Shown here: piece by piece, positions 1 through 64,000 of the stretch
Numbering within the stretch: position 1 is the stretch's first letter
Layout of the letters: each line of letters begins with the position of its first letter
Origin: Latilactobacillus sakei
GTDB taxonomy: Bacteria > Bacillota > Bacilli > Lactobacillales > Lactobacillaceae
Assembly: GCA_002953655.1 (NCBI GenBank)
Contig: CP025839.1
Location: forward strand, 930,001-994,000
DNA length: 64,000 bases
Direction: 5' to 3'
Translations under genes and position numbers: made by a program
The notes under the pieces: generated by a model
The model's database searches: none
Seen by the model: the letters and a program-made list of their open reading frames with translations, nothing else
Told to the model about the DNA's origin: nothing

Positions 1-1478
1 TTCAAAAGTTTATTACAAAAGTCAGCACTTTTCCAGAAACAACTTATACGGCTGAAGATGAACAATATTTATTTAACGTTGTCCTCGATTTAGTTGGCGA
101 AGGTGATGAGACACCAGTTGTTGCTCAAGAGACAACCACTTTGATTGACTTGAAAGAAGCGTTGGTTCAATTGGCAGTTGACCATCAGCGGATTCAAGAT
201 TTAGCGGCTGAACGCGATATTTTGGGCGCTAAGTTGATGGATTTGGTGACACCATTGCCAAGTGCCGTTAACAAGCGTTTTTGGACGTTATACGAAAAGG
301 ACCCCGAAAAGGCGTTGGCTTATTTCTACGAATTAAGCCAAGCCAACGATTATATCAAGGTCGCCGCAATCGCGAAGAATATCGCTTATGATGTACCTAC
401 TAAATATGGCGATTTAGAAATTACGATTAACCTTTCAAAACCCGAAAAAGATCCTAAACAAATTGCGTTAGCTAAAACGATGAAACAAACGGGTTATCCT
501 AAATGCCAACTTTGTTTAGAAAATGAAGGGTATGCGGGTCGGTTGGATTTCCCAGCGCGGCGTAATCATCGCATTGTGCGCTTTGATTTAGGCCAACAAA
601 CATGGGGCTTCCAATATTCGCCCTATGCTTATTTCAATGAACATTCAATCTTCTTGGATGGCAAACACGAACCAATGGTGATTGATCAAACCACGTTTAA
701 AAACCTACTACAAATTGTTAAACAGTTCCCGGGCTACTTTGCCGGGAGTAACGCTGATTTACCAATCGTAGGGGGTTCAATTTTAACGCATGAACATTAT
801 CAAGGTGGCCGACATGATTTTCCAATGGCTAAAGCGCCAATCAGCACACCACTTCAATTTGCGGGTTATGATGATATTCAAGCCGGAATTGTTGAATGGC
901 CAATGTCGGTTATTCGTTTGACGGGTAGCGATGCTAAACGCATTGAAACACTTGCTGCTGACATTTTGACTAAGTGGCAACACTACAGTGATCCAGAAGT
1001 CCAAGTCTTAGCACAAGAAGCAGATGGGACACCGCACCACACGATTACACCGATTGCGAGAATGCGCGGGGATCAATATGAAATTGATTTGGTCTTACGT
1101 GATAATCAAACATCGCCAGAACATCCAGATGGTATTTATCATCCACACGCAGATGTCCAACATATTAAAAAAGAAAATATTGGTTTAATCGAAGTCATGG
1201 GCTTGGCGATTTTACCACCACGTTTGAAGTCTGAAATGGCAGAAGTTGAAAAATGCCTCTGTGATCAACCAAATGAAATGGCCGCTTATCATAAAACATG
1301 GGCCGACCAAATCAAGGCGGAACATTCAGCAATTACACCAGCCAATGTTACGGCATTGGTTCAAAATGAAGTCGGTAAAGTCTTCATGCGTGTTTTAGAA
1401 GATGCGGGTGTCTTCAAGCGTGATGCAAAAGGACAAGCAGCATTTATCAAATTTACAGAGTGTGTCAACAACGGCTAA
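1..1478 (+). CDS. galT: Galactose-1-phosphate uridylyltransferase, 5' end cut by window
   Basis: Transfers UMP from UDP-glucose to galactose-1-phosphate in the cytosolic Leloir pathway. The frame is open from base 3, giving 491 visible residues, about the full length of the class II GalT of lactobacilli, so only a few N-terminal residues are missing. A TTG at 141 lies inside the protein and is not the start. Supporting motifs are CQLCLENEGYAG, a SPYAYFNEHSIFL stretch, and HEHYQGGRH around the active-site histidines. The gene is followed 45 bp later by galM, so it is probably the tail of a gal operon. No terminator is seen between the two. Identification is firm from motifs and neighbour. Confidence 0.95.
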   Translation, partial: QKFITKVSTFPETTYTAEDEQYLFNVVLDLVGEGDETPVVAQETTTLIDLKEALVQLAVDHQRIQDLAAERDILGAKLMDLVTPLPSAVNKRFWTLYEKDPEKALAYFYELSQANDYIKVAAIAKNIAYDVPTKYGDLEITINLSKPEKDPKQIALAKTMKQTGYPKCQLCLENEGYAGRLDFPARRNHRIVRFDLGQQTWGFQYSPYAYFNEHSIFLDGKHEPMVIDQTTFKNLLQIVKQFPGYFAGSNADLPIVGGSILTHEHYQGGRHDFPMAKAPISTPLQFAGYDDIQAGIVEWPMSVIRLTGSDAKRIETLAADILTKWQHYSDPEVQVLAQEADGTPHHTITPIARMRGDQYEIDLVLRDNQTSPEHPDGIYHPHADVQHIKKENIGLIEVMGLAILPPRLKSEMAEVEKCLCDQPNEMAAYHKTWADQIKAEHSAITPANVTALVQNEVGKVFMRVLEDAGVFKRDAKGQAAFIKFTECVNNG

Positions 1479-1523
1479 AAAGTGTTGCTCACAACCGTTT
1501 AAAAATCAATTGGAGGTCAAGTC

Positions 1524-2564
1524 ATGAAATATTGGCGTCAGGAATTTGGGACGATTAATGGTCAGACTGTTTGGCAACATTGGTTAGAAAATAGTCAGGG
1601 CTATCAACTAGCAGTTATCGATTATGGGGCAACCATCACGAATTTAGTGATGCCCGATAAAGCAGGACAATTTAAAAATGTAGTGATCGGTTACGATAAT
1701 TTAGCGGATTATCTTAAACAAGAAGCTTACTTTGGTGCCACGGTTGGCCGAGTAGCTGGTCGAATTGGTAAAGGGGCCTTCACATTAGACGGCCACGATT
1801 ATCAATTGCCACTTAATAATGGCGAAAACACCAATCATGGTGGCCCTAATAGTTTTGAGTCTCAAGTTTGGCAAGCAAGTGTTGAAGAACAAGCCGACGC
1901 AATTAGTGTTACTTTTAAATTAACCAGTCCTGACGGTGCTAATGGCTTCCCAGGGAACTTGTCAGTTGCGACGACTTACACGTTGAATGAAAAGAATGAA
2001 TGGTTGGTTGATTACCAAGCAACATCCGATCAAACAACGCTTTTCAATCCTACTTGTCACGTTTACTTAAACCTAACCGGGGATTTCGATCAATTGGTCG
2101 ACGGTCATCAATTGCAAATTGACAGCGATCGTTTCGGCGAAATTCAACCAGATGGACTACCAACTGGTCAATTATTGCCAGTTGATCAAACTGTTTTTGA
2201 TTTACGGCAACCACGTGCAATCGCGGAGGCTTTTGCCAGCCAAGAAACACAAAATCGCTTGGTAAATGGCTACGATCATCCCTTCTTATTAAATAAAAAT
2301 GCGGATCGAAATGATGCGGTTTTAACTGAACCAATTAGTGGTCGCTCACTAACGATTAATACGGAAGGTAATGCGATTGTCATCTACACTGCCAACGGTT
2401 TCGGGAGCGAACCAAATCTGACGGATAAGGCGATTCAGCCGCACGAAGCGGTCGCGATTGAAGCCCAAATGATGCCAGATGCGATTCATCATGCGGACTT
2501 TGGGAATGTTATTTTAAAGGCCAACGAACAGTACCATCGGCAAACATGTTACAAGTTAAATTAA
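1524..2564 (+). CDS. galM: Aldose 1-epimerase (galactose mutarotase)
   Basis: Interconverts alpha and beta anomers of galactose, feeding galactokinase. At 346 residues it has normal family length. It shows the NHGG motif (His about 105), the TCHVYLNL segment carrying the catalytic His (about 179), and VAIEAQ with the catalytic Glu (about 313). The ATG follows a good ribosome site, TGGAGGT, at 1511-1517. It is the last gene of the visible galactose cluster. A separate cold-shock promoter starts 14 bp after its stop. No hairpin terminator is obvious between them. Confidence 0.95.
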   Translation: MKYWRQEFGTINGQTVWQHWLENSQGYQLAVIDYGATITNLVMPDKAGQFKNVVIGYDNLADYLKQEAYFGATVGRVAGRIGKGAFTLDGHDYQLPLNNGENTNHGGPNSFESQVWQASVEEQADAISVTFKLTSPDGANGFPGNLSVATTYTLNEKNEWLVDYQATSDQTTLFNPTCHVYLNLTGDFDQLVDGHQLQIDSDRFGEIQPDGLPTGQLLPVDQTVFDLRQPRAIAEAFASQETQNRLVNGYDHPFLLNKNADRNDAVLTEPISGRSLTINTEGNAIVIYTANGFGSEPNLTDKAIQPHEAVAIEAQMMPDAIHHADFGNVILKANEQYHRQTCYKLN

Positions 2565-2577
2565 TCAGAGTTTCTGA

Positions 2578-2606
2578 TTGCATGCGGTTACAAAATCACG
2601 TATAAT
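2578..2606 (+). promoter_or_regulatory. Sigma-A promoter of the cold-shock gene
   Basis: TTGCAT (2578-2583) and a perfect TATAAT (2601-2606) are 17 bp apart. This leaves a leader of about 55-60 bases before the csp start codon, longer than usual for this window, as is common for cold-shock mRNAs. Confidence 0.8.
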
Positions 2607-2670
2607 GAACTTGTTTAGAAGACCAATACGGTTGGCTAGATAATATAGTGTATTTTAAAGGAGTAACATC

Positions 2671-2871
2671 ATGGAAAAAGGAACAGTAAAATGGTTTAAC
2701 AATGAAAAAGGTTTTGGCTTTATCTCAGTTGAAGGCCAAGACGATATCTTCGTACATTTCAGTGCTATCCAAGACGAAGGCTTCAAATCATTAGAAGAAG
2801 GCCAAGCCGTAGAATTCGACATCGTTGAAGGTACACGTGGCGCACAAGCTGCTAACGTTAAAAAACTATAA
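2671..2871 (+). CDS. csp: Cold-shock protein (CspA family)
   Basis: A 66-residue single OB-fold protein that binds single-stranded RNA and DNA and acts as an RNA chaperone in the cytoplasm. The sequence has both RNA-binding motifs, KGFGFISV (RNP1) and DIFVHFSAI (RNP2), and the typical N-terminus [15 protein letters not shown]. The ribosome site AAAGGAG precedes the ATG. It is monocistronic, with its own promoter and a perfect terminator. Several csp paralogues usually exist in lactobacilli, so no letter is assigned. Confidence 0.96.
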
Positions 2872-2901
2872 TCTTAAAAAAGATTAATGATACTAAAGAA
2901 G

Positions 2902-2932
2902 GCCCTAAATCGACTAGATTTAGGGCTTTTTT
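2902..2932 (+). terminator. Rho-independent terminator of csp
   Basis: Perfect 10-bp stem GCCCTAAATC / GATTTAGGGC (2902-2911 with 2917-2926), loop GACTA, then a run of T. Confidence 0.93.
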
Positions 2933-3320
2933 AGTATTTTCAAGCTATAAAAATGGGATAACAATTAAAATTAGATGATAAAAATCACCTGAAATACGAT
3001 TGCTAACATCTTCACAACTTAGCTGTGAAAGTGAATAATTGTCGGACTGCTATTCATTTCTTAGGTTAACTTGGCAATGATTAAGGACGGATGAATAATT
3101 AAATTATTTGTGAAATAACACCGCTAGTGCTAACGCGATAAAAAAGAGACGAAAAGTTAATGTCATGTATTTCTTTGTATTATTAGAATATTTATGATGG
3201 GCTTGTTTAAGGTCTGACAAAAGCGGTAAACTAATATGCGAAATATCGACAATTATTAACCACGTTAAAATAATGTTGTTATTTAATTAGTGGATATTTG
3301 ATTAGTGGGAGTGTAGCAGT
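2933..3320. other. Gene-poor AT-rich spacer before the surface protein
   Basis: Nearly 390 bp with no convincing intact gene. It holds a small inverted repeat, TTCACA (3011-3016) / TGTGAA (3024-3029), and a possible reverse-strand membrane-protein remnant described separately (3104-3287). No strong promoter was found for the following surface protein gene. Confidence 0.5.
3104..3287 (-). pseudogene. Possible remnant of a small membrane protein
   Basis: On the minus strand a reading frame of about 60 codons ends at TAA (3104-3106). It reads like a genuine membrane protein tail: a hydrophobic stretch ILTWLIIVDI, a polar linker KQAHHKYSNNTKKYM, then a hydrophobic end FRLFFIALALAVLF. There is no ATG, GTG or TTG near its upstream limit, so as it stands it has no start. 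It may be a decayed gene, or chance. Confidence 0.25.
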
Positions 3321-6230
3321 GTGAAGAAATTATGGATAACCTTATTGTTTGTTTTCGGGATAGTTATTTCATTAACAAGAACTAGTTCATTACGGGTCGA
3401 GGCCAAGCAAGAAGTAAATAAAGAATCAGTTTCGTTGAGTACAACTAGTAATATTGAGAAGAAGATTTCTAATAGAACAAGTGGTTTGGAGTCAGTTGAT
3501 AAAGTCAAAAAATCTAAATTAAAAACAAATGAATCGAGCATTCGTGATTCAGAGTTAACCCCCATTGATGATGGTATTGATAATTGGGAACCAGTGGCAC
3601 AAACAGAAGTGGGATCACTTTCAGTTGGGGTGAATCAAAGTTTGAAGTATACCTTTGCTAATTCAGATGGTTCTGTTTCCCAACGAATAGGGGGTAAAAT
3701 AGTTGATTATATGGCACCTAAGTATAATATTTATATAGACGACAATGGTAAAGTAATTGGTGCATTTATGAATCATCAAGGTGGTCAGCGTTCGTCATAC
3801 GACTACGCATTGATTATTAATAAAAAATTTTTAGCGCTCCCTACTTTAAAGGATACTTCGTTAGCATTTAATATGCCGGATTACAAATTCTATCGAGGAT
3901 ATGATCAAACGGGTCAAAAAGTATTGAAAGCAGTTGGAATGACAGCCATTTCGAACTGGGAGGTTCCCGAACAGCATTACCAAGTAGAATTTGTTCTCAG
4001 ACCGATGATCGGTCGTGCGGTTATACAACAAGAAATGTATATCACTAATTCCGATAGTCAGCCACATGACGCGGCTGTTTTCTTCGCTAAGTATTTGAAA
4101 TTAGATGATAATCAGTATGTTCACCACTATGCACAAGGGAATAATGCAGGGTTGTATATGCAAGAAGAAAAATATAAATTATTTATGAATATGAAAGTAC
4201 CGCATGGACCAACCTACTATTCATTACCTGTTTATTCATTTAATCAAGGCGAGGATGGCGATGCGCGCTCTACCTATGGCTACAATGGCTATTCTGGACT
4301 ATCAATCAACAGTGTGGGGCTTGAATCTAAGCATTTAGCAGAGGGTACTAAGTTGACGCCTAGTGGTGGTGATGGTGTTGGATTGGGTGCGTATAGTAAT
4401 AAATGGCAGTGGGAGAACTTTCAACCGGGAGTAGTTAAACATTATCGAACTGATATCGGGATGACACCTGCTAGTGTAGTTGTGCCAGATGCAACATTAG
4501 ACTATCAGAATAATACTAGCAAGAATGGTAAAAATTATGTTGGGAACCAATTAACCTTAACTTTAGCGGCTCATAATCTGGGCTTTAAGAGTACATGGAA
4601 AGATGTAACGATTACGCATACGGTACCGGTTGATCTTGATATCGACACTAGTGACGTTCAAATTGAACTAAACGATGGGACAAAAGTAAAACCAGCAGAA
4701 ACAAGTTATGATGAAAAGACACGTCTTCTAACAATTAAATTACCCAATGACTTAACAGATGGTCAATGGGGAAAGTTAATATATAATGCAACTATTAACC
4801 GCTCTGCCTCTGGTTCAATCATTAAGCCTAGTTTTGTGGCCCAAGGCGACAACCATGAAGCAACTGCAACAGAAGATATTCCTGTTGAGCTGTCATCAGT
4901 AACGTTAGATAAAACAGTTCGAACAACTACTAACCCCAACGCAGTTTATAAGAATGCTATTGAGACTTATGCTAAGGCCATTTTAGACTATAAGATTGAA
5001 CTTAGACTTGATAATAAAAGTGCGACACTGACGAGTGGGACCCTAAAAGATACCCTACCGAAGGGGTTAACCTTAGTCTCCAATTCAGCAAAAATTCAAT
5101 ATAGTTCAGATGATGCACCTGAACCAATACCAAATATAGGTGCGATTCAGTTAAAATCAATGCTGCCTGGACAGACAACCACGCTCACGTATCAAGCTCA
5201 GGTAAATGAAGGACTTCCCGAAGACACGGTTATCAAAAATAAAGTTGAATTTTCAGGAAAAACAGCAAATGGTGATTTGGATGCATTGACGTCAGAAGCA
5301 TCTGCTAAAATAGTTGCGCCTAAAGTTGGTAAAGTGATGTTTAAGTATATTGATCGACAAACCGGTGAACCAATTGGTGCGAAACAGGTAACTGCTTCGG
5401 GGACAATTGGTAAGCATGTCTCAGAATTAACGCCAGCCGATATAAGCGATGGACAAGACCCCAATAAGATTCGTCCGGCTTATATTGATGGCTATACACC
5501 AGTTGATTTAACTGATGCTGATGATTTAACAACAGCGACATTTAGCGCGGCTAAGGATATTGATCCAGAAATTCAAGCTGGCGAAATAACCTATACTATC
5601 CGCTATGAAAAACAACGACTGGCAATTACAGCATTACCAATAAAGATGGATTTTGGGATGTTAAGTGATACCCAAAATGAACGGACCTTTTATTTGCCAG
5701 CACCAACGGCGATACCGCGTTCAGGCTATCAGAAAAATCCGTATCATATTGAAATCTCAGATTATTGGGGGATTAGGAACTGGTCTTTAGACGTCAAGCA
5801 ACAACACCAATTTGAAGGCCAATATGTTTTACGTGATAAACAAGGGCAAATTACCTCTGAAACAGCTCAAAAAGTTATTTTAAATGGTGCCAGGTTACAG
5901 TTTAATAATGCTAAATTAACGACTATTCATGCTGATGGTCAGACTGGCGAAGAAAGTAAAATTGATGCACTAGATCATTTTAATTTGGATCCTAATGGTA
6001 CACCACGGCGTTTAATAGTACAAAATAAGCGTGGTCACTTCTTAGAAAATTCAAGTGATAATCAAAGTAATTTAACTTATGATCATCCAGGGTATTCTGT
6101 ATATCGTTATCAATTTGGTGATGAGCAGTCTGCCGATTATAGTATTGGCTTACATGTGCCGGCGACAACTAAACGTTATGCAACACATTATAATACTAAG
6201 TTACAATGGAATTTAACTGTAGCACCTTAA
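3321..6230 (+). CDS. Large secreted WxL-domain cell-surface protein with MucBP-like domain
   Basis: Predicted secreted wall protein of 969 residues. Residues 1-30 look like a signal peptide (MKKLWITLLFVFGIVISL core). Residues about 90-390 form an unrecognised domain. Residues about 390-660 resemble repeated beta-sandwich (DUF11-like) surface modules. About 668-762 resembles a MucBP-like domain (GKVMFKYIDRQTGEPIGAK). The C-terminal 200 residues carry the paired motifs RNWSLDV and LQWNLTVAP of a WxL domain, which binds peptidoglycan non-covalently; there is no LPXTG. The GTG start has only a weak ribosome site (GGGAG). No other WxL-cluster gene is nearby. The function is probably adhesion or wall binding, by inference. 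It stands alone between csp and the tyrS leader. Confidence 0.8.
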   Translation: MKKLWITLLFVFGIVISLTRTSSLRVEAKQEVNKESVSLSTTSNIEKKISNRTSGLESVDKVKKSKLKTNESSIRDSELTPIDDGIDNWEPVAQTEVGSLSVGVNQSLKYTFANSDGSVSQRIGGKIVDYMAPKYNIYIDDNGKVIGAFMNHQGGQRSSYDYALIINKKFLALPTLKDTSLAFNMPDYKFYRGYDQTGQKVLKAVGMTAISNWEVPEQHYQVEFVLRPMIGRAVIQQEMYITNSDSQPHDAAVFFAKYLKLDDNQYVHHYAQGNNAGLYMQEEKYKLFMNMKVPHGPTYYSLPVYSFNQGEDGDARSTYGYNGYSGLSINSVGLESKHLAEGTKLTPSGGDGVGLGAYSNKWQWENFQPGVVKHYRTDIGMTPASVVVPDATLDYQNNTSKNGKNYVGNQLTLTLAAHNLGFKSTWKDVTITHTVPVDLDIDTSDVQIELNDGTKVKPAETSYDEKTRLLTIKLPNDLTDGQWGKLIYNATINRSASGSIIKPSFVAQGDNHEATATEDIPVELSSVTLDKTVRTTTNPNAVYKNAIETYAKAILDYKIELRLDNKSATLTSGTLKDTLPKGLTLVSNSAKIQYSSDDAPEPIPNIGAIQLKSMLPGQTTTLTYQAQVNEGLPEDTVIKNKVEFSGKTANGDLDALTSEASAKIVAPKVGKVMFKYIDRQTGEPIGAKQVTASGTIGKHVSELTPADISDGQDPNKIRPAYIDGYTPVDLTDADDLTTATFSAAKDIDPEIQAGEITYTIRYEKQRLAITALPIKMDFGMLSDTQNERTFYLPAPTAIPRSGYQKNPYHIEISDYWGIRNWSLDVKQQHQFEGQYVLRDKQGQITSETAQKVILNGARLQFNNAKLTTIHADGQTGEESKIDALDHFNLDPNGTPRRLIVQNKRGHFLENSSDNQSNLTYDHPGYSVYRYQFGDEQSADYSIGLHVPATTKRYATHYNTKLQWNLTVAP

Positions 6231-6266
6231 TAATTAGATTGACATTAGCGTGAAAATCGATTAACG

Positions 6267-6272
6267 TATAAT
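6267..6272 (+). promoter_or_regulatory. Probable -10 element for the tyrS leader
   Basis: A TATAAT stands just upstream of the T-box leader. The only good -35 hexamer nearby, TTGACA at 6239-6244, is 22 bp away, which is longer than the usual spacer, so the exact promoter is uncertain. Confidence 0.45.
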
Positions 6273-6284
6273 CATAGTTAAATA

Positions 6285-6514
6285 TCAATGACCGCGTAAT
6301 GAGTAGAGACTAAGCCGCTATATCAGAGAGCTGGGGTTGCTGGAAACCAGTATATGCTTGGAATCGAATTACAATACGCTAAGTGGTCAGACGTGTGATT
6401 GACGTACCAATCAATGAGTGATGCTAGGTAACTAGCATAATTCGGGTGGTACCGCGAACTTAAATTTTAAGTCGTCCCTGTAATCTTCTCACGAGGATTA
6501 TGGGGACTTTTTTT
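6285..6514 (+). promoter_or_regulatory. T-box leader (tRNA-Tyr sensing) of tyrS
   Basis: The leader contains the T-box core GGGTGGTACCGCG (6444-6456), which pairs with the 3' end of uncharged tRNA. It is followed by a terminator (GTCCC... / ...GGGGAC with a T run at 6508-6514) that the antiterminator would displace. Upstream, a stem I-like region carries AGAGAG and GGTTGCTGGAAACC. Tyr codons TAC at 6370-6372 and 6375-6377 are candidate specifier codons. A T-box before tyrosyl-tRNA synthetase is the expected arrangement in Firmicutes. Confidence 0.93.
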
Positions 6515-6535
6515 ATTATATTAGGAGGGTTTCAA

Positions 6536-7795
6536 ATGCAAAAGAATATTATTGATGAATTAACATGGCGCGACGCGATTAACCAACAAACAGATGCTGA
6601 CGGGTTACGCGAATTAACTGAAAAGAAGAGTATCTCATTATACTGTGGGGTTGATCCTACTGGCGATAGTATGCATATCGGGCATTTAATTCCCTTCATG
6701 ATGATGAAACGTTTCCAATTGGCTGGTCATCACCCATATATCGTTATCGGTGGGGGAACAGGTTCAATCGGTGATCCAAGTGGTCGTAAATCAGAACGTC
6801 AACTCCAAACAATGGAAATGGTTCAACATAACGTTGAAGCTTTATCGGGCCAAATGAAACGGTTATTCGGCACGGATGCTAACGTTTCAATGGTTAACAA
6901 CTACGACTGGTTATCAAAAATTTCATTGTTAGATTTCTTACGTGATTACGGTAAGTTATTTAACATCAACACAATGTTGGCTAAAGACGTGGTTGCTAGT
7001 CGTTTAGATGTTGGGATTTCATTTACTGAATTCACCTACCAAATCTTACAATCAGTCGATTTCATGCACCTTTACAAAGCACACGATGTGCAACTACAAA
7101 TCGGGGGTGCTGATCAATGGGGTAATATCACTTCAGGGATCGATATGATTCATAAAATTGAAGGTAGCGAAACAGAAGTCTACGGCTTAACAATTCCATT
7201 GATGCTCAAGGCTGATGGAACGAAGTTTGGTAAGACAGCTGGCGGTGCCATCTGGTTAGATCCTGAAAAGACAACCCCATACGAATTCTACCAATTCTGG
7301 TTAAACCAAGATGACCGGGATGTCGTTAAATACTTGAAATACTTCACTTTCTTAGATGAAGCTGAAATTAACGAACTCGCTAAAACAGTTGAAACAGCCC
7401 CTGAAAAACGGGTTGCCCAACGTCGCTTAGCTGAAGAAGTAACGCGTTTTGTGCATGGCCAAGCTGAATTAGAAGGGGCCCAAAAGATTACGGAAGTGCT
7501 TTTCTCAGGCGATATCAAAGCCTTAGATGTCAAAGAAGCAGAACAAGCCTTCCAAAAAGCACCAACAGTTGAAATCACAGCTGAAAAGAAAAATATCGTT
7601 GATTTCTTAGTGGACGCTGGGATTGAATCATCAAAACGACAAGCACGTGAAGATGTGCAAAACGGCGCCATCACAATTAACGGTGACCGTCTCCGCGAAA
7701 CAACCCTTGAAATTGACCCAAGCGAAAACTTCGAAGGTAAATTTGTCATTGTCCGTCGCGGCAAGAAAAAATACTTCTTGGCAAGAGTAAAATAG
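6536..7795 (+). CDS. tyrS: Tyrosyl-tRNA synthetase
   Basis: Charges tRNA-Tyr with tyrosine in the cytoplasm. The start is the ATG at 6536, preceded by TAGGAGGG; an upstream in-frame start at 6500 falls inside the T-box terminator and is rejected. The 419-residue product has the class I signature HIGH (about residue 47), KFGKT (about 230, the KMSKS equivalent), and an S4-like RNA-binding domain in the last 70 residues. The preceding T-box controls it. No terminator lies directly after it: the mRNA probably runs through four tandem hairpin repeats to the terminator at 8292. Confidence 0.97.
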   Translation: MQKNIIDELTWRDAINQQTDADGLRELTEKKSISLYCGVDPTGDSMHIGHLIPFMMMKRFQLAGHHPYIVIGGGTGSIGDPSGRKSERQLQTMEMVQHNVEALSGQMKRLFGTDANVSMVNNYDWLSKISLLDFLRDYGKLFNINTMLAKDVVASRLDVGISFTEFTYQILQSVDFMHLYKAHDVQLQIGGADQWGNITSGIDMIHKIEGSETEVYGLTIPLMLKADGTKFGKTAGGAIWLDPEKTTPYEFYQFWLNQDDRDVVKYLKYFTFLDEAEINELAKTVETAPEKRVAQRRLAEEVTRFVHGQAELEGAQKITEVLFSGDIKALDVKEAEQAFQKAPTVEITAEKKNIVDFLVDAGIESSKRQAREDVQNGAITINGDRLRETTLEIDPSENFEGKFVIVRRGKKKYFLARVK

Positions 7796-7796
7796 A

Positions 7797-7910
7797 AGTG
7801 CGTTTGAAACGGTTTGACTCTGAGCATTAACATAATTTGGCGAATTAGCGATGAAATCGCTGATTTGACAAATGTCGTTAAGCACAGGAGTCAGTTTCAA
7901 AAAGCACGTT
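7797..7910 (+). repeat. Intergenic hairpin element, copy A (array unit 1)
   Basis: Starts 2 bases after the tyrS stop. Outer stem GTGCGTTTGAAAC / GTTTCAAAAAGCAC with inner GACTC / GAGTC, then conserved GAGCATTAA / GTTAAGCACAG, then central stem AGCGAT / ATCGCT. It is followed by the A-rich linker that precedes unit 2. Confidence 0.85.
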
Positions 7911-7920
7911 AAATAAAGTG

Positions 7921-8037
7921 AGTGCTGACTCGAGTTGGTTAGGCTTCGAGGATTAACGGTAAAATGGGTATTATGGCGGTTCTTGCCATAATACCCATTT
8001 TGCAGTTAACCGGAAAAGGCTACTCGAGAAGCACGTT
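7921..8037 (+). repeat. Intergenic hairpin element, copy B (array unit 2)
   Basis: Same ends (GTGC ... GCACGTT), with an outer stem containing CTCGAGT / ACTCGAG and a second helix using GTTAAC. The centre is replaced by a perfect 17-bp stem, 7961-7977 with 7985-8001. This copy is the most divergent in sequence but keeps the architecture and length. Confidence 0.8.
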
Positions 8038-8047
8038 AAATAAAATG

Positions 8048-8162
8048 AGTGCGTTCAAGCTTGGTCAACTTTTGAGCATTAGCACAGGGAAGCGAATTAG
8101 CGACACAGTCGATGATTTGATTCACAGCGCTAAGCGCAGAAAGTTAGCTTGGAAAGCACGTT
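8048..8162 (+). repeat. Intergenic hairpin element, copy C (array unit 3)
   Basis: Closest to copy E at 14450. It shares GAGCATTAGCACAGGG, GCGAATTAGCGAC, GATTTGATTCACAG and GCTAAGCGCAGAAAGTTAG. The ends are GTGC and GCACGTT, and an A-rich linker separates it from unit 4. Confidence 0.85.
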
Positions 8163-8172
8163 AAAATAAAGA

Positions 8173-8291
8173 AGTGCATTTGGTTGCGGTTAGCAACTGA
8201 GCATTAATAAAAAATCGGCAGTAATCTAGGTTTTAGGATTACTGCCGATTTTAGTAGATTAAGCGGAGGTTGTTGCAACCAAAAGCACGTT
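8173..8291 (+). repeat. Intergenic hairpin element, copy D (array unit 4)
   Basis: GTGCATTTGGTTGC pairs with GCAACCAAAAGCAC. The conserved box GAGCATTAA faces GATTAAGCGGAG. The centre is a perfect 16-bp stem, 8211-8226 with 8237-8252. A factor-independent terminator begins directly after it. Confidence 0.83.
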
Positions 8292-8339
8292 AAAAATCAC
8301 CCCTAACCCTCTTTACGAGCGTTCAGGGGTGATTTTTTT
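8292..8339 (+). terminator. Terminator after the tandem repeat array
   Basis: AAAAATCACCCCT (8292-8304) pairs with AGGGGTGATTTTT (8325-8337), followed by T residues. It probably ends the tyrS transcript, so the four repeats would be in its 3' untranslated region. Confidence 0.85.
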
Positions 8340-8409
8340 ATATTTAATTTTCTGAAAGAAGGGTATACTTATTATTAAATAAATTGAAAAGAAAGAAAGT
8401 GACTTACAG

Positions 8410-9837
8410 ATGGCGTTAAGTTATGCAGATAATCCGCAGGTTCAAAAGAATCGTTGGCGGATATTAACGGCGGTGGGGCTTTTTACCTTCATGGCCACCC
8501 TTGATGGGAGTATCGTCAATATTGCGTTACCTGTCATGAGTCGGGATTTGAAAATTCCGATGAATCAATCAGAATGGATTGTCTCGATATATTTGATTAT
8601 GATTTGTGCTTTATTGCTATTATTTGGTAAAGTTGGCGATGCCTTCGGGAAAGTTAAAGTTTTCAAGATTGGGACTTTTCTTTTCGTATTAGGCTCATTA
8701 CTATGTGGGTTTAACGGTGGCCTACCATTGTTACTTGGTGCGCGGGTCGTTCAAGCGCTAGGGGCTTCAATGACCATGAGTAATAATAACGGGATTATCA
8801 CCGAAGTTTTCCCATTAAAAGAACGGGGCCGGGCATTAGGGTTAACCGGCTCATTTGTGGCTTTAGGCAGTATCGCGGGTCCCGGGATTGGTGGTTTGAT
8901 CCTCGCACACTTTAGTTGGGGCTATATTTTCTGGATTAACGTGCCAATTGGTATTTTAACGATTATTTTTGGGCATTTTATTTTACCAAAAGATATTATT
9001 AAAACGCACGAAAAAATTGATTATGCCGGATTTGTTAGTTTTGCGGCCTTGATTGTCAGCTTATTCCTTGGCATTTTTATCGGCCAACAAATTGGTTTTA
9101 CATCACCAATCATTTTAACGGCTTTTGTGGTAGCCTTAATCAGTGCCGGAATCTTTGTTTGGATCGAACAACATGTTGAACAGCCCTTATTATCATTTAG
9201 ATTATTCAAGAATGTTGATTTTAGCTTAAGTTTGCTATGTGCATTCTTAATTTTTGTCGTCAATTTCTTCTTCAACGTCATTTCGCCATTCTATTTGGAA
9301 AATGCATTGGGCTTAGCGCCTAATTTGGCCGGTTATAGTTTAATGATTTTCCCAATCGTACAGGTGGTTGTGGCCCCAATTGCCGGTAGTATTTCAGATA
9401 AAATTGGTCCAGAATTATTAACCTTTGTCGGCTTGATTTTAATCTCAATTAGCCAAGTCGGTTATATGTTGATGAATTTACAAACGCCAATTTGGTTATT
9501 CATGTTCTTTGTCGGTTTAGTCGGACTGGGCAATGGGATTTTTCAAGCCCCCAATAATACAATTGTCATGAGTTCAGTTGGGGTTCAAGACTTAGGCGTT
9601 GCTGGTGGGATTAACGCCTTAGCGCGTAACTTAGGGATGGTCTTTGGGATTTCATTATCGACAACGGTCTTGTACGCCGCAATGAGTCGTAATTACGGTC
9701 AAAAAGTAACGGGATACATTCCAGGGCATGCGGACGTCTTCATTGCTGGGATGCATGATGCCTTCATGGTCGCCTTGGTTATTTGCTTGATTGCGACAGC
9801 CTTAACAGGATGGCGGATGCTGAAACATCGTCATTAA
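8410..9837 (+). CDS. MFS multidrug efflux permease, DHA2 (EmrB/QacA) family
   Basis: A 475-residue integral membrane protein of the 14-helix drug:H+ antiporter type. Family signs are LDGSIVNIALPVMSRDL in helix 1, motif A GKVGDAFGKVKVF after helix 2, and motif C-like GSFVALGSIAGPGIGG in helix 5. It probably exports hydrophobic or cationic toxicants; the substrate cannot be read from sequence. The gene is monocistronic, between the tyrS repeat array and a bidirectional terminator. No neighbouring regulator is seen. Confidence 0.88.
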   Translation: MALSYADNPQVQKNRWRILTAVGLFTFMATLDGSIVNIALPVMSRDLKIPMNQSEWIVSIYLIMICALLLLFGKVGDAFGKVKVFKIGTFLFVLGSLLCGFNGGLPLLLGARVVQALGASMTMSNNNGIITEVFPLKERGRALGLTGSFVALGSIAGPGIGGLILAHFSWGYIFWINVPIGILTIIFGHFILPKDIIKTHEKIDYAGFVSFAALIVSLFLGIFIGQQIGFTSPIILTAFVVALISAGIFVWIEQHVEQPLLSFRLFKNVDFSLSLLCAFLIFVVNFFFNVISPFYLENALGLAPNLAGYSLMIFPIVQVVVAPIAGSISDKIGPELLTFVGLILISISQVGYMLMNLQTPIWLFMFFVGLVGLGNGIFQAPNNTIVMSSVGVQDLGVAGGINALARNLGMVFGISLSTTVLYAAMSRNYGQKVTGYIPGHADVFIAGMHDAFMVALVICLIATALTGWRMLKHRH

Positions 9838-9840
9838 AAT

Positions 9841-9877
9841 AAAAGCCATCAATTCTTTTAGGAATTGATGGCTTTTT
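9841..9877. terminator. Bidirectional terminator between convergent genes
   Basis: AAAAGCCATCAATTC (9841-9855) pairs with GAATTGATGGCTTTT (9862-9876). It serves the MFS gene on the plus strand and the membrane protein gene on the minus strand. The stop codon of the latter (9858-9860) lies in the loop. Confidence 0.9.
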
Positions 9878-10730
9878 CGTTAGCTGAAATTTGGCGGCTC
9901 TTAATCAAATACTGTGCGAGCGTTATGATAATTAGGACGTTACTGAACTGAAAATGATAACGCTGGAGCGGTAATCCGACAAGAAGGACTAATAAGAAGA
10001 TTAAGTAGCCTTTTTGCCGTACGGTTTGAGCAGGATTACGATTAATGAAAACCCCTATCATTAGGGCGAATTTAAAAAAGAGTGTGATGAAGTAAAATAG
10101 GTTAAACGCTGGGCCTGATGGTGCGCTAAGTTTTAAGTAGTTACTTAGGATTAAACCCCATAAATTAATGATTAAGTAAAGATGGCGTTTGGAAAAGGCG
10201 ATTGGTTTGAAGGCCGTTTTTGTGATAAATAATCGTGTAAAAAGCCAGATGCCCCAAATGCCGATTAGGGTTTGACTAAGATAAACAAGCATTAAAATGA
10301 AAGTAATTCGAGAATTAAAAACCGCTGCTACTGCTGTTATACCAACACTTGTGTTGGTGAAAAAAGCAACGACGGTGAGTGTGATATCAGATAATCCAAG
10401 GATCAATAAACTCGTCAAGGCGAGTGATGCGTTAATTTGACATCTTATCTGATAAATTAAAATGGCTAATAATAAGCATAATAGTACGGCTGTCATATTA
10501 GCTACCAATATGCCTTTTGTCCCCATAATACTGACAATCGAATAAGACGATTCAAAGAAAGGAAATCCCCAAAATAGATTTTCGTTACCAGTTAGATTAA
10601 TTAGACTGGTGTATAGTTCGCCGGTCAGCCGGATGACACTCATACTAATCTGGCCTAGAAGAATGATTAATAAAAACCAATGACTGACGCGGGGATGACC
10701 AATAATTTTCCAATTTTTCTTTTTAAACAT
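9858..10730 (-). CDS. Multi-pass membrane protein, unknown function
   Basis: A 290-residue protein with about eight hydrophobic segments and a basic N-terminus (MFKKKNWKIIGHPR), so it is probably an integral membrane protein with the N-terminus inside. No family is recognised. Its last five codons (KAINS) are made from one arm of the terminator hairpin shared with the convergent MFS gene. It is separated from the upstream telA gene by a terminator, so it is probably transcribed alone from the 10731-10775 gap. Confidence 0.7.
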   Translation of the reverse strand: MFKKKNWKIIGHPRVSHWFLLIILLGQISMSVIRLTGELYTSLINLTGNENLFWGFPFFESSYSIVSIMGTKGILVANMTAVLLCLLLAILIYQIRCQINASLALTSLLILGLSDITLTVVAFFTNTSVGITAVAAVFNSRITFILMLVYLSQTLIGIWGIWLFTRLFITKTAFKPIAFSKRHLYLIINLWGLILSNYLKLSAPSGPAFNLFYFITLFFKFALMIGVFINRNPAQTVRQKGYLIFLLVLLVGLPLQRYHFQFSNVLIIITLAQYLIKSRQISANEKAINS

Positions 10731-10774
10731 CTACAAGAACCCTACTTTCCAATATAAAAACTGATTATAACATA

Positions 10775-10800
10775 AAAAAGCACTCAGATGAGTGCTTTTA
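10775..10800 (-). terminator. Terminator after telA
   Basis: GCACT and AGTGC, with flanking A and T runs on both sides, form a short hairpin overlapping the telA stop codon. The T run on the minus strand follows the stem. Confidence 0.75.
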
Positions 10801-11994
10801 GTTGACGTTCTTAGGACCCGCGTTATTCGTTGTTTGGCCTTGTGTGTAGGCTAATAAATGATCACGTAAGTCATTTTCCATGTGGTTTAATTCTTTTTCA
10901 GCCATTTGCCGTTTTTCATGACCTTCTTGTTGAATCTTCAAGGTTTCTTGAAGGGTTTCGACTAAGTCGTTTTGGGTCTTTTGAAGGGTTTCGATATCAA
11001 CAACACCCCGTTCGTTTTCCTTAGCAGTTTCAATCGAAGACATCTTCAACATCGCACTATTTTTCTTCAAGAGATCGTTAGTTGTTTCGGAAACTTGGCG
11101 TTGTGCAGTGACCGCATCTTTTTGACGGAGGAGGGTCAAGGCGATTGCGACTTGGTTCTTCCAAAGTGGAATTGCGGTGTTAATTGAGGCTTGAATCTTT
11201 TCAGCGAGCGCTTGGTTCGTATTTTGAATTAAGCGAATTTGTGGCGCTTGTTGGAGCGTAATTTGACGGGCTAACTCTAAATCATAAGTCCGCTTTTCAA
11301 GCCGGTTCTTAAATTGATTGAGATCATTGACCTCTTGCACAGCCATTTGGTTGTTATCATTTTCGGCTTTCGCCATGGCAGCTGGAATCTCAGTTTGATC
11401 GAGGGCTTGTAACTTGAGTTGACCAGCGGCGATGTAGATATTAAGTGCATCAAAGTAGGCTTTGTTTTTAGCGTATAGCCCTTCCAATGTTTCGTTATCA
11501 CGCATTAAACCGTCTTTTTCTTTTTCCAGTTTGATCGCAATCCCGTCGATTTGAGCACCAATCTTTTGATACTTAGCAGTGACTTCGTAAACTGATTTTT
11601 TAATCTTACCAAACATTCGTTTGAAAACGTTGCTGTCTTCAGCCCGTAATTCGTCCGGGTTAGCTTCGTTTAGACGATACATCAACGAGGTCAGTGCGTC
11701 GCCGATTTCACCAGTTTCTTGGCTTTGAACTTGATTCAACATTGTTTGCGAAAAAGCACCTAGTTTCTTTTGAGCCTGGGCGCCGTAATTGAGAACTGCT
11801 TGTTGATCGTTAACGTCTAATTGTTCAGCCAATTGTTGGGCTTGTTGTTGTTGTTCAGGGGAGAGTTGGTTTAGTAATTCTTCACCTGATTTTTTGGTAA
11901 CTGTTTCTTCAGTAACGGCAGGGGCCGCTTGATCAAATGGGTCCTTTAATAAATCACTCATTAAATCATCTTGTTTTTCGGTAACGTCTGTCAT
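10798..11994 (-). CDS. telA: TelA-family protein (toxic anion resistance family)
   Basis: A 398-residue soluble, mainly helical protein. It starts with an acidic, Gln-rich region and continues with long coiled-coil segments, as in the TelA family first linked to tellurite resistance. The true role is thought to lie in envelope stress tolerance. Its ATG overlaps the stop of the upstream xpaC-like gene by one base (TAATG), so the two are translationally coupled. This pairing is common in Firmicutes and supports the call. A terminator follows. Confidence 0.88.
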
Positions 11995-12677
11995 TAGTTT
12001 TCCTCCTTGTGGTCAGGGGTTGTTTGTTGTTTTGCAACTGAGATTTCAGTGTCGAGATCGTCTAAATCATCGGCCACAAAAGTTGCGTAATCTTGCTTAA
12101 TTTGTTGGCTCAAAGCATCGATTGCTTCGGCAGATTTATCCAAAACAGCGTAAGTATCAGTCGTCTTAACTTCATGATGACTAATCTCGATGAATTTGCG
12201 CGTTAATTCATTAATGGAAGGTAAGTGACGATAGAGAAAATCGCTGGCTAAGTGCAAGCGTTTGGGTTCCTTGACGATTGCTTGGAACATAGCTTGACTG
12301 ACACGCGTTGTTTCTTGATTTAAATCAATCGCCTTTAATTTAGGAAGAGCTTGCATGTTAGTTGCTAAAGCTTGAACTTCAATTTCGGCTTGGTGCATTG
12401 TTGATCTGAAGAAATCAATCTCATCATCACTCATGCCGGCATCTTGATAGTGCTTCAACATTTTATCTGAAATTTTGTGATTTGTTTTGTATTGGGGTTG
12501 TTGCTTAAGGCGTTTAAAACTGATTAGCATGTAGACCGCAGCGAGTAAGACACCTAGGCCGACCCACAAGAAGTTATCCCAATCGCCATAGAAATCAAAA
12601 AGAGTTGCGAACGTTGGAATTGAAACTGCCATAATTAGAAAGCCAATACACCATATTTTTATTTTTTTAAACATCAT
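11994..12677 (-). CDS. xpaC: XpaC-like membrane protein (5-bromo-4-chloroindolyl phosphate hydrolysis family)
   Basis: A 227-residue protein with two hydrophobic segments near the N-terminus (about 10-28 and 38-52) and a cytoplasmic helical domain. It fits the XpaC family, whose usual partner is telA, found here one base downstream. The family name comes from a phosphatase phenotype and does not establish an enzyme activity. The ribosome site AGGAG lies six bases before ATGATG. It starts the minus-strand pair, divergent from the NUDIX gene. Confidence 0.82.
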
Positions 12678-12864
12678 TGTCAGCTCCTAAATTTATATTG
12701 ATGAGTTCATTTTAACAGTAATTTCATCAAAAAGGTATCAGCCTAAGGATGGATATTTAATCCCAACCAAATAATGAACTTTTACGGACTGATAGCGGAC
12801 GATTTCAAAAGCGCGTATAATGATTGACAAGAATGCAAACTTAATTAAAGGTGGCTAATTTTAA

Positions 12865-13407
12865 ATGTCTTATGAGGAAAAGGTATTATCTGAAGAAACA
12901 CTTTTTAAAGGGCATGTGATTGATCTGGCGGTTCAACAAGTTGCCTTACCTGATGGTCAAACCGCCAGTCGCGAAATTGTCTATCACCATGGTGCGGTGG
13001 GGATTATTCCAATCACAACTGATGGTGAGCTATTATTGGTACGACAATGGCGCGCACCAATGCAACGTGAAACCCTTGAAATTCCAGCAGGAAAAATTGA
13101 TTTAGGTGAAACGGACTTGGCTAAAGTTGCTTTACGAGAATTAAATGAAGAAACAGGCTTAACAACGGCTAATTTGCAAGAAATTGCTGAATTCTTTACA
13201 TCGCCAGGTTTTTCTAATGAAAAAATGACGCTCTTTTATACGACGGCGCTAACACCGGTGGCTAATAAACGCCCGTTAGATGATGATGAGTTTTTGAATG
13301 TTGAACGTTTAACACTTGCACAAGCGCAAGCAGCTGTTAAGAGTGGGCTCATTTGTGATGCCAAAACAATTATGGCGCTATACTACTGGCAATTACAAAG
13401 CAAATAG
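12865..13407 (+). CDS. NUDIX hydrolase, ADP-ribose pyrophosphatase type
   Basis: A 180-residue cytosolic hydrolase, probably splitting ADP-ribose into AMP and ribose-5-phosphate, as NudF relatives do. The NUDIX box is AGKIDLGETDLA followed by ALRELNEETGL. The interval between the first Glu and the RE pair is one residue longer than the textbook pattern. A TATAAT at 12816-12821 is a likely -10 element; no clear -35 is visible. It is the first of three co-directional genes (this gene, a small membrane protein, mtnN). Confidence 0.88.
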   Translation: MSYEEKVLSEETLFKGHVIDLAVQQVALPDGQTASREIVYHHGAVGIIPITTDGELLLVRQWRAPMQRETLEIPAGKIDLGETDLAKVALRELNEETGLTTANLQEIAEFFTSPGFSNEKMTLFYTTALTPVANKRPLDDDEFLNVERLTLAQAQAAVKSGLICDAKTIMALYYWQLQSK

Positions 13408-13418
13408 GAGGGCTGACA

Positions 13419-13709
13419 ATGGCTAATGAACCGAGTACGCGTGAAGCTTACCGCCAACAAAAAGAGGCGGCAGAAGCGGCTTTTAAACAACGCGATCAAG
13501 AACGGTTAAGAACCGAACGGGAATATGCCCGACAAAAGCAAAAGGCAGCCTTTAAAGCTGTGACTGAAGACGCCCCCGAAAAGAAGCGGCGGCGTGAGAA
13601 AAAAGAAGACCTCCCAGCTGTTAAACGCTTGAAGTATCGTTTGAACTGGGCGATCGGCATTACATTGGGATTAATTATAATCGTTTACTTGATCTTGTTT
13701 TTCCTATAA
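13419..13709 (+). CDS. Small tail-anchored, highly charged membrane protein
   Basis: A 96-residue protein of unknown function. Residues 1-70 are very rich in Lys, Arg, Glu and Gln and should form a long helix or coiled coil. Residues about 75-96 form a single C-terminal membrane helix (WAIGITLGLIIIVYLILFFL). This suggests a cytosolic charged domain anchored at the C-terminus. The ribosome site AGGAGGG precedes the ATG. The gene sits 11 bp after the NUDIX gene and 42 bp before mtnN. Confidence 0.75.
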   Translation: MANEPSTREAYRQQKEAAEAAFKQRDQERLRTEREYARQKQKAAFKAVTEDAPEKKRRREKKEDLPAVKRLKYRLNWAIGITLGLIIIVYLILFFL

Positions 13710-13751
13710 AATGGTAAAGTCGATTATTTTTAGGAAACGGAGAATATTAAT

Positions 13752-14444
13752 ATGAAAATTAGTGTCGTTTGTGCCATGGAAGAAGAAATTCGGACGTTAT
13801 TAACGCAGTTAGAAGACGTTCAAGAACATACAGTGGCAGGCAATACCTTCTATAAAGGCCATTTGTACGGTCATGAAGTCACATTAGTTGAATCAGGGAT
13901 TGGTAAAGTGCAAGCTGGGATGACAACGGCGATTTTATTAGCCGAAGAAAAACCAGATGTTGTGATTAATACCGGTTCAGCTGGTGGGATTGGCGAAGGC
14001 TTACACATCGGTGACGTTGTGATTTCAAGTCAAGTCGCATACCATGATGCTGAAGCAACGGCCTTTGGTTATTTACCAGGTCAATTACCGCAACAACCCC
14101 AACGTTTTGAAGGGGATGCTGACACAATTAAGCAAATTGAAGCGGCTGCCAAAGCAGTTGACTTACAACCACGTGTTGGTTTAATCGTCACGGGGGACCA
14201 ATTTATCGCCAGCCAAGATAAAATCAAAGCAATTAAAGAAATCTATCCAGAAGCCCTTTCTTGTGAAATGGAAGGCGCAGCGATTGGCCAAGTGGCAACC
14301 CAATTTGGCATTCCATTTGTTGTTATCCGCGCCATGAGTGATGTTGGTGATGAAGATGCCGGTGTAACGTTTGACGAATTCATCGTAGAAGCCGGTCAAA
14401 AATCAGCAGCAATGCTCCTCAACTTCTTGAAGAATATTAAATAA
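13752..14444 (+). CDS. mtnN: 5'-methylthioadenosine / S-adenosylhomocysteine nucleosidase
   Basis: Cleaves methylthioadenosine and S-adenosylhomocysteine to adenine and the thioribose product, in methyl cycle recycling. The 230-residue protein has AMEEEI (Glu about 12), the purine/ribose-binding segment EMEGAAIGQ (about 172-180), and AMSDVGDED with the catalytic Asp (about 196). All are characteristic of MtnN/Pfs. Two copies of the intergenic hairpin element follow before the next terminator. Confidence 0.96.
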   Translation: MKISVVCAMEEEIRTLLTQLEDVQEHTVAGNTFYKGHLYGHEVTLVESGIGKVQAGMTTAILLAEEKPDVVINTGSAGGIGEGLHIGDVVISSQVAYHDAEATAFGYLPGQLPQQPQRFEGDADTIKQIEAAAKAVDLQPRVGLIVTGDQFIASQDKIKAIKEIYPEALSCEMEGAAIGQVATQFGIPFVVIRAMSDVGDEDAGVTFDEFIVEAGQKSAAMLLNFLKNIK

Positions 14445-14449
14445 GAATG

Positions 14450-14564
14450 AGTGCGTTTCAAGCTGGTTAGCTTTTGAGCATTAGCACAGGGGAGCGAATA
14501 AGCGACAAGGTCGCTTATTTGATTCACAGGGCTAAGCGCAGAAAGTTAGCTTGAAAAGCACGTT
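14450..14564 (+). repeat. Intergenic hairpin element, copy E
   Basis: A textbook copy, 114 bp from GTGC to the final GTT. Outer stem GTTTCAAGCT / AGCTTGAAA, TTAGC / GCTAA second helix, and a perfect central stem AATAAGCGAC / GTCGCTTATT. It lies 5 bp after the mtnN stop. Confidence 0.88.
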
Positions 14565-14573
14565 AAAAAAAGA

Positions 14574-14634
14574 AGTGTGTTTGAAACGGGATGACTCTGA
14601 GCATTAGCACAGGGAAACAAATGAGCGACCGAGT
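14574..14634 (+). repeat. Intergenic hairpin element, copy F (5' half only)
   Basis: GTGTGTTTGAAACGG, GACTCTGAGCATTAGCACAG and AAATGAGCGAC match the 5' half of the other copies. The 3' half is absent: the sequence passes straight into a terminator stem. It is separated from copy E by the usual A-rich linker, so this was probably a two-unit array that lost its end. Confidence 0.75.
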
Positions 14635-14667
14635 AAGTCTAGCTTTGATGCTAGGCTTATTTTTTTG
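14635..14667 (+). terminator. Terminator after the mtnN repeats
   Basis: AAGTCTAGC (14635-14643) pairs with GCTAGGCTT (14650-14658), loop TTTGAT, with a T run at 14660-14666. Confidence 0.85.
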
Positions 14668-14728
14668 GTAAAATAGTGATTTCTGGTAAACTAACGCTAA
14701 TCTAATAACTGGATGCGGAGGGTTACCA

Positions 14729-14968
14729 GTGACATTAGGTGGACAAGGGAAGCCCGTTGCGATTACTAAAAAAATGAGATGTAAAATCATTGCTTATAAT
14801 AAGGTATCGGCTGATTATGCTTATTTAGAAGGAGAGGGTAATCGAACGCTTGCTTATTGGCGAGCGGTTCATGACCCTTTTTTTGCGGCTGAATATGCCG
14901 AGTTACACCGAACATTTGAGCCAACGATCCCTTGTTTATGCGAGCGATTTATTGTTGTGAAAGTTTGA
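14729..14968 (+). pseudogene. ASCH-domain protein remnant (N-terminus missing)
   Basis: A 79-codon frame whose sequence (EGEGNRTLAYWRAVHDPFF, then FEPTIPCLCERF) matches the C-terminal half of ASCH-domain proteins, a fold related to RNA-binding PUA domains. Whole members are about 140-150 residues, so roughly the first 60 are missing. The GTG at 14729 with GGAGG upstream could allow translation, but an in-frame stop lies only about 12 codons upstream. It probably arose by the same deletion that truncated repeat copy F just before it. Confidence 0.65.
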
Positions 14969-15009
14969 GTTGTCGTGCAATAGCTTCGTTAAAATTAATT
15001 AGTATAAGT

Positions 15010-15045
15010 ATGCGGCTGTCTTTTTAAAGATAGCCGTATTTTTTT
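15010..15045 (+). terminator. Terminator after the ASCH remnant
   Basis: ATGCGGCTGTCTTT (15010-15023) pairs with AAAGATAGCCGTAT (15026-15039), followed by T residues. Confidence 0.85.
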
Positions 15046-15057
15046 AGAGTTTAAAAA

Positions 15058-15085
15058 TTGACAGAAATAAAATACGTGGTAATAT
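15058..15085 (+). promoter_or_regulatory. Promoter of the thiol redox operon
   Basis: A perfect TTGACA (15058-15063) and TAATAT (15080-15085) are separated by 16 bp. A 20-bp near-perfect dyad lies just downstream. Confidence 0.7.
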
Positions 15086-15091
15086 TTACCT

Positions 15092-15111
15092 ATTCAATGA
15101 ATTCGTTGAAT
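15092..15111. promoter_or_regulatory. Near-perfect dyad, candidate operator of the redox operon
   Basis: ATTCAATGAATTCGTTGAAT is a 20-bp inverted repeat with one mismatched pair. It spans the expected transcription start just after the -10 element, a typical place for a repressor to bind. The protein is unknown; no regulator gene lies next to the operon. Confidence 0.5.
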
Positions 15112-15146
15112 GAATTTTGATTTCAAAATAATGTGGAGGAACACTG

Positions 15147-15488
15147 ATGGAAAAATTACCGGTTATGAGTAAAAAAGCGCTAGATACAAAATTAAAACAG
15201 GGTAAATATGTATTAGTTTTTATGGCAGATTGGTGTCCTGACTGCCATTTTATTAAGCCTCACTTACCAGAAATTGAATCTGATTTTCCAGATTATCAGT
15301 TTATTGAGGTTGATCGCGACGAAAATATTGATTTGGCACAAGCGTTAAATATTTTTGGCATCCCAAGCTTCATCGCTTATCAAGATGGTTATGAAATCAG
15401 TCGATTAGTTAATAAAGAACGTAAAACGAAAGCAGAAGTTGAACAATTTTTAAATAATATTACTACTAATGGAGGTGCAGACAAATGA
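15147..15488 (+). CDS. Thioredoxin-like protein
   Basis: A 113-residue thioredoxin-fold protein with the active-site motif WCPDC (about residues 29-33) and the cis-proline segment GIPSF. There is no signal peptide, so it is cytosolic. CPDC differs from the CGPC of general thioredoxin, which suggests a specialised partner. The stop codon overlaps the start of the TrxB-like gene (ATGA), showing coupled translation. It is first in a four-gene redox operon with its own promoter. Confidence 0.88.
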   Translation: MEKLPVMSKKALDTKLKQGKYVLVFMADWCPDCHFIKPHLPEIESDFPDYQFIEVDRDENIDLAQALNIFGIPSFIAYQDGYEISRLVNKERKTKAEVEQFLNNITTNGGADK

Positions 15489-16429
15489 TGGATTATGACG
15501 TTATTGTAATCGGTGCTGGACCTGGGGGCATGACTGCGGCGATGTATGCTGCTCGGGCTAATTTGAAAGTAGCAATGCTTGATCGCGGTGTTTATGGTGG
15601 TCAAATGAATAATACAGATGATATTGAAAACTATCCGGGTTATCAGTCGATTAAAGGTCCTGAATTGGGAGAAAGAATGTATGAAACGGCTACTAATGCG
15701 GGGGTCGAATTTGTTTATGGCGATGTTCAAGAGGTGACAATTGATGAGCACCAGACTAAGCATATTCGTACTGATAGTGATGATTTCACAACTAAAGTAG
15801 TGATTATTGCAACAGGATCAACGAACCGCAAGTTGGGAGTTTTAGGGGAAGAAAAATACTCCGGCAAAGGGATCTCGTATTGTGCAGTTTGTGATGGGGC
15901 TTTCTTTAAAAATAAAAATGTGACGGTAGTTGGTGGTGGTGATTCCGCTATTTCGGAAGGTCTATATTTAGCCAATATCACCAAGAATGTTAACGTAATT
16001 CATCGCCGGGATGAATTACGCGCCCAAAAGGTGCTTCAAAACCGCGCCTTTGCAAATGATAAGATGGCTTTTACGTGGCATGCGGGTGTCACTGAAATTA
16101 TGGGTGATGATCAACATGTGACGGGGGTTAAGATGCTCGACAATGAAACTGGGGAAGAAAAAATAATCAATACTTCCGGTGTTTTCATTTACGTTGGGAA
16201 TGTTCCTAACAGCCAAATGTTTAAAAAGCTCAATATTACAGATGAAGCTGGTTGGATTGTGACAGATACCGAAATGGCAACGTCAATTCCTGGGATTTAC
16301 GCCGTTGGAGATGTCCGCCAGAAAAAATTACGCCAAATTACAACAGCAGTTGGGGATGGTGGAATCGCTGGGCAAAATGCTTTTGAATATATTGAACAGT
16401 TAAATTATGAGGCAACGATTAAACAATAG
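15485..16429 (+). CDS. Thioredoxin reductase-like flavoprotein
   Basis: A 314-residue FAD/NADPH oxidoreductase. It has GAGPGGMTAAMYAARANL (FAD site), CAVCDGAFF (redox CxxC, about 136-139), GGGDSAISEGLYL (NADPH site), and a C-terminal GIYAVGDVRQKKLRQ FAD motif. It probably passes electrons to the CPDC thioredoxin encoded just upstream. A housekeeping trxB is expected elsewhere, so the symbol is withheld. The start follows GGAGG with a 9-base gap. Confidence 0.9.
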   Translation: MMDYDVIVIGAGPGGMTAAMYAARANLKVAMLDRGVYGGQMNNTDDIENYPGYQSIKGPELGERMYETATNAGVEFVYGDVQEVTIDEHQTKHIRTDSDDFTTKVVIIATGSTNRKLGVLGEEKYSGKGISYCAVCDGAFFKNKNVTVVGGGDSAISEGLYLANITKNVNVIHRRDELRAQKVLQNRAFANDKMAFTWHAGVTEIMGDDQHVTGVKMLDNETGEEKIINTSGVFIYVGNVPNSQMFKKLNITDEAGWIVTDTEMATSIPGIYAVGDVRQKKLRQITTAVGDGGIAGQNAFEYIEQLNYEATIKQ

Positions 16430-16444
16430 AGGATGGTTATTGAA

Positions 16445-17095
16445 ATGGAAATTAAGTATTGGTCAGATATTGCGTGCCCTTTTTGTTATATCGGTTCGAA
16501 TCGGATGAAGCGGGCAATGAAAGAAATTGGAATTTACGATGACACACAATTAGTATTTAAATCTTTTGAGTTAGACCCAACGGCTCCTAAAGAGACAACT
16601 GAAGGCTATATTAATCACTTTACGCAAGGTAATCGAGCCTTGGAAGCACAAGCAAAAGATCAAATGGCTTATATTGAACAAATGGCTAAGGACGATGGGT
16701 TACCAATGGCAATTAATCGGGTTGTCCCAACAAATACGATTGATGCTCATCGATTAATTAAGTTGGCGGAAAGTAAAGAAAATCCGGTACTGACTGAAAA
16801 GGTCATCAAACGTTTTTATCAAGTTTACTTTAATGATGGGCAATCAATCGCGGATCATGCTATTTTATTAGCGGCTGCTACTGAAGTGGGATTGGATAAA
16901 AATGAAGTGAGCCAGGTTTTAAATTCGGATGACTATCACCAGGCTGTACTGGATGATGAAAATGAAGCACAGCAATTAGGGATTCATGCCGCCCCTTATT
17001 TTGTAATTAATAATAAGTACGCCATCAGTGGGGCGCAACCTTATGAGGCCTTTGTAAAAGCACTTAAGCAAATTCAATCAAAGGAGCAAGCATAA
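16445..17095 (+). CDS. DsbA/FrnE-family oxidoreductase
   Basis: A 216-residue cytosolic thioredoxin-fold protein of the FrnE-like DsbA group. It has ACPFCYIG (CPFC active site, about 11-14), FELDP after the first strand, and the late cis-Pro segment GIHAAPYFVI. The chosen ATG (16445) gives the standard N-terminus MEIKYWSDIACPFC; an upstream in-frame ATG at 16433 lies within the likely ribosome site. Its stop overlaps the start of the next small gene by one base. Confidence 0.87.
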   Translation: MEIKYWSDIACPFCYIGSNRMKRAMKEIGIYDDTQLVFKSFELDPTAPKETTEGYINHFTQGNRALEAQAKDQMAYIEQMAKDDGLPMAINRVVPTNTIDAHRLIKLAESKENPVLTEKVIKRFYQVYFNDGQSIADHAILLAAATEVGLDKNEVSQVLNSDDYHQAVLDDENEAQQLGIHAAPYFVINNKYAISGAQPYEAFVKALKQIQSKEQA

Positions 17096-17217
17096 TGAAT
17101 GATAATCCGTTTGAAACAATTGAAATTACCGGCAATGATCCTGAATCCGGTATCTGTGGGCCGGATGGCTGCCTGATTGCCGATCACCAGGATAATGATA
17201 ACAATTCAGAAAGTTAG
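17095..17217 (+). CDS. 40-residue peptide with a C-X4-C motif, last gene of redox operon
   Basis: The start overlaps the stop of the DsbA-like gene (TAATG), with AAGGAG about 10 bases upstream, so it should be translated by coupling. The product is acidic and contains SGICGPDGCLIADHQ, with two Cys separated by four residues (21 and 26). It has no membrane segment. It may be a thiol substrate, a redox sensor or a metal-binding peptide; none of these is proven. A terminator follows immediately. Its place in a thioredoxin/DsbA operon makes chance unlikely. Confidence 0.65.
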   Translation: MNDNPFETIEITGNDPESGICGPDGCLIADHQDNDNNSES

Positions 17218-17228
17218 TTAAATAAGAA

Positions 17229-17262
17229 CCTTAGCTATTTAGGAAAATAGCTAAGGCTTTTA
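17229..17262 (+). terminator. Terminator of the redox operon
   Basis: CCTTAGCTATTT (17229-17240) pairs perfectly with AAATAGCTAAGG (17245-17256), loop AGGA, then T-rich sequence. Confidence 0.9.
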
Positions 17263-17354
17263 TTTTGGTTAAAAGTAAGTGGCTATATTGTTGACTAAAC
17301 TAATTAACCCAGTTAGACTGATTGAAATTGCCTGTAAAAAAGGAGTGAATTTAG

Positions 17355-18317
17355 ATGATTCCCAAACGATTATCAAAAGGCGATGAGATTCGGGTCATCG
17401 CACCTAGCAATAGTTTACAAAGTGTAGGCGGGTTTGGTGCTAATCAAGTGGCGCACAAACGCCTGAATGACCTTGGATATCAGGTCACATTTGGTCAAAA
17501 TGTGATGGTGATGGATTGTTTAAATTCAAGTCCAATTGAGGCGCGGGTTGCTGATTTACATGCGGCTTTTTTAGATGATAACGTCAAAGCAATTTTGGCA
17601 GTGACTGGTGGTTATAATGCCAACGAATTATTGCCATACCTCGATTTTGAGTTGATTGCTAAACACCCTAAGATTATTTGCGGCTATTCTGACTTTACAT
17701 CGTTGGCCAATGCGATTACCGCTAAGACCGGCTTAGTGACCTACTACGGCCCATCTTATATTGCATTTAAATTAGCGGATCAACTCGGTGACTATCAAGT
17801 TCAGAATTGGCAAAAGGTGATGACTCAGGGTGCGGACCCAGTTCGGTTGACTGCGTCTGCTCAATGGGCAAGTGATGCATGGTACTTGCCGGATGCTAAG
17901 CGCGACTACTACGACAACCAATGGCAGACATATACCAAAGGCCGCGTGACGGGTGAGTTAGTGGGGGGCAACTTAAATACGCTCTATGCCTTACAAGGAA
18001 CGCCTTACCAACCAAATTATGATCGTAAAATTTTATTGCTCGAGTGTTCAGATGATTCTGATCGTTATGATTTTTCACGCAATCTAGCGGCACTCTTACA
18101 AAGTATTCAACAACCGCGGGCACTGATTATCGGGCGGGTTCCGACTGATGTTGATTTGGATGAAGAAATGCTTTTATATATTTTAGCGAAATTTCCAATT
18201 TTAAAGACGATACCAGTCCTCTATCATGTCAATGTTGGGCATACGCAACCGATTCTGACATTGCCAATTGGCCAGACAATTACGGTGGATGCGACGGAGA
18301 AATGGTTGCAGATTTAG
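17355..18317 (+). CDS. LD-carboxypeptidase / MccF-like serine peptidase (S66)
   Basis: A 320-residue member of peptidase family S66, which cleaves L,D-bonds in murein peptides (LdcA) or detoxifies microcin C-type compounds (MccF). It shows the N-terminal IRVIAPSNSL, the nucleophile motif GYSDFT (Ser about 113), the acidic catalytic region LLLECSDD (about 228) and the His segment VGHTQPILTLPIG (about 297). It has no signal peptide. The length and the spaced C-terminal region look more MccF-like. The ATG follows AAAGGAG. Confidence 0.85.
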   Translation: MIPKRLSKGDEIRVIAPSNSLQSVGGFGANQVAHKRLNDLGYQVTFGQNVMVMDCLNSSPIEARVADLHAAFLDDNVKAILAVTGGYNANELLPYLDFELIAKHPKIICGYSDFTSLANAITAKTGLVTYYGPSYIAFKLADQLGDYQVQNWQKVMTQGADPVRLTASAQWASDAWYLPDAKRDYYDNQWQTYTKGRVTGELVGGNLNTLYALQGTPYQPNYDRKILLLECSDDSDRYDFSRNLAALLQSIQQPRALIIGRVPTDVDLDEEMLLYILAKFPILKTIPVLYHVNVGHTQPILTLPIGQTITVDATEKWLQI

Positions 18318-18397
18318 TATCTATTCAAGTTTGGTTATTTTTTTAGATTTTAGAAGTTTTAAAAAGTTTATGAATCGAAATGAATAATGACTTTTGA

Positions 18398-18433
18398 GAC
18401 TGACACAAATTTACTTTTGTGCCAGCCTTTTTT
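18398..18433 (+). terminator. Terminator after the LD-carboxypeptidase gene
   Basis: GACTGACACAAA (18398-18409) pairs with TTTGTGCCAG (18416-18425), with two mismatched positions, followed by six T. Confidence 0.65.
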
Positions 18434-18467
18434 AATAAAAAAACGCACCTTCATCAGAAGATACGTT
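18434..18467 (-). terminator. Terminator of the larR-larMNQO side (minus strand)
   Basis: On the minus strand AACGTATCTTC pairs with GAAGGTGCGTT (18457-18467 with 18442-18452, two G-U pairs), followed by a T run (the A run 18434-18441 on the plus strand). Confidence 0.8.
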
Positions 18468-18490
18468 TCTAGACTTATATTTTAAAGATA

Positions 18491-19216
18491 TTATAACTGT
18501 CTTAAAGCTGCCATTAGGGCTGGTTGCCGTTGAATTTCCGTTAGCGGTAAATCATTGGTAATTTGATGGTCTTCATTAAAAATAACAATTCGCTTAGCGA
18601 TTTGTTGGACCTGTTTGTAGTTATGACTGGCAAGCAAAATACTTTTGCCAGCCTGGTTCAGCTGTTGTAATAGTTGGACTAATAGTGTCTGATAGGCTGC
18701 TGATAAACCATTAAAGGGTTCATCCCAAATAATCATTTCGGGATTCATCGTTAAGACGCTCCCTAATGCGACTAATTTTTTCTCGCCACCTGATAATTGA
18801 TATGGAACCCGGTCGGCTAATTTCTCGATGTGGAGTAGTTTCAAACAATCTTGGACCCGCCTTTGTACGTCTACTGTAGCCAGACCCATTTGTTCTGGTC
18901 CAAAGGCGAGTTCGGCGGAAACCGTTTCGTTGAAGAGTTGCACATCACTGTTTTGAAAAACAAAGCCGACCGCACGATGTAAGGCGGTCGTTTGAGCCGC
19001 ATTTTTTAAAAAATGGTGATCAACTAACTGGTCCTTAAAATAATATTGGCCGGCCGTTGGTTCGATTAAACCGTTAATTAATTTGAATAAGGTTGATTTA
19101 CCAGAACCGTTGGGCCCCATAAACGCGACTGCTTCACCAGGCTGAATAGTGAGCGAAATATCCGCCAAACTATCTGTTTGGGTGTAAGCGTAGTGAACGT
19201 GATTGAGTTGTAGCAT
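18491..19216 (-). CDS. larO: Nickel ECF-type transporter ATP-binding protein
   Basis: ATPase subunit of a Cbi/Nik-type nickel uptake system. The 241-residue product has Walker A GPNGSGKST, Q-loop FQNSDVQLF, signature LSGGEKK, and Walker B MIIWDEP. The ATG at 19216 follows CGGAGGT; a further upstream start would overlap larQ by about 60 bases and give an atypical N-terminus. It is the last gene of the minus-strand unit, and a terminator follows. The assignment as LarO rests on the neighbouring larQ, larMN and larR. Confidence 0.92.
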   Translation of the reverse strand: MLQLNHVHYAYTQTDSLADISLTIQPGEAVAFMGPNGSGKSTLFKLINGLIEPTAGQYYFKDQLVDHHFLKNAAQTTALHRAVGFVFQNSDVQLFNETVSAELAFGPEQMGLATVDVQRRVQDCLKLLHIEKLADRVPYQLSGGEKKLVALGSVLTMNPEMIIWDEPFNGLSAAYQTLLVQLLQQLNQAGKSILLASHNYKQVQQIAKRIVIFNEDHQITNDLPLTEIQRQPALMAALRQL

Positions 19217-19221
19217 ATTAA

Positions 19222-20037
19222 TTACCTCCGAATGAGACAGAATAGACCAATTAAAGCAAAATCCCAACCGATTAAGCGCCAATCATAACGAGTAATGGTC
19301 AGAGGGGGCCGTCGATTGCTTTGACCAGTGTAGCCACGCAGCACCATTGCGTGATATAAATCAGTCATATAGGCGCGCGCACTGAGATAAAGGCGCCCAA
19401 TAAGTGAACCGACTAAATGTTGCCTTTTTTTCGCTTTGCCAGTGGCCCGTAAACGAATTGCCCAGAGTGATTCTTGTAAGAATTGGGCTAATAAATGACT
19501 GTATTTAAGGCTGATTTCTAACGTTAAAATCAACAGCGTCGGAAGTTTGAGCTGGCGTAAGGCTAAAATAAACGTGGGCCAGGTAATCGTTTGGACAAAA
19601 AAGCCAATATTAAATAAAATCACTTCAGTGCGAATGATGAAATACCAAGTCGTCTGAATTTGACCGAGCCAGAAATTCGGTAAAACTAAGGCGAGTGCGA
19701 TCAAACTAATACTGGCGACGCGTTTTAGAAGTGGTCCAATTTGATAGCTTGGCAATCGGCAAATCCGGATTAAGGTTAGTAGGCCGATTAACCAGACGAG
19801 TAAAGCGCTATGTGTGAGGACTAGGATGAAGAGTGTCACAAGAAAGCTGATAAGTTGAATGCCAGGTGTTTGATGACAAGTATGTTGGTTTGTGTGAGTA
19901 GCAGGTTGTGCTAGTCGATTTAAAACCGTTTCGAGTAACCGTAAATTTTGAATTAAAAAACGGTCGGGTTTAGCGACCGTTTGGGGGATTATTTCTGTTT
20001 TGTTGAGCCAATCAGGTAGTTTAGGCGTGGGTTGCAT
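19222..20037 (-). CDS. larQ: Nickel ECF-type transporter transmembrane protein
   Basis: A 271-residue integral membrane T-component (CbiQ family) that couples the ATPase to the substrate-binding component. It shows several hydrophobic helices and the coupling region with the conserved Ala-Arg-Gly pattern (SLWAIRLRATGKAKKRQH, about 190-207; MVLRGYTG near 237-244). It overlaps the end of larMN by 17 bases, so translation is coupled. Confidence 0.88.
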   Translation of the reverse strand: MQPTPKLPDWLNKTEIIPQTVAKPDRFLIQNLRLLETVLNRLAQPATHTNQHTCHQTPGIQLISFLVTLFILVLTHSALLVWLIGLLTLIRICRLPSYQIGPLLKRVASISLIALALVLPNFWLGQIQTTWYFIIRTEVILFNIGFFVQTITWPTFILALRQLKLPTLLILTLEISLKYSHLLAQFLQESLWAIRLRATGKAKKRQHLVGSLIGRLYLSARAYMTDLYHAMVLRGYTGQSNRRPPLTITRYDWRLIGWDFALIGLFCLIRR

Positions 20038-21028
20038 AATGGTTAATCACCAGTTTTCCAATGAGATAGAAGATAAGAACCGCTGTGAGTGCAGATAGCA
20101 TGTAGCCAAGTGGCAGGGGAAGCCCTTGGATCGTGTAATCGCTAAAGAGGGCGTTAAAGTTTAAGCCATGGGCCATCCCGGTCGGGAGGACTTGGCTAAG
20201 ATGGGCTGCTTTCAATTGTTGCAAGAGTTCGCTTGCGTCCCATTCACCCCAAGCAGTGCCACTTGCTAATAAACCAATCGGTGACAAAATAATCAAACCA
20301 GCGATGAAAGTATAAAGGGCGTGATGTAGTTTTTTAGGAGTTGCTACCACAGCGCTTTTTTGAGGGGCGGCATAAAGTTCGTTAGGGGCGACTTTTTTGA
20401 TAAATTGATAGACCGCAACCGTGAAACCAGCTTCAACCCAGCCGGCCACTAATAGGTGGGCGAATAACATTGCTGGAATCGCAATGTGTAGCGGGTAAGG
20501 GGCGTAAAGTGGTTGACCAGCTGCGTCATGGGCGATTAAGGGTTGTAAGCCAAGTTCAATGCCCGCCATTAAAGCCGCGGCGTTGATGCCTAGATAAGCA
20601 CCAAGGATAACACCCAACTTTTCATGATGCGATTTTTGGAAAAGTCGATAAATACCATAACCGACAAAAGGCATAACAACCGCCATATTGAAGATATTAG
20701 CACCGAGCGCGAGGATGCCACCATCGCCAAACAAGAAAGCTTGTGTCACTAAGGCCAGGGTTACCGATAAACTGGCGGCATACGGGCCAATCAGGATAGC
20801 GAGTAAAGTAGCACCAACGGCATGAGCGGTTGTCCCGCCAGGAATCGGTACGTTAAACATCATCATTAAAAATGAAAGAGAAGCGGAGATGCCTAGCATT
20901 GGTACCGTTTCTTTTTTTTCGGATATTTGTAATTTAACTTTTTTTAAGGCTAATCCAACGACTGGAACAGCTGCAACAAAGAAAAAGGCGCAGGTTTGTG
21001 GGCTTAAGTAATTATCGGGAATATGCAT
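20021..21028 (-). CDS. larMN: Fused nickel transporter substrate component (NikM-NikN type)
   Basis: A 335-residue membrane protein. The N-terminus MHIPDNYLSP carries the Met1-His2 that coordinates nickel in CbiM/NikM proteins. The CbiM-like core covers about residues 1-215. The last 100 residues form a CbiN/NikN-like section with two helices, so M and N are fused as in the lar locus of L. plantarum. It supplies Ni2+ for the LarA cofactor. The start follows GGAGG. A putative LarR site lies about 80 bp upstream. Confidence 0.92.
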   Translation of the reverse strand: MHIPDNYLSPQTCAFFFVAAVPVVGLALKKVKLQISEKKETVPMLGISASLSFLMMMFNVPIPGGTTAHAVGATLLAILIGPYAASLSVTLALVTQAFLFGDGGILALGANIFNMAVVMPFVGYGIYRLFQKSHHEKLGVILGAYLGINAAALMAGIELGLQPLIAHDAAGQPLYAPYPLHIAIPAMLFAHLLVAGWVEAGFTVAVYQFIKKVAPNELYAAPQKSAVVATPKKLHHALYTFIAGLIILSPIGLLASGTAWGEWDASELLQQLKAAHLSQVLPTGMAHGLNFNALFSDYTIQGLPLPLGYMLSALTAVLIFYLIGKLVINHYATHA

Positions 21029-21106
21029 AGAATGAAACCTCCATTGAGTGATTTGTTGCTGTTAATGTTACGCGTCTCATAGGGGTTTTCAATATCTTTT
21101 CATGTA

Positions 21107-21123
21107 TACAAATGTTAACAAAT
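21107..21123. promoter_or_regulatory. Putative LarR operator upstream of larMN
   Basis: The minus strand reads ATTTGTTAACATTTGTA, identical over 17 bases to the site at 21881-21897 on the plus strand. It overlaps the larR stop codon by one base and lies 79-95 bp before the larMN start. This suggests that larMNQO has its own LarR-dependent promoter. Confidence 0.6.
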
Positions 21124-21788
21124 TAGTTGGCAATGTTATCTAATAAGTAACTCACATCTTTAATTAAAAATTTGTGACCACTGGTTTGTAAGACGCCATC
21201 TTTTTTTAACTGATTGAGCATTCGGTTGACGCTACTTCTGGAGCTAATGCCACAAAAACCAGCGATATCTTCGTTGGTGACTACAAAGTCAATGAGGATG
21301 CCATCTTTTTGTTTGACGCCAAACAGATCCATTAGATTGTATAAGAAGGCGCATAAACCACCCTTTTTACCATTCATCATCATCTTTTGAAGGCGATAAA
21401 TATTTTCGGATAGTTTTTTGCGATAGTAGTTTTTAATGTAATTTTGTAATTCGGGCGTTCCGTTGACATAGTTCCAAAAGGTGACCCGGTCAATTTGATA
21501 AAAAGTGGCTTCATCAGATTCAATACGGACATTAAAGGGTTGATCCGTATACTTAGAGACTTCATCTCGTAAGAGTGAGATGACATCAGGCTGTGCAATA
21601 TAAGATAAGTTAAATTCACGACCATCTTGCAAGATAATCGAATTTTTAATAATCCCCTTTTTTAAAATATAGGTATAACGTTCTTCTAGACCGTGATAAG
21701 TCAGATACGTATGTCTTTTTTTAGTAATAATTGGTACGTGACGCTCTTCTAAAAAGTTAATTAAAAATTCAATATCGTTTAAAACCAT
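21123..21788 (-). CDS. larR: Crp/Fnr-family lactate-responsive regulator
   Basis: A 221-residue protein with an N-terminal cyclic-nucleotide-type beta-barrel (about 1-120), a long dimer helix, and a C-terminal winged HTH (TNEDIAGFCGISSRSSVNRM, about 169-188). It lacks the iron-sulfur cysteine cluster of Fnr. In L. plantarum LarR activates larA and larMNQO in response to L-lactate and is opposed by D-lactate; the same role is inferred here from locus structure. It is divergent from larA. Its ribosome site is weak (AGG, about 12 bases before the ATG). Confidence 0.88.
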   Translation of the reverse strand: MVLNDIEFLINFLEERHVPIITKKRHTYLTYHGLEERYTYILKKGIIKNSIILQDGREFNLSYIAQPDVISLLRDEVSKYTDQPFNVRIESDEATFYQIDRVTFWNYVNGTPELQNYIKNYYRKKLSENIYRLQKMMMNGKKGGLCAFLYNLMDLFGVKQKDGILIDFVVTNEDIAGFCGISSRSSVNRMLNQLKKDGVLQTSGHKFLIKDVSYLLDNIAN

Positions 21789-21880
21789 AATTCTATTAGC
21801 CTACCCTTAGTTGAGATTGATAATCAATATACTTATTGTTCTATAACTTGAGTCTTAAGTGTACGCTATTTCGTTCAAAT

Positions 21881-21897
21881 ATTTGTTAACATTTGTA
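21881..21897. promoter_or_regulatory. Putative LarR operator upstream of larA
   Basis: ATTTGTTAACATTTGTA with the central palindrome TGTTAACA lies in the larR-larA gap. Likely -10 elements for larA follow at 21927-21932 (TATAAA) and nearby (TATACC), which places the site at an activator-like distance. The identical inverted copy at 21107-21123 supports a shared regulator. Confidence 0.65.
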
Positions 21898-22022
21898 ACC
21901 TTCCTTTTATAACGTTTAATGTTGTTTATAAATTATACCGCATTGTTTTCAGAAAATCTGTATAACTATAACCGTAGCTTTTTTAAGCATTAATTTAGAA
22001 TCGAGAAAGGAAGTCCTACAGT

Positions 22023-23297
22023 TTGGTAGCTATAAAATTACCTTACGATCAAAAAATTATTACGGCCAATATTCCGGATACTAATTTTGCCGGGAAGCTG
22101 GTTTCCCAAGCAGCCACTTATCAAAATCCATTAAGTGAAGCTGAAACGGTTGAACAATCATTGGATAATCCCATTGATAGTCCTAAATTGGAAGAATTGG
22201 CGAAGGGCAAGAAGAACATTGTCATTATTAGTTCCGATCATACTCGTCCGGTTCCTTCACATATCATCACACCCATTCTTTTAAGACGGATTCGTTCCGT
22301 AGCCCCAGATGCACGGATTCGTATTTTGGTGGCCACCGGATTTCACCGGCCTTCAACGCACGAAGAATTGGTTAACAAATATGGTGAAGAAATTGTTGCT
22401 AATGAAGAAATCGTCATGCACATCTCAACTGATGATAGTTCAGTGGTTAAAATTGGTCAATTACCTTCAGGTGGCGATTGTATTATCAATAAAATCGCTG
22501 TGGAAGCTGACTTATTAATTTCAGAAGGTTTCATTGAATCTCATTTCTTTGCTGGCTTTTCTGGTGGTCGGAAATCAGTTTTACCAGGTGTAGCGTCATA
22601 TAAAACAATCATGGCTAATCACTCAGGTGAATTTATCAACTCGCATTATTCAAGAACCGGTAATTTAATGCATAACCCAGTCCACAAGGATATGGTTTAT
22701 GCCGCTAAAAAAGCTGGTCTTGAATTTATCTTGAATGTCGTTTTGGATGAAGACAAACACATCATCGGTTCATTCGCAGGTAACTTAGAAACAGCGCATA
22801 AAAAAGGTTGTGATTTCGTTGAGAGTTTATCTGAAGTCGACAAAATTGACTGTGATATTGCTATTTCGACGAATGGTGGTTACCCACTTGATCAAAATAT
22901 CTACCAAGCAGTCAAAGGGATGACCGCTGCTGAAGCCACCAACAAACAAGGCGGCGTCATTATCATGGTCGCTGGTGCGCGTGATGGGCATGGCGGTGAT
23001 GGGTTCTACCATAATATCGCTGACGTTAAGGATCCTAAGGAATTCTTAGAGCAAGCGATTAACACACCACGGCTTGAAACGGTGCCCGATCAATGGACGT
23101 CACAAATTTTAGCCCGGATTTTAGTGCAACATCACGTGATTTTCGTATCAGATTTAGTTGATCCCCAATTAATTACCGATATGCATATGGAACTGGCAAC
23201 TAGTTTAGATGCTGCTTTAGAACGGGCTTACGCAATTGAAGGTGCGGACGCAAAAGTAACCGTCATTCCTGATGGATTAGGGGTCATTGTTAAATAA
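22023..23297 (+). CDS. larA: Nickel-dependent lactate racemase
   Basis: Interconverts L- and D-lactate in the cytoplasm using a nickel-pincer nucleotide cofactor. The 424-residue protein keeps the key residues at the same numbers as L. plantarum LarA: His108, His174, Lys184 (the covalent cofactor link, in SGGRKSVLPG) and His200. The start is TTG, preceded by AAAGGAAG, which may limit expression. It is the first gene of the plus-strand lar operon behind a putative LarR site. D-lactate is probably needed for D-lactate-ending wall precursors. Confidence 0.97.
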   Translation: MVAIKLPYDQKIITANIPDTNFAGKLVSQAATYQNPLSEAETVEQSLDNPIDSPKLEELAKGKKNIVIISSDHTRPVPSHIITPILLRRIRSVAPDARIRILVATGFHRPSTHEELVNKYGEEIVANEEIVMHISTDDSSVVKIGQLPSGGDCIINKIAVEADLLISEGFIESHFFAGFSGGRKSVLPGVASYKTIMANHSGEFINSHYSRTGNLMHNPVHKDMVYAAKKAGLEFILNVVLDEDKHIIGSFAGNLETAHKKGCDFVESLSEVDKIDCDIAISTNGGYPLDQNIYQAVKGMTAAEATNKQGGVIIMVAGARDGHGGDGFYHNIADVKDPKEFLEQAINTPRLETVPDQWTSQILARILVQHHVIFVSDLVDPQLITDMHMELATSLDAALERAYAIEGADAKVTVIPDGLGVIVK

Positions 23298-23309
23298 CAA
23301 ATAGAAAGA

Positions 23310-24092
23310 ATGAGAAACTTGGACACAACTAATGCGCTCCAACAGCTTTTAGTAGCTGTTGCGCAACAAAAAATAAGCATCGCAGAAGCGACTCACCAAA
23401 TCGAAAAAACACAGACGATTGATGATCTAGGCTTTGCCAAGGTTGACTTAAGTCGTCAAAAACGTAATGGGTATCCAGAAGTGATTTATGGCGCTGGTAA
23501 AACAGCCGAGCAAATCATTGGGATTATCGATTCTTTAAAGCGCCATGCTGAAAATATTCTCTGTACGAGAGTCACCCCCAAAAAGTATGCGGCGATTAGA
23601 GTTGCCGAACCGGCTGCCCACTATGATGAAATAGCCCAGTGTGTCACTTTGATGTTAAAACCAGTCTCACAAACTAAGCATTATATTGCTGTCGTAACGG
23701 CTGGTACTTCTGATATGGCGGTTGCTGAAGAAGCAGCCGTCACCGCAGAGGTCTATGGTAACCAAGTCAAACGAATTTATGATGTGGGTGTCGCCGGTAT
23801 TCATCGCCTTTTTGAGCATTTAGATGAGATTCGTGAGGCCCAGGTGGTAATTGTGGTCGCTGGGATGGAAGGTGCTCTAGCCAGTGTTGTCGGTGGGTTA
23901 ATTGAAAAGCCACTGATTGCCGTCCCCACTAGCATCGGCTATGGCACTAACTTTGGTGGCTTAACGGCGCTGATGACGATGCTTAATAGTTGTGCCTCAG
24001 GCATTACGGTTGTCAATGTCGATAATGGCTTTGGCGCCGGTTACTCAGCAAGTATGATTAATCATTTAAGTGATACGGAGGATGACAAATGA
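23310..24092 (+). CDS. larB: Pyridinium-3,5-biscarboxylate mononucleotide synthase
   Basis: First enzyme of the nickel-pincer cofactor pathway; it carboxylates nicotinic acid adenine dinucleotide and hydrolyses it. The 260-residue protein has a C-terminal half resembling PurE-type carboxylase ([18 protein letters not shown], about 130-147; [13 protein letters not shown], about 187-199). It starts 12 bp after larA with a weak AGAAAG ribosome site. Its stop overlaps the larC start by four bases (ATGA). Confidence 0.95.
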
Positions 24093-24916
24093 GAACTCTT
24101 TATTTAGACGCTTTTTCAGGGATTAGTGGCGATATGTTTATTGGGGCTTTGCTTGATTTAGGGCTTGATTTTAAACAATTTGAAACTGAACTTGCTAAGT
24201 TGAATATTTCTGGCTACCACCTACATGCGGCACGCATTGCTAAAAGTAGTATTTATGGGACCGATTTTGATGTTCATTTACCAGAATCCGTGCACAAGGA
24301 TGAGGGTTTCGTTGAAGTAACACCAGCTCATCATCATCATGAGCACGTACATCAACATGCCAATGGGCACACCCACAGTCACGGAGATGACGTGCGACAT
24401 CTGAAGGATATCGAAGCGATTATCGATCATAGTGATTTAAGCGATTATGTTAAAACTAATGCTAAACAGGTTTTTACAGAAATTGCCAAATCAGAAGCGG
24501 TCGTTCACGAATTACCATTAAGTGATGTCCATTTCCACGAAGTTGGTGCGCTCGATTCAATCGTTGATATTGTCGGCGCGTTTGTCGCCCTCGAATTATT
24601 GGCAGTCGATCAAGTCTATTCATCCGAATTAACGGATGGCAGTGGCTTTATCAAAGTGGCCCACGGGATGATGCCCGTCCCAGTACCAGCTGTGATGCAG
24701 ATGCGAGTGGGCAGTGCGATTCCGATTAAGCAAAACCCAGAGATTCATACGGAATTGATTACGCCAACGGGAATGGGGATTGTCAAGACAATTGTCGATC
24801 AATTCCGTCCAATTCCTGATAATCAAACAATTACTAAAGTCGGTTATGGCTTTGGTAAACGGGAAACACCACAACTCAACGCATTACGTGTGATGTTGTG
24901 CGAAAAAAAAAACTAA
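24089..24916 (+). CDS. larC1: Nickel insertion protein LarC, N-terminal part (0 frame)
   Basis: LarC is a CTP-dependent cyclometallase that inserts nickel into the pincer cofactor. This 275-residue part has the N-terminal [20 protein letters not shown] and a His-rich, probably metal-binding loop at about 75-97 ([20 protein letters not shown]). The frame ends at TAA (24914-24916) right after a run of ten A. The second half is in the -1 frame, so a programmed frameshift is expected to make full LarC. The ribosome site GGAGG lies within the end of larB. Confidence 0.93.
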
Positions 24917-25368
24917 GCCAACAAGTTGTTGAGAAAAAGTCAGATCAGATATTAGTGTTGGAGGCCAACATTGATGATCAGTCAGCGGAAAGTTTAGCAC
25001 CGGTTTTAGATTTATTGATGGATAATGGGGCGCTCGATGCCTTTTTCAGTTCCATTCAAATGAAGAAAAACCGACCAGCTATTAAACTAACGGTCATGAT
25101 TCATCCAGCCGATCAGCAAGCTATGACTTATCTGATCTTGAAACACACATCAACCGTTGGTGTACGTTACCAGACAATGGGGCGTACTATTATGCCACGG
25201 CATTTTATCACCGTCACGACGAGTTACGGTGATATTCGGGTCAAAGTGGTTAATTATGACGATATTGAAAAATATACACCAGAATTTGACGACTGTTTAG
25301 CAGCCGCTAAGACGCATGACGTGGCACTTAATCAAGTTTATCTCGCTGTTTATCAGCAATTAAAATAA
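24898..25368 (+). CDS. larC2: Nickel insertion protein LarC, C-terminal part (-1 frame)
   Basis: Encodes the C-terminal domain of LarC (LVLEANIDDQSAESLAPVLD and the last 100 residues with VGVRYQTMGRTIMPRHF). A GTG at 24898 would allow 156 codons, but no ribosome site precedes it. Production by -1 frameshift from larC1 is therefore more likely than independent initiation. It is followed 2 bp after the stop by hairpin repeat copy G. Confidence 0.88.
   Translation: MRKKKLSQQVVEKKSDQILVLEANIDDQSAESLAPVLDLLMDNGALDAFFSSIQMKKNRPAIKLTVMIHPADQQAMTYLILKHTSTVGVRYQTMGRTIMPRHFITVTTSYGDIRVKVVNYDDIEKYTPEFDDCLAAAKTHDVALNQVYLAVYQQLK
24903..24913 (+). promoter_or_regulatory. Programmed -1 frameshift site in larC
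   Basis: Ten A followed by C. In the 0 frame this reads GAA AAA AAA AAC TAA, so the heptamer A AAA AAC (24907-24913) is a canonical slippery sequence directly before the stop. Slipping back one base continues into larC2 as CTA AGC and gives a fused protein of about 426 residues. A weak hairpin (CAAC ... GTTG) lies just downstream. L. plantarum larC is also known to be frameshifted. Confidence 0.8.
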
Positions 25369-25369
25369 A

Positions 25370-25483
25370 AGTGCGTTGCCAGTGGTTAGCTTGCGAGCAT
25401 TTGCCTAATCAGACGAATTGCCGACAAAGTCGGTGATTTGACTGATGTAGCAAAGCACAGCAAGATACTGGCAAAAGCACGTT
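25370..25483 (+). repeat. Intergenic hairpin element, copy G, inside the lar operon
   Basis: GTGCGTTGCCAGT pairs with ACTGGCAAAAGCAC, CTTGC with GCAAG, and the centre is CCGAC / GTCGG. It keeps GAGCATT, GACGAATT, GATTTGAC and AAGCACAG. It lies between larC2 and larD, co-directional with both, and ends 10 bp before the larD ribosome site. Confidence 0.85.
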
Positions 25484-25505
25484 TAAAATTTGGAGGAATT
25501 TATTC

Positions 25506-26219
25506 ATGGTTCATCAGTTATTAGCAGAATTTATGGGCACAGCGCTCATGATTATTTTCGGGGTCGGGGTTCATAGTGATGAAGTCCTAAAGGGGTCAAA
25601 ATATCGTGGTTCAGGGCATTTATTTGCGATTACAACCTGGGGCTTCGGGATTACAGTAGCCTTATTCATCTTCGGGGATGTTTCAATCAACCCAGCCATG
25701 GTATTGGCACAATGTGTTTTAGGCAATATTTCATGGGCAATGTTTATTCCTTATTCCGTTGCTGAAGTCTTAGGTGGGATTGTTGGGGCAGTGATTGTCT
25801 ACATTATGTACGCCGACGAATTTAAAGCTTCAGAAGGCAATGTGGATCCAGTCGCTGTTCGCAATATTTTCTCAACAGCACCTGGTATCCGTAATTTACC
25901 ACGGAATTTCTTCGTTGAATTTTTTGCAACATTCGTCTTTATTGCATCAATTATTGCCATTACACAAATCAAGACGCCTGGGATTGCCCCAATTGCTGTT
26001 GGTTTACTTGTTTGGGCAATTGGGATGGGAATGGGCGGTCCTACTGGATTTGCGATGAACTTGGCGCGTGATATGGGGCCTAGAATTGCCCACGCTATTT
26101 TACCCATCAAAAATAAAGCTAACTCAGATTGGCAATACGGCATTATCGTACCAGGGATTGCCCCATTTGTTGGGGGCTTATGTGCCGCACTTTTCATGCG
26201 GAGCTTCTTTGGTATCTAA
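25506..26219 (+). CDS. larD: Aquaglyceroporin-family lactate channel
   Basis: A 237-residue major intrinsic protein with about six membrane helices. In the lar locus of L. plantarum the equivalent protein transports lactic acid. The first pore motif is normal (SINPAMVLAQ). The second, usually NPARD, reads NLARD (FAMNLARDMGPR), with the filter Arg kept. The ribosome site GGAGGA precedes the ATG. The hairpin element upstream separates it from larC2 in the same operon. Confidence 0.9.
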   Translation: MVHQLLAEFMGTALMIIFGVGVHSDEVLKGSKYRGSGHLFAITTWGFGITVALFIFGDVSINPAMVLAQCVLGNISWAMFIPYSVAEVLGGIVGAVIVYIMYADEFKASEGNVDPVAVRNIFSTAPGIRNLPRNFFVEFFATFVFIASIIAITQIKTPGIAPIAVGLLVWAIGMGMGGPTGFAMNLARDMGPRIAHAILPIKNKANSDWQYGIIVPGIAPFVGGLCAALFMRSFFGI

Positions 26220-26239
26220 TTCAATCGGAGGAATCAATT

Positions 26240-26545
26240 ATGCGTGAACAAATTAAACAAACTCAAAATATGATGGTCGACTTATTTGAAGTTGCCGCAC
26301 ATGCCTCACAACCAGGGACAATTTCAACAAGCTTGATTGAAGCCCAACAAGCACTTTTAACCGCGGAACAACTATACGGGGATTTAGACGATGCACAACA
26401 GAATGCGGGTCAATCAACATTCAAACACTTTGTTGATAGTGCCACAGATTTGAATTTAATGATTGTCAAAAGTTTAGATAATAATGATTTAGCTTATGCT
26501 GATCGGATTCAAAATGGTTTATCAGAATTAAAACAATTAATTTAA
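26240..26545 (+). CDS. Small helical protein of unknown function within the lar operon
   Basis: A 101-residue soluble, probably all-helical protein without Cys. It is Gln/Asp/Leu-rich and has no membrane segment or known motif that I recognise. The ATG follows CGGAGGAATCAATT, a strong ribosome site, and codon use matches its neighbours. It lies 20 bp after larD and 24 bp before larE, all in one direction. It is not part of the classical larABCDE set I know, so it may be an accessory lar protein. No function is assigned. Confidence 0.8.
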   Translation: MREQIKQTQNMMVDLFEVAAHASQPGTISTSLIEAQQALLTAEQLYGDLDDAQQNAGQSTFKHFVDSATDLNLMIVKSLDNNDLAYADRIQNGLSELKQLI

Positions 26546-26569
26546 TTATATAGAAAGAAGTCTTTAAAA

Positions 26570-27406
26570 ATGAATACCTTATCTGAAAAAAAAGCAATGC
26601 TAACTGCCAATTTACAACAAATGGGAAAAGTAATCGTGGCTTTTTCTGGCGGGATTGATAGCACATTAGTGTTAAAAATGGCTTTAGAAACGCTCGGCAA
26701 GGAAAATGTCTTAGCAGTCGTTGCTAACTCAGAATTATTCACAGATGAAGAATTTAATAAAGCAATGGCCTTAGCAAATGAAATGGGTGCCAACGTTGAA
26801 GCAACCACTTTAAATTACTTATCCGATGAACATATTGCTAACAACACACCAGAAACTTGGTATTACAGCAAGAAGATGTTCTATACACAATTAAACCAAA
26901 TCGCTGCTGAAAAAGGTTTTGATCATGTCTTAGACGGTATGATTATGGATGACAACAGTGATTTCCGTCCGGGTTTACGGGCTCGTGATGAAGCTGGTGC
27001 AGAAAGTGTTCTTCAAACAGCTGGGTTCTATAAAATTGATGTTCGTCAATTAGCAAAAGCATTAAACTTGAATAACTGGAACAAAGTGGCCAGCTGTTCA
27101 GTTTCTTCACGCTTCCCATATAACACAGCCTTAACAGAAGACAAGATTGCACAAGTCATGCAATCTGAAAAATTCTTGCGTGATTTAGGTTTTGCAACGG
27201 TCCGTGTCCGTTATCACGAATCAATCGCCCGGGTTGAAGTCCCAGAAGCCCAAATTGCAGACTTCTTAACACACAGTGAACAAATTAACCAAGCACTACA
27301 ACAAGTTGGTTTTGAATTTGTGACCGTTGATTTAGCCGGTTTCAAGAGTGGTCGGATGAACGAATCATTATCAGAACAACAAAAAGCAGCCTTAATGACG
27401 GCTTAA
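26570..27406 (+). CDS. larE: Sacrificial sulfur transferase of pincer cofactor synthesis
   Basis: Adenylates the pyridinium carboxylates and donates sulfur from its own cysteine. The 278-residue protein has the PP-loop SGGIDSTLVL (about 26-35) and Cys176 in ASCSVSSRF, the same number as the sacrificial Cys of L. plantarum LarE, so it is the single-cysteine, one-turnover type. It is the last gene of the lar operon, followed by a good terminator. Confidence 0.96.
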   Translation: MNTLSEKKAMLTANLQQMGKVIVAFSGGIDSTLVLKMALETLGKENVLAVVANSELFTDEEFNKAMALANEMGANVEATTLNYLSDEHIANNTPETWYYSKKMFYTQLNQIAAEKGFDHVLDGMIMDDNSDFRPGLRARDEAGAESVLQTAGFYKIDVRQLAKALNLNNWNKVASCSVSSRFPYNTALTEDKIAQVMQSEKFLRDLGFATVRVRYHESIARVEVPEAQIADFLTHSEQINQALQQVGFEFVTVDLAGFKSGRMNESLSEQQKAALMTA

Positions 27407-27420
27407 TTGAAGCAATATTA

Positions 27421-27453
27421 AAAGATTAGGGGTTAACCCTAGTCTTTTTTTAG
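27421..27453 (+). terminator. Terminator of the lar operon
   Basis: AAAGATTAGGG (27421-27431) pairs with CCCTAGTCTTT (27437-27447), then a T run. Confidence 0.88.
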
Positions 27454-27533
27454 TTTTGAAGTGTTTCGACCGCTAATAAAGTGGCTTCTATGTTAAACTA
27501 ACATAGATACTTTTTAAAACGAGGCGAAAAATT

Positions 27534-28700
27534 TTGGAACATATTTATTTAGACAACGCAGCAACGACCCCGATTGCCCCAAAGGTAATTGAGACGATGA
27601 CCACGCAAATGGCCCAATATTTTGGGAATGCGTCAAGCACCCATTTCTTTGGACGCCAAGCACACACGGTTTTAGATACAAGTCGGCATATTTTAGCGCA
27701 AAGTATTAATGCGAAGGATAACGACATTATTTTAACCAGTGGTGCTACTGAAAGTAATAACATGGCAATCCTACAAACGGCTCAAAAACGAGCTAACGAA
27801 GGTCAACGGATTATCACGACAGCCATTGAACATCATTCTGTTTTAAAACCAATGGCTTATTTAGAAAGCCAAGGGTTTGATGTCGTTTATTTGCCTGTTA
27901 ACAAACAAGGTGTTATTGAATTGGCTGACTTAAAGGCTGCCTTAACCCCTGAAACAATCTTAGTCTCGATTATGATGGGGAATAATGAAATTGGCAGTCA
28001 TATGCCGATCCATGAAATCGGCCAACTTGTTCATGAATCAAATGCGTGGTTCCATACGGATGCCACGCAGGCCTATGGGCTATTGGACATCGATGTGCAA
28101 GCAGATCAGATTGATATGTTATCTGTTTCAGCACACAAGATTAATGGGCCTAAGCAAATTGGTTTCTTGTACGTGAATGACGCAATTCATTTGCCATCAT
28201 TTTTAATGGGTGGCGAGCAAGAAAAGAAACGCCGTGCGGGGACAGAAAATATTCCAGCCGTCGCTGGGTTTGCCAAGGCGGTTGAATTGTTGACACCAGC
28301 TGTTAAGGCTGAACATCGCGCTCGGTATGCTGGTTTCAAACAACAAGTCTTAGAGACGCTTCAAGCAAACGGGATTGATTTTGAAGTCAATGGTGCAGGT
28401 CGTGACGATATGGTGGGTCACGTATTAAATCTGTGGATTAAAGGTGTTTCAACCTATGTCTTGCAGATGAACCTTGATTTAGCAGGCTTTGCGATTTCAG
28501 GTGGTTCAGCATGTACTGCTGGTGATTTGGAACCCTCACACGTTCTGATCGCCATGTACGGTGAAGATAGCCCACGAGTTGCCGAAAGTATTCGAATTAG
28601 TTTTGGTGTTGAGACCACTGAAGCAGATGTGACTGCCTTTTGTGCCGCATTAACTAAAATTGTGCAAAAAAACTTGGCTAAGCAAGCCGGTAAAGCCTAG
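27534..28700 (+). CDS. Cysteine desulfurase (NifS/IscS-like)
   Basis: A 388-residue PLP enzyme that removes sulfur from cysteine and passes it on as persulfide. It has HIYLDNAATTP at the N-terminus, the PLP lysine in SAHKINGPKQIG (about 205), and the persulfide Cys in GSACTAGDLEPSHVL (about 325). The start is TTG after GAGGCG. It lies just before a DUF1831 gene and mnmA, which suggests that its sulfur goes to tRNA 2-thiouridine rather than to iron-sulfur clusters (inference from context). Confidence 0.93.
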   Translation: MEHIYLDNAATTPIAPKVIETMTTQMAQYFGNASSTHFFGRQAHTVLDTSRHILAQSINAKDNDIILTSGATESNNMAILQTAQKRANEGQRIITTAIEHHSVLKPMAYLESQGFDVVYLPVNKQGVIELADLKAALTPETILVSIMMGNNEIGSHMPIHEIGQLVHESNAWFHTDATQAYGLLDIDVQADQIDMLSVSAHKINGPKQIGFLYVNDAIHLPSFLMGGEQEKKRRAGTENIPAVAGFAKAVELLTPAVKAEHRARYAGFKQQVLETLQANGIDFEVNGAGRDDMVGHVLNLWIKGVSTYVLQMNLDLAGFAISGGSACTAGDLEPSHVLIAMYGEDSPRVAESIRISFGVETTEADVTAFCAALTKIVQKNLAKQAGKA

Positions 28701-28759
28701 GCGCAACCGCTTCATCTATGCTAAAATGAAACTATCAATCAGTTGATGGAGGTAGCAAG

Positions 28760-29107
28760 ATGGCTTTATTAAAAGAGACAGCAACGGTTTTAGGCAATAC
28801 GACACAATATGGGTTAAGTGATGCCGTTAAGAAATATACATTACGGGATACTGGCTTCATGCCAACCAACAATGGTAATTTCCAATTGGAACGGCCCCTT
28901 GATCCTAATTCACCCTTTAATACAGCGATTAAGCTTAAAATTACGGTTGGTAAAGAATTGAAGACGCTCAAAATGTCGGTCACTTCCGCTGATGGGTTAC
29001 ATCCAGTTAACATTTTTAAGGATGAAAAGAACGCTGAAAACGTTGAACAATTTAATTTCATTATTAATCACTTGATTGAACGGGATATTTTGGTAGCCCA
29101 AGCATAA
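28760..29107 (+). CDS. DUF1831-family protein
   Basis: A 115-residue soluble protein of the DUF1831 family, typically found next to a cysteine desulfurase in lactobacilli. It has no Cys, so it cannot carry a persulfide itself; an adaptor or regulator role is possible. GGAGG precedes the ATG. It is followed by a terminator, and mnmA has its own promoter, so the desulfurase and this gene form one unit. Confidence 0.85.
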   Translation: MALLKETATVLGNTTQYGLSDAVKKYTLRDTGFMPTNNGNFQLERPLDPNSPFNTAIKLKITVGKELKTLKMSVTSADGLHPVNIFKDEKNAENVEQFNFIINHLIERDILVAQA

Positions 29108-29120
29108 TCAAATGAGGATG

Positions 29121-29162
29121 GGAACGCTACCAATGGTCAAAGTTGGTTAGGGTTCCTTTTTT
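29121..29162 (+). terminator. Terminator after the DUF1831 gene
   Basis: GGAACGCTACCAA (29121-29133) pairs with TTGGTTAGGGTTCC (about 29143-29156), with one bulge, followed by T residues. Confidence 0.75.
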
Positions 29163-29196
29163 ATTGACAATTACTTATGAAAAGTGAGTGTTATGG

Positions 29197-29225
29197 TTTG
29201 AAATATGAGCGAGGATTGCTATAAT
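29197..29225 (+). promoter_or_regulatory. Promoter of mnmA
   Basis: TTTGAA (29197-29202) and a perfect extended -10 TGCTATAAT (TATAAT at 29220-29225) are 17 bp apart. The leader before the start codon is about 60 bases, with no recognised riboswitch. Confidence 0.75.
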
Positions 29226-29278
29226 GGTAGTACTGGAATTCACGACCTTCAAATCGTAGAAAACTAGAATCTATTTGA

Positions 29279-30433
<1,155 letters not shown>

Positions 30434-30458
30434 TTAAAAGAATTCACGACCCATTAGG

Positions 30459-30502
30459 AAGAAGCGATGCCAAAGATCATCTTGGCATCGCTTCTTTTTT
30501 GG
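30459..30502 (+). terminator. Terminator of mnmA
   Basis: AAGAAGCGATGCCAA (30459-30473) pairs perfectly with TTGGCATCGCTTCTT (30482-30496), then T residues. Confidence 0.93.
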
Positions 30503-30531
30503 ACTGATTTTACATAATTTCAAGATAGGTG

Positions 30532-30559
30532 TTTACAAATGTTCAAAACGGTGTTAAAT
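30532..30559 (+). promoter_or_regulatory. Promoter of the deo nucleoside operon
   Basis: TTTACA (30532-30537) and TTAAAT (30554-30559) are 16 bp apart, directly before a cre site. Confidence 0.6.
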
Positions 30560-30573
30560 TGAAAGCGTTAACA
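30560..30573. promoter_or_regulatory. Catabolite-responsive element (cre) before deoC
   Basis: TGAAAGCGTTAACA fits every position of the cre consensus TGWNANCGNTNWCA. It lies just downstream of the -10 element, where CcpA binding would block transcription when preferred sugars are present. Confidence 0.85.
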
Positions 30574-30592
30574 AAACGAGGAGGCGCTAATT

Positions 30593-31243
30593 ATGAATTT
30601 AGCAAAATATATCGACCATACATTATTAAAACCCGAGGCAACAATGGCCCAAGTAGACCAAATTATCACAGAAGCAAAAACCTATCAATTTGCATCGGTT
30701 TGTTTAAATCCTTACTGGGTGAAACGTGCTAGTGATGCACTTCAAGATAGCGACGTTAAAGTTGTGACTGTCATTGGATTTCCTTTGGGCGCAACCACGA
30801 CAGCTACTAAGGTTTTTGAAGCCCAAGATGCCATTGAAAATGGGGCTGATGAATTAGACATGGTTATCAATGTTGGTGAATTGAAAGCAGGTCACGATGA
30901 ACAAGTGTTAAGTGATATTCAAGCCGTTGTCAAAGCAGGCCATGCTGCTCAAAAACACGTGAAGGTTATTATTGAAACTTGTCTATTATCGGATGAAGAA
31001 AAACGACGTGCTTGTGAATTATCTGAACAAGCAGGTGCTGATTTTGTTAAAACATCAACTGGTTTTTCAACTGGTGGCGCAACGGTTGCAGACGTTACTT
31101 TAATGCGTTCAGTTGTTGGTGATCGGTTAGGGGTTAAGGCCTCTGGCGGTATCCATTCAAAAGAAGACGCCGAAGCAATGATTGCAGCTGGTGCAAATCG
31201 ATTAGGCGCCAGTGCCGGGGTTAAAATCATGAACAGCAAATAA
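30593..31243 (+). CDS. deoC: Deoxyribose-phosphate aldolase
   Basis: Splits deoxyribose-5-phosphate into glyceraldehyde-3-phosphate and acetaldehyde, the last step of deoxynucleoside use. The 216-residue protein has [11 protein letters not shown] at the N-terminus, the Schiff-base lysine in [14 protein letters not shown] (about 153), and GVKASGGIH (about 182-190). GAGGAGG precedes the ATG. It heads a seven-gene operon under cre and probably DeoR control. Confidence 0.97.
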
Positions 31244-31258
31244 AAGGAGCGAACAAAA

Positions 31259-32449
31259 ATGCAATTCAAACGGGTTTTTACAGTTGTCTTAGATTCAGTT
31301 GGGATTGGTGAAGCAAGCGATGCTGCCAATTTTAATGATGTCGGTGCCGACACCCTTGGCCATATCGGGGCGTTTTATGGGGAACAATTTAAGTTGCCTA
31401 ACTTACAAAAATTAGGCTTAGGTAATATTCGCGCATCTGATCCGATTAAGGGCATCCCTGCGGTGCAACCAGCATCGGGCTATTTTGGTAAGATGCAAGA
31501 AACTTCAGTGGGTAAAGATAGTATGGATGGTCATTGGGAAATGATGGGGTTACCGGTTAAAGAACCACTTGGCTTTTTCCCTAATGGCTTCCCCAACGAA
31601 TTAATTCAAAAACTAGCTGTTTTTAGTGGTCGTTCTGTAATTGTTAACCGCCCCTATTCAGGGACCGATGTGATTCGCGATTATGGGGAAGAACAACTCG
31701 CAACAGGCGCTTTAATTGTTTACACGTCCGGTGATTCCGTCTTACAAATTGCTGCTAATGAAGCGGTCATTCCGCTTGAGGAATTATACCGAATTTGCGA
31801 ATATGCTCGGCAAATAACAATTGAAAAGCCATACCGAATCGGCCGCGTCATTGCACGTCCCTTTAAAGGACAAGACAAAGCGCATTTTGAACGGACTTCA
31901 GATCGGCATGATTATACATTAGAACCAACCGGGACGACTGATATGGATCGTTTGAAGGCAGCTGGCTTGGAGGTCCTTGCAGTGGGTAAGATTAACGATA
32001 TCTTTTCTGGTAAAGGGATTACAAGTGGTGTGCATACAGAAAGTAACCATGATGGGATGGTCCAAACCATCAAGAATGCACAAACCGATTTCACCGGGTT
32101 TAGTTTTACAAACTTAGTTGATTTCGATGCGATGTACGGTCATCGTCGTAATCCAGAAGGTTACGGGGCCGCTTTAATGGCATTTGACCAACAACTAGGC
32201 GAATTATTAGCCGTTTTAAAACCCGATGACTTGTTATTAATTACGGCAGATCATGGCAATGATCCTGGTTTCAAAGGGACTGATCATACGCGTGAATATG
32301 TGCCATTGTTAGCTTATTCACCTAGCTTAGCGGGTAACCAATCACTTGGTGTTCGTACAACTTTTGCCGATCTAGGCGCAACGATTTTAGAAAACTTTGA
32401 TTGTCCAGCAGGAGAAATTGGCACGAGCTTTTTAACACAATTAAAATAA
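31259..32449 (+). CDS. deoB: Phosphopentomutase
   Basis: Converts (deoxy)ribose-1-phosphate to the 5-phosphate. The 396-residue protein belongs to the alkaline-phosphatase superfamily. It shows [14 protein letters not shown] (metal site), [12 protein letters not shown] (phospho-Thr/Ser region), and [22 protein letters not shown] near the C-terminus, with metal-binding Asp and His. It lies 15 bp after deoC, with AAAGGAG before the ATG. Confidence 0.97.
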
Positions 32450-32465
32450 TGGAGGCGTCATTTCT

Positions 32466-33170
32466 ATGAGTACACATATTGAAGCCCAACAAGGGGACAT
32501 TGCAGAAACTGTTTTATTACCTGGTGATCCATTGCGCGCTAAATATATCGCTGAAACGTTTTTAACAGATGTGCATCGCTATAACACAATTCGGAATGCA
32601 TTTGGTTATACCGGTTACTACAAAGGGCAAGCTATTTCAGTCCAAGCTTCTGGTATGGGGATTCCATCCATTTCAATTTACGCTAATGAATTAATTCAAT
32701 TCTATGGTGTTAAACGGTTAATTCGCGTTGGCACTTGTGGCGGTTTAGGGACTGATGTTCACGTCAGAGACGTTGTCATCGCCCAATCCGCAAGTACAGA
32801 TTCTGCTATTATTCAAAATACATTTGGTGCTGGGTTGTATTATGCACCGACGGCCGATTTTAAACTTTTAATGAAGGCTTACCAAGCAGCCCAACAAGCA
32901 CGCATTGCGGTTAAGGTTGGTAATATCTTATCAGAGGATCGTTTTTACAACGATGAAATTGATCGACAAAAGCTAATCCAATATGGTGTTTTAGGTTCTG
33001 AAATGGAAGCTGCAGCACTTTATATGTTGGCAGCGAAGTTTAACGTTCAAGCATTAGCCGTGTTGACGATTAGTAATCACATCATTACCGGGGAAGAAAC
33101 CTCAGCTGAAGAACGCGAAAAATCGTTCAACGAAATGATAACGGTTGCATTAGAGGCTGGTATTGCTTAA
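32466..33170 (+). CDS. deoD: Purine-nucleoside phosphorylase, hexameric (DeoD) type
   Basis: Phosphorolysis of inosine, guanosine and adenosine to base and ribose-1-phosphate. The 234-residue protein has [11 protein letters not shown] at the N-terminus, the phosphate site [17 protein letters not shown] (about 179-188), and [11 protein letters not shown] with the catalytic-site region. It is 16 bp after deoB and precedes the transporter genes. Confidence 0.97.
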
Positions 33171-33191
33171 AACAGGGAAGTAGGGGACGAA

Positions 33192-34421
33192 ATGTATCTT
33201 TTAGTGAATATTATCGGTTTAATTGTCTTTGTCGGGTTGGCCTTTTTATTCTCGAAACAAAAGTCGCAGATTAAATGGCGTTCAATTGGTATTATGATGG
33301 CAATCAATCTTTTTCTAGCTTGGTTCTTAACCGGCTTTCCAATTGGCCGCAATATCGTTATGGGGGCGGCCAATGGGTTTAACTGGTTGGTGCAAGTCGC
33401 TTATACCGGGATTGCCTTTGCTTTACCAAGTTGGGTCGCCGTTAAGCAAATGGATTTTGTGACGAGTGTTTTGTTACCAATTCTAATGATTATCCCGTTA
33501 TTCGATATTTTGACGTATATCGGGGTTTTACCATGGATTATCAAGTGGTTAGGGCGGGGCTTATCAAAAGTAACGGGCCAACCAAAGTTTGAATCATTTT
33601 TCGCAGTTGAAATGATGTTTTTGGGGAACACTGAAGCGTTAGCTGTTTCAGCATTACAACTCAAACAAATGAAAGGCGAACGGAACTTAACGTTAGCCAT
33701 GATGTCAATGAGCTGTGTAACAGCGTCCATTATTGGGGCGTATACACAAATGATGCCGGGGCAATTTATTTTAACCGCGATTCCGATTAATATTATTAAC
33801 GCGATTATTGTTACCAATATCTTGAATCCCGTTGAAGTGACCCCAGAAGAAGATACGATTGCAACGATGAGTGGTAGTGGGTCAGATACTTCCGACGAAC
33901 AAGTAGATGTACAAGGTAAAGAACCCTTCTTTTCATTTTTAGGGGATTCAATCTTGAATGCTGGTAAGTTAGTTTTGATCATCACTGCTAACGTTATTGC
34001 CTTTGTGGCATTAGCTGCTTTGATTGATAAAGTCTTACAATTGATTAATCCTTGGATTACATTGGAACATCTTTTAGGGATTATCATGTTCCCATTTGCT
34101 TGGTTGATGGGCTTAGATGTTAGTCACGCTTTTGAATTTGCGCAGTTTATGGGGACTAAGTTAGTGACAAATGAATTTGTTGTGATGGGCAAAGTGACAA
34201 ATACGATTGGCGATTTTGCACCACATTACAAGGCCATTTTAACGGTCTTCATGACCTCGTTTGCCAACTTCTCAACAGTCGGCATGATTATCGGGGCATT
34301 CAAAGGCTTAGTCGATAAATCGAAGAATAATTTAATTGCTAAAAACGTTGGGTATATGTTACTTTCTGGTATTTTAGTATCATTATTATCAGCAGCAACT
34401 GTTGGCTTATTCGTTTGGTAA
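33192..34421 (+). CDS. nupC: Concentrative nucleoside transporter (NupC family)
   Basis: A 409-residue integral membrane CNT-family permease that takes up nucleosides with a cation gradient. Family marks are the FFAVEMMFLGNTEALAVSAL region (about 136-155) and the C-terminal half with the SFANFSTVGMIIGAFKGL segment (about 355-372). Its position between purine and pyrimidine phosphorylase genes points to import of the operon substrates. The symbol is by family. Confidence 0.9.
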   Translation: MYLLVNIIGLIVFVGLAFLFSKQKSQIKWRSIGIMMAINLFLAWFLTGFPIGRNIVMGAANGFNWLVQVAYTGIAFALPSWVAVKQMDFVTSVLLPILMIIPLFDILTYIGVLPWIIKWLGRGLSKVTGQPKFESFFAVEMMFLGNTEALAVSALQLKQMKGERNLTLAMMSMSCVTASIIGAYTQMMPGQFILTAIPINIINAIIVTNILNPVEVTPEEDTIATMSGSGSDTSDEQVDVQGKEPFFSFLGDSILNAGKLVLIITANVIAFVALAALIDKVLQLINPWITLEHLLGIIMFPFAWLMGLDVSHAFEFAQFMGTKLVTNEFVVMGKVTNTIGDFAPHYKAILTVFMTSFANFSTVGMIIGAFKGLVDKSKNNLIAKNVGYMLLSGILVSLLSAATVGLFVW

Positions 34422-34444
34422 TTTGAAAGGGAGTTTTTAGAAAA

Positions 34445-35719
34445 ATGGCATTTCAGGCGGCACGTAAAAATCAAATTCGAACAGAAATTTTAGCAGGTAT
34501 CACAAGCTTCTTTGCGATTTCATATATCATTGTTGTTAACCCAATGATTTTAAAAGATGCGGGAATTCCAGCTAATCTTAGTGTGTTCGCCACGATTTTT
34601 TCATCAGCAATTGGCTGTTTTATCATGGGGCTTTGGGCCAAGGCACCAATTGTTTTGACACCTGGGATGGGGGTTAACGCCTTTTTCACGTATACCCTAG
34701 TGGTAGGGATGCATTTGACTTGGCAACAAGCCGTGGCCATCTCTTTTTTCAGTAGTTTGATTTATGTTGGGATTGCCTTTACGCCGCTTAGTGAGCGTTT
34801 ATCGGCCTTAATCCCAGCATCGTTAAAGGCGGGGATTACGGTTGGCATTGGGTTATTCCTAGTTGTTTTAGGGCTTGAAAAAGCCGAACTGATTCGCTCG
34901 GGTGGTACGCAGTCGTTGCTTGCTTTAGGTGATTTGAGTCAAGCAACGCCCTTGTTAGCCCTTTTAGGGTTGACCGTTACGCTCGTATTGTATTTAAGAC
35001 AAATACCAGGGAGTTTTATCGTCGGCATTTTCTTAATCAGTGGGCTTTCAGGAATCTTTAGACTTGTGCCACAAGCCACAACCCAGATTACGATTAGTCA
35101 AATTCGTGACTATCCGCAACTCTTAATGCAGGGTGATTTTAGTTCTTTATGGACGTTGAAATTTGGACTCGCCGTTTTTTCAATGACCATGATCTTAGTT
35201 TTTGAGTCGATGGGCTTGTTGGAAGGTCTGTTGACCAATCAGCAACAATTTAAACGCGCCTTTCAAGCCAGTGCGGTAACGACTTTACTCTCGGGGTTCT
35301 TAGGGACCAGTCCCACCGTCGCAGCTGCCGAAAGTGCTTCAGGGATTGAAAGTGGTGGGCGAACGGGCATCACCGCTTTTACGGCGGGCACATTATTTTT
35401 AGGCGCTCTTTTCTTTATTCCATTGTTGCGCTTTGTGCCTCAAGCGGCAATTGCACCAGTCATTATTATTACCGGTGCTTTGATGATGATGCAGGTCCAA
35501 GCAATTGATTTGCAAGATTTTACAGAATGGTTTCCAGCCTTTTTAATGATCGTTTTGATTCCATTAACAGGTTCAATTTCAACAGGCTTAGCATTTGGCT
35601 TCGTCTTTTACCCAATTGTGAAATGGGCGGGCCACAAAACACGACAATTAAATTGGACTTTAGTTGGCTTAGCGATGCTTTTTCTATTAGAATTGATTTG
35701 TAATACTTTTTTGATGTAA
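34445..35719 (+). CDS. NCS2/AzgA-type purine permease
   Basis: A 424-residue membrane protein of the nucleobase:cation symporter 2 group (PbuG/PbuO or AzgA-like). Diagnostic segments are TEILAGITSFFAISYIIVVNP, TPGMGVNAFFTYTLV (about 76-90), and SPTVAAAESASGIESGGRTG (about 289-308). It probably imports hypoxanthine or guanine, or exports the base left after phosphorolysis; direction cannot be read. It lies 23 bp after nupC. Confidence 0.88.
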   Translation: MAFQAARKNQIRTEILAGITSFFAISYIIVVNPMILKDAGIPANLSVFATIFSSAIGCFIMGLWAKAPIVLTPGMGVNAFFTYTLVVGMHLTWQQAVAISFFSSLIYVGIAFTPLSERLSALIPASLKAGITVGIGLFLVVLGLEKAELIRSGGTQSLLALGDLSQATPLLALLGLTVTLVLYLRQIPGSFIVGIFLISGLSGIFRLVPQATTQITISQIRDYPQLLMQGDFSSLWTLKFGLAVFSMTMILVFESMGLLEGLLTNQQQFKRAFQASAVTTLLSGFLGTSPTVAAAESASGIESGGRTGITAFTAGTLFLGALFFIPLLRFVPQAAIAPVIIITGALMMMQVQAIDLQDFTEWFPAFLMIVLIPLTGSISTGLAFGFVFYPIVKWAGHKTRQLNWTLVGLAMLFLLELICNTFLM

Positions 35720-35746
35720 TGAATTTGATGAATAGAGGTTCAAATC

Positions 35747-36700
35747 ATGGTAGAAATTGAGTCGCATAAAAAAACACAACAGAGTTTAGCTGTTGCCAAT
35801 TTATATTACAAAGCCAATATGAGTCAGGAAGAAATCGCTAAAAAACTAGCCATTTCCAGACCAACCGTTTCACGGCTTTTGCAATATGCTAAAGAAATCG
35901 GGATTGTCCGGATTGAAATTGTTGACCCCTATGCTAGTGCGCAAGCATTAGAAGCGTTAATTCAACAAAAATATGATTTACCTGAAGTGCACGTCGTTTA
36001 TACAGATGCCGCCGATTATCAGCGGACAATTGCTCAGTTGGGACAATATGCAGCTGATTATTTAACGTCAATTGTTAAAGATAATGATTTAATCGGTGTC
36101 AGTTGGGGTAAGACATTAAATCAAGTCGCGCTAGCACTGAAAGAACAAACGGCTCAAAACGTCAATATTATTGAGTTAAAGGGGAGTGTTACTTACACCC
36201 CCACACCGGTTTATGCCGAAGAAGTCCTGATGAAATTTGGGGCGGCTTTCCATACAGCCCCCCATGTCTTGCCGTTACCGGTTGTTTTTGGCAACCAAAC
36301 GACACACGATGTTGTCATGGAAGATCGCCATATTCGACGGATGATTGAGATGGGCAAGCAAGCAAACATTGCGATTTATACGGTCGGTACGGTGCGGGAT
36401 GAAGCCTTACTTTTTCAAACGGGTTATTTTAATAAAGAAGAACAAGCAGTGCTGCAACAAAAAGCGGTCGGCGATATTTGCTCGCGCTTTTATAACACGA
36501 GTGGTCAAGTGACATGTGCAGCAATTGATCAGCGAACCGTTGGGATTCAACTCGCGGATTTGAAGACGAAGGAACATAGTATTTTAGTAGCAGGCGGGCA
36601 ACAAAAAATTGCGGCCATTAAAGGCGCATTAGCGGGGCACTATGCCAATTGTTTAATTATCGATGTGCATACAGCCCAAGCATTGATTGCCCCTGACTAA
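35747..36700 (+). CDS. deoR: SorC/DeoR-type sugar-phosphate-sensing regulator
   Basis: A 317-residue transcription factor with an N-terminal HTH (MSQEEIAKKLAISRPTVSRL, about 26-45) and a SorC sugar-binding domain (GVSWGKTLNQVALAL, about 113-127). B. subtilis DeoR is of this type and senses deoxyribose-5-phosphate; the same ligand is inferred here because the gene lies within the deo operon. It would probably repress the promoter before deoC. Confidence 0.86.
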   Translation: MVEIESHKKTQQSLAVANLYYKANMSQEEIAKKLAISRPTVSRLLQYAKEIGIVRIEIVDPYASAQALEALIQQKYDLPEVHVVYTDAADYQRTIAQLGQYAADYLTSIVKDNDLIGVSWGKTLNQVALALKEQTAQNVNIIELKGSVTYTPTPVYAEEVLMKFGAAFHTAPHVLPLPVVFGNQTTHDVVMEDRHIRRMIEMGKQANIAIYTVGTVRDEALLFQTGYFNKEEQAVLQQKAVGDICSRFYNTSGQVTCAAIDQRTVGIQLADLKTKEHSILVAGGQQKIAAIKGALAGHYANCLIIDVHTAQALIAPD

Positions 36701-36718
36701 TAAGAAGGAGTGATTAGC

Positions 36719-38017
36719 ATGAGAATGGTCGATATCATTGATCATAAGCGACAAGGTGGCGCCTTAACAGCAGCAGAAATCCAATTCTTTATTGATGGGT
36801 ATACAGATGGCACCATTCCAGATTATCAAGCAAGTGCGTTACTGATGGCGATTTATTTTAATGACATGACAGATGATGAACGGGCATTATTGACGATGAC
36901 GATGATGCGCTCTGGCGATCAATTAGATCTTTCGATGATTGACGGTGTCAAAGTCGATAAACATTCAACGGGTGGTGTCGGTGATAAGACCAGTATTCCA
37001 CTCGCACCAATGATTGCAGCGTTAGGGATTCCCATCCCGATGATTTCAGGGCGCGGTTTAGGCCATACTGGTGGCACTTTGGATAAATTGGAAGCGATTC
37101 CAAATTTTAATATTTCATTAACGGAAGAAGCCTTTAAAAAGCAAGTGGCGGAGATTAAGCTTGCGATTATTGGGGCAACCGGTAATATTGCCCCCGCTGA
37201 TAAGAAGATTTATGCCCTCAGAGATGTGACTGATACGGTTGATTCAATTCCATTAATTGCTGGGTCAATCATGAGTAAGAAGATTGCTTCAGGGACCGAT
37301 GCGCTGGTATTGGATGTTAAGACTGGTTCTGGGGCCTTTATGAAGACCGAAGAAGATGCTAAAGAATTGGCGCAAGCTCTCGTTAATATTGGGCGTAGTG
37401 TGGGGATGCAATGTATGGCCGTTATTTCGGATATGAATCAACCTTTGGGCAATGCGATTGGAAATGCACTTGAAATTGAAGAGTCAATTGACATCTTAAA
37501 AGGGGAAGGACCGGCTGATATTACGGAGTTAATTTTAACATTAGGCAGCCAAATGGTCGTTTTAGCCGGGAAGGCTACTACGCTAGATGAAGCGCGTCAA
37601 TTACTCCAAGGCGTGATTGATGGTGGTCGAGCACTTGAAGCCTTTCGTCAAATGATTATTTATCAAGGTGGCGATCCTGCTGTTATTGAAAATCCAAAAT
37701 TGATGCCACAAGCACAATATCAAATCGAATTACCTGCTAAAAAAAGTGGTTATGTGACTGAAATGACGGCGAATGAAATGGGGATTGCTAGCATGCTACT
37801 TGGCGGTGGCCGGCAAGCGAAGACCGACGAAATTGATTACGCAGTCGGATTAGTCTTACACAAAAAGATTGGCGATGCCGTTCAAAAAGGTGAAAGTTTA
37901 TTGACGATTTATAGTAATCGAGAAGATGTTAAATCGATTGAGGACTTGCTTTATGCCAATATTAAGATTGGCTCAGAAGCGCAAAAAGTCACTTTAATTC
38001 ATGCGTTGATTCAATAA
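36719..38017 (+). CDS. pdp: Pyrimidine-nucleoside phosphorylase
   Basis: Phosphorolysis of uridine, thymidine and deoxyuridine. The 432-residue protein has the glycosyl transferase family 3 signature [12 protein letters not shown] (about 81-92), [18 protein letters not shown], and [21 protein letters not shown]. The ATG at 36719 lies 8 bases after AAGGAG; a GTG nine bases upstream overlaps that ribosome site. It is the last gene of the deo operon. Confidence 0.96.
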
Positions 38018-38024
38018 TAGAAAG

Positions 38025-38062
38025 GACGTTAATGGGAGATTTTAACCATTAACGTCTTTTTT
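38025..38062 (+). terminator. Terminator of the deo operon
   Basis: GACGTTAATGG (38025-38035) pairs perfectly with CCATTAACGTC (38046-38056), then TTTTTT. Confidence 0.92.
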
Positions 38063-38110
38063 AGAATAAAATCACAATGTATCGATTAAATAACGCATAA
38101 ACAATCAAAT

Positions 38111-38207
38111 TTATTTGTGAAATTTAATAAATCACTAGCCAGAATTGACAAATTCGAACTAAATAGCGTACAATATAATTACACGCTGATTGCGTGATGT
38201 TTCACAA
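38111..38207. promoter_or_regulatory. Promoter region of nox with possible Rex-like half-sites
   Basis: TTGACA (38155-38160) and TATAAT (38174-38179) are present but only 13 bp apart, so the functional pair is unclear. TTGCGTGATGTTTCACAA (38190-38207) matches the Rex pattern TTGTGAAN4TTCACAA in 11 of 14 fixed positions, with a perfect right half. TTTGTGAAATTT at 38114-38125 is another left half. NADH-sensing control of an NADH oxidase would make sense, but it is not shown. Confidence 0.35.
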
Positions 38208-38252
38208 AAAATAACGATGAAATCGTTTTTAGATATTTTAGGAGGCAACACT

Positions 38253-39587
38253 ATGAAAGTAGCAGTAATTGGTTGTACACACGCAGGCACTTTTGCAACA
38301 CAAGCAACATTGACAGCTCACCCAGATTGGGATGTCACTGTTTATGAAACACATGACAATTTGTCATTCCTATCTTGTGGGATTGCACTTTGGGTAGGTG
38401 GCCATGTCTCTGATCCTAAAAAAATGTTCTATTCAAGTCCAGAAATGTTAGCCCAATTGGGTGCCCATATGAAAATGCAACATACTGTCTTGAAAGCAGA
38501 CTTAAAAGAAAAAGTCTTGCACGTTAAGAACTTAGTTACTTCTGAGGAAACAATTGAAAAATTTGATAAAATTATTGTCACAACTGGTTCTTCACCAGTC
38601 ATTCCACCAATTGAAAGTATTGATAATCCCAACGTTAAATTATGTAAAAACTGGGAACATGCTAACGAATTGAAGAAGAGTGCACCTGATGTGAAGAGCG
38701 TCATTGTGATTGGTTCTGGTTATATTGGTGCTGAATTGGCTGAAGCTTATGCGACAACTGATAAGAAAGTGACCTTGATTGATGCTTTACCACATGCACT
38801 TGGTAAAAACTTTGATCCTAATATCTCTGAGATTGTTGAACAAGATTACAGAGATCACGGTGTTCAATTAGCCTTAAGTGAAAAGGTAGTTAGCTTCTCA
38901 GGCACTGATCAAGTAACTGTTAAGACGGATAAGAATGAATATACAGCTGACCTTGCAATTTTATGTGTTGGTTTCAGACCAAATACTGGCCTCTTCAAAG
39001 ATCAAGTTGAAATGCTAGGCAACGGTGCGATTACAACTGATGAATATATGCAAACATCTGTTAAAGGTGTCTATGCTGCCGGCGATGCCGCTGCTGTTTA
39101 CTATAACCCAACGCAAAAAGCAGATTACATTCCCTTGGCAACCAATGCTGTTCGCCAAGGCTTGTTAATTGGTCGTAATATTGAAACGCCAACTGAAAAA
39201 TATATGGGGACGCAAGCAACATCAGCCGTTGAATTGTTCGGTCGGACATATTCTGGTAGTGGTTTGACCGTTGAAGGCGCTAAGGTCCGCGGAATGTCCG
39301 TTGCGACAACTACTTTGACTGAAGATTATCGCCCAGACTTCATGCCATCAACAACACCTGTTTTGATGAACTTAACATGGGATCCTAAGACGCGCCAAGT
39401 TTTAGGGGGTTCATTTACAAGTCAATATGACATTGCACAAGCGGCTAACGTGATTTCAATGGCTATCCAAACTAAAATGACAATTGATCAATTAGCAATG
39501 GTCGACATGTTCTTCCAACCTAACTATGATCAACCGTTAAACTATGTCAATGCAATTGCAATGAAAGCTGTTGCTGAAAGTAATTAA
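38253..39587 (+). CDS. nox: NADH oxidase, water-forming
   Basis: A 444-residue FAD enzyme that oxidises NADH with O2, probably four-electron (water-forming). It has the N-terminal FAD motif GCTHAGTFAT with His10, the redox Cys42 in SFLSCGIALW, an NADH-binding GSGYIGAELAEAYA (about 151-164), and YAAGDAAA near 275. The ATG at 38253 follows TAGGAGG; an upstream in-frame ATG lacks a ribosome site. It is monocistronic with its own terminator. Confidence 0.95.
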   Translation: MKVAVIGCTHAGTFATQATLTAHPDWDVTVYETHDNLSFLSCGIALWVGGHVSDPKKMFYSSPEMLAQLGAHMKMQHTVLKADLKEKVLHVKNLVTSEETIEKFDKIIVTTGSSPVIPPIESIDNPNVKLCKNWEHANELKKSAPDVKSVIVIGSGYIGAELAEAYATTDKKVTLIDALPHALGKNFDPNISEIVEQDYRDHGVQLALSEKVVSFSGTDQVTVKTDKNEYTADLAILCVGFRPNTGLFKDQVEMLGNGAITTDEYMQTSVKGVYAAGDAAAVYYNPTQKADYIPLATNAVRQGLLIGRNIETPTEKYMGTQATSAVELFGRTYSGSGLTVEGAKVRGMSVATTTLTEDYRPDFMPSTTPVLMNLTWDPKTRQVLGGSFTSQYDIAQAANVISMAIQTKMTIDQLAMVDMFFQPNYDQPLNYVNAIAMKAVAESN

Positions 39588-39611
39588 TCAAAAAATGCGT
39601 GAAACGCTTTT

Positions 39612-39649
39612 AAAGGTACTGGGAAAATCTTTTCCCCGGTGCCTTTTTT
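39612..39649 (+). terminator. Terminator of nox
   Basis: AAAGGTACTGGG (39612-39623) pairs with CCCGGTGCCTTT (39635-39646, two G-U pairs), then T residues. Confidence 0.88.
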
Positions 39650-39740
39650 GCTATAAAAAACGACCTTTTAATAGGATAGACTTGAATTTAGGCGATGACT
39701 CTTTCATAATGAAAAGTAAGTTATTTTGAGGAGAAAGTGT

Positions 39741-40400
39741 ATGACAACTTTATATTTTGTACGTCACGGTAAAACTGAATGGAATTTGGCGGGGCGCTAT
39801 CAAGGCGCTAATGGTGATTCGCCACTACTGGCTTCTAGTTATACAGAAATCGGTGAATTAGCTGATTATTTAAAAGATATTCAGTTTGCCCATCTCTATA
39901 CGAGCCCGATGAAGCGCACGCGTGTGACGTCAGCGACCCTTAAAAAGGATTTACACCAAGATTTTCCCATTACAGTGGTTGATGGCCTCCACGAATTTGA
40001 CCTGGGCTTAATGGAAGGCATGTATTTCACTGAAGTTAAGGAACGGTTCCCCGAAACGTTACGGACATTTCGCGAAGCACCGGCTGAATATGATGCGAGC
40101 GTCATTAATGGTGAAAGCTTTCCGCAAGTAATCAAACGCACAACTGCGGCGATTGCGCAGATCATGGCTACGGCTAAACCAGATGATCAGATTTTAATTG
40201 TGAGTCATGGCGCAGCGCTAGTGGCCATGATTCAGGCGTTATTGAAAACCCCCTTGGCAGATATTCGTGCTCACGGTGGTTTAACGAACTCATCGGTCAC
40301 AACTTTAAAAACGACTGATCAAGGTCAATCGTTTGAACTATTAGATTGGAACGAAACGTCCTTTTTAAGCCGCACACTTTCTGCGTCAGATACCATTTAG
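39741..40400 (+). CDS. Histidine phosphatase / phosphoglycerate mutase-like protein
   Basis: A 219-residue member of the branch-1 histidine phosphatase superfamily. It has the phospho-His motif VRHGKTEWN (about 7-15), SPMKRTRVTS, and the second His in IVSHGAALVAM (about 157). Members act as cofactor-dependent phosphoglycerate mutases or broad phosphatases; the short length favours a phosphatase. The ATG at 39741 follows GAGGAG. It is followed 11 bp later by a TPR protein gene, with shared direction. Confidence 0.88.
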   Translation: MTTLYFVRHGKTEWNLAGRYQGANGDSPLLASSYTEIGELADYLKDIQFAHLYTSPMKRTRVTSATLKKDLHQDFPITVVDGLHEFDLGLMEGMYFTEVKERFPETLRTFREAPAEYDASVINGESFPQVIKRTTAAIAQIMATAKPDDQILIVSHGAALVAMIQALLKTPLADIRAHGGLTNSSVTTLKTTDQGQSFELLDWNETSFLSRTLSASDTI

Positions 40401-40411
40401 GAGATGATTTG

Positions 40412-41071
40412 ATGAAACCCGAAATTTTAAAAAAATGGGCAGCTGGGCAACATGAAGAAGCCGTTCAACAGTTAGTTGATTATTTAGAAAAAACACCCAC
40501 GGACATCGAAGCATATGTCACGCTCGCGACTTTTCTGACAACCCTCAAGGATTATGAACAGGCCGAAGTCTTATTACAAAAAGCGTTAACGCAGTTTCCA
40601 GGAAATGACGCGCTCGAATATGCACTCGGCACCCTTTATTATCAAGCGGAAGCTTATCAACAAGCCGAAACTATCTTCTCGCAATTGGTGAAAGACACTC
40701 AGGCCCTAGATGCACAGTATATGTTGGCCCAAACTTACCATCAATTGGCACAAAATGCGCGAGCAATGGCTTTTGCGCTTACTGTTCAAGAAAAACAACC
40801 CGAGCAATTGGATGCTAATATCTTAGTCGGCAATATTTTGATTAGTCTAGGCGATTTTGACCAAGCACAGACCTACTTTAAAAAGGCACATCGCATCGAT
40901 GCTCAAAACGGGGAAGCGGTCTTCAAATATGGTTTAACCCAGCTGGTTCTTGGTCAAGAAAGCCAGTCATATTTTGAACGTGCCAAAGCGTTAGATCCAG
41001 CATATTTTGAAAAAAACAAACAACAACTGATTGATATTGAAGGCTTTATGCGCGCCAAAGATCAGAAATAA
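40412..41071 (+). CDS. Tetratricopeptide-repeat protein
   Basis: A 219-residue soluble protein made almost wholly of TPR helices. Repeat units are recognisable by patterns such as ALEYALGTLYYQAEAYQQAE and ILVGNILISLGDFDQAQTYF. TPR proteins are protein-binding scaffolds; the partner is unknown. TAGGAG precedes the ATG. It is directly followed by recD2 (5 bp), an arrangement suggesting co-transcription. Confidence 0.85.
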   Translation: MKPEILKKWAAGQHEEAVQQLVDYLEKTPTDIEAYVTLATFLTTLKDYEQAEVLLQKALTQFPGNDALEYALGTLYYQAEAYQQAETIFSQLVKDTQALDAQYMLAQTYHQLAQNARAMAFALTVQEKQPEQLDANILVGNILISLGDFDQAQTYFKKAHRIDAQNGEAVFKYGLTQLVLGQESQSYFERAKALDPAYFEKNKQQLIDIEGFMRAKDQK

Positions 41072-41076
41072 TAGGG

Positions 41077-43605
41077 ATGGCGATTTTGGAAACAGAAAAT
41101 ACGGTCGATAATAAACCAACCGTTACCGGAACGGTCCAAAGTATCTTTTACGAGAATCCCGGTAACTTTTTTAAGATTCTCTTGATTAAAATTGCCCATA
41201 AAACGATTGATTGGCATGAGCCGGAGATTGTGGTGACTGGTAGTTTTGGCGATATTAAAGAAGATGAGCGTTATACGTTCTATGGTAAAGTCATCACGCA
41301 TCCTAAATATGGACAACAATTTCAAGCTGACAACTATCAGGTTGACCAACCGACGACTAAGACAGGCTTAGTCGCCTATTTATCGGGCGAAAAATTCGCT
41401 GGTATTGGCCAGAAAACAGCCGAGAAGATTGTCGATACCTTAGGGTTAGACGCGATTGATAAAATTTTATCAGATTCAACTGTACTGGCGCCTCTAGGGC
41501 TAAACGCGAAGAAGCAAGCGACGTTGGTTGAAACGTTGACGATTAATAATGGGATGGAACAAATCATTATTGGGCTTAATAATTATGGTTTTGGGAGCTC
41601 GATGGCCTATAATATCTACCAAACTTATCACGAAGATACCTTGAAGATTATTCAAGAAAATCCTTATCAATTAGTCGCCGATATTGCCGGTATTGGGTTT
41701 AAACGAGCGGATAATTTGGCCGAAAAGATTGGCTTTGCAGCTGATTCACCAGCCCGGATTCAAGGCGCATTGATGCAAGCCTTGAACGAACTGACCAATC
41801 AAGCCGGCGATACCTTCACCCAAGCTAAACCTTTATTAGCAGCCAGTATCCAATTGATGGAACAAGCCCGAAACGTGGCGATTGACCCGAATTTAGTGGC
41901 AGAGCAACTAATGGTCTTAGCACACGATGGCAAAGTGGTCGGCGATGAGAACCGGATCTATCCGAATGGTTTGTACAACGCGGAATGGCAGATTGCCAAC
42001 CACTTAATGCGAATTGAGAATGAACGGGATAAAATTAGTTATCCTAAACATGATCTGGATAAGGAAATTCGCCGGCTTGAGAAACGCTTTAAGATGAGCT
42101 ATGATGACGTCCAAAAAAATGCAATCAAACTGGCGATGACTCACAGAGCCTTCTTATTAACAGGGGGCCCTGGTACTGGGAAAACAACCATTATTAATGG
42201 GATTGTGACTTTATTTGCCGAGTTAAATGGTCTTTCACTTGATATCAATGAATACAAAGACACACCGTTTCCAATTTTATTGGCGGCACCCACCGGGCGG
42301 GCCGCTAAACGGATGAGCGAAACAACTGGCTTGCCAGCTAGCACGATTCATCGTTTGTTAGGCATTACGGGCCGTGAAAATAATCCTGATATCGATAGTA
42401 AAGAACTAGAAGGTGGCTTATTGATTGTCGATGAAATGTCGATGGTCGATACGTATCTTTTCAGATCATTAATTCGAGCGGTGCCTAGCAATATGCAAGT
42501 CGTCTTTGTTGGTGATAAAGATCAGTTGCCATCGGTTGGTGCGGGCCAAGTCTTTTTTGATTTATTACAGAGTCAGGCAATTCCGGCAATCGAATTGCAA
42601 CAAATCTACCGCCAAGACGATGAGTCGACGATTATTCCATTAGCCCATGAAATTAATCAGGGGCAACTACCAGCTGATTTACTCCAACCACAAAAGGATC
42701 GGAGTTTTATTCAGTGCAGCCCTTATCAGATTGAATCCGTGATTAAGCAAGTAGTCACTAAAGCGAAAGAACGGGGCTTTGAGACGAAGGATATTCAGGT
42801 GTTAGCACCGATGTATCGGGGCGCAGCCGGAATCGATCAATTAAATCCCATGATCCAAAATATCATGAATCCGAAAGTCGATGATCGTAAGAAACAAGTT
42901 AGTTTAGGTAACGTTCATTACCGAATTGGTGATAAGATTTTACATCTAGTCAATAGTCCAGAACTAAACGTTTTTAACGGTGAAATCGGGCAAATAACCG
43001 GGATTACGTATGCTAAAGATAGTGATGATAAGATGGACGAGTTAACGATTGCTTTTGATAGTACCGAAATTACCTATAAACGGACAGAATGGCATAAAAT
43101 TACGCTAGCTTATTGTACATCGATTCATAAGGCCCAAGGTTCTGAATTTGAAATGGTGATTTTGCCATTAGTTAACCAATATCAACGGATGTTGAAACGG
43201 AATTTGTTATATACAGCAGTGACCCGAGCACGCTCATTATTGATTTTAATTGGGGAACCAAGTGCTTTTGATAAGGCGGCTAAGGAACTATCCGCAAACC
43301 GACAAACAACGCTTAAAGAACGGATTATCAGCGTCTTTAATGGTGAAAAAGTGAGTCAGGCAGTTAAAACTGCTAGTGTGGGCTTAACGGAAGCTAAACC
43401 AACTGTTGAAAAACCAACGCCGGCTAAAGAAGTAGCGCCAGAACAGTTAGCGCTAGTGGATGATGCAGCTGACAGCGAAGAGACGATTCAAGAAGCACCG
43501 GCTAATTATGAATTAACACCAGCCTTGGTGGGTGGTCATCAGATTGACCCGATGATTGGGATGGCGGATTTAACGCCGTACACATTCATGACAGATGCTA
43601 AGTAG
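41077..43605 (+). CDS. recD2: RecD2-type DNA helicase
   Basis: An 842-residue SF1 5'-3' helicase, the RecBC-independent RecD2 of Firmicutes, involved in DNA damage tolerance and fork restart. The N-terminal third has helix-hairpin-helix segments (FAGIGQKTAEKIVDTLGL, ADIAGIGFKRADNLAEKIG). Walker A is LTGGPGTGKTT (about 356-366), motif II VDEMSMVD (about 451), and the C-terminal UvrD-like SIHKAQGSEF lies near 682. The last 80 residues are an unordered, Thr/Pro/Glu-rich tail. Confidence 0.95.
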   Translation: MAILETENTVDNKPTVTGTVQSIFYENPGNFFKILLIKIAHKTIDWHEPEIVVTGSFGDIKEDERYTFYGKVITHPKYGQQFQADNYQVDQPTTKTGLVAYLSGEKFAGIGQKTAEKIVDTLGLDAIDKILSDSTVLAPLGLNAKKQATLVETLTINNGMEQIIIGLNNYGFGSSMAYNIYQTYHEDTLKIIQENPYQLVADIAGIGFKRADNLAEKIGFAADSPARIQGALMQALNELTNQAGDTFTQAKPLLAASIQLMEQARNVAIDPNLVAEQLMVLAHDGKVVGDENRIYPNGLYNAEWQIANHLMRIENERDKISYPKHDLDKEIRRLEKRFKMSYDDVQKNAIKLAMTHRAFLLTGGPGTGKTTIINGIVTLFAELNGLSLDINEYKDTPFPILLAAPTGRAAKRMSETTGLPASTIHRLLGITGRENNPDIDSKELEGGLLIVDEMSMVDTYLFRSLIRAVPSNMQVVFVGDKDQLPSVGAGQVFFDLLQSQAIPAIELQQIYRQDDESTIIPLAHEINQGQLPADLLQPQKDRSFIQCSPYQIESVIKQVVTKAKERGFETKDIQVLAPMYRGAAGIDQLNPMIQNIMNPKVDDRKKQVSLGNVHYRIGDKILHLVNSPELNVFNGEIGQITGITYAKDSDDKMDELTIAFDSTEITYKRTEWHKITLAYCTSIHKAQGSEFEMVILPLVNQYQRMLKRNLLYTAVTRARSLLILIGEPSAFDKAAKELSANRQTTLKERIISVFNGEKVSQAVKTASVGLTEAKPTVEKPTPAKEVAPEQLALVDDAADSEETIQEAPANYELTPALVGGHQIDPMIGMADLTPYTFMTDAK

Positions 43606-43647
43606 TGTATAATAAGAAAAACGATTAAATAAAAATGAGGCGAAACA

Positions 43648-44859
43648 ATGGCTGACCAGCGAGCTAATTTAGAAATTAGACCCGTGACAATCGAGTATTT
43701 AGAACAATTTAATGACTTATTACGATATGTTTTCCAAGTAACCGATCAGGAAGTTTCTGATAGTGGGTATGAAGAAGGCGAACTAGAACGTGCTAAACGG
43801 CCGGTCTTAGAAAAATCAGATGTGATTGGTTGGTTTAATGGCGATGAATTAATTTCCCAACTCGCAATTTATCCTTGTGAAGTTAATATTCATGGAAAAA
43901 TTTTTAAAATGGCTGGGTTAACCGGTGTGGGCACTTACCCAGAATATGCCGGCCACGGTTTAATGCATGATTTAGTTAAAGTCGGCTTAGACCAAATGCG
44001 GCAAAATAAACAATGGATTTCCTATCTCTATCCTTACAGCATTCCTTTTTACCGTAAAAAGGGCTGGGAGATTATGTCTGATCATCTGACTTATGATATT
44101 CGTGATAGTCAATTACCAAAGCAACAACCCGTTAATGGGCACGTTGAACGTTTGGACATTGACGATGCGGATGTGATTATGATGTATGATAAATTCGCGC
44201 TTCGCAACCATGGTGCTATGATTCGCAATGAATTAAATTGGGATGAATATTGGCGTTGGGAAAACGAAGAAGAACGGATTGCTGGCGTTTATTATGATGA
44301 AAATGAAGAACCAACTGGCTATGTACTTTATTGGATTGCGAATGAAGTCTTTCATATTAAAGAAATGATTTATTTGAATCAAGAAGCCCGGATTGGGTTA
44401 TGGAATTTTATTGGTGCGCATTATTCAATGGTCGACCACGTTAAAGGTAATCTTTATCAAGATGAACCGATTACGTTCCTATTGGATGATGGGGATATTG
44501 AACAGACTATTAAACCCTATTTTATGGCGCGGATTGTTGATGCTAAGGAATTTTTACAAGCTTATCCATTTGAAACGGATGGGCAAGCCTTCCATATTGA
44601 ATTAACAGATCCATTAGCTGAATGGAATAACGGTACATTCGGGGTCTATTGGGATCAACAAGGAAAAGTGCATGTTACGAGTCGGCCGGTTGGCGAAAAG
44701 GTCGTTTGTGATATTCAAACGTTGACGACCATGTTGATGAGTTACCGACGACCATCATATTTGGCCAAGATTGAACGCCTGCAAGCCACAAAACAAACGC
44801 TTAAAAACTTAGAGAATATTATTCCCGTTGAACAACCTTACTTCTCAGATTATTTCTAA
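43648..44859 (+). CDS. Eis-like GNAT N-acetyltransferase
   Basis: A 403-residue acetyltransferase of the Eis family, with an N-terminal GNAT domain (AGLTGVGTYPEYAGHGLMHDL, about 91-111, acetyl-CoA binding), a second GNAT-like part, and a C-terminal sterol-carrier-like domain from about 300. Mycobacterial Eis acetylates aminoglycosides and proteins; the target here is unknown. It has a good start (AATGAGGCG then ATG). A shared terminator follows, with a convergent small gene beyond it. Confidence 0.87.
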   Translation: MADQRANLEIRPVTIEYLEQFNDLLRYVFQVTDQEVSDSGYEEGELERAKRPVLEKSDVIGWFNGDELISQLAIYPCEVNIHGKIFKMAGLTGVGTYPEYAGHGLMHDLVKVGLDQMRQNKQWISYLYPYSIPFYRKKGWEIMSDHLTYDIRDSQLPKQQPVNGHVERLDIDDADVIMMYDKFALRNHGAMIRNELNWDEYWRWENEEERIAGVYYDENEEPTGYVLYWIANEVFHIKEMIYLNQEARIGLWNFIGAHYSMVDHVKGNLYQDEPITFLLDDGDIEQTIKPYFMARIVDAKEFLQAYPFETDGQAFHIELTDPLAEWNNGTFGVYWDQQGKVHVTSRPVGEKVVCDIQTLTTMLMSYRRPSYLAKIERLQATKQTLKNLENIIPVEQPYFSDYF

Positions 44860-44860
44860 A

Positions 44861-44907
44861 AAAAGAGCCCTCAGTATTGGCAGTTAGCCAGAACTGAGGG
44901 TTCTTTT
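44861..44907. terminator. Bidirectional terminator
   Basis: AAAAGAGCCCTCAGT (44861-44875) pairs with ACTGAGGGTTCTTTT (44893-44907, one G-U pair). It ends the acetyltransferase gene and the convergent small gene. Confidence 0.9.
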
Positions 44908-44919
44908 GGAATAATGGCA

Positions 44920-45159
44920 TTATGGACGGATTGATATTTCAATAATGTCCGCACTTGAATAAATAATATCAGGATTGCGCTTAGCGATAAATAAAGGCGT
45001 CTCTTTGATGAAATGCGTTATGAACGCGACAATATCTTGATGAGGAAAGTCTCTAATAGCAAGCTTATTAGTACGAGGCGCATCCGCTGCTGTTCCGCAT
45101 AGGACGTCATCTTCTTTGAGGACGATCTTTGTGTTGTCGAATAACGTTAATTTAACCAT
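44920..45159 (-). CDS. Small hypothetical protein
   Basis: A 79-residue soluble protein of unknown function. It begins MVKLTLFDNTKIVL and looks like a mixed alpha/beta fold; it contains one Cys and no membrane segment. AAAGGTGG precedes the ATG on the minus strand, and a terminator follows, so it looks like a complete monocistronic gene. Confidence 0.65.
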   Translation of the reverse strand: MVKLTLFDNTKIVLKEDDVLCGTAADAPRTNKLAIRDFPHQDIVAFITHFIKETPLFIAKRNPDIIYSSADIIEISIRP

Positions 45160-45424
45160 AATTTAAAACCACCTTTCGATATTTATTGTATCGATAAGAA
45201 AGCGTTTTTACAAGAAAAATAGTTAACGTAGTGTAGTAAATTATATCGCCAACAATTGACTAATCGATTAGATAATAACGGTCATTAAGATAACACCGAT
45301 AATGAATGATGACGATAAGCTAATTTAAAGGACTAGACGGCGCTGTTAAATTCAGATAGAGTAGAGGTTTACAGGCAGTTTTAGTGAACTAGAACTGGAT
45401 GGTGAGATTTAGAGGAGGATTTAG

Positions 45425-46036
45425 ATGATTTTTTTTAAAGGAATGCTAATTGGCTTTGCTTTTGTTGCGCCAATTGGGATGCAAAATATTTTCGTGTTTA
45501 ATAATGCGTTATCGAATACGACACGGCGCGCGGTTTTAAATAGTTTGTTTATTTGGCTATTTGATGCGCTCTTTTCCGTGGTGGCCTTTTATGGCATTGG
45601 TGCGGTGATTATTCAAAATGAAATTATTAAGCATACGATTATGGGAATCGGTGGGCTCTTAATCTTGTGGATTGGTTATACGATTTTACGGAGCGCGCGA
45701 GCGGCCGTTGAATTTGGTAAACTGCAGCCAATGCCACTCAAAAAAGTAATTTTCACAGCCTTTATTGCCGTCTGGGGTAATCCCCAAGCCTTGATTGATG
45801 GGACATTGATGCTCGGTGCCCTACGCGGTGACATGACTGCCAGTCAATCACTACCATTTATCATCGGCGTGGTGACGGCAACTGCTAGTTGGTTCTTCGG
45901 GATTGCAATCTTGTTTAGTATTTTTAGAGATAAGGTATCGCCTAAATTTCTAATGTGGGTCAATATCCTTAGCGCACTAATTATTATCGGTTACGGTTTG
46001 ATGTTAATTGTGAAAGTGGCCGGGATTTTGATTTAG
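45425..46036 (+). CDS. LysE/ArgO-family amino acid exporter
   Basis: A 203-residue membrane protein with about six helices. The N-terminal FAFVAPIGMQNIFVFNNAL with the PxGxQN signature and the WGNPQALIDGTLMLGAL segment (about 116-132) are typical of LysE/ArgO exporters of basic amino acids. The substrate is not certain. AGAGGAGG precedes the ATG. The 265-bp upstream gap shows no clear promoter or other element. A terminator follows. Confidence 0.88.
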   Translation: MIFFKGMLIGFAFVAPIGMQNIFVFNNALSNTTRRAVLNSLFIWLFDALFSVVAFYGIGAVIIQNEIIKHTIMGIGGLLILWIGYTILRSARAAVEFGKLQPMPLKKVIFTAFIAVWGNPQALIDGTLMLGALRGDMTASQSLPFIIGVVTATASWFFGIAILFSIFRDKVSPKFLMWVNILSALIIIGYGLMLIVKVAGILI

Positions 46037-46042
46037 GCCGCA

Positions 46043-46074
46043 AAAAACGTTCATCAATTGATGGGCGTTTTTTT
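46043..46074 (+). terminator. Terminator of the LysE-type gene
   Basis: AAAAACGTTCATC (46043-46055) pairs with GATGGGCGTTTTT (46060-46072, G-U pairs), loop AATT. Confidence 0.88.
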
Positions 46075-46125
46075 AGCCGTTAAGAACGGTATGATAGAAG
46101 AAAGTAAAAAATGGAGGCCTTACTA

Positions 46126-47238
46126 ATGGCTGAATTATTAAAAGATATTTACACAGAAGCCTTCCTGACGACCTTTAGTCAGCAGGTTCAACAAGTTTAT
46201 CGCCCCTTTAAAGCCGGCCAATTCGTGGCCGGCGTTTTAGCCGATAATTGGGCTGAATTAACGTTGAAACAACGGACTCGCCAAATTGCAACCGTACTCG
46301 GGCAATTTTTACCACAGGACTATTCAGAAGCGATTGCGCTTTTAGAACAGTTGGCACCTGATTGTCAGGGCCTTGCCTATCTCTTTTTCCCGGATTTCGT
46401 TGTTGTCTATGGCACCCGTCCCGAGGATTGGACGCTTTCAATGCATGCGCTTGAGGTTTTTACCCCACAATCTTCAGCGGAGTTCGCCATCCGGACTTTT
46501 ATTTTAAAGGACCCAGAGCGCGCGATGATCCAAATGACACAATGGACGCAAAGCGACAATGCCCATGTGCGGCGTTTAGCGAGTGAAGGCTGTCGGCCAC
46601 GTTTGCCTTGGGGAGAATCTTTACCGGTATTTAAACAAAATCCGACACCGGTCTTAGCAATTCTAGAACGGCTGAAAAATGACCCTGAACTATATGTCCG
46701 CCGCAGTGTCGCCAATAATTTGAATGATATCGCTAAGGATCATCCGCAATTGGTGATTGAAACGGCAAAAAAGTGGCAAGGACAATCTGAGGCCGTTGAC
46801 TGGATCATTCGTCATGGTTGCCGGACGTTATTGCGAAAGGATTTCTTGGCGGTTCAAACCTTATTTGGCTATGCAGCCGATAGTCCCGCAAAGCCGTTAG
46901 TGCTAGCAGCAACCGTCCAAATGACCGCGAAAATTGTGGCCATTGGCGATAAATTAGCGTTTCACTATCAGATTCGGTTTAGACCGGAAGCTAAGCTACT
47001 GGTTCGGGTTGAATACGCAGTGGATTATGTGAAGGCCAATGGGCAACAGTCGCGTAAGTTATTTAAGCTAGCGGAAAAAGAAATTGATGGTCGCCAAGGG
47101 CTACGTGGTGAACGGCAAATTAATTTTAAAGATTTGACGACTCGGAAACACTATCCAGGGCAACATAACGTGGCACTGATTGTCAATGGACGAGAAGTGG
47201 CTAAAACGGCGTTTGAAGTGATCCGGCGTGAGGGGTGA
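46126..47238 (+). CDS. AlkC/AlkD-type DNA alkylation repair protein (HEAT-like)
   Basis: A 370-residue protein. The first 260 residues form HEAT-like helical repeats (HVRRLASEGCRPRLPWG, about 149-165; YVRRSVANNLNDIAKDHP, about 188-205), as in DNA glycosylases AlkC and AlkD that remove alkylated purines. The last 110 residues are predicted beta-rich, consistent with the Ig-like domain added in some AlkC proteins. The ATG at 46126 follows GGAGG; an ATG 15 bp upstream precedes that ribosome site. No terminator is seen directly after; a reversed hairpin element follows. Confidence 0.85.
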   Translation: MAELLKDIYTEAFLTTFSQQVQQVYRPFKAGQFVAGVLADNWAELTLKQRTRQIATVLGQFLPQDYSEAIALLEQLAPDCQGLAYLFFPDFVVVYGTRPEDWTLSMHALEVFTPQSSAEFAIRTFILKDPERAMIQMTQWTQSDNAHVRRLASEGCRPRLPWGESLPVFKQNPTPVLAILERLKNDPELYVRRSVANNLNDIAKDHPQLVIETAKKWQGQSEAVDWIIRHGCRTLLRKDFLAVQTLFGYAADSPAKPLVLAATVQMTAKIVAIGDKLAFHYQIRFRPEAKLLVRVEYAVDYVKANGQQSRKLFKLAEKEIDGRQGLRGERQINFKDLTTRKHYPGQHNVALIVNGREVAKTAFEVIRREG

Positions 47239-47250
47239 CTTTTTTTCGAA

Positions 47251-47366
47251 AACGTGTTATTCACACCAACTTTCTGTACTTTACGAGACTTGTCAAACCG
47301 GCGTCTTTGACGCCAATTCGCCAAGTAGCGTAAATGTTCAAAAGTAACCCGGTGTGAATAACACTC
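47251..47366 (-). repeat. Intergenic hairpin element, copy I (reverse orientation)
   Basis: Read on the minus strand it has GTGTTATTCACACC / GGTGTGAATAACACGTT outer arms, GAACATTTACG / CGTAAAGTACAG, GGCGAATTGGCGTC / GACGCCGGTTTGAC. Length and boxes match the plus-strand copies. It lies against the direction of both neighbouring genes, unlike all other copies. Confidence 0.82.
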
Positions 47367-47417
47367 TGTTGACCTTTGGGTTACCCTAGGGTTTATACTT
47401 TTTTGTGAGGTGAGAAG

Positions 47418-48134
47418 ATGGCTGAAAAATTATTGACGATTTCGGCATTTGCCAAATTATTTAAGACAACGCAGTACACCATCCGGCATTATGAGGATAA
47501 GGGGCTGTTATTGCCAGCGAAAATCGCTGAGAATGGCTATCGGCAATATGGCATGGCCGAGGCATATCAATTATCGTTTATTTTATTTTTGCGGGCATTA
47601 GGCTTATCAGTAGCCGAAATAAAGTTGATTTTAACAACGGATTATCCAGAACAAACGATGCTTCTGAATAAAAAACAAGCGCTGCAAGAAGAAATTGCCC
47701 GGTTACAAGCATTAGAGCAAACTGTTGATGAGCAATTACAACAAGCGACTCATGAAACAACCTATCAGGTCAATCAAACAATTCACTTGCGCGTTTTAAA
47801 ACGGCTACCATTTGCGCAAGATTTTGACTTATCGGTAGTTGAAGCAATTGATTGGCAGCCTGATTTGATGGTTCGCCAGCTGTATTATGTGATTGGTGAA
47901 ATGGATTATGCGATTTGTATCGCAACGCCCACGCCAAGCGACTACCACATTGAAGCTGGTTATTATGAATTCACGACAATTGAAGCTGCTAGCGGTGCAG
48001 AATTTGATACCGCCTTGTCAGCCATCACGGCTCACCAAAAATTACCGTTAATTGGCATTGAAGCACGAGGCACTTTTTTGAGCCCGGGCAAACACTTAGC
48101 GGTTAAAATACTAGGAAAAAGGCAGGCACAATAA
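47418..48134 (+). CDS. MerR-family regulator
   Basis: A 238-residue regulator with an N-terminal MerR winged HTH (TISAFAKLFKTTQYTIRHYEDKG start, about 6-28), a coiled-coil dimer helix (about 80-115), and a C-terminal ligand-binding domain of about 120 residues that resembles GyrI-like domains. It probably senses a small hydrophobic compound. GTGAGGTGAG precedes the ATG. The acetyltransferase gene starts one base after its stop, so both are likely co-translated. Confidence 0.87.
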   Translation: MAEKLLTISAFAKLFKTTQYTIRHYEDKGLLLPAKIAENGYRQYGMAEAYQLSFILFLRALGLSVAEIKLILTTDYPEQTMLLNKKQALQEEIARLQALEQTVDEQLQQATHETTYQVNQTIHLRVLKRLPFAQDFDLSVVEAIDWQPDLMVRQLYYVIGEMDYAICIATPTPSDYHIEAGYYEFTTIEAASGAEFDTALSAITAHQKLPLIGIEARGTFLSPGKHLAVKILGKRQAQ

Positions 48135-48135
48135 T

Positions 48136-48690
48136 ATGCAACTTGCAACACAACGCTTAATCCTCAGACCATTTGAATTGGCGGATGATCAAGCAATCTA
48201 TGAATACGCAAAGGATCCAGCGATTGGCCCCATCGCCGGTTGGCCAGTGCACACTAGCGTCGCTCACAGTCGCGAACTCATTCAAAACTACTTAATGACA
48301 GAAGGAATCTATTCAGTTAATTTGAAAACAGCACCGCAACATGCAATCGGTAGTGTGGGGTTAGAATTGGTTAAAAACGGCGGCGGCCAACCCTTTATGG
48401 GTGAGAATGATGCCGAAATTGGTTATTGGATTGGTGTCCCATATTGGGGGCAAGGTTTGATTCCAGAAGCGTCAAAAGCGATTTTAGCATACGGCTTTGA
48501 AATGCTTAAACTTGATAATATTTGGTGTGGTTATTATGACGGTAACCAACAATCAAAGCGCGCGCAAGAAAAATTAGGCTTCCAACCAGAATTGACGATT
48601 GATGAAATGTATAATCCACTATTAGATGATACGCGCCAAGAACACTTCACGAAGATGACCAAGAAACAGTGGCAAGCGTTAAAGCATTAA
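48136..48690 (+). CDS. GNAT acetyltransferase, RimJ/RimL-like
   Basis: A 184-residue acetyltransferase with LATQRLILRPFELADDQAIY at the N-terminus and the acetyl-CoA site IGYWIGVPYWGQGLIPEA (about 95-112). RimJ/RimL relatives acetylate ribosomal protein N-termini or small molecules; the substrate is unknown. It forms a pair with the MerR gene and ends at a terminator. Confidence 0.88.
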   Translation: MQLATQRLILRPFELADDQAIYEYAKDPAIGPIAGWPVHTSVAHSRELIQNYLMTEGIYSVNLKTAPQHAIGSVGLELVKNGGGQPFMGENDAEIGYWIGVPYWGQGLIPEASKAILAYGFEMLKLDNIWCGYYDGNQQSKRAQEKLGFQPELTIDEMYNPLLDDTRQEHFTKMTKKQWQALKH

Positions 48691-48702
48691 AATATAAAAG
48701 AT

Positions 48703-48750
48703 TATTCCCCGACCATTTCGGTTTCTCCCGAATGATTGGGGGATTTTTTT
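48703..48750 (+). terminator. Terminator before the fab operon
   Basis: ATTCCCCGACCATTTCGG (48703-48721) pairs imperfectly with CCCGAATGATTGGGGGAT (48728-48744), then a T run. Confidence 0.82.
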
Positions 48751-48849
48751 GTATTTTATTCATTTTAAAATTTTATTGTATATGACATAAACAAATCGCG
48801 ATAAATCGGCTTTTTTGCCACCTTATGCGATATTTCGACGTAAAATATA

Positions 48850-48874
48850 TTTTAAAGTCGAATTGACTTCAAAA
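48850..48874. promoter_or_regulatory. Inverted repeat upstream of the fab operon, candidate operator
   Basis: TTTTAAAGTC (48850-48859), spacer GAATT, GACTTCAAAA (48865-48874): ten-base arms with one mismatch. Fatty-acid operons of related bacteria are controlled by FabT at AT-rich palindromes, but this sequence differs from the pattern I know (TTTGA-N3-TCAAA). Confidence 0.45.
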
Positions 48875-48950
48875 AAAACATGTGGTATTGTTCATGAATG
48901 GAAATGCGATACGCCGTATTACATTTTTAAATAATCAATGGGGAGGCATT

Positions 48951-49406
48951 ATGACACTCTTAAATACAACTGAGATTATGGCGCTAATTCCAAATCGGTA
49001 CCCAATTATTTATATTGATACTGTTGAGTCGTTAGTACCTGGGCAAGAAGTGGTCGCAATCAAGAACGTCACGATTAATGAACAATTCATGCGGGGCTAT
49101 CGTCCTGATTCACCACAGATGCCAAATACATTAATGATTGAAGCTTTGGCACAGACGGCTTCAATATTAATTTTAAAATCACCAGAATTCTTTGGGAAGA
49201 CGGCTTATCTGGGCGCTGCTAAAAACGTTTTGTTCCATCAAACGGTTCGGCCCGGTGATCAAATCGTCTTCACGGTTAAATTAACTAAGAAAAAAGAAAA
49301 TATGGGAGTTGTCCAAACCAATGCGACTGTTAATGGTCAAATGGTTTGTGAAGCGGAGCTAACCTTTGTTGTGGCCCCGCGCGATGATCTCCTCGGAAAA
49401 AAGTAG
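48951..49406 (+). CDS. fabZ1: FabZ-like hotdog protein lacking the catalytic histidine
   Basis: A 151-residue hotdog-fold protein resembling beta-hydroxyacyl-ACP dehydratase, heading the fab operon. In FabZ the active site is GHFPGxP (His) plus Glu 14 residues on. Here the segment reads RGYRPDSPQMPNTLMIEALA: the His position is Tyr50, the Glu (64) remains, and the following Pro-Gly pattern is disturbed. The second FabZ of the operon (54216) is intact, so this one may be inactive in dehydration or have a changed role. The start at 48951 follows GGGGAGG; upstream in-frame starts lack a ribosome site. Confidence 0.85.
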   Translation: MTLLNTTEIMALIPNRYPIIYIDTVESLVPGQEVVAIKNVTINEQFMRGYRPDSPQMPNTLMIEALAQTASILILKSPEFFGKTAYLGAAKNVLFHQTVRPGDQIVFTVKLTKKKENMGVVQTNATVNGQMVCEAELTFVVAPRDDLLGKK

Positions 49407-49416
49407 AGGTTAACAA

Positions 49417-50397
49417 ATGGCCTTTAAAATAATTGAAACGGCAAGTGCTTTACCCGCCAACATTGTGACCAACGACGATTTAACGGCCATTATGGAAACT
49501 TCTAATGAATGGATTGAAAGTCGAACAGGTATTTTAGAAAGACGGATTTCGGAAACGGAAAATACGTCTGATTTATGCTTACGCGTGGCACAAACGTTAT
49601 TGGCCAAAAGCGGTATCGCAGTTTCACAAATTAAGGCGATTATCGTTGCGACGATGACGCCGGATTATTACACACCTTCGACAGCAGCTATTGTGCAGGG
49701 CCGATTAGGTGCTGACCAAGCATTTGCGTTTGATATTAGCGCCGCTTGTTCCGGCTTTACCTACGCACTATCTGCTGCGCGAGGCTACGTGCAGACACCA
49801 GATGATTATGTTTTGGTCATCGGTGGCGAAGTTATTTCTAAAATGCTTGATTGGTCAGATCGCAGTACTGCCGTTTTATTCGGTGATGGCGCTGCGGGTG
49901 TCTTGTTACAAGGCACTACCACTGACCAAGCAAGTTGGGTTAGTGAAAAGCTAATCACGATTGGGACGGAAAGTGACCAATTAGTTTCAGGTTACGCACC
50001 GGTTAAACGGCCTAATTTCGGTCAGGTTGGTCAAACGCAAGTCGGGATTGATTTTTTCAAAATGACCGGTCAAGCAATCTACCAATTTTCAACACGGCGC
50101 GTCCCCAAAGCAATTGAAGCGGCGGTCTTAGAAGCCGGTTTGACACTTGATCAAATCGATCACTTCTTAGTCCACCAAGCGAATTCACGCTTGATTACAA
50201 AAATGGCTAGCATGTTGGATCAACCGCTAACCAAGTTTCCAATGAATTTACAGCATTATGGCAATACTTCGGCTGCCAGTATTCCACTGCTATTAGCGGA
50301 ACAAGTCGAAGCAAACCATGTTAAGCGCGGTGATTTATGCGTACTCTGTGGTTTTGGCGGTGGGTTAACCATCGGCATTCAAATTATTCGTTATTAA
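49417..50397 (+). CDS. fabH: Beta-ketoacyl-ACP synthase III
   Basis: Starts fatty acid synthesis by condensing acetyl-CoA with malonyl-ACP. The 326-residue thiolase-fold enzyme has the catalytic Cys in DISAACSGFTYAL (about 113), His in HFLVHQANSR (about 251), and Asn in HYGNTSAAS (about 281). It begins 10 bp after fabZ1. In many relatives a fabT regulator gene lies here; none does in this window. Confidence 0.96.
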   Translation: MAFKIIETASALPANIVTNDDLTAIMETSNEWIESRTGILERRISETENTSDLCLRVAQTLLAKSGIAVSQIKAIIVATMTPDYYTPSTAAIVQGRLGADQAFAFDISAACSGFTYALSAARGYVQTPDDYVLVIGGEVISKMLDWSDRSTAVLFGDGAAGVLLQGTTTDQASWVSEKLITIGTESDQLVSGYAPVKRPNFGQVGQTQVGIDFFKMTGQAIYQFSTRRVPKAIEAAVLEAGLTLDQIDHFLVHQANSRLITKMASMLDQPLTKFPMNLQHYGNTSAASIPLLLAEQVEANHVKRGDLCVLCGFGGGLTIGIQIIRY

Positions 50398-50439
50398 AAA
50401 TAAACTAAAAAAATTAATTAATTATAAGGGGTTTTAATC

Positions 50440-50679
50440 ATGACACAAGCAGAAATCTTAAAAAAAGTACAAGCAGTTATCGCAGAACAATTAGACGTTG
50501 AAGAAAGCCAAGTAACACCAACAACGAACATTCGTGAAGATTTAGATGCAGATAGCTTAGATATCTTTGAAGTAATGAACCAATTAGAAGACGACATGGA
50601 ACTTAAATTAGATCCAGACGAATCAATCGTAACGGTTCAAAACGTTGTCGACTACATCGAAAAAACGATGAACAAATAA
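50440..50679 (+). CDS. acpP: Acyl carrier protein
   Basis: A 79-residue acidic four-helix protein carrying acyl chains on phosphopantetheine at Ser39 (DADSLDIFE). An AAGGGG ribosome site precedes the ATG. It is followed by a copy of the hairpin repeat rather than directly by fabD, which may let its mRNA be cut or stabilised apart from the rest of the operon (inference). Confidence 0.96.
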   Translation: MTQAEILKKVQAVIAEQLDVEESQVTPTTNIREDLDADSLDIFEVMNQLEDDMELKLDPDESIVTVQNVVDYIEKTMNK

Positions 50680-50681
50680 AG

Positions 50682-50795
50682 AGTGTGTTTCACCCGGGTA
50701 TATCCTGAGGATTAGCATAGTATGGCGAATAAGCGCTGTAAGCAATTATTTGGCATACGTCGCTAACCGGAAGGATATAGGTGAAAAAGCACGTT
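50682..50795 (+). repeat. Intergenic hairpin element, copy H, between acpP and fabD
   Basis: GTGTGTTTCACC pairs with GGTGAAAAAGCAC, and TATATCCT with AGGATATA. The conserved boxes GAGGATTAGC, GGCGAATAAGC, ATTTGGC and GCTAACCGGA are kept. It begins 3 bases after the acpP stop and ends 25 bp before the fabD ribosome site. Confidence 0.85.
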
Positions 50796-50830
50796 TCAAA
50801 ATGGACATTTAGCAATCTAAAGGAGCACAG

Positions 50831-51775
50831 ATGATGGTTAAAATTGGACTTTTAATGAGCGGTCAGGGTAGCGAAGCCGTTGGAATGGGGAATGATTTAT
50901 ATCAAGATTATCCCATTTACCGCGACACGATTGACCAAGCGAGTCAGCTGACACAACTTGATTTACAAAAAATCATGAATGATGCTGATTTGTTAGGTCA
51001 AACACGTTATGCGCAACCGGCGATCGTGGCCATGAGCGTTGGGATTAGCCGTTTATTAACAGATGCGGGGATCTCAACAGCGGGGGCCTTAGGGCTGAGC
51101 TTAGGGGAATATTCAGCATTGATTGCCAGTGGCATGCTTGATTTGACGACCGGTTTACCGCTCGTTGCTAAGCGTGGTGCTTTAATGCAAGCGACTGTTG
51201 AAGCACAGCCTGGTGCAATGATTGCAATCTTAAAACCTGATATTAATCAAATTCAAGCAGCTTGTGAGACGATTCAAAAGACTGGTGAAACGGTGGCGAT
51301 TGCGAATTACAATTCGTCCAAACAAATCGTCGTTGGTGGGACTCAAAAGGGGATTCAGGCGTTAACGACGTTATTTGAAACGCTTGAAGTAGCGCCTAAA
51401 GTGATTCCGTTACCTGTTAAAGGGGCCTTTCATACCGCTTTATTTGAAGGAACGGCGCATCAATTTGAGCAAGCACTAGCGCAAGTTACTTTTAAAGCGG
51501 GCGTTTATCCCGTAATCAGTAATACGACTGAACAACCTTTTGAAGTCGCTAGCTTACAAGCAACCTTAATCGCACAGATGTATCAACCAACTCATTTTGC
51601 GACTGGCCTGACACAATTGGCCAAGCAAGAGGTGACAACGGTTATCGAAGTAGGGCCGGGTAACGCACTTAGCAAGTTTGCACGCCAAACGGTCCCTCAA
51701 TTAGATCGATTTAATATTAGCAGTAGCGCACAGTTTGAAACTGTCGTAGCTGCCTTGAAAGAAGGCGCACATTAA
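50831..51775 (+). CDS. fabD: Malonyl-CoA:ACP transacylase
   Basis: Moves malonate from CoA to ACP. The 314-residue protein has GLLMSGQGSEAVGMG at the N-terminus, the active-site Ser in GLSLGEYSAL (about 91; the usual GHS is GLS, as in other lactic bacteria), and the catalytic His in KGAFHTALF (about 199). AAAGGAG precedes ATGATG. Its stop overlaps the fabG start by one base. Confidence 0.95.
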   Translation: MMVKIGLLMSGQGSEAVGMGNDLYQDYPIYRDTIDQASQLTQLDLQKIMNDADLLGQTRYAQPAIVAMSVGISRLLTDAGISTAGALGLSLGEYSALIASGMLDLTTGLPLVAKRGALMQATVEAQPGAMIAILKPDINQIQAACETIQKTGETVAIANYNSSKQIVVGGTQKGIQALTTLFETLEVAPKVIPLPVKGAFHTALFEGTAHQFEQALAQVTFKAGVYPVISNTTEQPFEVASLQATLIAQMYQPTHFATGLTQLAKQEVTTVIEVGPGNALSKFARQTVPQLDRFNISSSAQFETVVAALKEGAH

Positions 51776-52506
51776 TGACTTCAAATGAAAAAGTAGCCGT
51801 GATTACTGGTGGTAGCCGCGGTATTGGTCGGGCAATTGCCCTCAAATTTGCAGCAGCAGGTTATCAACTCGTGCTTAATGCGCGTTCAGCATTAGATGCT
51901 GAACTCGTTCAAGCAATCGAAGATTTAGGGGTGACCTATTTGTTCGTCCAAGGCGATATTACTGCCGCAGACACCGCTGATCGTTTGGTTAAAGCAACCT
52001 TTGAACGCTATGGTCGCTTGGACGTCTTGGTGAATAATGCCGGTATTACGCGCGATAAGCTCGTGATGGCGATGTCCGTTGAAGATTTCCAAGCGGTTGT
52101 TGATGTCAACTTGGTCGGCACTTTTAGAGTGACCCAAGTGGCCTTTAAAAAAATGTTACGCCAACGTAGTGGTTGTATTATCAACCTGTCAAGCGTGATT
52201 GGCCAACACGGTAATATGGGCCAAGCCAATTACGCCGCTAGTAAAGCGGGCGTAATTGGGTTCACTCAATCTGTCGCCAAAGAAGGCGCTCTGCGTAACG
52301 TCCGGTGTAACGCGATTGCACCAGGAATGATTGAAACTGAAATGACAGCGGTCTTAAAACCGAGTGTTAAAGAAGCGATTATGACGCAGATTCCATTACA
52401 GCGTTTTGGTCAACCAGAAGAAGTGGCATCAGCCGCTTTATTTTTAGCAGAAAATGACTATTTGACGGGGCAAGTTTTGACTGTCGATGGCGGGATGACA
52501 ATATAA
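51775..52506 (+). CDS. fabG: 3-oxoacyl-ACP reductase
   Basis: NADPH-dependent reduction of the beta-keto group. The 243-residue short-chain dehydrogenase has TGGSRGIGRAIA (about 11-22), NNAGITRD, catalytic Ser in NLSSVIGQ, and YAASKAG with the Tyr-Lys pair (about 151-157). It is translationally coupled to fabD (TAATG). Confidence 0.96.
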   Translation: MTSNEKVAVITGGSRGIGRAIALKFAAAGYQLVLNARSALDAELVQAIEDLGVTYLFVQGDITAADTADRLVKATFERYGRLDVLVNNAGITRDKLVMAMSVEDFQAVVDVNLVGTFRVTQVAFKKMLRQRSGCIINLSSVIGQHGNMGQANYAASKAGVIGFTQSVAKEGALRNVRCNAIAPGMIETEMTAVLKPSVKEAIMTQIPLQRFGQPEEVASAALFLAENDYLTGQVLTVDGGMTI

Positions 52507-52519
52507 GTGAGGGATTAAG

Positions 52520-53752
52520 ATGACGAGAGTAGTAATTACAGGAATGGGCGTTGTGGCACCTTTAGGAAACGACGTTGAGACATTTACACGTCGAATTCTA
52601 GCGGGCGAATTAGGTATTGGCCCCATTACAAAATTTGACGCAAGCACGACCGGTGTGTCATTAGCTGCCGAAGTTCTTGATTTTGATCCGACATTACGAA
52701 TCGGCAAGAAAAAAGCAAAGCGAATGGATTTATTTTCACAATACGCGCTTGATAGTGCACTAGCAGCACTCGAACAAGCCGGCATTAACGACGAAAATAC
52801 CGCACCAGCCGATATGGGCGTTATTTACGGTTCTGGGATTGGTGGTTTAACGACGATTCAAGAACAAGTGACGCGCATGGTTGAAAAGGGTGCTGATCAT
52901 ATCTCACCACTTTTCGTGCCTAAATCAATTGGAAATATGGCTGCGGCCAACATCGCCATTGAAATCGGTGCGCAAAATATTTGTACAACGATCGTAACGG
53001 CTTGTTCAAGTGGGGCTAATGCGATTGGTGAGGCTTATCGTCAAATTAAAGAAAACCGGGCGACTGTGATGGTGACTGGTGGTTCTGAAGCCTCAATCAA
53101 TGAAATTGGGATTGGTGGTTTTGCGGCGTTATCAACGTTATCAACTGCAACGGATCCAGCACGGGCTTCATTGCCTTTTGACGCAGACCGTAAAGGGTTT
53201 GTGATGGGTGAAGGTGGTGCCACTTTAATTTTAGAAAGTCTTGAACACGCACAAGCACGCCATGCAACGATTTTAGGTGAAGTCACAGGTTACGGGACCA
53301 ATTGTGATGCCTACCATATGACATCACCTAATCCAAATGGTGAAGTTGCTGCGCGGGCAATGCAAATGGCAATTGATGAAGCCGGGATTACAGCGGCTGA
53401 TGTTGATTACGTTAACGCACACGGTACTGGGACAGTCGCCAATGAATTAGCAGAATCTGCTGCTTTGGCACGTGTTTTTGGTGACGAAGGCACAGTTCCT
53501 GTCAGCAGCACGAAGAGTATGACCGGCCATTTATTAGGGGCAGCCGGTGCGCTTGAAGCAGTCGTTACAATTGGTGCTTTACAAGCCGGTACTTTGCCAC
53601 CGAACGTGGGGTTACAAAATACTGATCCGGACTGTCATGTGAACTTAATTAAGACACCACTAGCTGCCCCAGACGCACAATATGGTATGAGTAACTCATT
53701 TGGCTTTGGTGGCCATAACGCTGTGTTGTTGTTGAAGAAATGGAGCGATTAG
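52520..53752 (+). CDS. fabF: Beta-ketoacyl-ACP synthase II
   Basis: Chain-elongating condensing enzyme, 410 residues. Catalytic Cys in VTACSSGANAIG (about 163), His in NAHGTGT (about 303) and His in KSMTGHLLGAAGA (about 339). GTGAGGG precedes the ATG. The accB start lies 4 bp after its stop. Confidence 0.96.
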   Translation: MTRVVITGMGVVAPLGNDVETFTRRILAGELGIGPITKFDASTTGVSLAAEVLDFDPTLRIGKKKAKRMDLFSQYALDSALAALEQAGINDENTAPADMGVIYGSGIGGLTTIQEQVTRMVEKGADHISPLFVPKSIGNMAAANIAIEIGAQNICTTIVTACSSGANAIGEAYRQIKENRATVMVTGGSEASINEIGIGGFAALSTLSTATDPARASLPFDADRKGFVMGEGGATLILESLEHAQARHATILGEVTGYGTNCDAYHMTSPNPNGEVAARAMQMAIDEAGITAADVDYVNAHGTGTVANELAESAALARVFGDEGTVPVSSTKSMTGHLLGAAGALEAVVTIGALQAGTLPPNVGLQNTDPDCHVNLIKTPLAAPDAQYGMSNSFGFGGHNAVLLLKKWSD

Positions 53753-53756
53753 TTAA

Positions 53757-54212
53757 ATGAACTACGATGAAGTCAAAGAAATGGTGGCCTTGTTTAATCA
53801 ATCAGGCAACCAAGAAATGCAACTTGAAACAAGTGATATCAAACTTTATTTAAATAAACGAGGCGTTCAAGATGTGCAACACGCGCCAGTAGCGCCATCA
53901 GTGACACCCACAACGCCCATGACAAGTACGCCAACTGAGGCGCCTGAAGCACCTGTGGCTGTTGCTGATGATACAGTTGCGATTGAAGCACCATTAGTTG
54001 GGAGTATTTATTTACAACCCGCACCGGCTGATCCAGCTTTTGTGAAGGTTGGTCAAACAGTGGCGGTTGGCGATGTCGTTTGTGTGATTGAAGCCATGAA
54101 GATGATGACGGAAGTCAAAAGTACGGTGGCTGGGACAATTACTGAAATCCTCGTTCAAAACGAAGAATTAGTTGAATACCAACAACCCCTATTTAAAGTG
54201 AAAGAAGGCTAA
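53757..54212 (+). CDS. accB: Biotin carboxyl carrier protein of acetyl-CoA carboxylase
   Basis: A 151-residue protein with an N-terminal helix region, a Pro/Thr/Ala-rich linker (about 42-72), and a C-terminal biotinyl domain with the biotin lysine in VIEAMKMMTEVKS (about 117). It is biotinylated by the BirA-type ligase encoded later in the same operon. Confidence 0.95.
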   Translation: MNYDEVKEMVALFNQSGNQEMQLETSDIKLYLNKRGVQDVQHAPVAPSVTPTTPMTSTPTEAPEAPVAVADDTVAIEAPLVGSIYLQPAPADPAFVKVGQTVAVGDVVCVIEAMKMMTEVKSTVAGTITEILVQNEELVEYQQPLFKVKEG

Positions 54213-54215
54213 ACC

Positions 54216-54638
54216 ATGTTAGATAGTCAAGAAATCCAAGCGATTCTACCCCATCGTTATCCGATGTTATTAATCGATCGTGTATTGAGTTTTGCACCAG
54301 GTGAATTTGCGATTGCCCGGAAAAACGTGTCAATCAACGAAGCGGTTTTCCAAGGCCATTTTCCAGGTAATCCAGTATTGCCAGGGGTTTTCATTTTAGA
54401 AGCCATGGCGCAAACTGGGGCGGTCGCTTTATTGACGCTTGATCAATTTAAAGGGCGGACAGCCTTTTTTGGTGGCGTTAAGTCGGCTAAATTCAGACGG
54501 GTGGTTCGTCCTGGCGATACACTTGAAATTAAAGTCACACTTGAAAAATTAAAAGATCGGATTGGGGTCGGTAAAGCGATCGCAACGGTTGATGGTGAAA
54601 AAGCCTGTACCGCAGAATTAACATTTATTATCGAATAG
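54216..54638 (+). CDS. fabZ: Beta-hydroxyacyl-ACP dehydratase, intact FabZ
   Basis: A 140-residue hotdog dehydratase with the full active site: His48 in FQGHFPGNPVLPGV and Glu62 in FILEAMAQ. It removes water from beta-hydroxyacyl-ACP. It is the catalytically complete partner of the altered FabZ1 at the operon head. It lies 3 bp after accB. Confidence 0.95.
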   Translation: MLDSQEIQAILPHRYPMLLIDRVLSFAPGEFAIARKNVSINEAVFQGHFPGNPVLPGVFILEAMAQTGAVALLTLDQFKGRTAFFGGVKSAKFRRVVRPGDTLEIKVTLEKLKDRIGVGKAIATVDGEKACTAELTFIIE

Positions 54639-54651
54639 GAGGCACCACGCG

Positions 54652-55998
54652 ATGTTTAAGAAAGTATTAGTCGCTAATCGGGGCGAAATCGCGTTGCACA
54701 TCATTCGGACGTTAAAAGAAATGGGCATTCCCTCAGTATCGGTTTATTCTAAAGCTGATAAAAGTAGTTTGCACGTTCAACTAGCGGACGAAGCGGTCTG
54801 CATCGGCGGTAATCGACCACAAGAATCCTATTTAAATATGCAAAACGTTTTATCCGCAGCGATTGGGACTGGTTGCGACGCGATTCATCCAGGGTATGGT
54901 TTTCTATCTGAAAACAGTCAATTTGCTGAAATGTGTGAAGCCTGTGGCGTGACGTTTATCGGTCCTTCTAGTCAAGTGATTGCGCAGATGGGTGATAAAA
55001 GTCAGGCCAAAACTAGTATGAAGGCGGCCGCCGTGCCGTTGATTCCTGGGAGTGATGGCCCACTAAAAAGTCTCGCAGACGCTAAAATTGTCGCTGCTAA
55101 AGTTGGTTATCCCGTGATGATTAAAGCCGTCGCCGGTGGTGGTGGTAAAGGGATTCGTTTTGTTGACGATGAAAGCCAACTCGCTGACAGTTATGCGCAA
55201 GCACAATTAGAAGCGGCCGGTGCTTTTGGCAATGATCAATTGTACCTAGAAAAAATTATGCTGGACGTTAAACATATCGAAGTTCAAATTTTCAGAGATC
55301 GCTTCGGCAATGCTGTCTACTTCCCAGAACGGGATTGTTCAATGCAACGCTTTAAACAAAAGGTGATTGAAGAAACACCGTCGGCTTTATTAACACCAGC
55401 TGAACGGGCTGAATTGGGCGCCATTGCACTCAAAGCGGCTGAACAAATTAATTATGAAAATACGGGGACCGTTGAATTTTTAATGGACCAAAATCATCAG
55501 TTTTATTTCTTAGAAATGAACACCCGAATTCAAGTTGAACATCCGGTAACCGAAATGGTCACAGGGGTCGACCTTGTGCGGGAACAAATCTTGGTGGCTG
55601 CAGGGGCACCATTATCATTTGATCAAGCCGCTGTTGAAACCCGTGGCTTTGCACTTGAATGTCGTTTAAATGCTGAAGATCCGGACAATCACTTTGCCCC
55701 ATCGGCGGGTACGGTGAACTATTTATACTTACCAACTGGTAACTTAGGTGTGCGCATTGACACACATTTATTCAGTGGTTATGCAATTTCACCGTTTTAC
55801 GATGCGATGATTGGCAAGTTAATTACCTGGGGCGCAACGCGAGAAATTGCGATTGCTAAAATGCATCGGGTGCTCAATGAGTTGATTGTTTCAGGAATTA
55901 AAACGAATGCCCAGTTCCAACAAACGTTATTAGAAGATCCGGTCTTTTTAAGTAGTCAAGCGACGACGGATTATTTAACGTCATTAGCAACAGATTAA
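54652..55998 (+). CDS. accC: Biotin carboxylase subunit of acetyl-CoA carboxylase
   Basis: ATP-grasp enzyme that carboxylates biotin on AccB. The 448-residue protein has VLVANRGEIALHIIRTLKE at the N-terminus, the ATP loop AVAGGGGKGIRFV (about 160-172), the metal-binding EMNTRIQVEHPVTE (about 287-300), and the C-terminal biotin carboxylase domain. AGGAGGCA precedes the ATG. Confidence 0.96.
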   Translation: MFKKVLVANRGEIALHIIRTLKEMGIPSVSVYSKADKSSLHVQLADEAVCIGGNRPQESYLNMQNVLSAAIGTGCDAIHPGYGFLSENSQFAEMCEACGVTFIGPSSQVIAQMGDKSQAKTSMKAAAVPLIPGSDGPLKSLADAKIVAAKVGYPVMIKAVAGGGGKGIRFVDDESQLADSYAQAQLEAAGAFGNDQLYLEKIMLDVKHIEVQIFRDRFGNAVYFPERDCSMQRFKQKVIEETPSALLTPAERAELGAIALKAAEQINYENTGTVEFLMDQNHQFYFLEMNTRIQVEHPVTEMVTGVDLVREQILVAAGAPLSFDQAAVETRGFALECRLNAEDPDNHFAPSAGTVNYLYLPTGNLGVRIDTHLFSGYAISPFYDAMIGKLITWGATREIAIAKMHRVLNELIVSGIKTNAQFQQTLLEDPVFLSSQATTDYLTSLATD

Positions 55999-56011
55999 AA
56001 GGGGGGGCACC

Positions 56012-56863
56012 ATGCAATTATTTAATGCCGTTCGTAATATCGGTAAAGCCCATCTTAAATATAATCAAGAAGCACGACAAAAGGTGCCAGATGGTTTATG
56101 GGTGGCTTGTCCTAAGTGTCAGCAATCGATTTATCATAAGGACCTTGGTTATTATCGGACTTGTCCGGTCTGTCAATATGGTTTTCGGACGCGGGCTAAG
56201 GTTCGTCTAGATTGGTTGGTGGATAGTTTTGAACCAGCTGGCGATCTAGCGCAAACCCCTAATCCGCTCCATTTTCCCAAATATCCACAGAAATTACGAA
56301 AAGCACAACAAATTACCGGACTAGAAGATAGTATTTTGACCGGCGTGGCGACTATTAAGCAACAAAAATTCGCCTTGGGCATTATGGATCCTTATTTTAT
56401 TATGGGGAGCATGGGCAGTGCGACGGGCGAAAAAATTACGCGCCTCTTTGAACTGGCCACTGAAAAAGGTTTACCCGTGATTCTAATTGCGGCTTCTGGG
56501 GGTGCTCGGATGCAAGAAGGGATTTTTTCCTTGATGCAGATGGCTAAAACCTCGGCAGCCGTTAAACGGCATGCTGAACAAGGGTTATTGTACATTAGCT
56601 TATTAACCGATCCGACAACCGGGGGGGTAACAGCTAGTTTTGCAACGGAAGCGGATATTATTTTAGCCGAACCCAAAGCAGTGATTGGCTTTGCAGGGCG
56701 GCGCGTGATTGAACAGACGATGCACGAACAGATTGCACCAGATTTACAAGATGCCGAAACTGTCTTAAAAAACGGTTTTATTGATCAAATCGTAGCACGT
56801 CAGGATCAAAAGAAAGTACTTCATCAATTGTTGAAGTTACATGAAAGAGGGGCTCATTATTAA
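56012..56863 (+). CDS. accD: Acetyl-CoA carboxylase carboxyltransferase beta subunit
   Basis: A 283-residue crotonase-fold subunit with an N-terminal zinc ribbon (VACPKCQQSIYHK and RTCPVCQYG, about 30-54). The oxyanion/CoA region is IAASGGARMQEGIFSLMQM. It works in complex with AccA. Its end overlaps accA by 23 bases. Confidence 0.95.
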   Translation: MQLFNAVRNIGKAHLKYNQEARQKVPDGLWVACPKCQQSIYHKDLGYYRTCPVCQYGFRTRAKVRLDWLVDSFEPAGDLAQTPNPLHFPKYPQKLRKAQQITGLEDSILTGVATIKQQKFALGIMDPYFIMGSMGSATGEKITRLFELATEKGLPVILIAASGGARMQEGIFSLMQMAKTSAAVKRHAEQGLLYISLLTDPTTGGVTASFATEADIILAEPKAVIGFAGRRVIEQTMHEQIAPDLQDAETVLKNGFIDQIVARQDQKKVLHQLLKLHERGAHY

Positions 56864-57638
56864 TCGTCAAAAAAAGACAGCCGCTAAGATTGTCGCCGGC
56901 GCCCGTAGTAGTCAAAAAATAACGACACCGGCATTATTGGCCAACCTTTTTGATGATTTGATGATTCTCAAAGGCGACCGCGTCGGCGGCGAAGATCCAG
57001 CCATTATTGGCGGGATTGCATTATTTAATAATCAGCCGGTGACGGTGATTGCAACTAATAAAGGGACAACGCTTGAAGAACGCATGGCGTGTCACTTTGG
57101 TTGCCCTGAACCCGCCGGTTATCGCAAAGCATTACGGTTGATGAAGGAAGCAGAGAAATTTAAACGACCGATTATCACTTTGGTGAATACCGCTGGGGCT
57201 TATCCCGGGGCGCACGCCGAAGCGACCGGTCAGGGAATGGCGATTGCTAATAATTTATACGAAATCAGCACCCTGAAAACACCAATGATCAGCGTAATCT
57301 TCGGTGAAGGGGGTTCGGGTGGTGCCTTGGCACTGGCCTGTGGGGACCAAGTTTGGATGACCACTGAGAGTATGTATTCAATTTTATCGCCAGAAGGTTT
57401 TGCTTCAATTTTATGGAAAGATAGCCAGCGTGCTGATGAAGCGGCGGCAATCATGCAATTAACACCCCAATCTTTACAAGAGGCCGGTGTGATTGAAGGG
57501 ATTATTCAAGAAGAACCAGATGAACACCTTTTCTGTCAAAACATTACGACCGTTTTAACCGAACAACTAAACCAATTACAACAATTACCTGTCGAGACTT
57601 TATTGGCCAATCGACAAGCCAGATTCCGGCAATTTTAA
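56841..57638 (+). CDS. accA: Acetyl-CoA carboxylase carboxyltransferase alpha subunit
   Basis: A 265-residue partner of AccD that transfers the carboxyl group from biotin to acetyl-CoA. It shows KGDRVGGEDPAIIGGIAL, CPEPAGYRKALRLMKEAEKF, and GEGGSGGALALACGD (about 154-168). The start codon lies inside the end of accD, so translation is coupled; no good ribosome site is seen, so the exact start is less certain. Confidence 0.93.
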   Translation: MKEGLIINRQKKTAAKIVAGARSSQKITTPALLANLFDDLMILKGDRVGGEDPAIIGGIALFNNQPVTVIATNKGTTLEERMACHFGCPEPAGYRKALRLMKEAEKFKRPIITLVNTAGAYPGAHAEATGQGMAIANNLYEISTLKTPMISVIFGEGGSGGALALACGDQVWMTTESMYSILSPEGFASILWKDSQRADEAAAIMQLTPQSLQEAGVIEGIIQEEPDEHLFCQNITTVLTEQLNQLQQLPVETLLANRQARFRQF

Positions 57639-57661
57639 CGAAAAAAAGGAGTGTCAGAAAC

Positions 57662-58411
57662 GTGTTAAATGGAAAGAAAATCCTAGTGATGGGCGTTGCT
57701 AATCAAAGAAGTATCGCGTGGGGATGTGCACAAGCAATTACACAAGCTGGTGGGGAGGTTATCTATACCTACCAAAACGATCGGATTAAGCAGAGTTTGT
57801 CAAAATTTGTTCCCGAAACCAGTTTATTGGTTGAATGTGATGTCAGCGATGATGCCGCAATCGCACAAACCTTTGCTGAAATTAAAGCCAAAGTGGGGCA
57901 AATTGATGGCATCGTTCATGCGATTGCCTATGCCAACCGTGAAGAACTAGAAGGCATGGTTTACGAAACATCTCGCTCAGGTTACTTGTTAGCGCAAGAA
58001 ATTAGTGCATATTCATTAATCGCTGTCGCTAAATATGGTCGTGACCTCTTAAAACCAAATGGCAGCATTGTGACAATGACTTACTTTGGTTCAGAACGCG
58101 CTGTTCCTAACTACAACGTGATGGGCATTGCTAAAGCATCATTAGAAGCTAGCGTTCGCTATTTAGCACGGGATTTAGGCGCTGACCAAATTCGCGTTAA
58201 TGCCATTTCTGCAGGGGCCATTAAGACGCTTGCAGTGACCGGGGTTAAAGATTTCCGTTCATTATTAGAAGAATCAGAAAAACGAACTGTTGATGGTCAA
58301 TCAGTCACGATTGAAGAAGTTGGGAATGTCGCTGGGTTCTTACTTAGCGATATGGCAACTGGTGTGACGGGTGACATTATCTACGTTGACAAAGGCGTTC
58401 ATTTACAATAG
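57662..58411 (+). CDS. fabI: Enoyl-ACP reductase (FabI type)
   Basis: Last reduction of each elongation cycle, NADH-dependent. The 249-residue protein has GVANQRSIAWGCAQAI (about 12-27) and the FabI triad region FGSERAVPNYNVMGIAKA, with Tyr then Lys seven residues on. The start is GTG with AAAGGAG about 10 bases upstream. FabI is the usual target of triclosan-type inhibitors. Confidence 0.95.
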   Translation: MLNGKKILVMGVANQRSIAWGCAQAITQAGGEVIYTYQNDRIKQSLSKFVPETSLLVECDVSDDAAIAQTFAEIKAKVGQIDGIVHAIAYANREELEGMVYETSRSGYLLAQEISAYSLIAVAKYGRDLLKPNGSIVTMTYFGSERAVPNYNVMGIAKASLEASVRYLARDLGADQIRVNAISAGAIKTLAVTGVKDFRSLLEESEKRTVDGQSVTIEEVGNVAGFLLSDMATGVTGDIIYVDKGVHLQ

Positions 58412-58416
58412 ACTTA

Positions 58417-59172
58417 ATGACAATCGAGACGGCGCAAATACAGCGGGTACTTTCCCCGGCACTACGCGATTTGCTCACTATCTCAGTTCAGCAAGCACTA
58501 CCTTCAACTAACGCTTATTTGTTGCAACAGCCAATGACTGACCAACAATGGTCAGTCGTGATAGCACAACAACAAACACAAGGCCGCGGTCAAAGAGACC
58601 ACCAATTTGTATCACCGATTGGTGGTCTTTATTTAAGTCTTTTGATGCCCGTTCGAGATCCGGCGTGTTTTAATGCCTTTCAACAAACAGCCGCGGCGGG
58701 TGTAGCGCTTGCTGAAACGATTCAAGCCTTACTGGATTATGAAGTTCAGCTTAAATGGGTCAATGACGTCTATGATCAGCGGCAAAAATTAGCAGGCATT
58801 CTAACGGAGGGGTATCTCGATGATACCGGCCGCTTAAGTGGTGTCGTGGTGGGGGTCGGGCTTAATTTTGCCTCAACGATTGAAACGGAACGCATCGGTA
58901 ACTTGCGGGCGCTAGTATTGGCACGGCAAGTATCGATTAACCAATTTAGTGGTCAGTATCTTAATCGATTGTATGCACTTTTACAGCTACCAGTGAGTGT
59001 GTTAACACAACGTTATCAACATTGGACACCATTGGTTGGTCGTAAGCTCCAAACAATTGCCGGACAACCAGTTGAAGATATGAGTGTTAGTGCACTCAAG
59101 CCAGATGGCACATTAATTTTAAGTAATCAACAAATCGTGCAAATTGGGCAAAAAGTCCGATTTGCGGATTAG
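58417..59172 (+). CDS. birA: Biotin-protein ligase, no DNA-binding domain
   Basis: Attaches biotin to AccB. The 251-residue protein has QQQTQGRGQRDHQFVSPIGG (biotinoyl-AMP site, about 51-70) and LKWVNDVYDQRQKLAGILTE with the catalytic Lys. It lacks the N-terminal winged helix of repressor-type BirA, so it should not regulate transcription. It lies five bases after fabI in the fab operon. Confidence 0.92.
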   Translation: MTIETAQIQRVLSPALRDLLTISVQQALPSTNAYLLQQPMTDQQWSVVIAQQQTQGRGQRDHQFVSPIGGLYLSLLMPVRDPACFNAFQQTAAAGVALAETIQALLDYEVQLKWVNDVYDQRQKLAGILTEGYLDDTGRLSGVVVGVGLNFASTIETERIGNLRALVLARQVSINQFSGQYLNRLYALLQLPVSVLTQRYQHWTPLVGRKLQTIAGQPVEDMSVSALKPDGTLILSNQQIVQIGQKVRFAD

Positions 59173-59187
59173 TAAGCGGGAGGAATT

Positions 59188-59724
59188 ATGATGTCAATGT
59201 CAGTTGCGCGCCGGTTAAGCTATATCGGTGTTTGTCTAGCCTTGTTAATTGTTTGTGCCCAGATTAGTATTCCGATTTGGATTGTTCCGATTACACTTCA
59301 AACGCTAGCTGTTGGGCTGATTGCCACCGTTCTACCGTTACAGTTGAGTAGTGCGGTGATTGCAGCTTATTTATTGCTAGGTTTGGTTGGCTTACCGGTT
59401 TTTGCTAATTTCGCGGGTGGGGCCAGCGTCATCGTGGGCCCGACAGGTGGTTATCTATTTGGCTTTATCATTTATATTGGCATTGTGCATTACGGCCTGC
59501 GTTATTTTGGTCATTCACGGCGCGTGCTGTTTAGTGTTAACTTACTCGCCAGTCTCTGCCAGTTATTAATTGGTACGCTGTGGTTGAGAATTGCACTTCA
59601 TTTAGGGTGGCAAGCCAGCTTCTTAACTGGTTTTGCGCCCTATGTCCCGATTGAAATATTAAAAAGTGGGCTGATTGTAGCAGTGATTGCACGCTTACCA
59701 CAACGCATTCAACAGTTCCATTAA
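59188..59724 (+). CDS. bioY: Biotin ECF transporter S component
   Basis: A 178-residue membrane protein of the BioY family, with about six helices and the conserved block VGLPVFANFAGGASVIVGPTG (shown in part: FANFAGGASVIVGPTGGYL, about 70-88). It captures biotin and uses a shared energy-coupling module encoded elsewhere. Its place after birA links biotin uptake to AccB loading. A terminator follows, ending the fab operon. Confidence 0.93.
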   Translation: MMSMSVARRLSYIGVCLALLIVCAQISIPIWIVPITLQTLAVGLIATVLPLQLSSAVIAAYLLLGLVGLPVFANFAGGASVIVGPTGGYLFGFIIYIGIVHYGLRYFGHSRRVLFSVNLLASLCQLLIGTLWLRIALHLGWQASFLTGFAPYVPIEILKSGLIVAVIARLPQRIQQFH

Positions 59725-59734
59725 TCATCAAGAA

Positions 59735-59760
59735 AGTCGCCGAATAAGGCGACTTTTTTG
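59735..59760 (+). terminator. Terminator of the fab operon
   Basis: AGTCGCC (59735-59741) pairs with GGCGACT (59748-59754), loop GAATAA, then TTTTT. Confidence 0.88.
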
Positions 59761-59790
59761 ATGGTCAAAAAAAGCAAGATTTGCATAATA

Positions 59791-59799
59791 TGCTATAAT
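59791..59799 (+). promoter_or_regulatory. Extended -10 promoter of the lipoprotein gene
   Basis: TGCTATAAT is a perfect extended -10 (TATAAT at 59794-59799). No good -35 is visible, which extended -10 promoters tolerate. Confidence 0.6.
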
Positions 59800-59838
59800 A
59801 AAACCGTTATCATATTCAAGTACGATGGGGGAGATTAT

Positions 59839-60972
59839 ATGAAAAAGCAAGGGGTATTATTTGGGGCAGCAGCACTCTTATTATTAGCCGGATGCAGTCA
59901 AAAGGTTGAAGGACCTAAGTCAGCAGCCAAAAGTAGCAGTACGAGCCAACAAGTTAAAACATCAAAAAAAGCGCAGAAAGCAACGACGAGCTCGGCTAAA
60001 AAAGTGAGTCGTAAACAAGTAACCCAAACGTCATCATCAGCTAAAGCGGTCTGGTCTTCGGCCAAGTCACAAGCATTGAAGACCTATATGGCCAGTTTTA
60101 GTCAAGCAATGAATCAACAATATGTTGAATATTCACCAAGCCAAAGTGGCGAATATTATGGTATTCAATTTCCAGATTATTTAGATGAAGATAAAGTAGC
60201 GGTTGATGATCAACACGTTACTGTTAGTTGGTCCGAAAATGGCGTTGGCCAAGCAGATTACCAAGTTGTGGGTATTTATTCGGATTATAATAATGCACCA
60301 AGTATGGGAGCGCATCTGTACCTATTTACAATTCATGATGGTCAGCCAGTTGTATTAATCACGGAACAAACGCAAGGCATGCCAGACAATTTGATGCACT
60401 TCAAAGAAACAGCCAATACTGATTTGAAGCAAAACTTTGCACAGATTGTCGGTGGTGGCTCGGCAACAACGGCTAATACAACCAAAACGCCATCGTCAAT
60501 TGCCAGCTATCAAGTGCCATCAGAATTAGCTGGCACTTGGTATGGTTATAGTGAGTATAGTAAGCAGTCAGAGCAAATTGATACGCTTGAAATAGCTGGG
60601 AATAAGCTGACGCTAAATGGCGAAACAACTGAATTACATCAAGATAGTGAACGAACAAGTCAAGATCGCGAACTATTGAGTGGTAAAGGTGATCCAAATC
60701 AAATAGATAAAAATAAAATGGACAATTGGGGTGTTATTAAAGAGTTTGATGTCGAGGGTCGTCATTGGCTCAATGTTCGTGGTTGGTATCAAAGTGCCGG
60801 GGATGGTAGTTATTACGGTGTTAAGAGCCGTAGTATCGATGGACAAACCATGCCTGTTTTAACGATTGCTGGTGGGGCCGGTATGTGGCCTAGTCAACAT
60901 TTCTATCCAACTAAGGCAGCGGCGTTGTCAATGAAAGACACGAAATTTGATGATGAGCATAATCAAGAATAA
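59839..60972 (+). CDS. DUF4767-family lipoprotein
   Basis: A 377-residue secreted lipoprotein. Residues 1-19 are a lipoprotein signal with lipobox LLLAGC (Cys about 19), followed by a Ser/Lys/Thr-rich linker to about 75. Residues about 76-210 fit DUF4767 ([20 protein letters not shown]). The C-terminal 150 residues form a second, unrecognised domain beginning near [13 protein letters not shown], which resembles lipocalin-like surface modules. Function unknown. The ATG at 59839 follows GGGGGAG. Confidence 0.83.
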
Positions 60973-61043
60973 TTAAAAAATTCACCGGAATTGCGCAAGA
61001 TTCAGCTTTCCTCTATAATAACTTGAAAAGAGGAGTGATGGAG

Positions 61044-61511
61044 ATGTTTAAATCGCGTGATGAAAAGGTAGCGGCTTACGAAATGCTACTTAAGCAACAA
61101 GCGGCGTTATTAGAAGGCGAAACCAATTTAATTGCTAATTTGGCTAATTCTTCGGCTTTATTGAACCAAACGCTACCAGAAACGGTTTTTGCCGGTTACT
61201 ATTTGTATCAAGATAATGAGTTAGTCTTAGGGCCTTTTCAAGGCAATGTCTCATGTATGCATATTCCGATGGGTAAAGGGGTTTGTGGTGAAGCTGCCGC
61301 TGAGCAAGCGACTGTGATTGTAACGGATGTGACGGAACATCAAAATTACATCGCCTGTGACTCAACGGCCCGTTCTGAAATCGTCGTACCAATGATGAAA
61401 GACGCGCGATTGATCGGTGTTTTAGATCTCGATAGCCGCGAAGTCGGCGCTTACGATGCGGTTGATCAAGAATACTTAGAACGTTACGTGCAGTTGCTAA
61501 TGCAAGCATAA
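61044..61511 (+). CDS. msrC: Free methionine-(R)-sulfoxide reductase (GAF domain)
   Basis: A 155-residue GAF-fold enzyme that reduces free methionine-R-sulfoxide. The Cys pattern [19 protein letters not shown] and [17 protein letters not shown] matches fRMsr, with the catalytic and resolving cysteines. The ATG at 61044 lies 8 bases after AGGAG; in-frame starts upstream are too close to it. Electrons would come from a thioredoxin system. It is monocistronic with a terminator. Confidence 0.9.
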
Positions 61512-61512
61512 A

Positions 61513-61545
61513 AAAACAAGGTCCCTAAAAGGGGCCTTGTTTTTA
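61513..61545. terminator. Bidirectional terminator
   Basis: AAAAACAAGGTCCC (61513-61526) pairs with GGGGCCTTGTTTTT (61532-61545). It serves the msrC-type gene and the convergent ECF component gene. Confidence 0.92.
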
Positions 61546-61549
61546 ATTT

Positions 61550-62095
61550 CTAGAGTGTAGCGATTTGTTTTTTAAGATGATAACAAACTTGGGTTACAAT
61601 CACAATTGCCAACAAGCGATCCAAATAGTCAGTTCCGGCTTGAACAAGTGTGATGCTTGCAAATTGATTGAGGCCGAGACCACTGAGTAGTTGAACAATC
61701 ATGCTGGAGCCTGAAGACGTAATCCCGTGGAATAGGAAATACGTAATCAATGAACTGACAACGGTGCCCGGTAAAGCGACGCCGATGGCAACTAACGGTA
61801 TTTCACGTTTGTTACGGTGATGTTGGTACAAAAACCAGCCAGCTAGTAAACCGGTTAAAAGGCCATCTGGTAAATAGTATAGCGCGAATAAGTCAGTTGT
61901 AATACCGCTAAGAACACTACTAGCAGTTGCTGTTAACGCACCAGCTAACGGGCCTAGTAAGGCACCAGCAAGGATTGTCCCGATGCTATCGAGATAAATT
62001 GGTAATCGTAAGACGAGCGCAATGTTACTGCCGACGTAATTTAGGGCGATTGCCAAAGCGATGATCGTTAAGTGGCGTGTTTTAAATTTTTTCAT
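61550..62095 (-). CDS. ECF transporter S component, probably nucleoside-linked
   Basis: A 181-residue membrane protein with about six helices. The N-terminal half (IYLDSIGTILAGALLGPLAG, about 33-52) has the pattern of ECF substrate-binding S components. It lies 12 bp after a nucleoside hydrolase gene, so a nucleoside or related ribosyl compound is the likely substrate (inference). The energy-coupling genes are not in the window. Confidence 0.75.
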   Translation of the reverse strand: MKKFKTRHLTIIALAIALNYVGSNIALVLRLPIYLDSIGTILAGALLGPLAGALTATASSVLSGITTDLFALYYLPDGLLTGLLAGWFLYQHHRNKREIPLVAIGVALPGTVVSSLITYFLFHGITSSGSSMIVQLLSGLGLNQFASITLVQAGTDYLDRLLAIVIVTQVCYHLKKQIATL

Positions 62096-62107
62096 TAAAG
62101 GTTGTTC

Positions 62108-63082
62108 CTATCTGAGTTTTTTTAAGTCCGTTTTAATCATTGAAGCCTGTGCATTTAAAACGACGGTCAAAAACTGTTCAAAGAAACGATTTGTATCCAC
62201 CTCAGTTAAAATGAGGCTATTAACAGGACGGTGCCAAAAGTCGAAGCGGTCCACCAGTGTTTGGCCAATACTGATGCCGGTTGTTTCGACGGTGGTGTAG
62301 CTTTCAAAGCCCTGACAAAGGGTCGGGTCGATGAAATAGGCGACTGCGAGCGGATCATTAATGACACAGCCGATGACGTGTTCATATTGCCAGTGGAAAT
62401 CAAAATAAAACTGCGTAATAGCGGCTAAATAGTCACCAACTTCAGGATTGATCCGCTGACAATAAGACAGTAGGGTGGGTGTGAAGACAATTTTGCGAGT
62501 GACATCTAAGCCAATCATTTCAATTTTATGATTGAGCTGTTCGTAAACTGCTAAAGCGGCCTCCGGATCACTCCAATAATTGAATTCCGCTACCGGTGAG
62601 CAATTACCGTGACTTTTATACGTGCCACCCATTGAGACGAAGCGCGCGCAGTTAGCCCCTAATTGGGGATTTAATGTCAGCGCGGTTGCAATATTGGTCA
62701 GCGGCCCGAGTGCAATAATGCTAGTATCACTGGGTGCTTCAAAAGTCGTTGCTAAAAAGTCGGCTGCCGATTGCTCAGCGGCCTTGGTAGTTGTTTGACG
62801 GCGAATATGACTATCACCCAAACCATCCATACCATGCGTATCTTGAGCGCTAACAAAGGTCTTCTTGAGCGGCTGGGCCGCACCAGCGTAGACCGGGATA
62901 TCTAGTCGACCGAGTCGTTCTAGACATTTAAAGGCATTGTCGACGCCAATTTCGACGGGGACGTTGCCGCAAACAATCGTTAAAGCAACGACTTCTACTT
63001 CAGGCGATTGAATGGCCAAATTCAACGCGAGGGTGTCATCGATGCCGGGATCGCAATCAATAATAATTTTGCGAGTTTGCAT
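62108..63082 (-). CDS. Nucleoside hydrolase (inosine-uridine preferring family)
   Basis: A 324-residue hydrolase that splits nucleosides into base and ribose. The calcium-binding N-terminal motif is IIIDCDPGIDDTLAL (about 6-20), and GPLTNIATAL (about 125-134) and FNYWSDPEAA (about 166-175) follow. It is cytosolic and works with the ECF component encoded next. It gives a phosphate-free route beside the deo operon. The ribosome site AAGGAGG precedes the start on the minus strand. Confidence 0.93.
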   Translation of the reverse strand: MQTRKIIIDCDPGIDDTLALNLAIQSPEVEVVALTIVCGNVPVEIGVDNAFKCLERLGRLDIPVYAGAAQPLKKTFVSAQDTHGMDGLGDSHIRRQTTTKAAEQSAADFLATTFEAPSDTSIIALGPLTNIATALTLNPQLGANCARFVSMGGTYKSHGNCSPVAEFNYWSDPEAALAVYEQLNHKIEMIGLDVTRKIVFTPTLLSYCQRINPEVGDYLAAITQFYFDFHWQYEHVIGCVINDPLAVAYFIDPTLCQGFESYTTVETTGISIGQTLVDRFDFWHRPVNSLILTEVDTNRFFEQFLTVVLNAQASMIKTDLKKLR

Positions 63083-63263
63083 TTATTTCTAACCTCCTTG
63101 AGATCCTTAGTTTTTTATTCTGGGAAGTTTCCGAACCAGTCCAAGCGGGGCTTAGGCGCTTGATTTCAAATGCACCATTTCATGATAACGTGTAGCGGGC
63201 ATCCTGTAAATAGAAGACGTTAAGATCGATTTGAAAAAAATTAAATAACTTAGTAAATTTGAG

Positions 63264-63292
63264 TTGACATTGATTATTAGACTTGGTATTAT
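63264..63292 (+). promoter_or_regulatory. Promoter of tRNA-Ser
   Basis: A perfect TTGACA (63264-63269) and TATTAT (63287-63292) are 17 bp apart, about 20 bases before the mature tRNA. Confidence 0.75.
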
Positions 63293-63317
63293 AATAAACG
63301 TTGTAAGATATTGATAC

Positions 63318-63408
63318 GGAGAATTACCCAAGTCTGGCTGAAGGGAACGGTCTTGAAAACCGTCAGGTGGGTTCTGCCCACGCGAGAGTTCGAATCTCTC
63401 ATTCTCCT
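63318..63408 (+). tRNA. tRNA-Ser (anticodon UGA)
   Basis: Class II tRNA with acceptor GGAGAAT / ATTCTCC, D-arm with GGCTGAAGG, anticodon stem ACGGT / ACCGT and loop CTTGAAA (anticodon TGA), a long variable arm (GGTGGG ... CCCACG), and T-arm GAGAG TTCGAAT CTCTC. CCA is not encoded, and the base after the acceptor stem is T. A terminator follows directly. Confidence 0.95.
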
Positions 63409-63427
63409 TAATAAATAACAGATAAAT

Positions 63428-63459
63428 ACCTCATTGATTAATCGATGAGGTGTTTTTTT
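63428..63459 (+). terminator. Terminator of tRNA-Ser
   Basis: ACCTCAT with flanking bases pairs with ATGAGGT (63428-63451, AATT-centred), followed by seven T. Confidence 0.9.
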
Positions 63460-63480
63460 GTCGTTAAATAGCACAAATAA

Positions 63481-63522
63481 AAAATGACCAGTCGATTGAA
63501 AAATCAATGACTGATCATTTTT
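63481..63522 (-). terminator. Terminator of the nitroreductase gene
   Basis: AAAATGACCAGTC and GACTGATCATTTT arms (63481-63493 with 63510-63522) form a hairpin ending in a T run on the minus strand, just after the stop at 63545. Confidence 0.8.
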
Positions 63523-63544
63523 GAAAGGCTCTAATTAAAAGCGA

Positions 63545-64000
63545 TTATTTGTTGTATGTTGTGAAGCGGTCTTCAATTGTTGCATATTCCTTCGTATCTG
63601 CTGGATTTTCGATTGAGCCAAATGGCATTTGAGCACGAAGTTTCCAGTTTGATGGGATGTTCCATTTAGCAGCAACAGCTTCGTCAATGACTGGGTTGTA
63701 ATGTTGTAGGTTAGCACCAATATTATGTTCAGCAAGTGCCATCCATGTTGCGTATTGTGCCATACCATTTGATTGTTCTGCCCAAACAGGGAAGTTGTCA
63801 GCATATAATGGGACATTTTCTTGGAAGTTCTTAATAGTATCTTGATCTTCAAAGAAAAGTACGGTGCCAACGCCACCAGCAAATGATGCTAGTTTAGCTT
63901 GTGTATTGGGGAAGTGTTCAGCAGGTGTTAATGGTTTTAAAGCACTTGCTGTAATATCATTCCATAAAGTATCGTTGGCTTCACCGAATAAAATAACTGC
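63545..64000 (-). CDS. Nitroreductase-family protein, 5' part beyond window
   Basis: The last 151 codons of a flavin-dependent nitroreductase; the frame is open to the window edge. The segment MAQYATWMALAEHNIGANLQHYN followed by NIPSNWKLRAQMPFG (given in parts) is typical of the Frm2-like group of nitroreductases. A Met start inside the visible part is not the real start. It is expected to bind FMN and use NAD(P)H; the natural substrate is unknown. Confidence 0.88.
   Translation of the reverse strand, partial: AVILFGEANDTLWNDITASALKPLTPAEHFPNTQAKLASFAGGVGTVLFFEDQDTIKNFQENVPLYADNFPVWAEQSNGMAQYATWMALAEHNIGANLQHYNPVIDEAVAAKWNIPSNWKLRAQMPFGSIENPADTKEYATIEDRFTTYNK

Follow-up and report, generated by a model that had tools for sequence, protein, structure and literature searches.

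What is the role of four long hairpins that stand head to tail between a tRNA ligase gene and its terminator? This question is raised by the tyrS locus of Latilactobacillus sakei, which lies in the window, i.e. the whole stretch of 64,000 nucleotides analyzed here. We followed it from the four units at tyrS to the genome, to related species and to the elements that such repeats could be compared with.

Four hairpin units lie between tyrS and its terminator

An earlier note on this DNA had described behind tyrS four hairpin units with start-to-start distances of 124, 127 and 125 nt. A covariance model and folding both confirmed these units, which are about 113 nt long and arranged head to tail. 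The upstream gene was verified as tyrS by its match to TIGR00234 (E 1.5e-126), and the sequence bears out the location of the array between the stop codon and the terminator as well as the GTGC at the start and the GCACGTT at the end of each unit. The perfect central stems claimed for two of the units are also present, with 17 bp in unit 2 (sequence and fold) and 16 bp in unit 4 (inverted-repeat listing). Units 1 and 3 had been described as having a short central stem only; the stem is there, but the fold shows pairing over the entire length. Each of the four units folds as a single long hairpin, and for every one of them none of 200 shuffles folded as well as the real + strand. The covariance model was built from 21 copies picked by eye, fold and pattern. 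Since the four tyrS units are among these copies, the folding test is the independent evidence and not the E-values of the model given in Table 1.

The start codon of tyrS was picked by eye behind AGGAGGG, whereas the ORF as listed begins at 6500. The T-box leader upstream scores below the gathering score of RF00230 and is therefore missed by a default Rfam search. In the remaining window five further copies were located. The nine copies counted previously thus comprise eight full units, each on its own strand, while the ninth at 14575 turned out to be a truncated 5' half.

Table 1. Coordinates of the tyrS locus and of the other hairpin units in the window.
Feature	Position	Strand	Remarks
T-box leader of tyrS	6279..6482	+	RF00230, 76.7 bits, E 4.1e-17, gathering score 93
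tyrS, tyrosine--tRNA ligase	6536..7795	+	stop TAG at 7793-7795; TIGR00234
Hairpin unit 1	7798..7910	+	2 nt after tyrS stop; E = 4.3e-33, fold z -8.6
Hairpin unit 2, long perfect central stem	7922..8037	+	E = 1.4e-19, fold z -9.3
Hairpin unit 3	8049..8162	+	E = 6.5e-28, fold z -4.5
Hairpin unit 4, long perfect central stem	8174..8291	+	E = 4.4e-20, fold z -9.5
Terminator hairpin after array	8292..8339	+	13-bp arms 8292-8304/8325-8337, T run to 8339
Single full unit	14451..14564	+	6 nt after stop of methylthioadenosine/SAH nucleosidase gene
Truncated 5' half unit, then terminator-like hairpin	14575..14640	+	by eye, end approximate
Full unit	25371..25483	+	2 nt after stop of LarC2-like gene, 22 nt before next ORF
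Full unit	47251..47364	-	no same-strand gene directly upstream
Full unit	50683..50795	+	3 nt after acyl carrier protein gene stop, 35 nt before next ORF

The units themselves do not have the form of intrinsic terminators: they end with GCACGTT followed by A-rich sequence, and at tyrS a separate terminator follows. With the families of Rfam 15 they share a conserved RNA fold with compensatory changes. Over the array all Rfam families stay below their gathering scores (best chance-level match E 0.13, with E values up to 5 considered), which agrees with the earlier statement that no described family fits, and a known RNA family was rejected on this ground. The sole Rfam match above gathering score in the whole window is a PreQ1 riboswitch at 63101-63145 on the minus strand.

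Covariation and strand bias indicate a folded single strand

The outermost part of a unit consists of the GTGC/GCAC ends, which elsewhere also read GTGT/ACAC, GCGT/ACGC or GAGT/ACTC. Next inward is a stem of about 8 bp without fixed sequence, followed by a bulge on the 5' side (GGTTA-like) and a second free stem of about 7 bp. Innermost, the fixed collar TGAGCATTARC / GYTAAGCGCAG encloses a central stem that is again free in sequence. The loci from other species were fetched by a pattern inside this collar, so that its conservation there is partly due to the way the loci were selected.

The set from other species comprises 138 model matches in 80 listed loci, three of which belong to L. fuchuensis of the same genus; loci L157-L196 were left out of the model search. 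All 138 matches were used for the covariation count. In this set 93.8% of the cells are paired, compared with 63.4% after shuffling and 35-41% after sliding, and 40 of the 43 pairs show two-sided changes. The corresponding values for 94 copies from the L. sakei genome are 95.7% and 70.2% (shuffled), with two-sided changes in 38 of 43 pairs. Both alignments were fitted to the model and are hence biased towards structure. An ungapped set of 44 copies agrees with them: a column tally gave 1451 Watson-Crick, 180 G.U, 50 A.C and 211 other cells, with 80 of the G.U cells contributed by three columns that are mostly G.U.

Strand and position counts in other species were based on 124 matches that remained after 14 of the 138 had been removed by hand (cut, short, weak or opposite-strand). 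Using RNA parameters, the + strand gave the better fold of the two strands in 93 of 94 copies from L. sakei and in 119 of 123 copies from other species, with one tie among the 124. With DNA parameters this holds for all 94 and all 124 copies; in both comparisons the copies are related and the counts therefore not independent. When G.U pairs were forbidden, the 1x1 mismatches within stems were G.T in 90, A.C in 27 and other in 131 cases in L. sakei, and 114, 26 and 152, respectively, in the other species. Strand bias and mismatch counts together indicate that a folded single + strand, either RNA or single-stranded DNA, is kept and not a double-stranded palindrome.

The units belong to an abundant family with a patchy distribution

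The covariance-model search that the earlier note had suggested was carried out and found the family in Latilactobacillus and in other lactobacilli. The 2.10 Mb genome that contains the window has at least 143 matches at E <= 0.01; because 150 of 1060 candidates were scored, the genome-wide copy count is a lower bound. Six matches were dropped (four opposite-strand shadows and two short weak ones), and the 137 units kept form 87 arrays, with the tyrS array as one of them. Most arrays are single (56), the others double (17), triple (9) or quadruple (5), and 46 of the 50 linkers between units have a length of 9-12 nt.

Among 60 relatives, with 62 candidates scored per genome, 16 have matches, including all five other listed genomes of the genus. 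Scoring of 25 candidates per genome in 151 Lactobacillaceae genomes revealed matches in 61 of them, distributed over 16 of 40 genera, and none in the remaining 90, which makes this a patchy family. Among 398 genomes drawn from the class, with nine candidates scored in each, only the L. sakei genome and G046, a member of another family of the order, had matches. The two matches in G046 (locus L063) are weak, with E values of 5.0e-6 and 7.3e-6, and the one that was read has a family-like fold. A pattern scan has Levilactobacillus, Lapidilactobacillus, Paucilactobacillus, Loigolactobacillus and Companilactobacillus among the matches listed, and also Lactiplantibacillus fabifermentans and Latilactobacillus fuchuensis.

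One copy is located on an 18-kb plasmid of L. curvatus. Two other 'plasmid' records of this species (L250 and L251; CP117684.1 and NZ_CP016468.1; 592 and 220 kb) look like pieces of the chromosome, with groEL and mutS, and eno and gap, as chromosome-like content. A phage collection searched with the tyrS array as query gave no match, and a phage origin was rejected on this basis.

Most arrays examined in L. sakei begin directly behind stop codons

The flanking sequence was sufficient for 57 of the 87 arrays of the L. sakei genome with regard to terminators and orthology, and for 56 with regard to gene placement. None of these 56 arrays is situated wholly inside an ORF of at least 80 codons. 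Behind a gene on the same strand are 46 of them, and 38 of these begin 1-12 nt after the stop codon; the other 10 do not follow a same-strand gene. Between co-directional genes 28 arrays run along the genes and 8 are opposed to them, convergent gene pairs hold 18 arrays and divergent pairs 2. In a second pass allowing shorter ORFs we found 41 stop-proximal arrays, which follow TAA in 34 and TAG in 7 cases. Of the 57 arrays, 33 have a terminator-like site at most 200 nt downstream, and for 27 of these the T run is no farther than 90 nt away. Such a site precedes 6 of the 57 arrays at a distance of up to 90 nt. The first units have a common 5' boundary with G at position -2 in 42 of 58 and A at position -1 in 55 of 58 cases.

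Stop-proximal placement is weaker in other genera than in L. sakei. Among 103 arrays from the listed loci of other species, 59 are behind a same-strand gene and 17 behind an opposite-strand gene, 15 are too near the end of the locus, and 12 fall within an ORF of 84-227 codons that was called mechanically (6 in Levilactobacillus, 4 in Lapidilactobacillus and 2 in Lactiplantibacillus). About a third (34 of 103) start no more than 15 nt after the stop codon that ends an ORF of 70 or more codons. Lapidilactobacillus shows no orientation bias, with 9 arrays on the same and 10 on the opposite strand. The Levilactobacillus arrays fall into 14 of 34 that are at most 9 nt away from a stop codon and 20 at a distance of 48 nt or more, and many of the distant ones follow right after the T run of a terminator. 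Many Levilactobacillus copies (L079, L081, L082, L100, L151 and others) also have another conserved sequence of about 45 nt just downstream (TCGGAAGCTGCCAG..GGGATATA..GGCGAGAGC-like), which may extend the element on its 3' side or accompany it as a separate one.

The genes upstream of the arrays are diverse. A scan of 40 of the 41 genes upstream of arrays in L. sakei turned up tyrS, thrS, argS, leuS, groEL, eno, rplL and rpsN as well as acpP, glmS, glmM, pta, transporters and unnamed genes. In the other species 29 of the 34 upstream genes were scanned, with alaS, rpoC (in two species) and phosphoketolase among them. Four of the 40 scanned genes in L. sakei code for tRNA ligases (tyrS, thrS, argS and leuS), and alaS was found in another genus. 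This share of tRNA ligases looks to be above expectation.

Sites persist while whole units are gained and lost

In G005, the nearest relative, tyrS is followed by three units; the first resembles unit 3 of the window and another one resembles unit 2. In two further genomes of the genus (G003 and G004) there are no units behind tyrS. From G005 400 kb were fetched, which contain 28 arrays with both flanks, and 24 of the 28 segments are at least 100 nt long. Compared with L. sakei, 8 of the 28 segments are equal in length within 20 nt, and the others differ, several by approximately whole units. Ten of these loci were read. The extra units are often unlike their neighbors, some copies have internal deletions, and two sites are without a recognizable unit.

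In comparison with L. curvatus, five of six comparable sites keep element-like sequence after the same stop codon, one of the five truncated, and the units at the kept sites differ by eye. Two L. curvatus strains were also compared over a 200-kb stretch, in which nearly all long collinear blocks are more than 99% identical. One array differs by exactly two units (248 bp), and this difference is among the three breaks and the indels listed; the comparison covers the collinear blocks, with the unaligned gaps between them left out. Hence sites persist between relatives and whole units are gained and lost.

A clean new insertion was found neither between L. sakei and G005 nor between the two L. 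curvatus strains. What these comparisons did show were arrays differing by whole units, along with internal deletions and regions that had been replaced. By eye no target-site duplications were seen at the tyrS locus, at the ten loci compared with G005 and at one L. curvatus locus, none of which offers a clean single-insertion site. Tandem duplication as the sole source of the arrays is insufficient, as neighboring units are often unlike and the extra units in G005 are heterologous; these heterologous units are explained equally well by insertion and by differential loss from ancestral arrays that were longer. In another genome (G002:C1:795918-796276) three adjoining units have identical scores at a spacing of 123 nt, a pointer to recent tandem duplication.

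Sequence divergence was determined for 28 orthologous units of L. sakei and G005. Differences were found at 92 of 2390 paired and at 54 of 786 unpaired positions, and as a reference at 127 of 1608 positions in the 80 nt downstream and at 244 of 2495 third codon positions. The stems therefore diverge at about half the rate of the adjoining noncoding DNA, which suggests that they are held in place by selection, with the qualification that only units of at least 82% identity were accepted as orthologous and conserved ones are favored by this threshold. In one-sided changes, the state exchanged with a Watson-Crick pair was G.U in 38 cases, A.C in 19 and a mismatch other than A.C in 22. Just three pairs changed on both sides while staying Watson-Crick.

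Transposition and RNA decay genes in carrier genomes

A Y1 transposase (PF01797) was searched for in six Latilactobacillus genomes. G000 (the genome of the window), G001, G002, G003 and G005 gave no match and G004 a sub-threshold one. RAYT/IS200-type mobilization was therefore rejected for present-day Latilactobacillus. The same six genomes contain no match to a reverse transcriptase (RVT_1), and mobilization by such an enzyme was rejected likewise.

We also considered a link to the loss of PNPase or Rho. Among 37 sampled Lactobacillaceae PNPase is missing in 36 and Rho in 32, in carriers and non-carriers alike, and the carrier from the other family, G046, has both proteins. Neither of them separates carriers from non-carriers, and the link was rejected.

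The units may act at the 3' ends of messages

Tentatively, with a probability of roughly 0.4, we interpret the units as REP-like repeats that are kept as RNA structures at the 3' ends of messages, where they would counter 3'-to-5' decay and may influence the termination of translation. This reading is based on the fold and its covariation, the strand preference, the placement in L. sakei, the persistence at sites and the slower evolution of the stems. For a folded transcript that comes directly after the coding part of a gene and ahead of its terminator, a role as a device of the 3' end is the best reading. The units would be transcribed as the first part of the 3' untranslated region of the gene and would fold into a hairpin of about 110 nt. 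Placed 1-12 nt after the stop codon and in front of the native terminator, this hairpin would most likely shield the coding part from 3'-to-5' exonucleases and thereby lengthen the lifetime of the message. Tandem units may strengthen the block, and units could be lost or gained through recombination between their short shared ends. Contact of the hairpin with the ribosome as it terminates is a further possibility. In E. coli, ribosome stalling or an effect on translation is reported for REPs located no more than 15 nt from a stop codon (PMC12306157, where reference 17 is the original study). Several points count against an RNA device. The variability of the stems is likewise compatible with a mobile element whose movement depends on its fold, and a folded single strand of DNA is stabilized by G.T pairs as well. 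The patchy distribution, the weaker placement in other species, the 10 L. sakei arrays that do not follow a same-strand gene and the lack of a link to PNPase or Rho loss also weigh against it, as do, in orthologous units, the 22 changes involving mismatches other than A.C and the small number of two-sided changes.

The main rival regards the units as selfish mobile elements of the non-autonomous kind, similar to MITEs or REPs, with a hairpin that serves their own movement and no benefit for the host; the placement at stop codons and terminators would result from the purging of insertions elsewhere and from a preference for A-rich TAA/TAGA-like sites. The high copy number, the patchy spread in 16 of 40 genera, the copy on the 18-kb plasmid, the heterologous extra units in G005, the common 5' boundary of the first units, the fold kept across genera and the weak gene orientation in Lapidilactobacillus are all in line with this explanation, and we hold it to be possible. 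More difficult to reconcile with a selfish repeat are the six Latilactobacillus genomes without a Y1 match above cut-off or a reverse transcriptase match, the sites inspected, at which no target-site duplication was seen, and the clear differences between relatives, which consist of whole units inside arrays and not of clean new insertions at single sites. The slower divergence of orthologous stems, about half that of the adjoining noncoding DNA, also argues against it.

A more far-reaching form of the RNA reading is unlikely. Here the family would be a device common to the Lactobacillaceae, in which stop-proximal arrays cap core messages and the number and kind of units tune message lifetime or termination, with fast turnover of units at sites that are kept. 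The core messages would be those of tRNA ligases, groEL, eno and ribosomal proteins, in hosts that are mostly without PNPase and Rho.

The distance of 1-12 nt from the stop codon, together with the precedent of E. coli REPs within 15 nt of it (as described in part of PMC12306157), would also suit a hairpin that slows the terminating ribosome and lowers the output of the gene. We consider this effect by itself improbable: eno, groEL, rplL, rpsN, acpP and four tRNA ligase genes are located upstream of arrays and would be expected to need high output, and many Levilactobacillus copies are far from stop codons. Regulated cis-acting RNAs, such as attenuators or ligand-binding RNAs, or the release of sRNAs derived from the 3' UTR are quite improbable as explanations. 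The conserved unpaired positions and the collar in the genera seen and the 4 tRNA ligases among 40 scanned upstream genes would speak for them; against them, up to four heterologous units stand behind one gene, the upstream genes are unrelated and no Rfam family matches. Least credible is a feature of double-stranded DNA such as nucleoid, gyrase or replication-protein sites that need the palindrome as DNA, because the units are indeed palindromic and dispersed with conserved boxes, but for a symmetric site neither the strand asymmetry nor the orientation with the upstream gene (28 versus 8 arrays in L. sakei) is expected.

Comparison with known repeat families

Among known repeats the E. coli REP is the nearest working analogue of the device proposed here. 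REP and BIME elements, known from Enterobacteria, Pseudomonas and others, are high-copy extragenic palindromes that are often behind genes, with a share within 15 nt of stop codons (PMC12306157). The units resemble them in being extragenic and frequently placed within 15 nt of stop codons, at 1-12 nt in 38 of 56 L. sakei arrays. They differ in size, as REP and BIME elements have 20-40 bp according to a section of PMC3733652 and the units about 113 nt. The same source states that GTAG REPs often supply the TAG stop codon (PMC3733652). REPs have a GTAG or CGTC tag; at the A-rich 5' boundary of the units, with GA at -2/-1, no GTAG tag was seen. Furthermore, the tandem units have one orientation here, and a cognate TnpA-REP (Y1/HuH) transposase was not found above cut-off in the six Latilactobacillus genomes.

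EFAR elements are palindromic and modular, have a length of about 170 bp and are inserted at hairpins near gene ends. They fold as two hairpins and are built of modules, and by this description the units would be set apart from them. EFAR of enterococci is listed among the bacterial MITEs in a passage of PMC3733652. Another MITE, the RUP of S. pneumoniae, has 107 bp and 108 copies, and most such MITEs are characterized by terminal inverted repeats with TA ends and by target-site duplications, with RUP tied to an IS transposase (all from part of PMC2229807). RUP and other MITEs (ERIC, NEMIS) are similar to the units in size and copy number. They may differ in their target-site duplications, none of which were seen at the inspected unit loci, where a clean empty site is lacking.

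Searches of the literature in open-licence papers, including searches aimed at REP and EFAR, found no description of this repeat family. We file the units as a new family within the known kind of high-copy extragenic hairpin repeats, with EFAR set apart by its described form. The family is distinct in size, polarity and tandem habit and, in L. sakei, in its placement at stop codons.

With at least 137 units in one genome, the family would count as a very common structured element in lactic acid bacteria, one that Rfam lacks. How has a repeat reached such a number in a genome that gave no match to a Y1 transposase or a reverse transcriptase? The differing numbers of units behind orthologous genes in close relatives represent a natural test of how 3' hairpins adjoining stop codons affect the decay of messages and the termination of translation, and this test set is found in bacteria that are mostly without PNPase and Rho.
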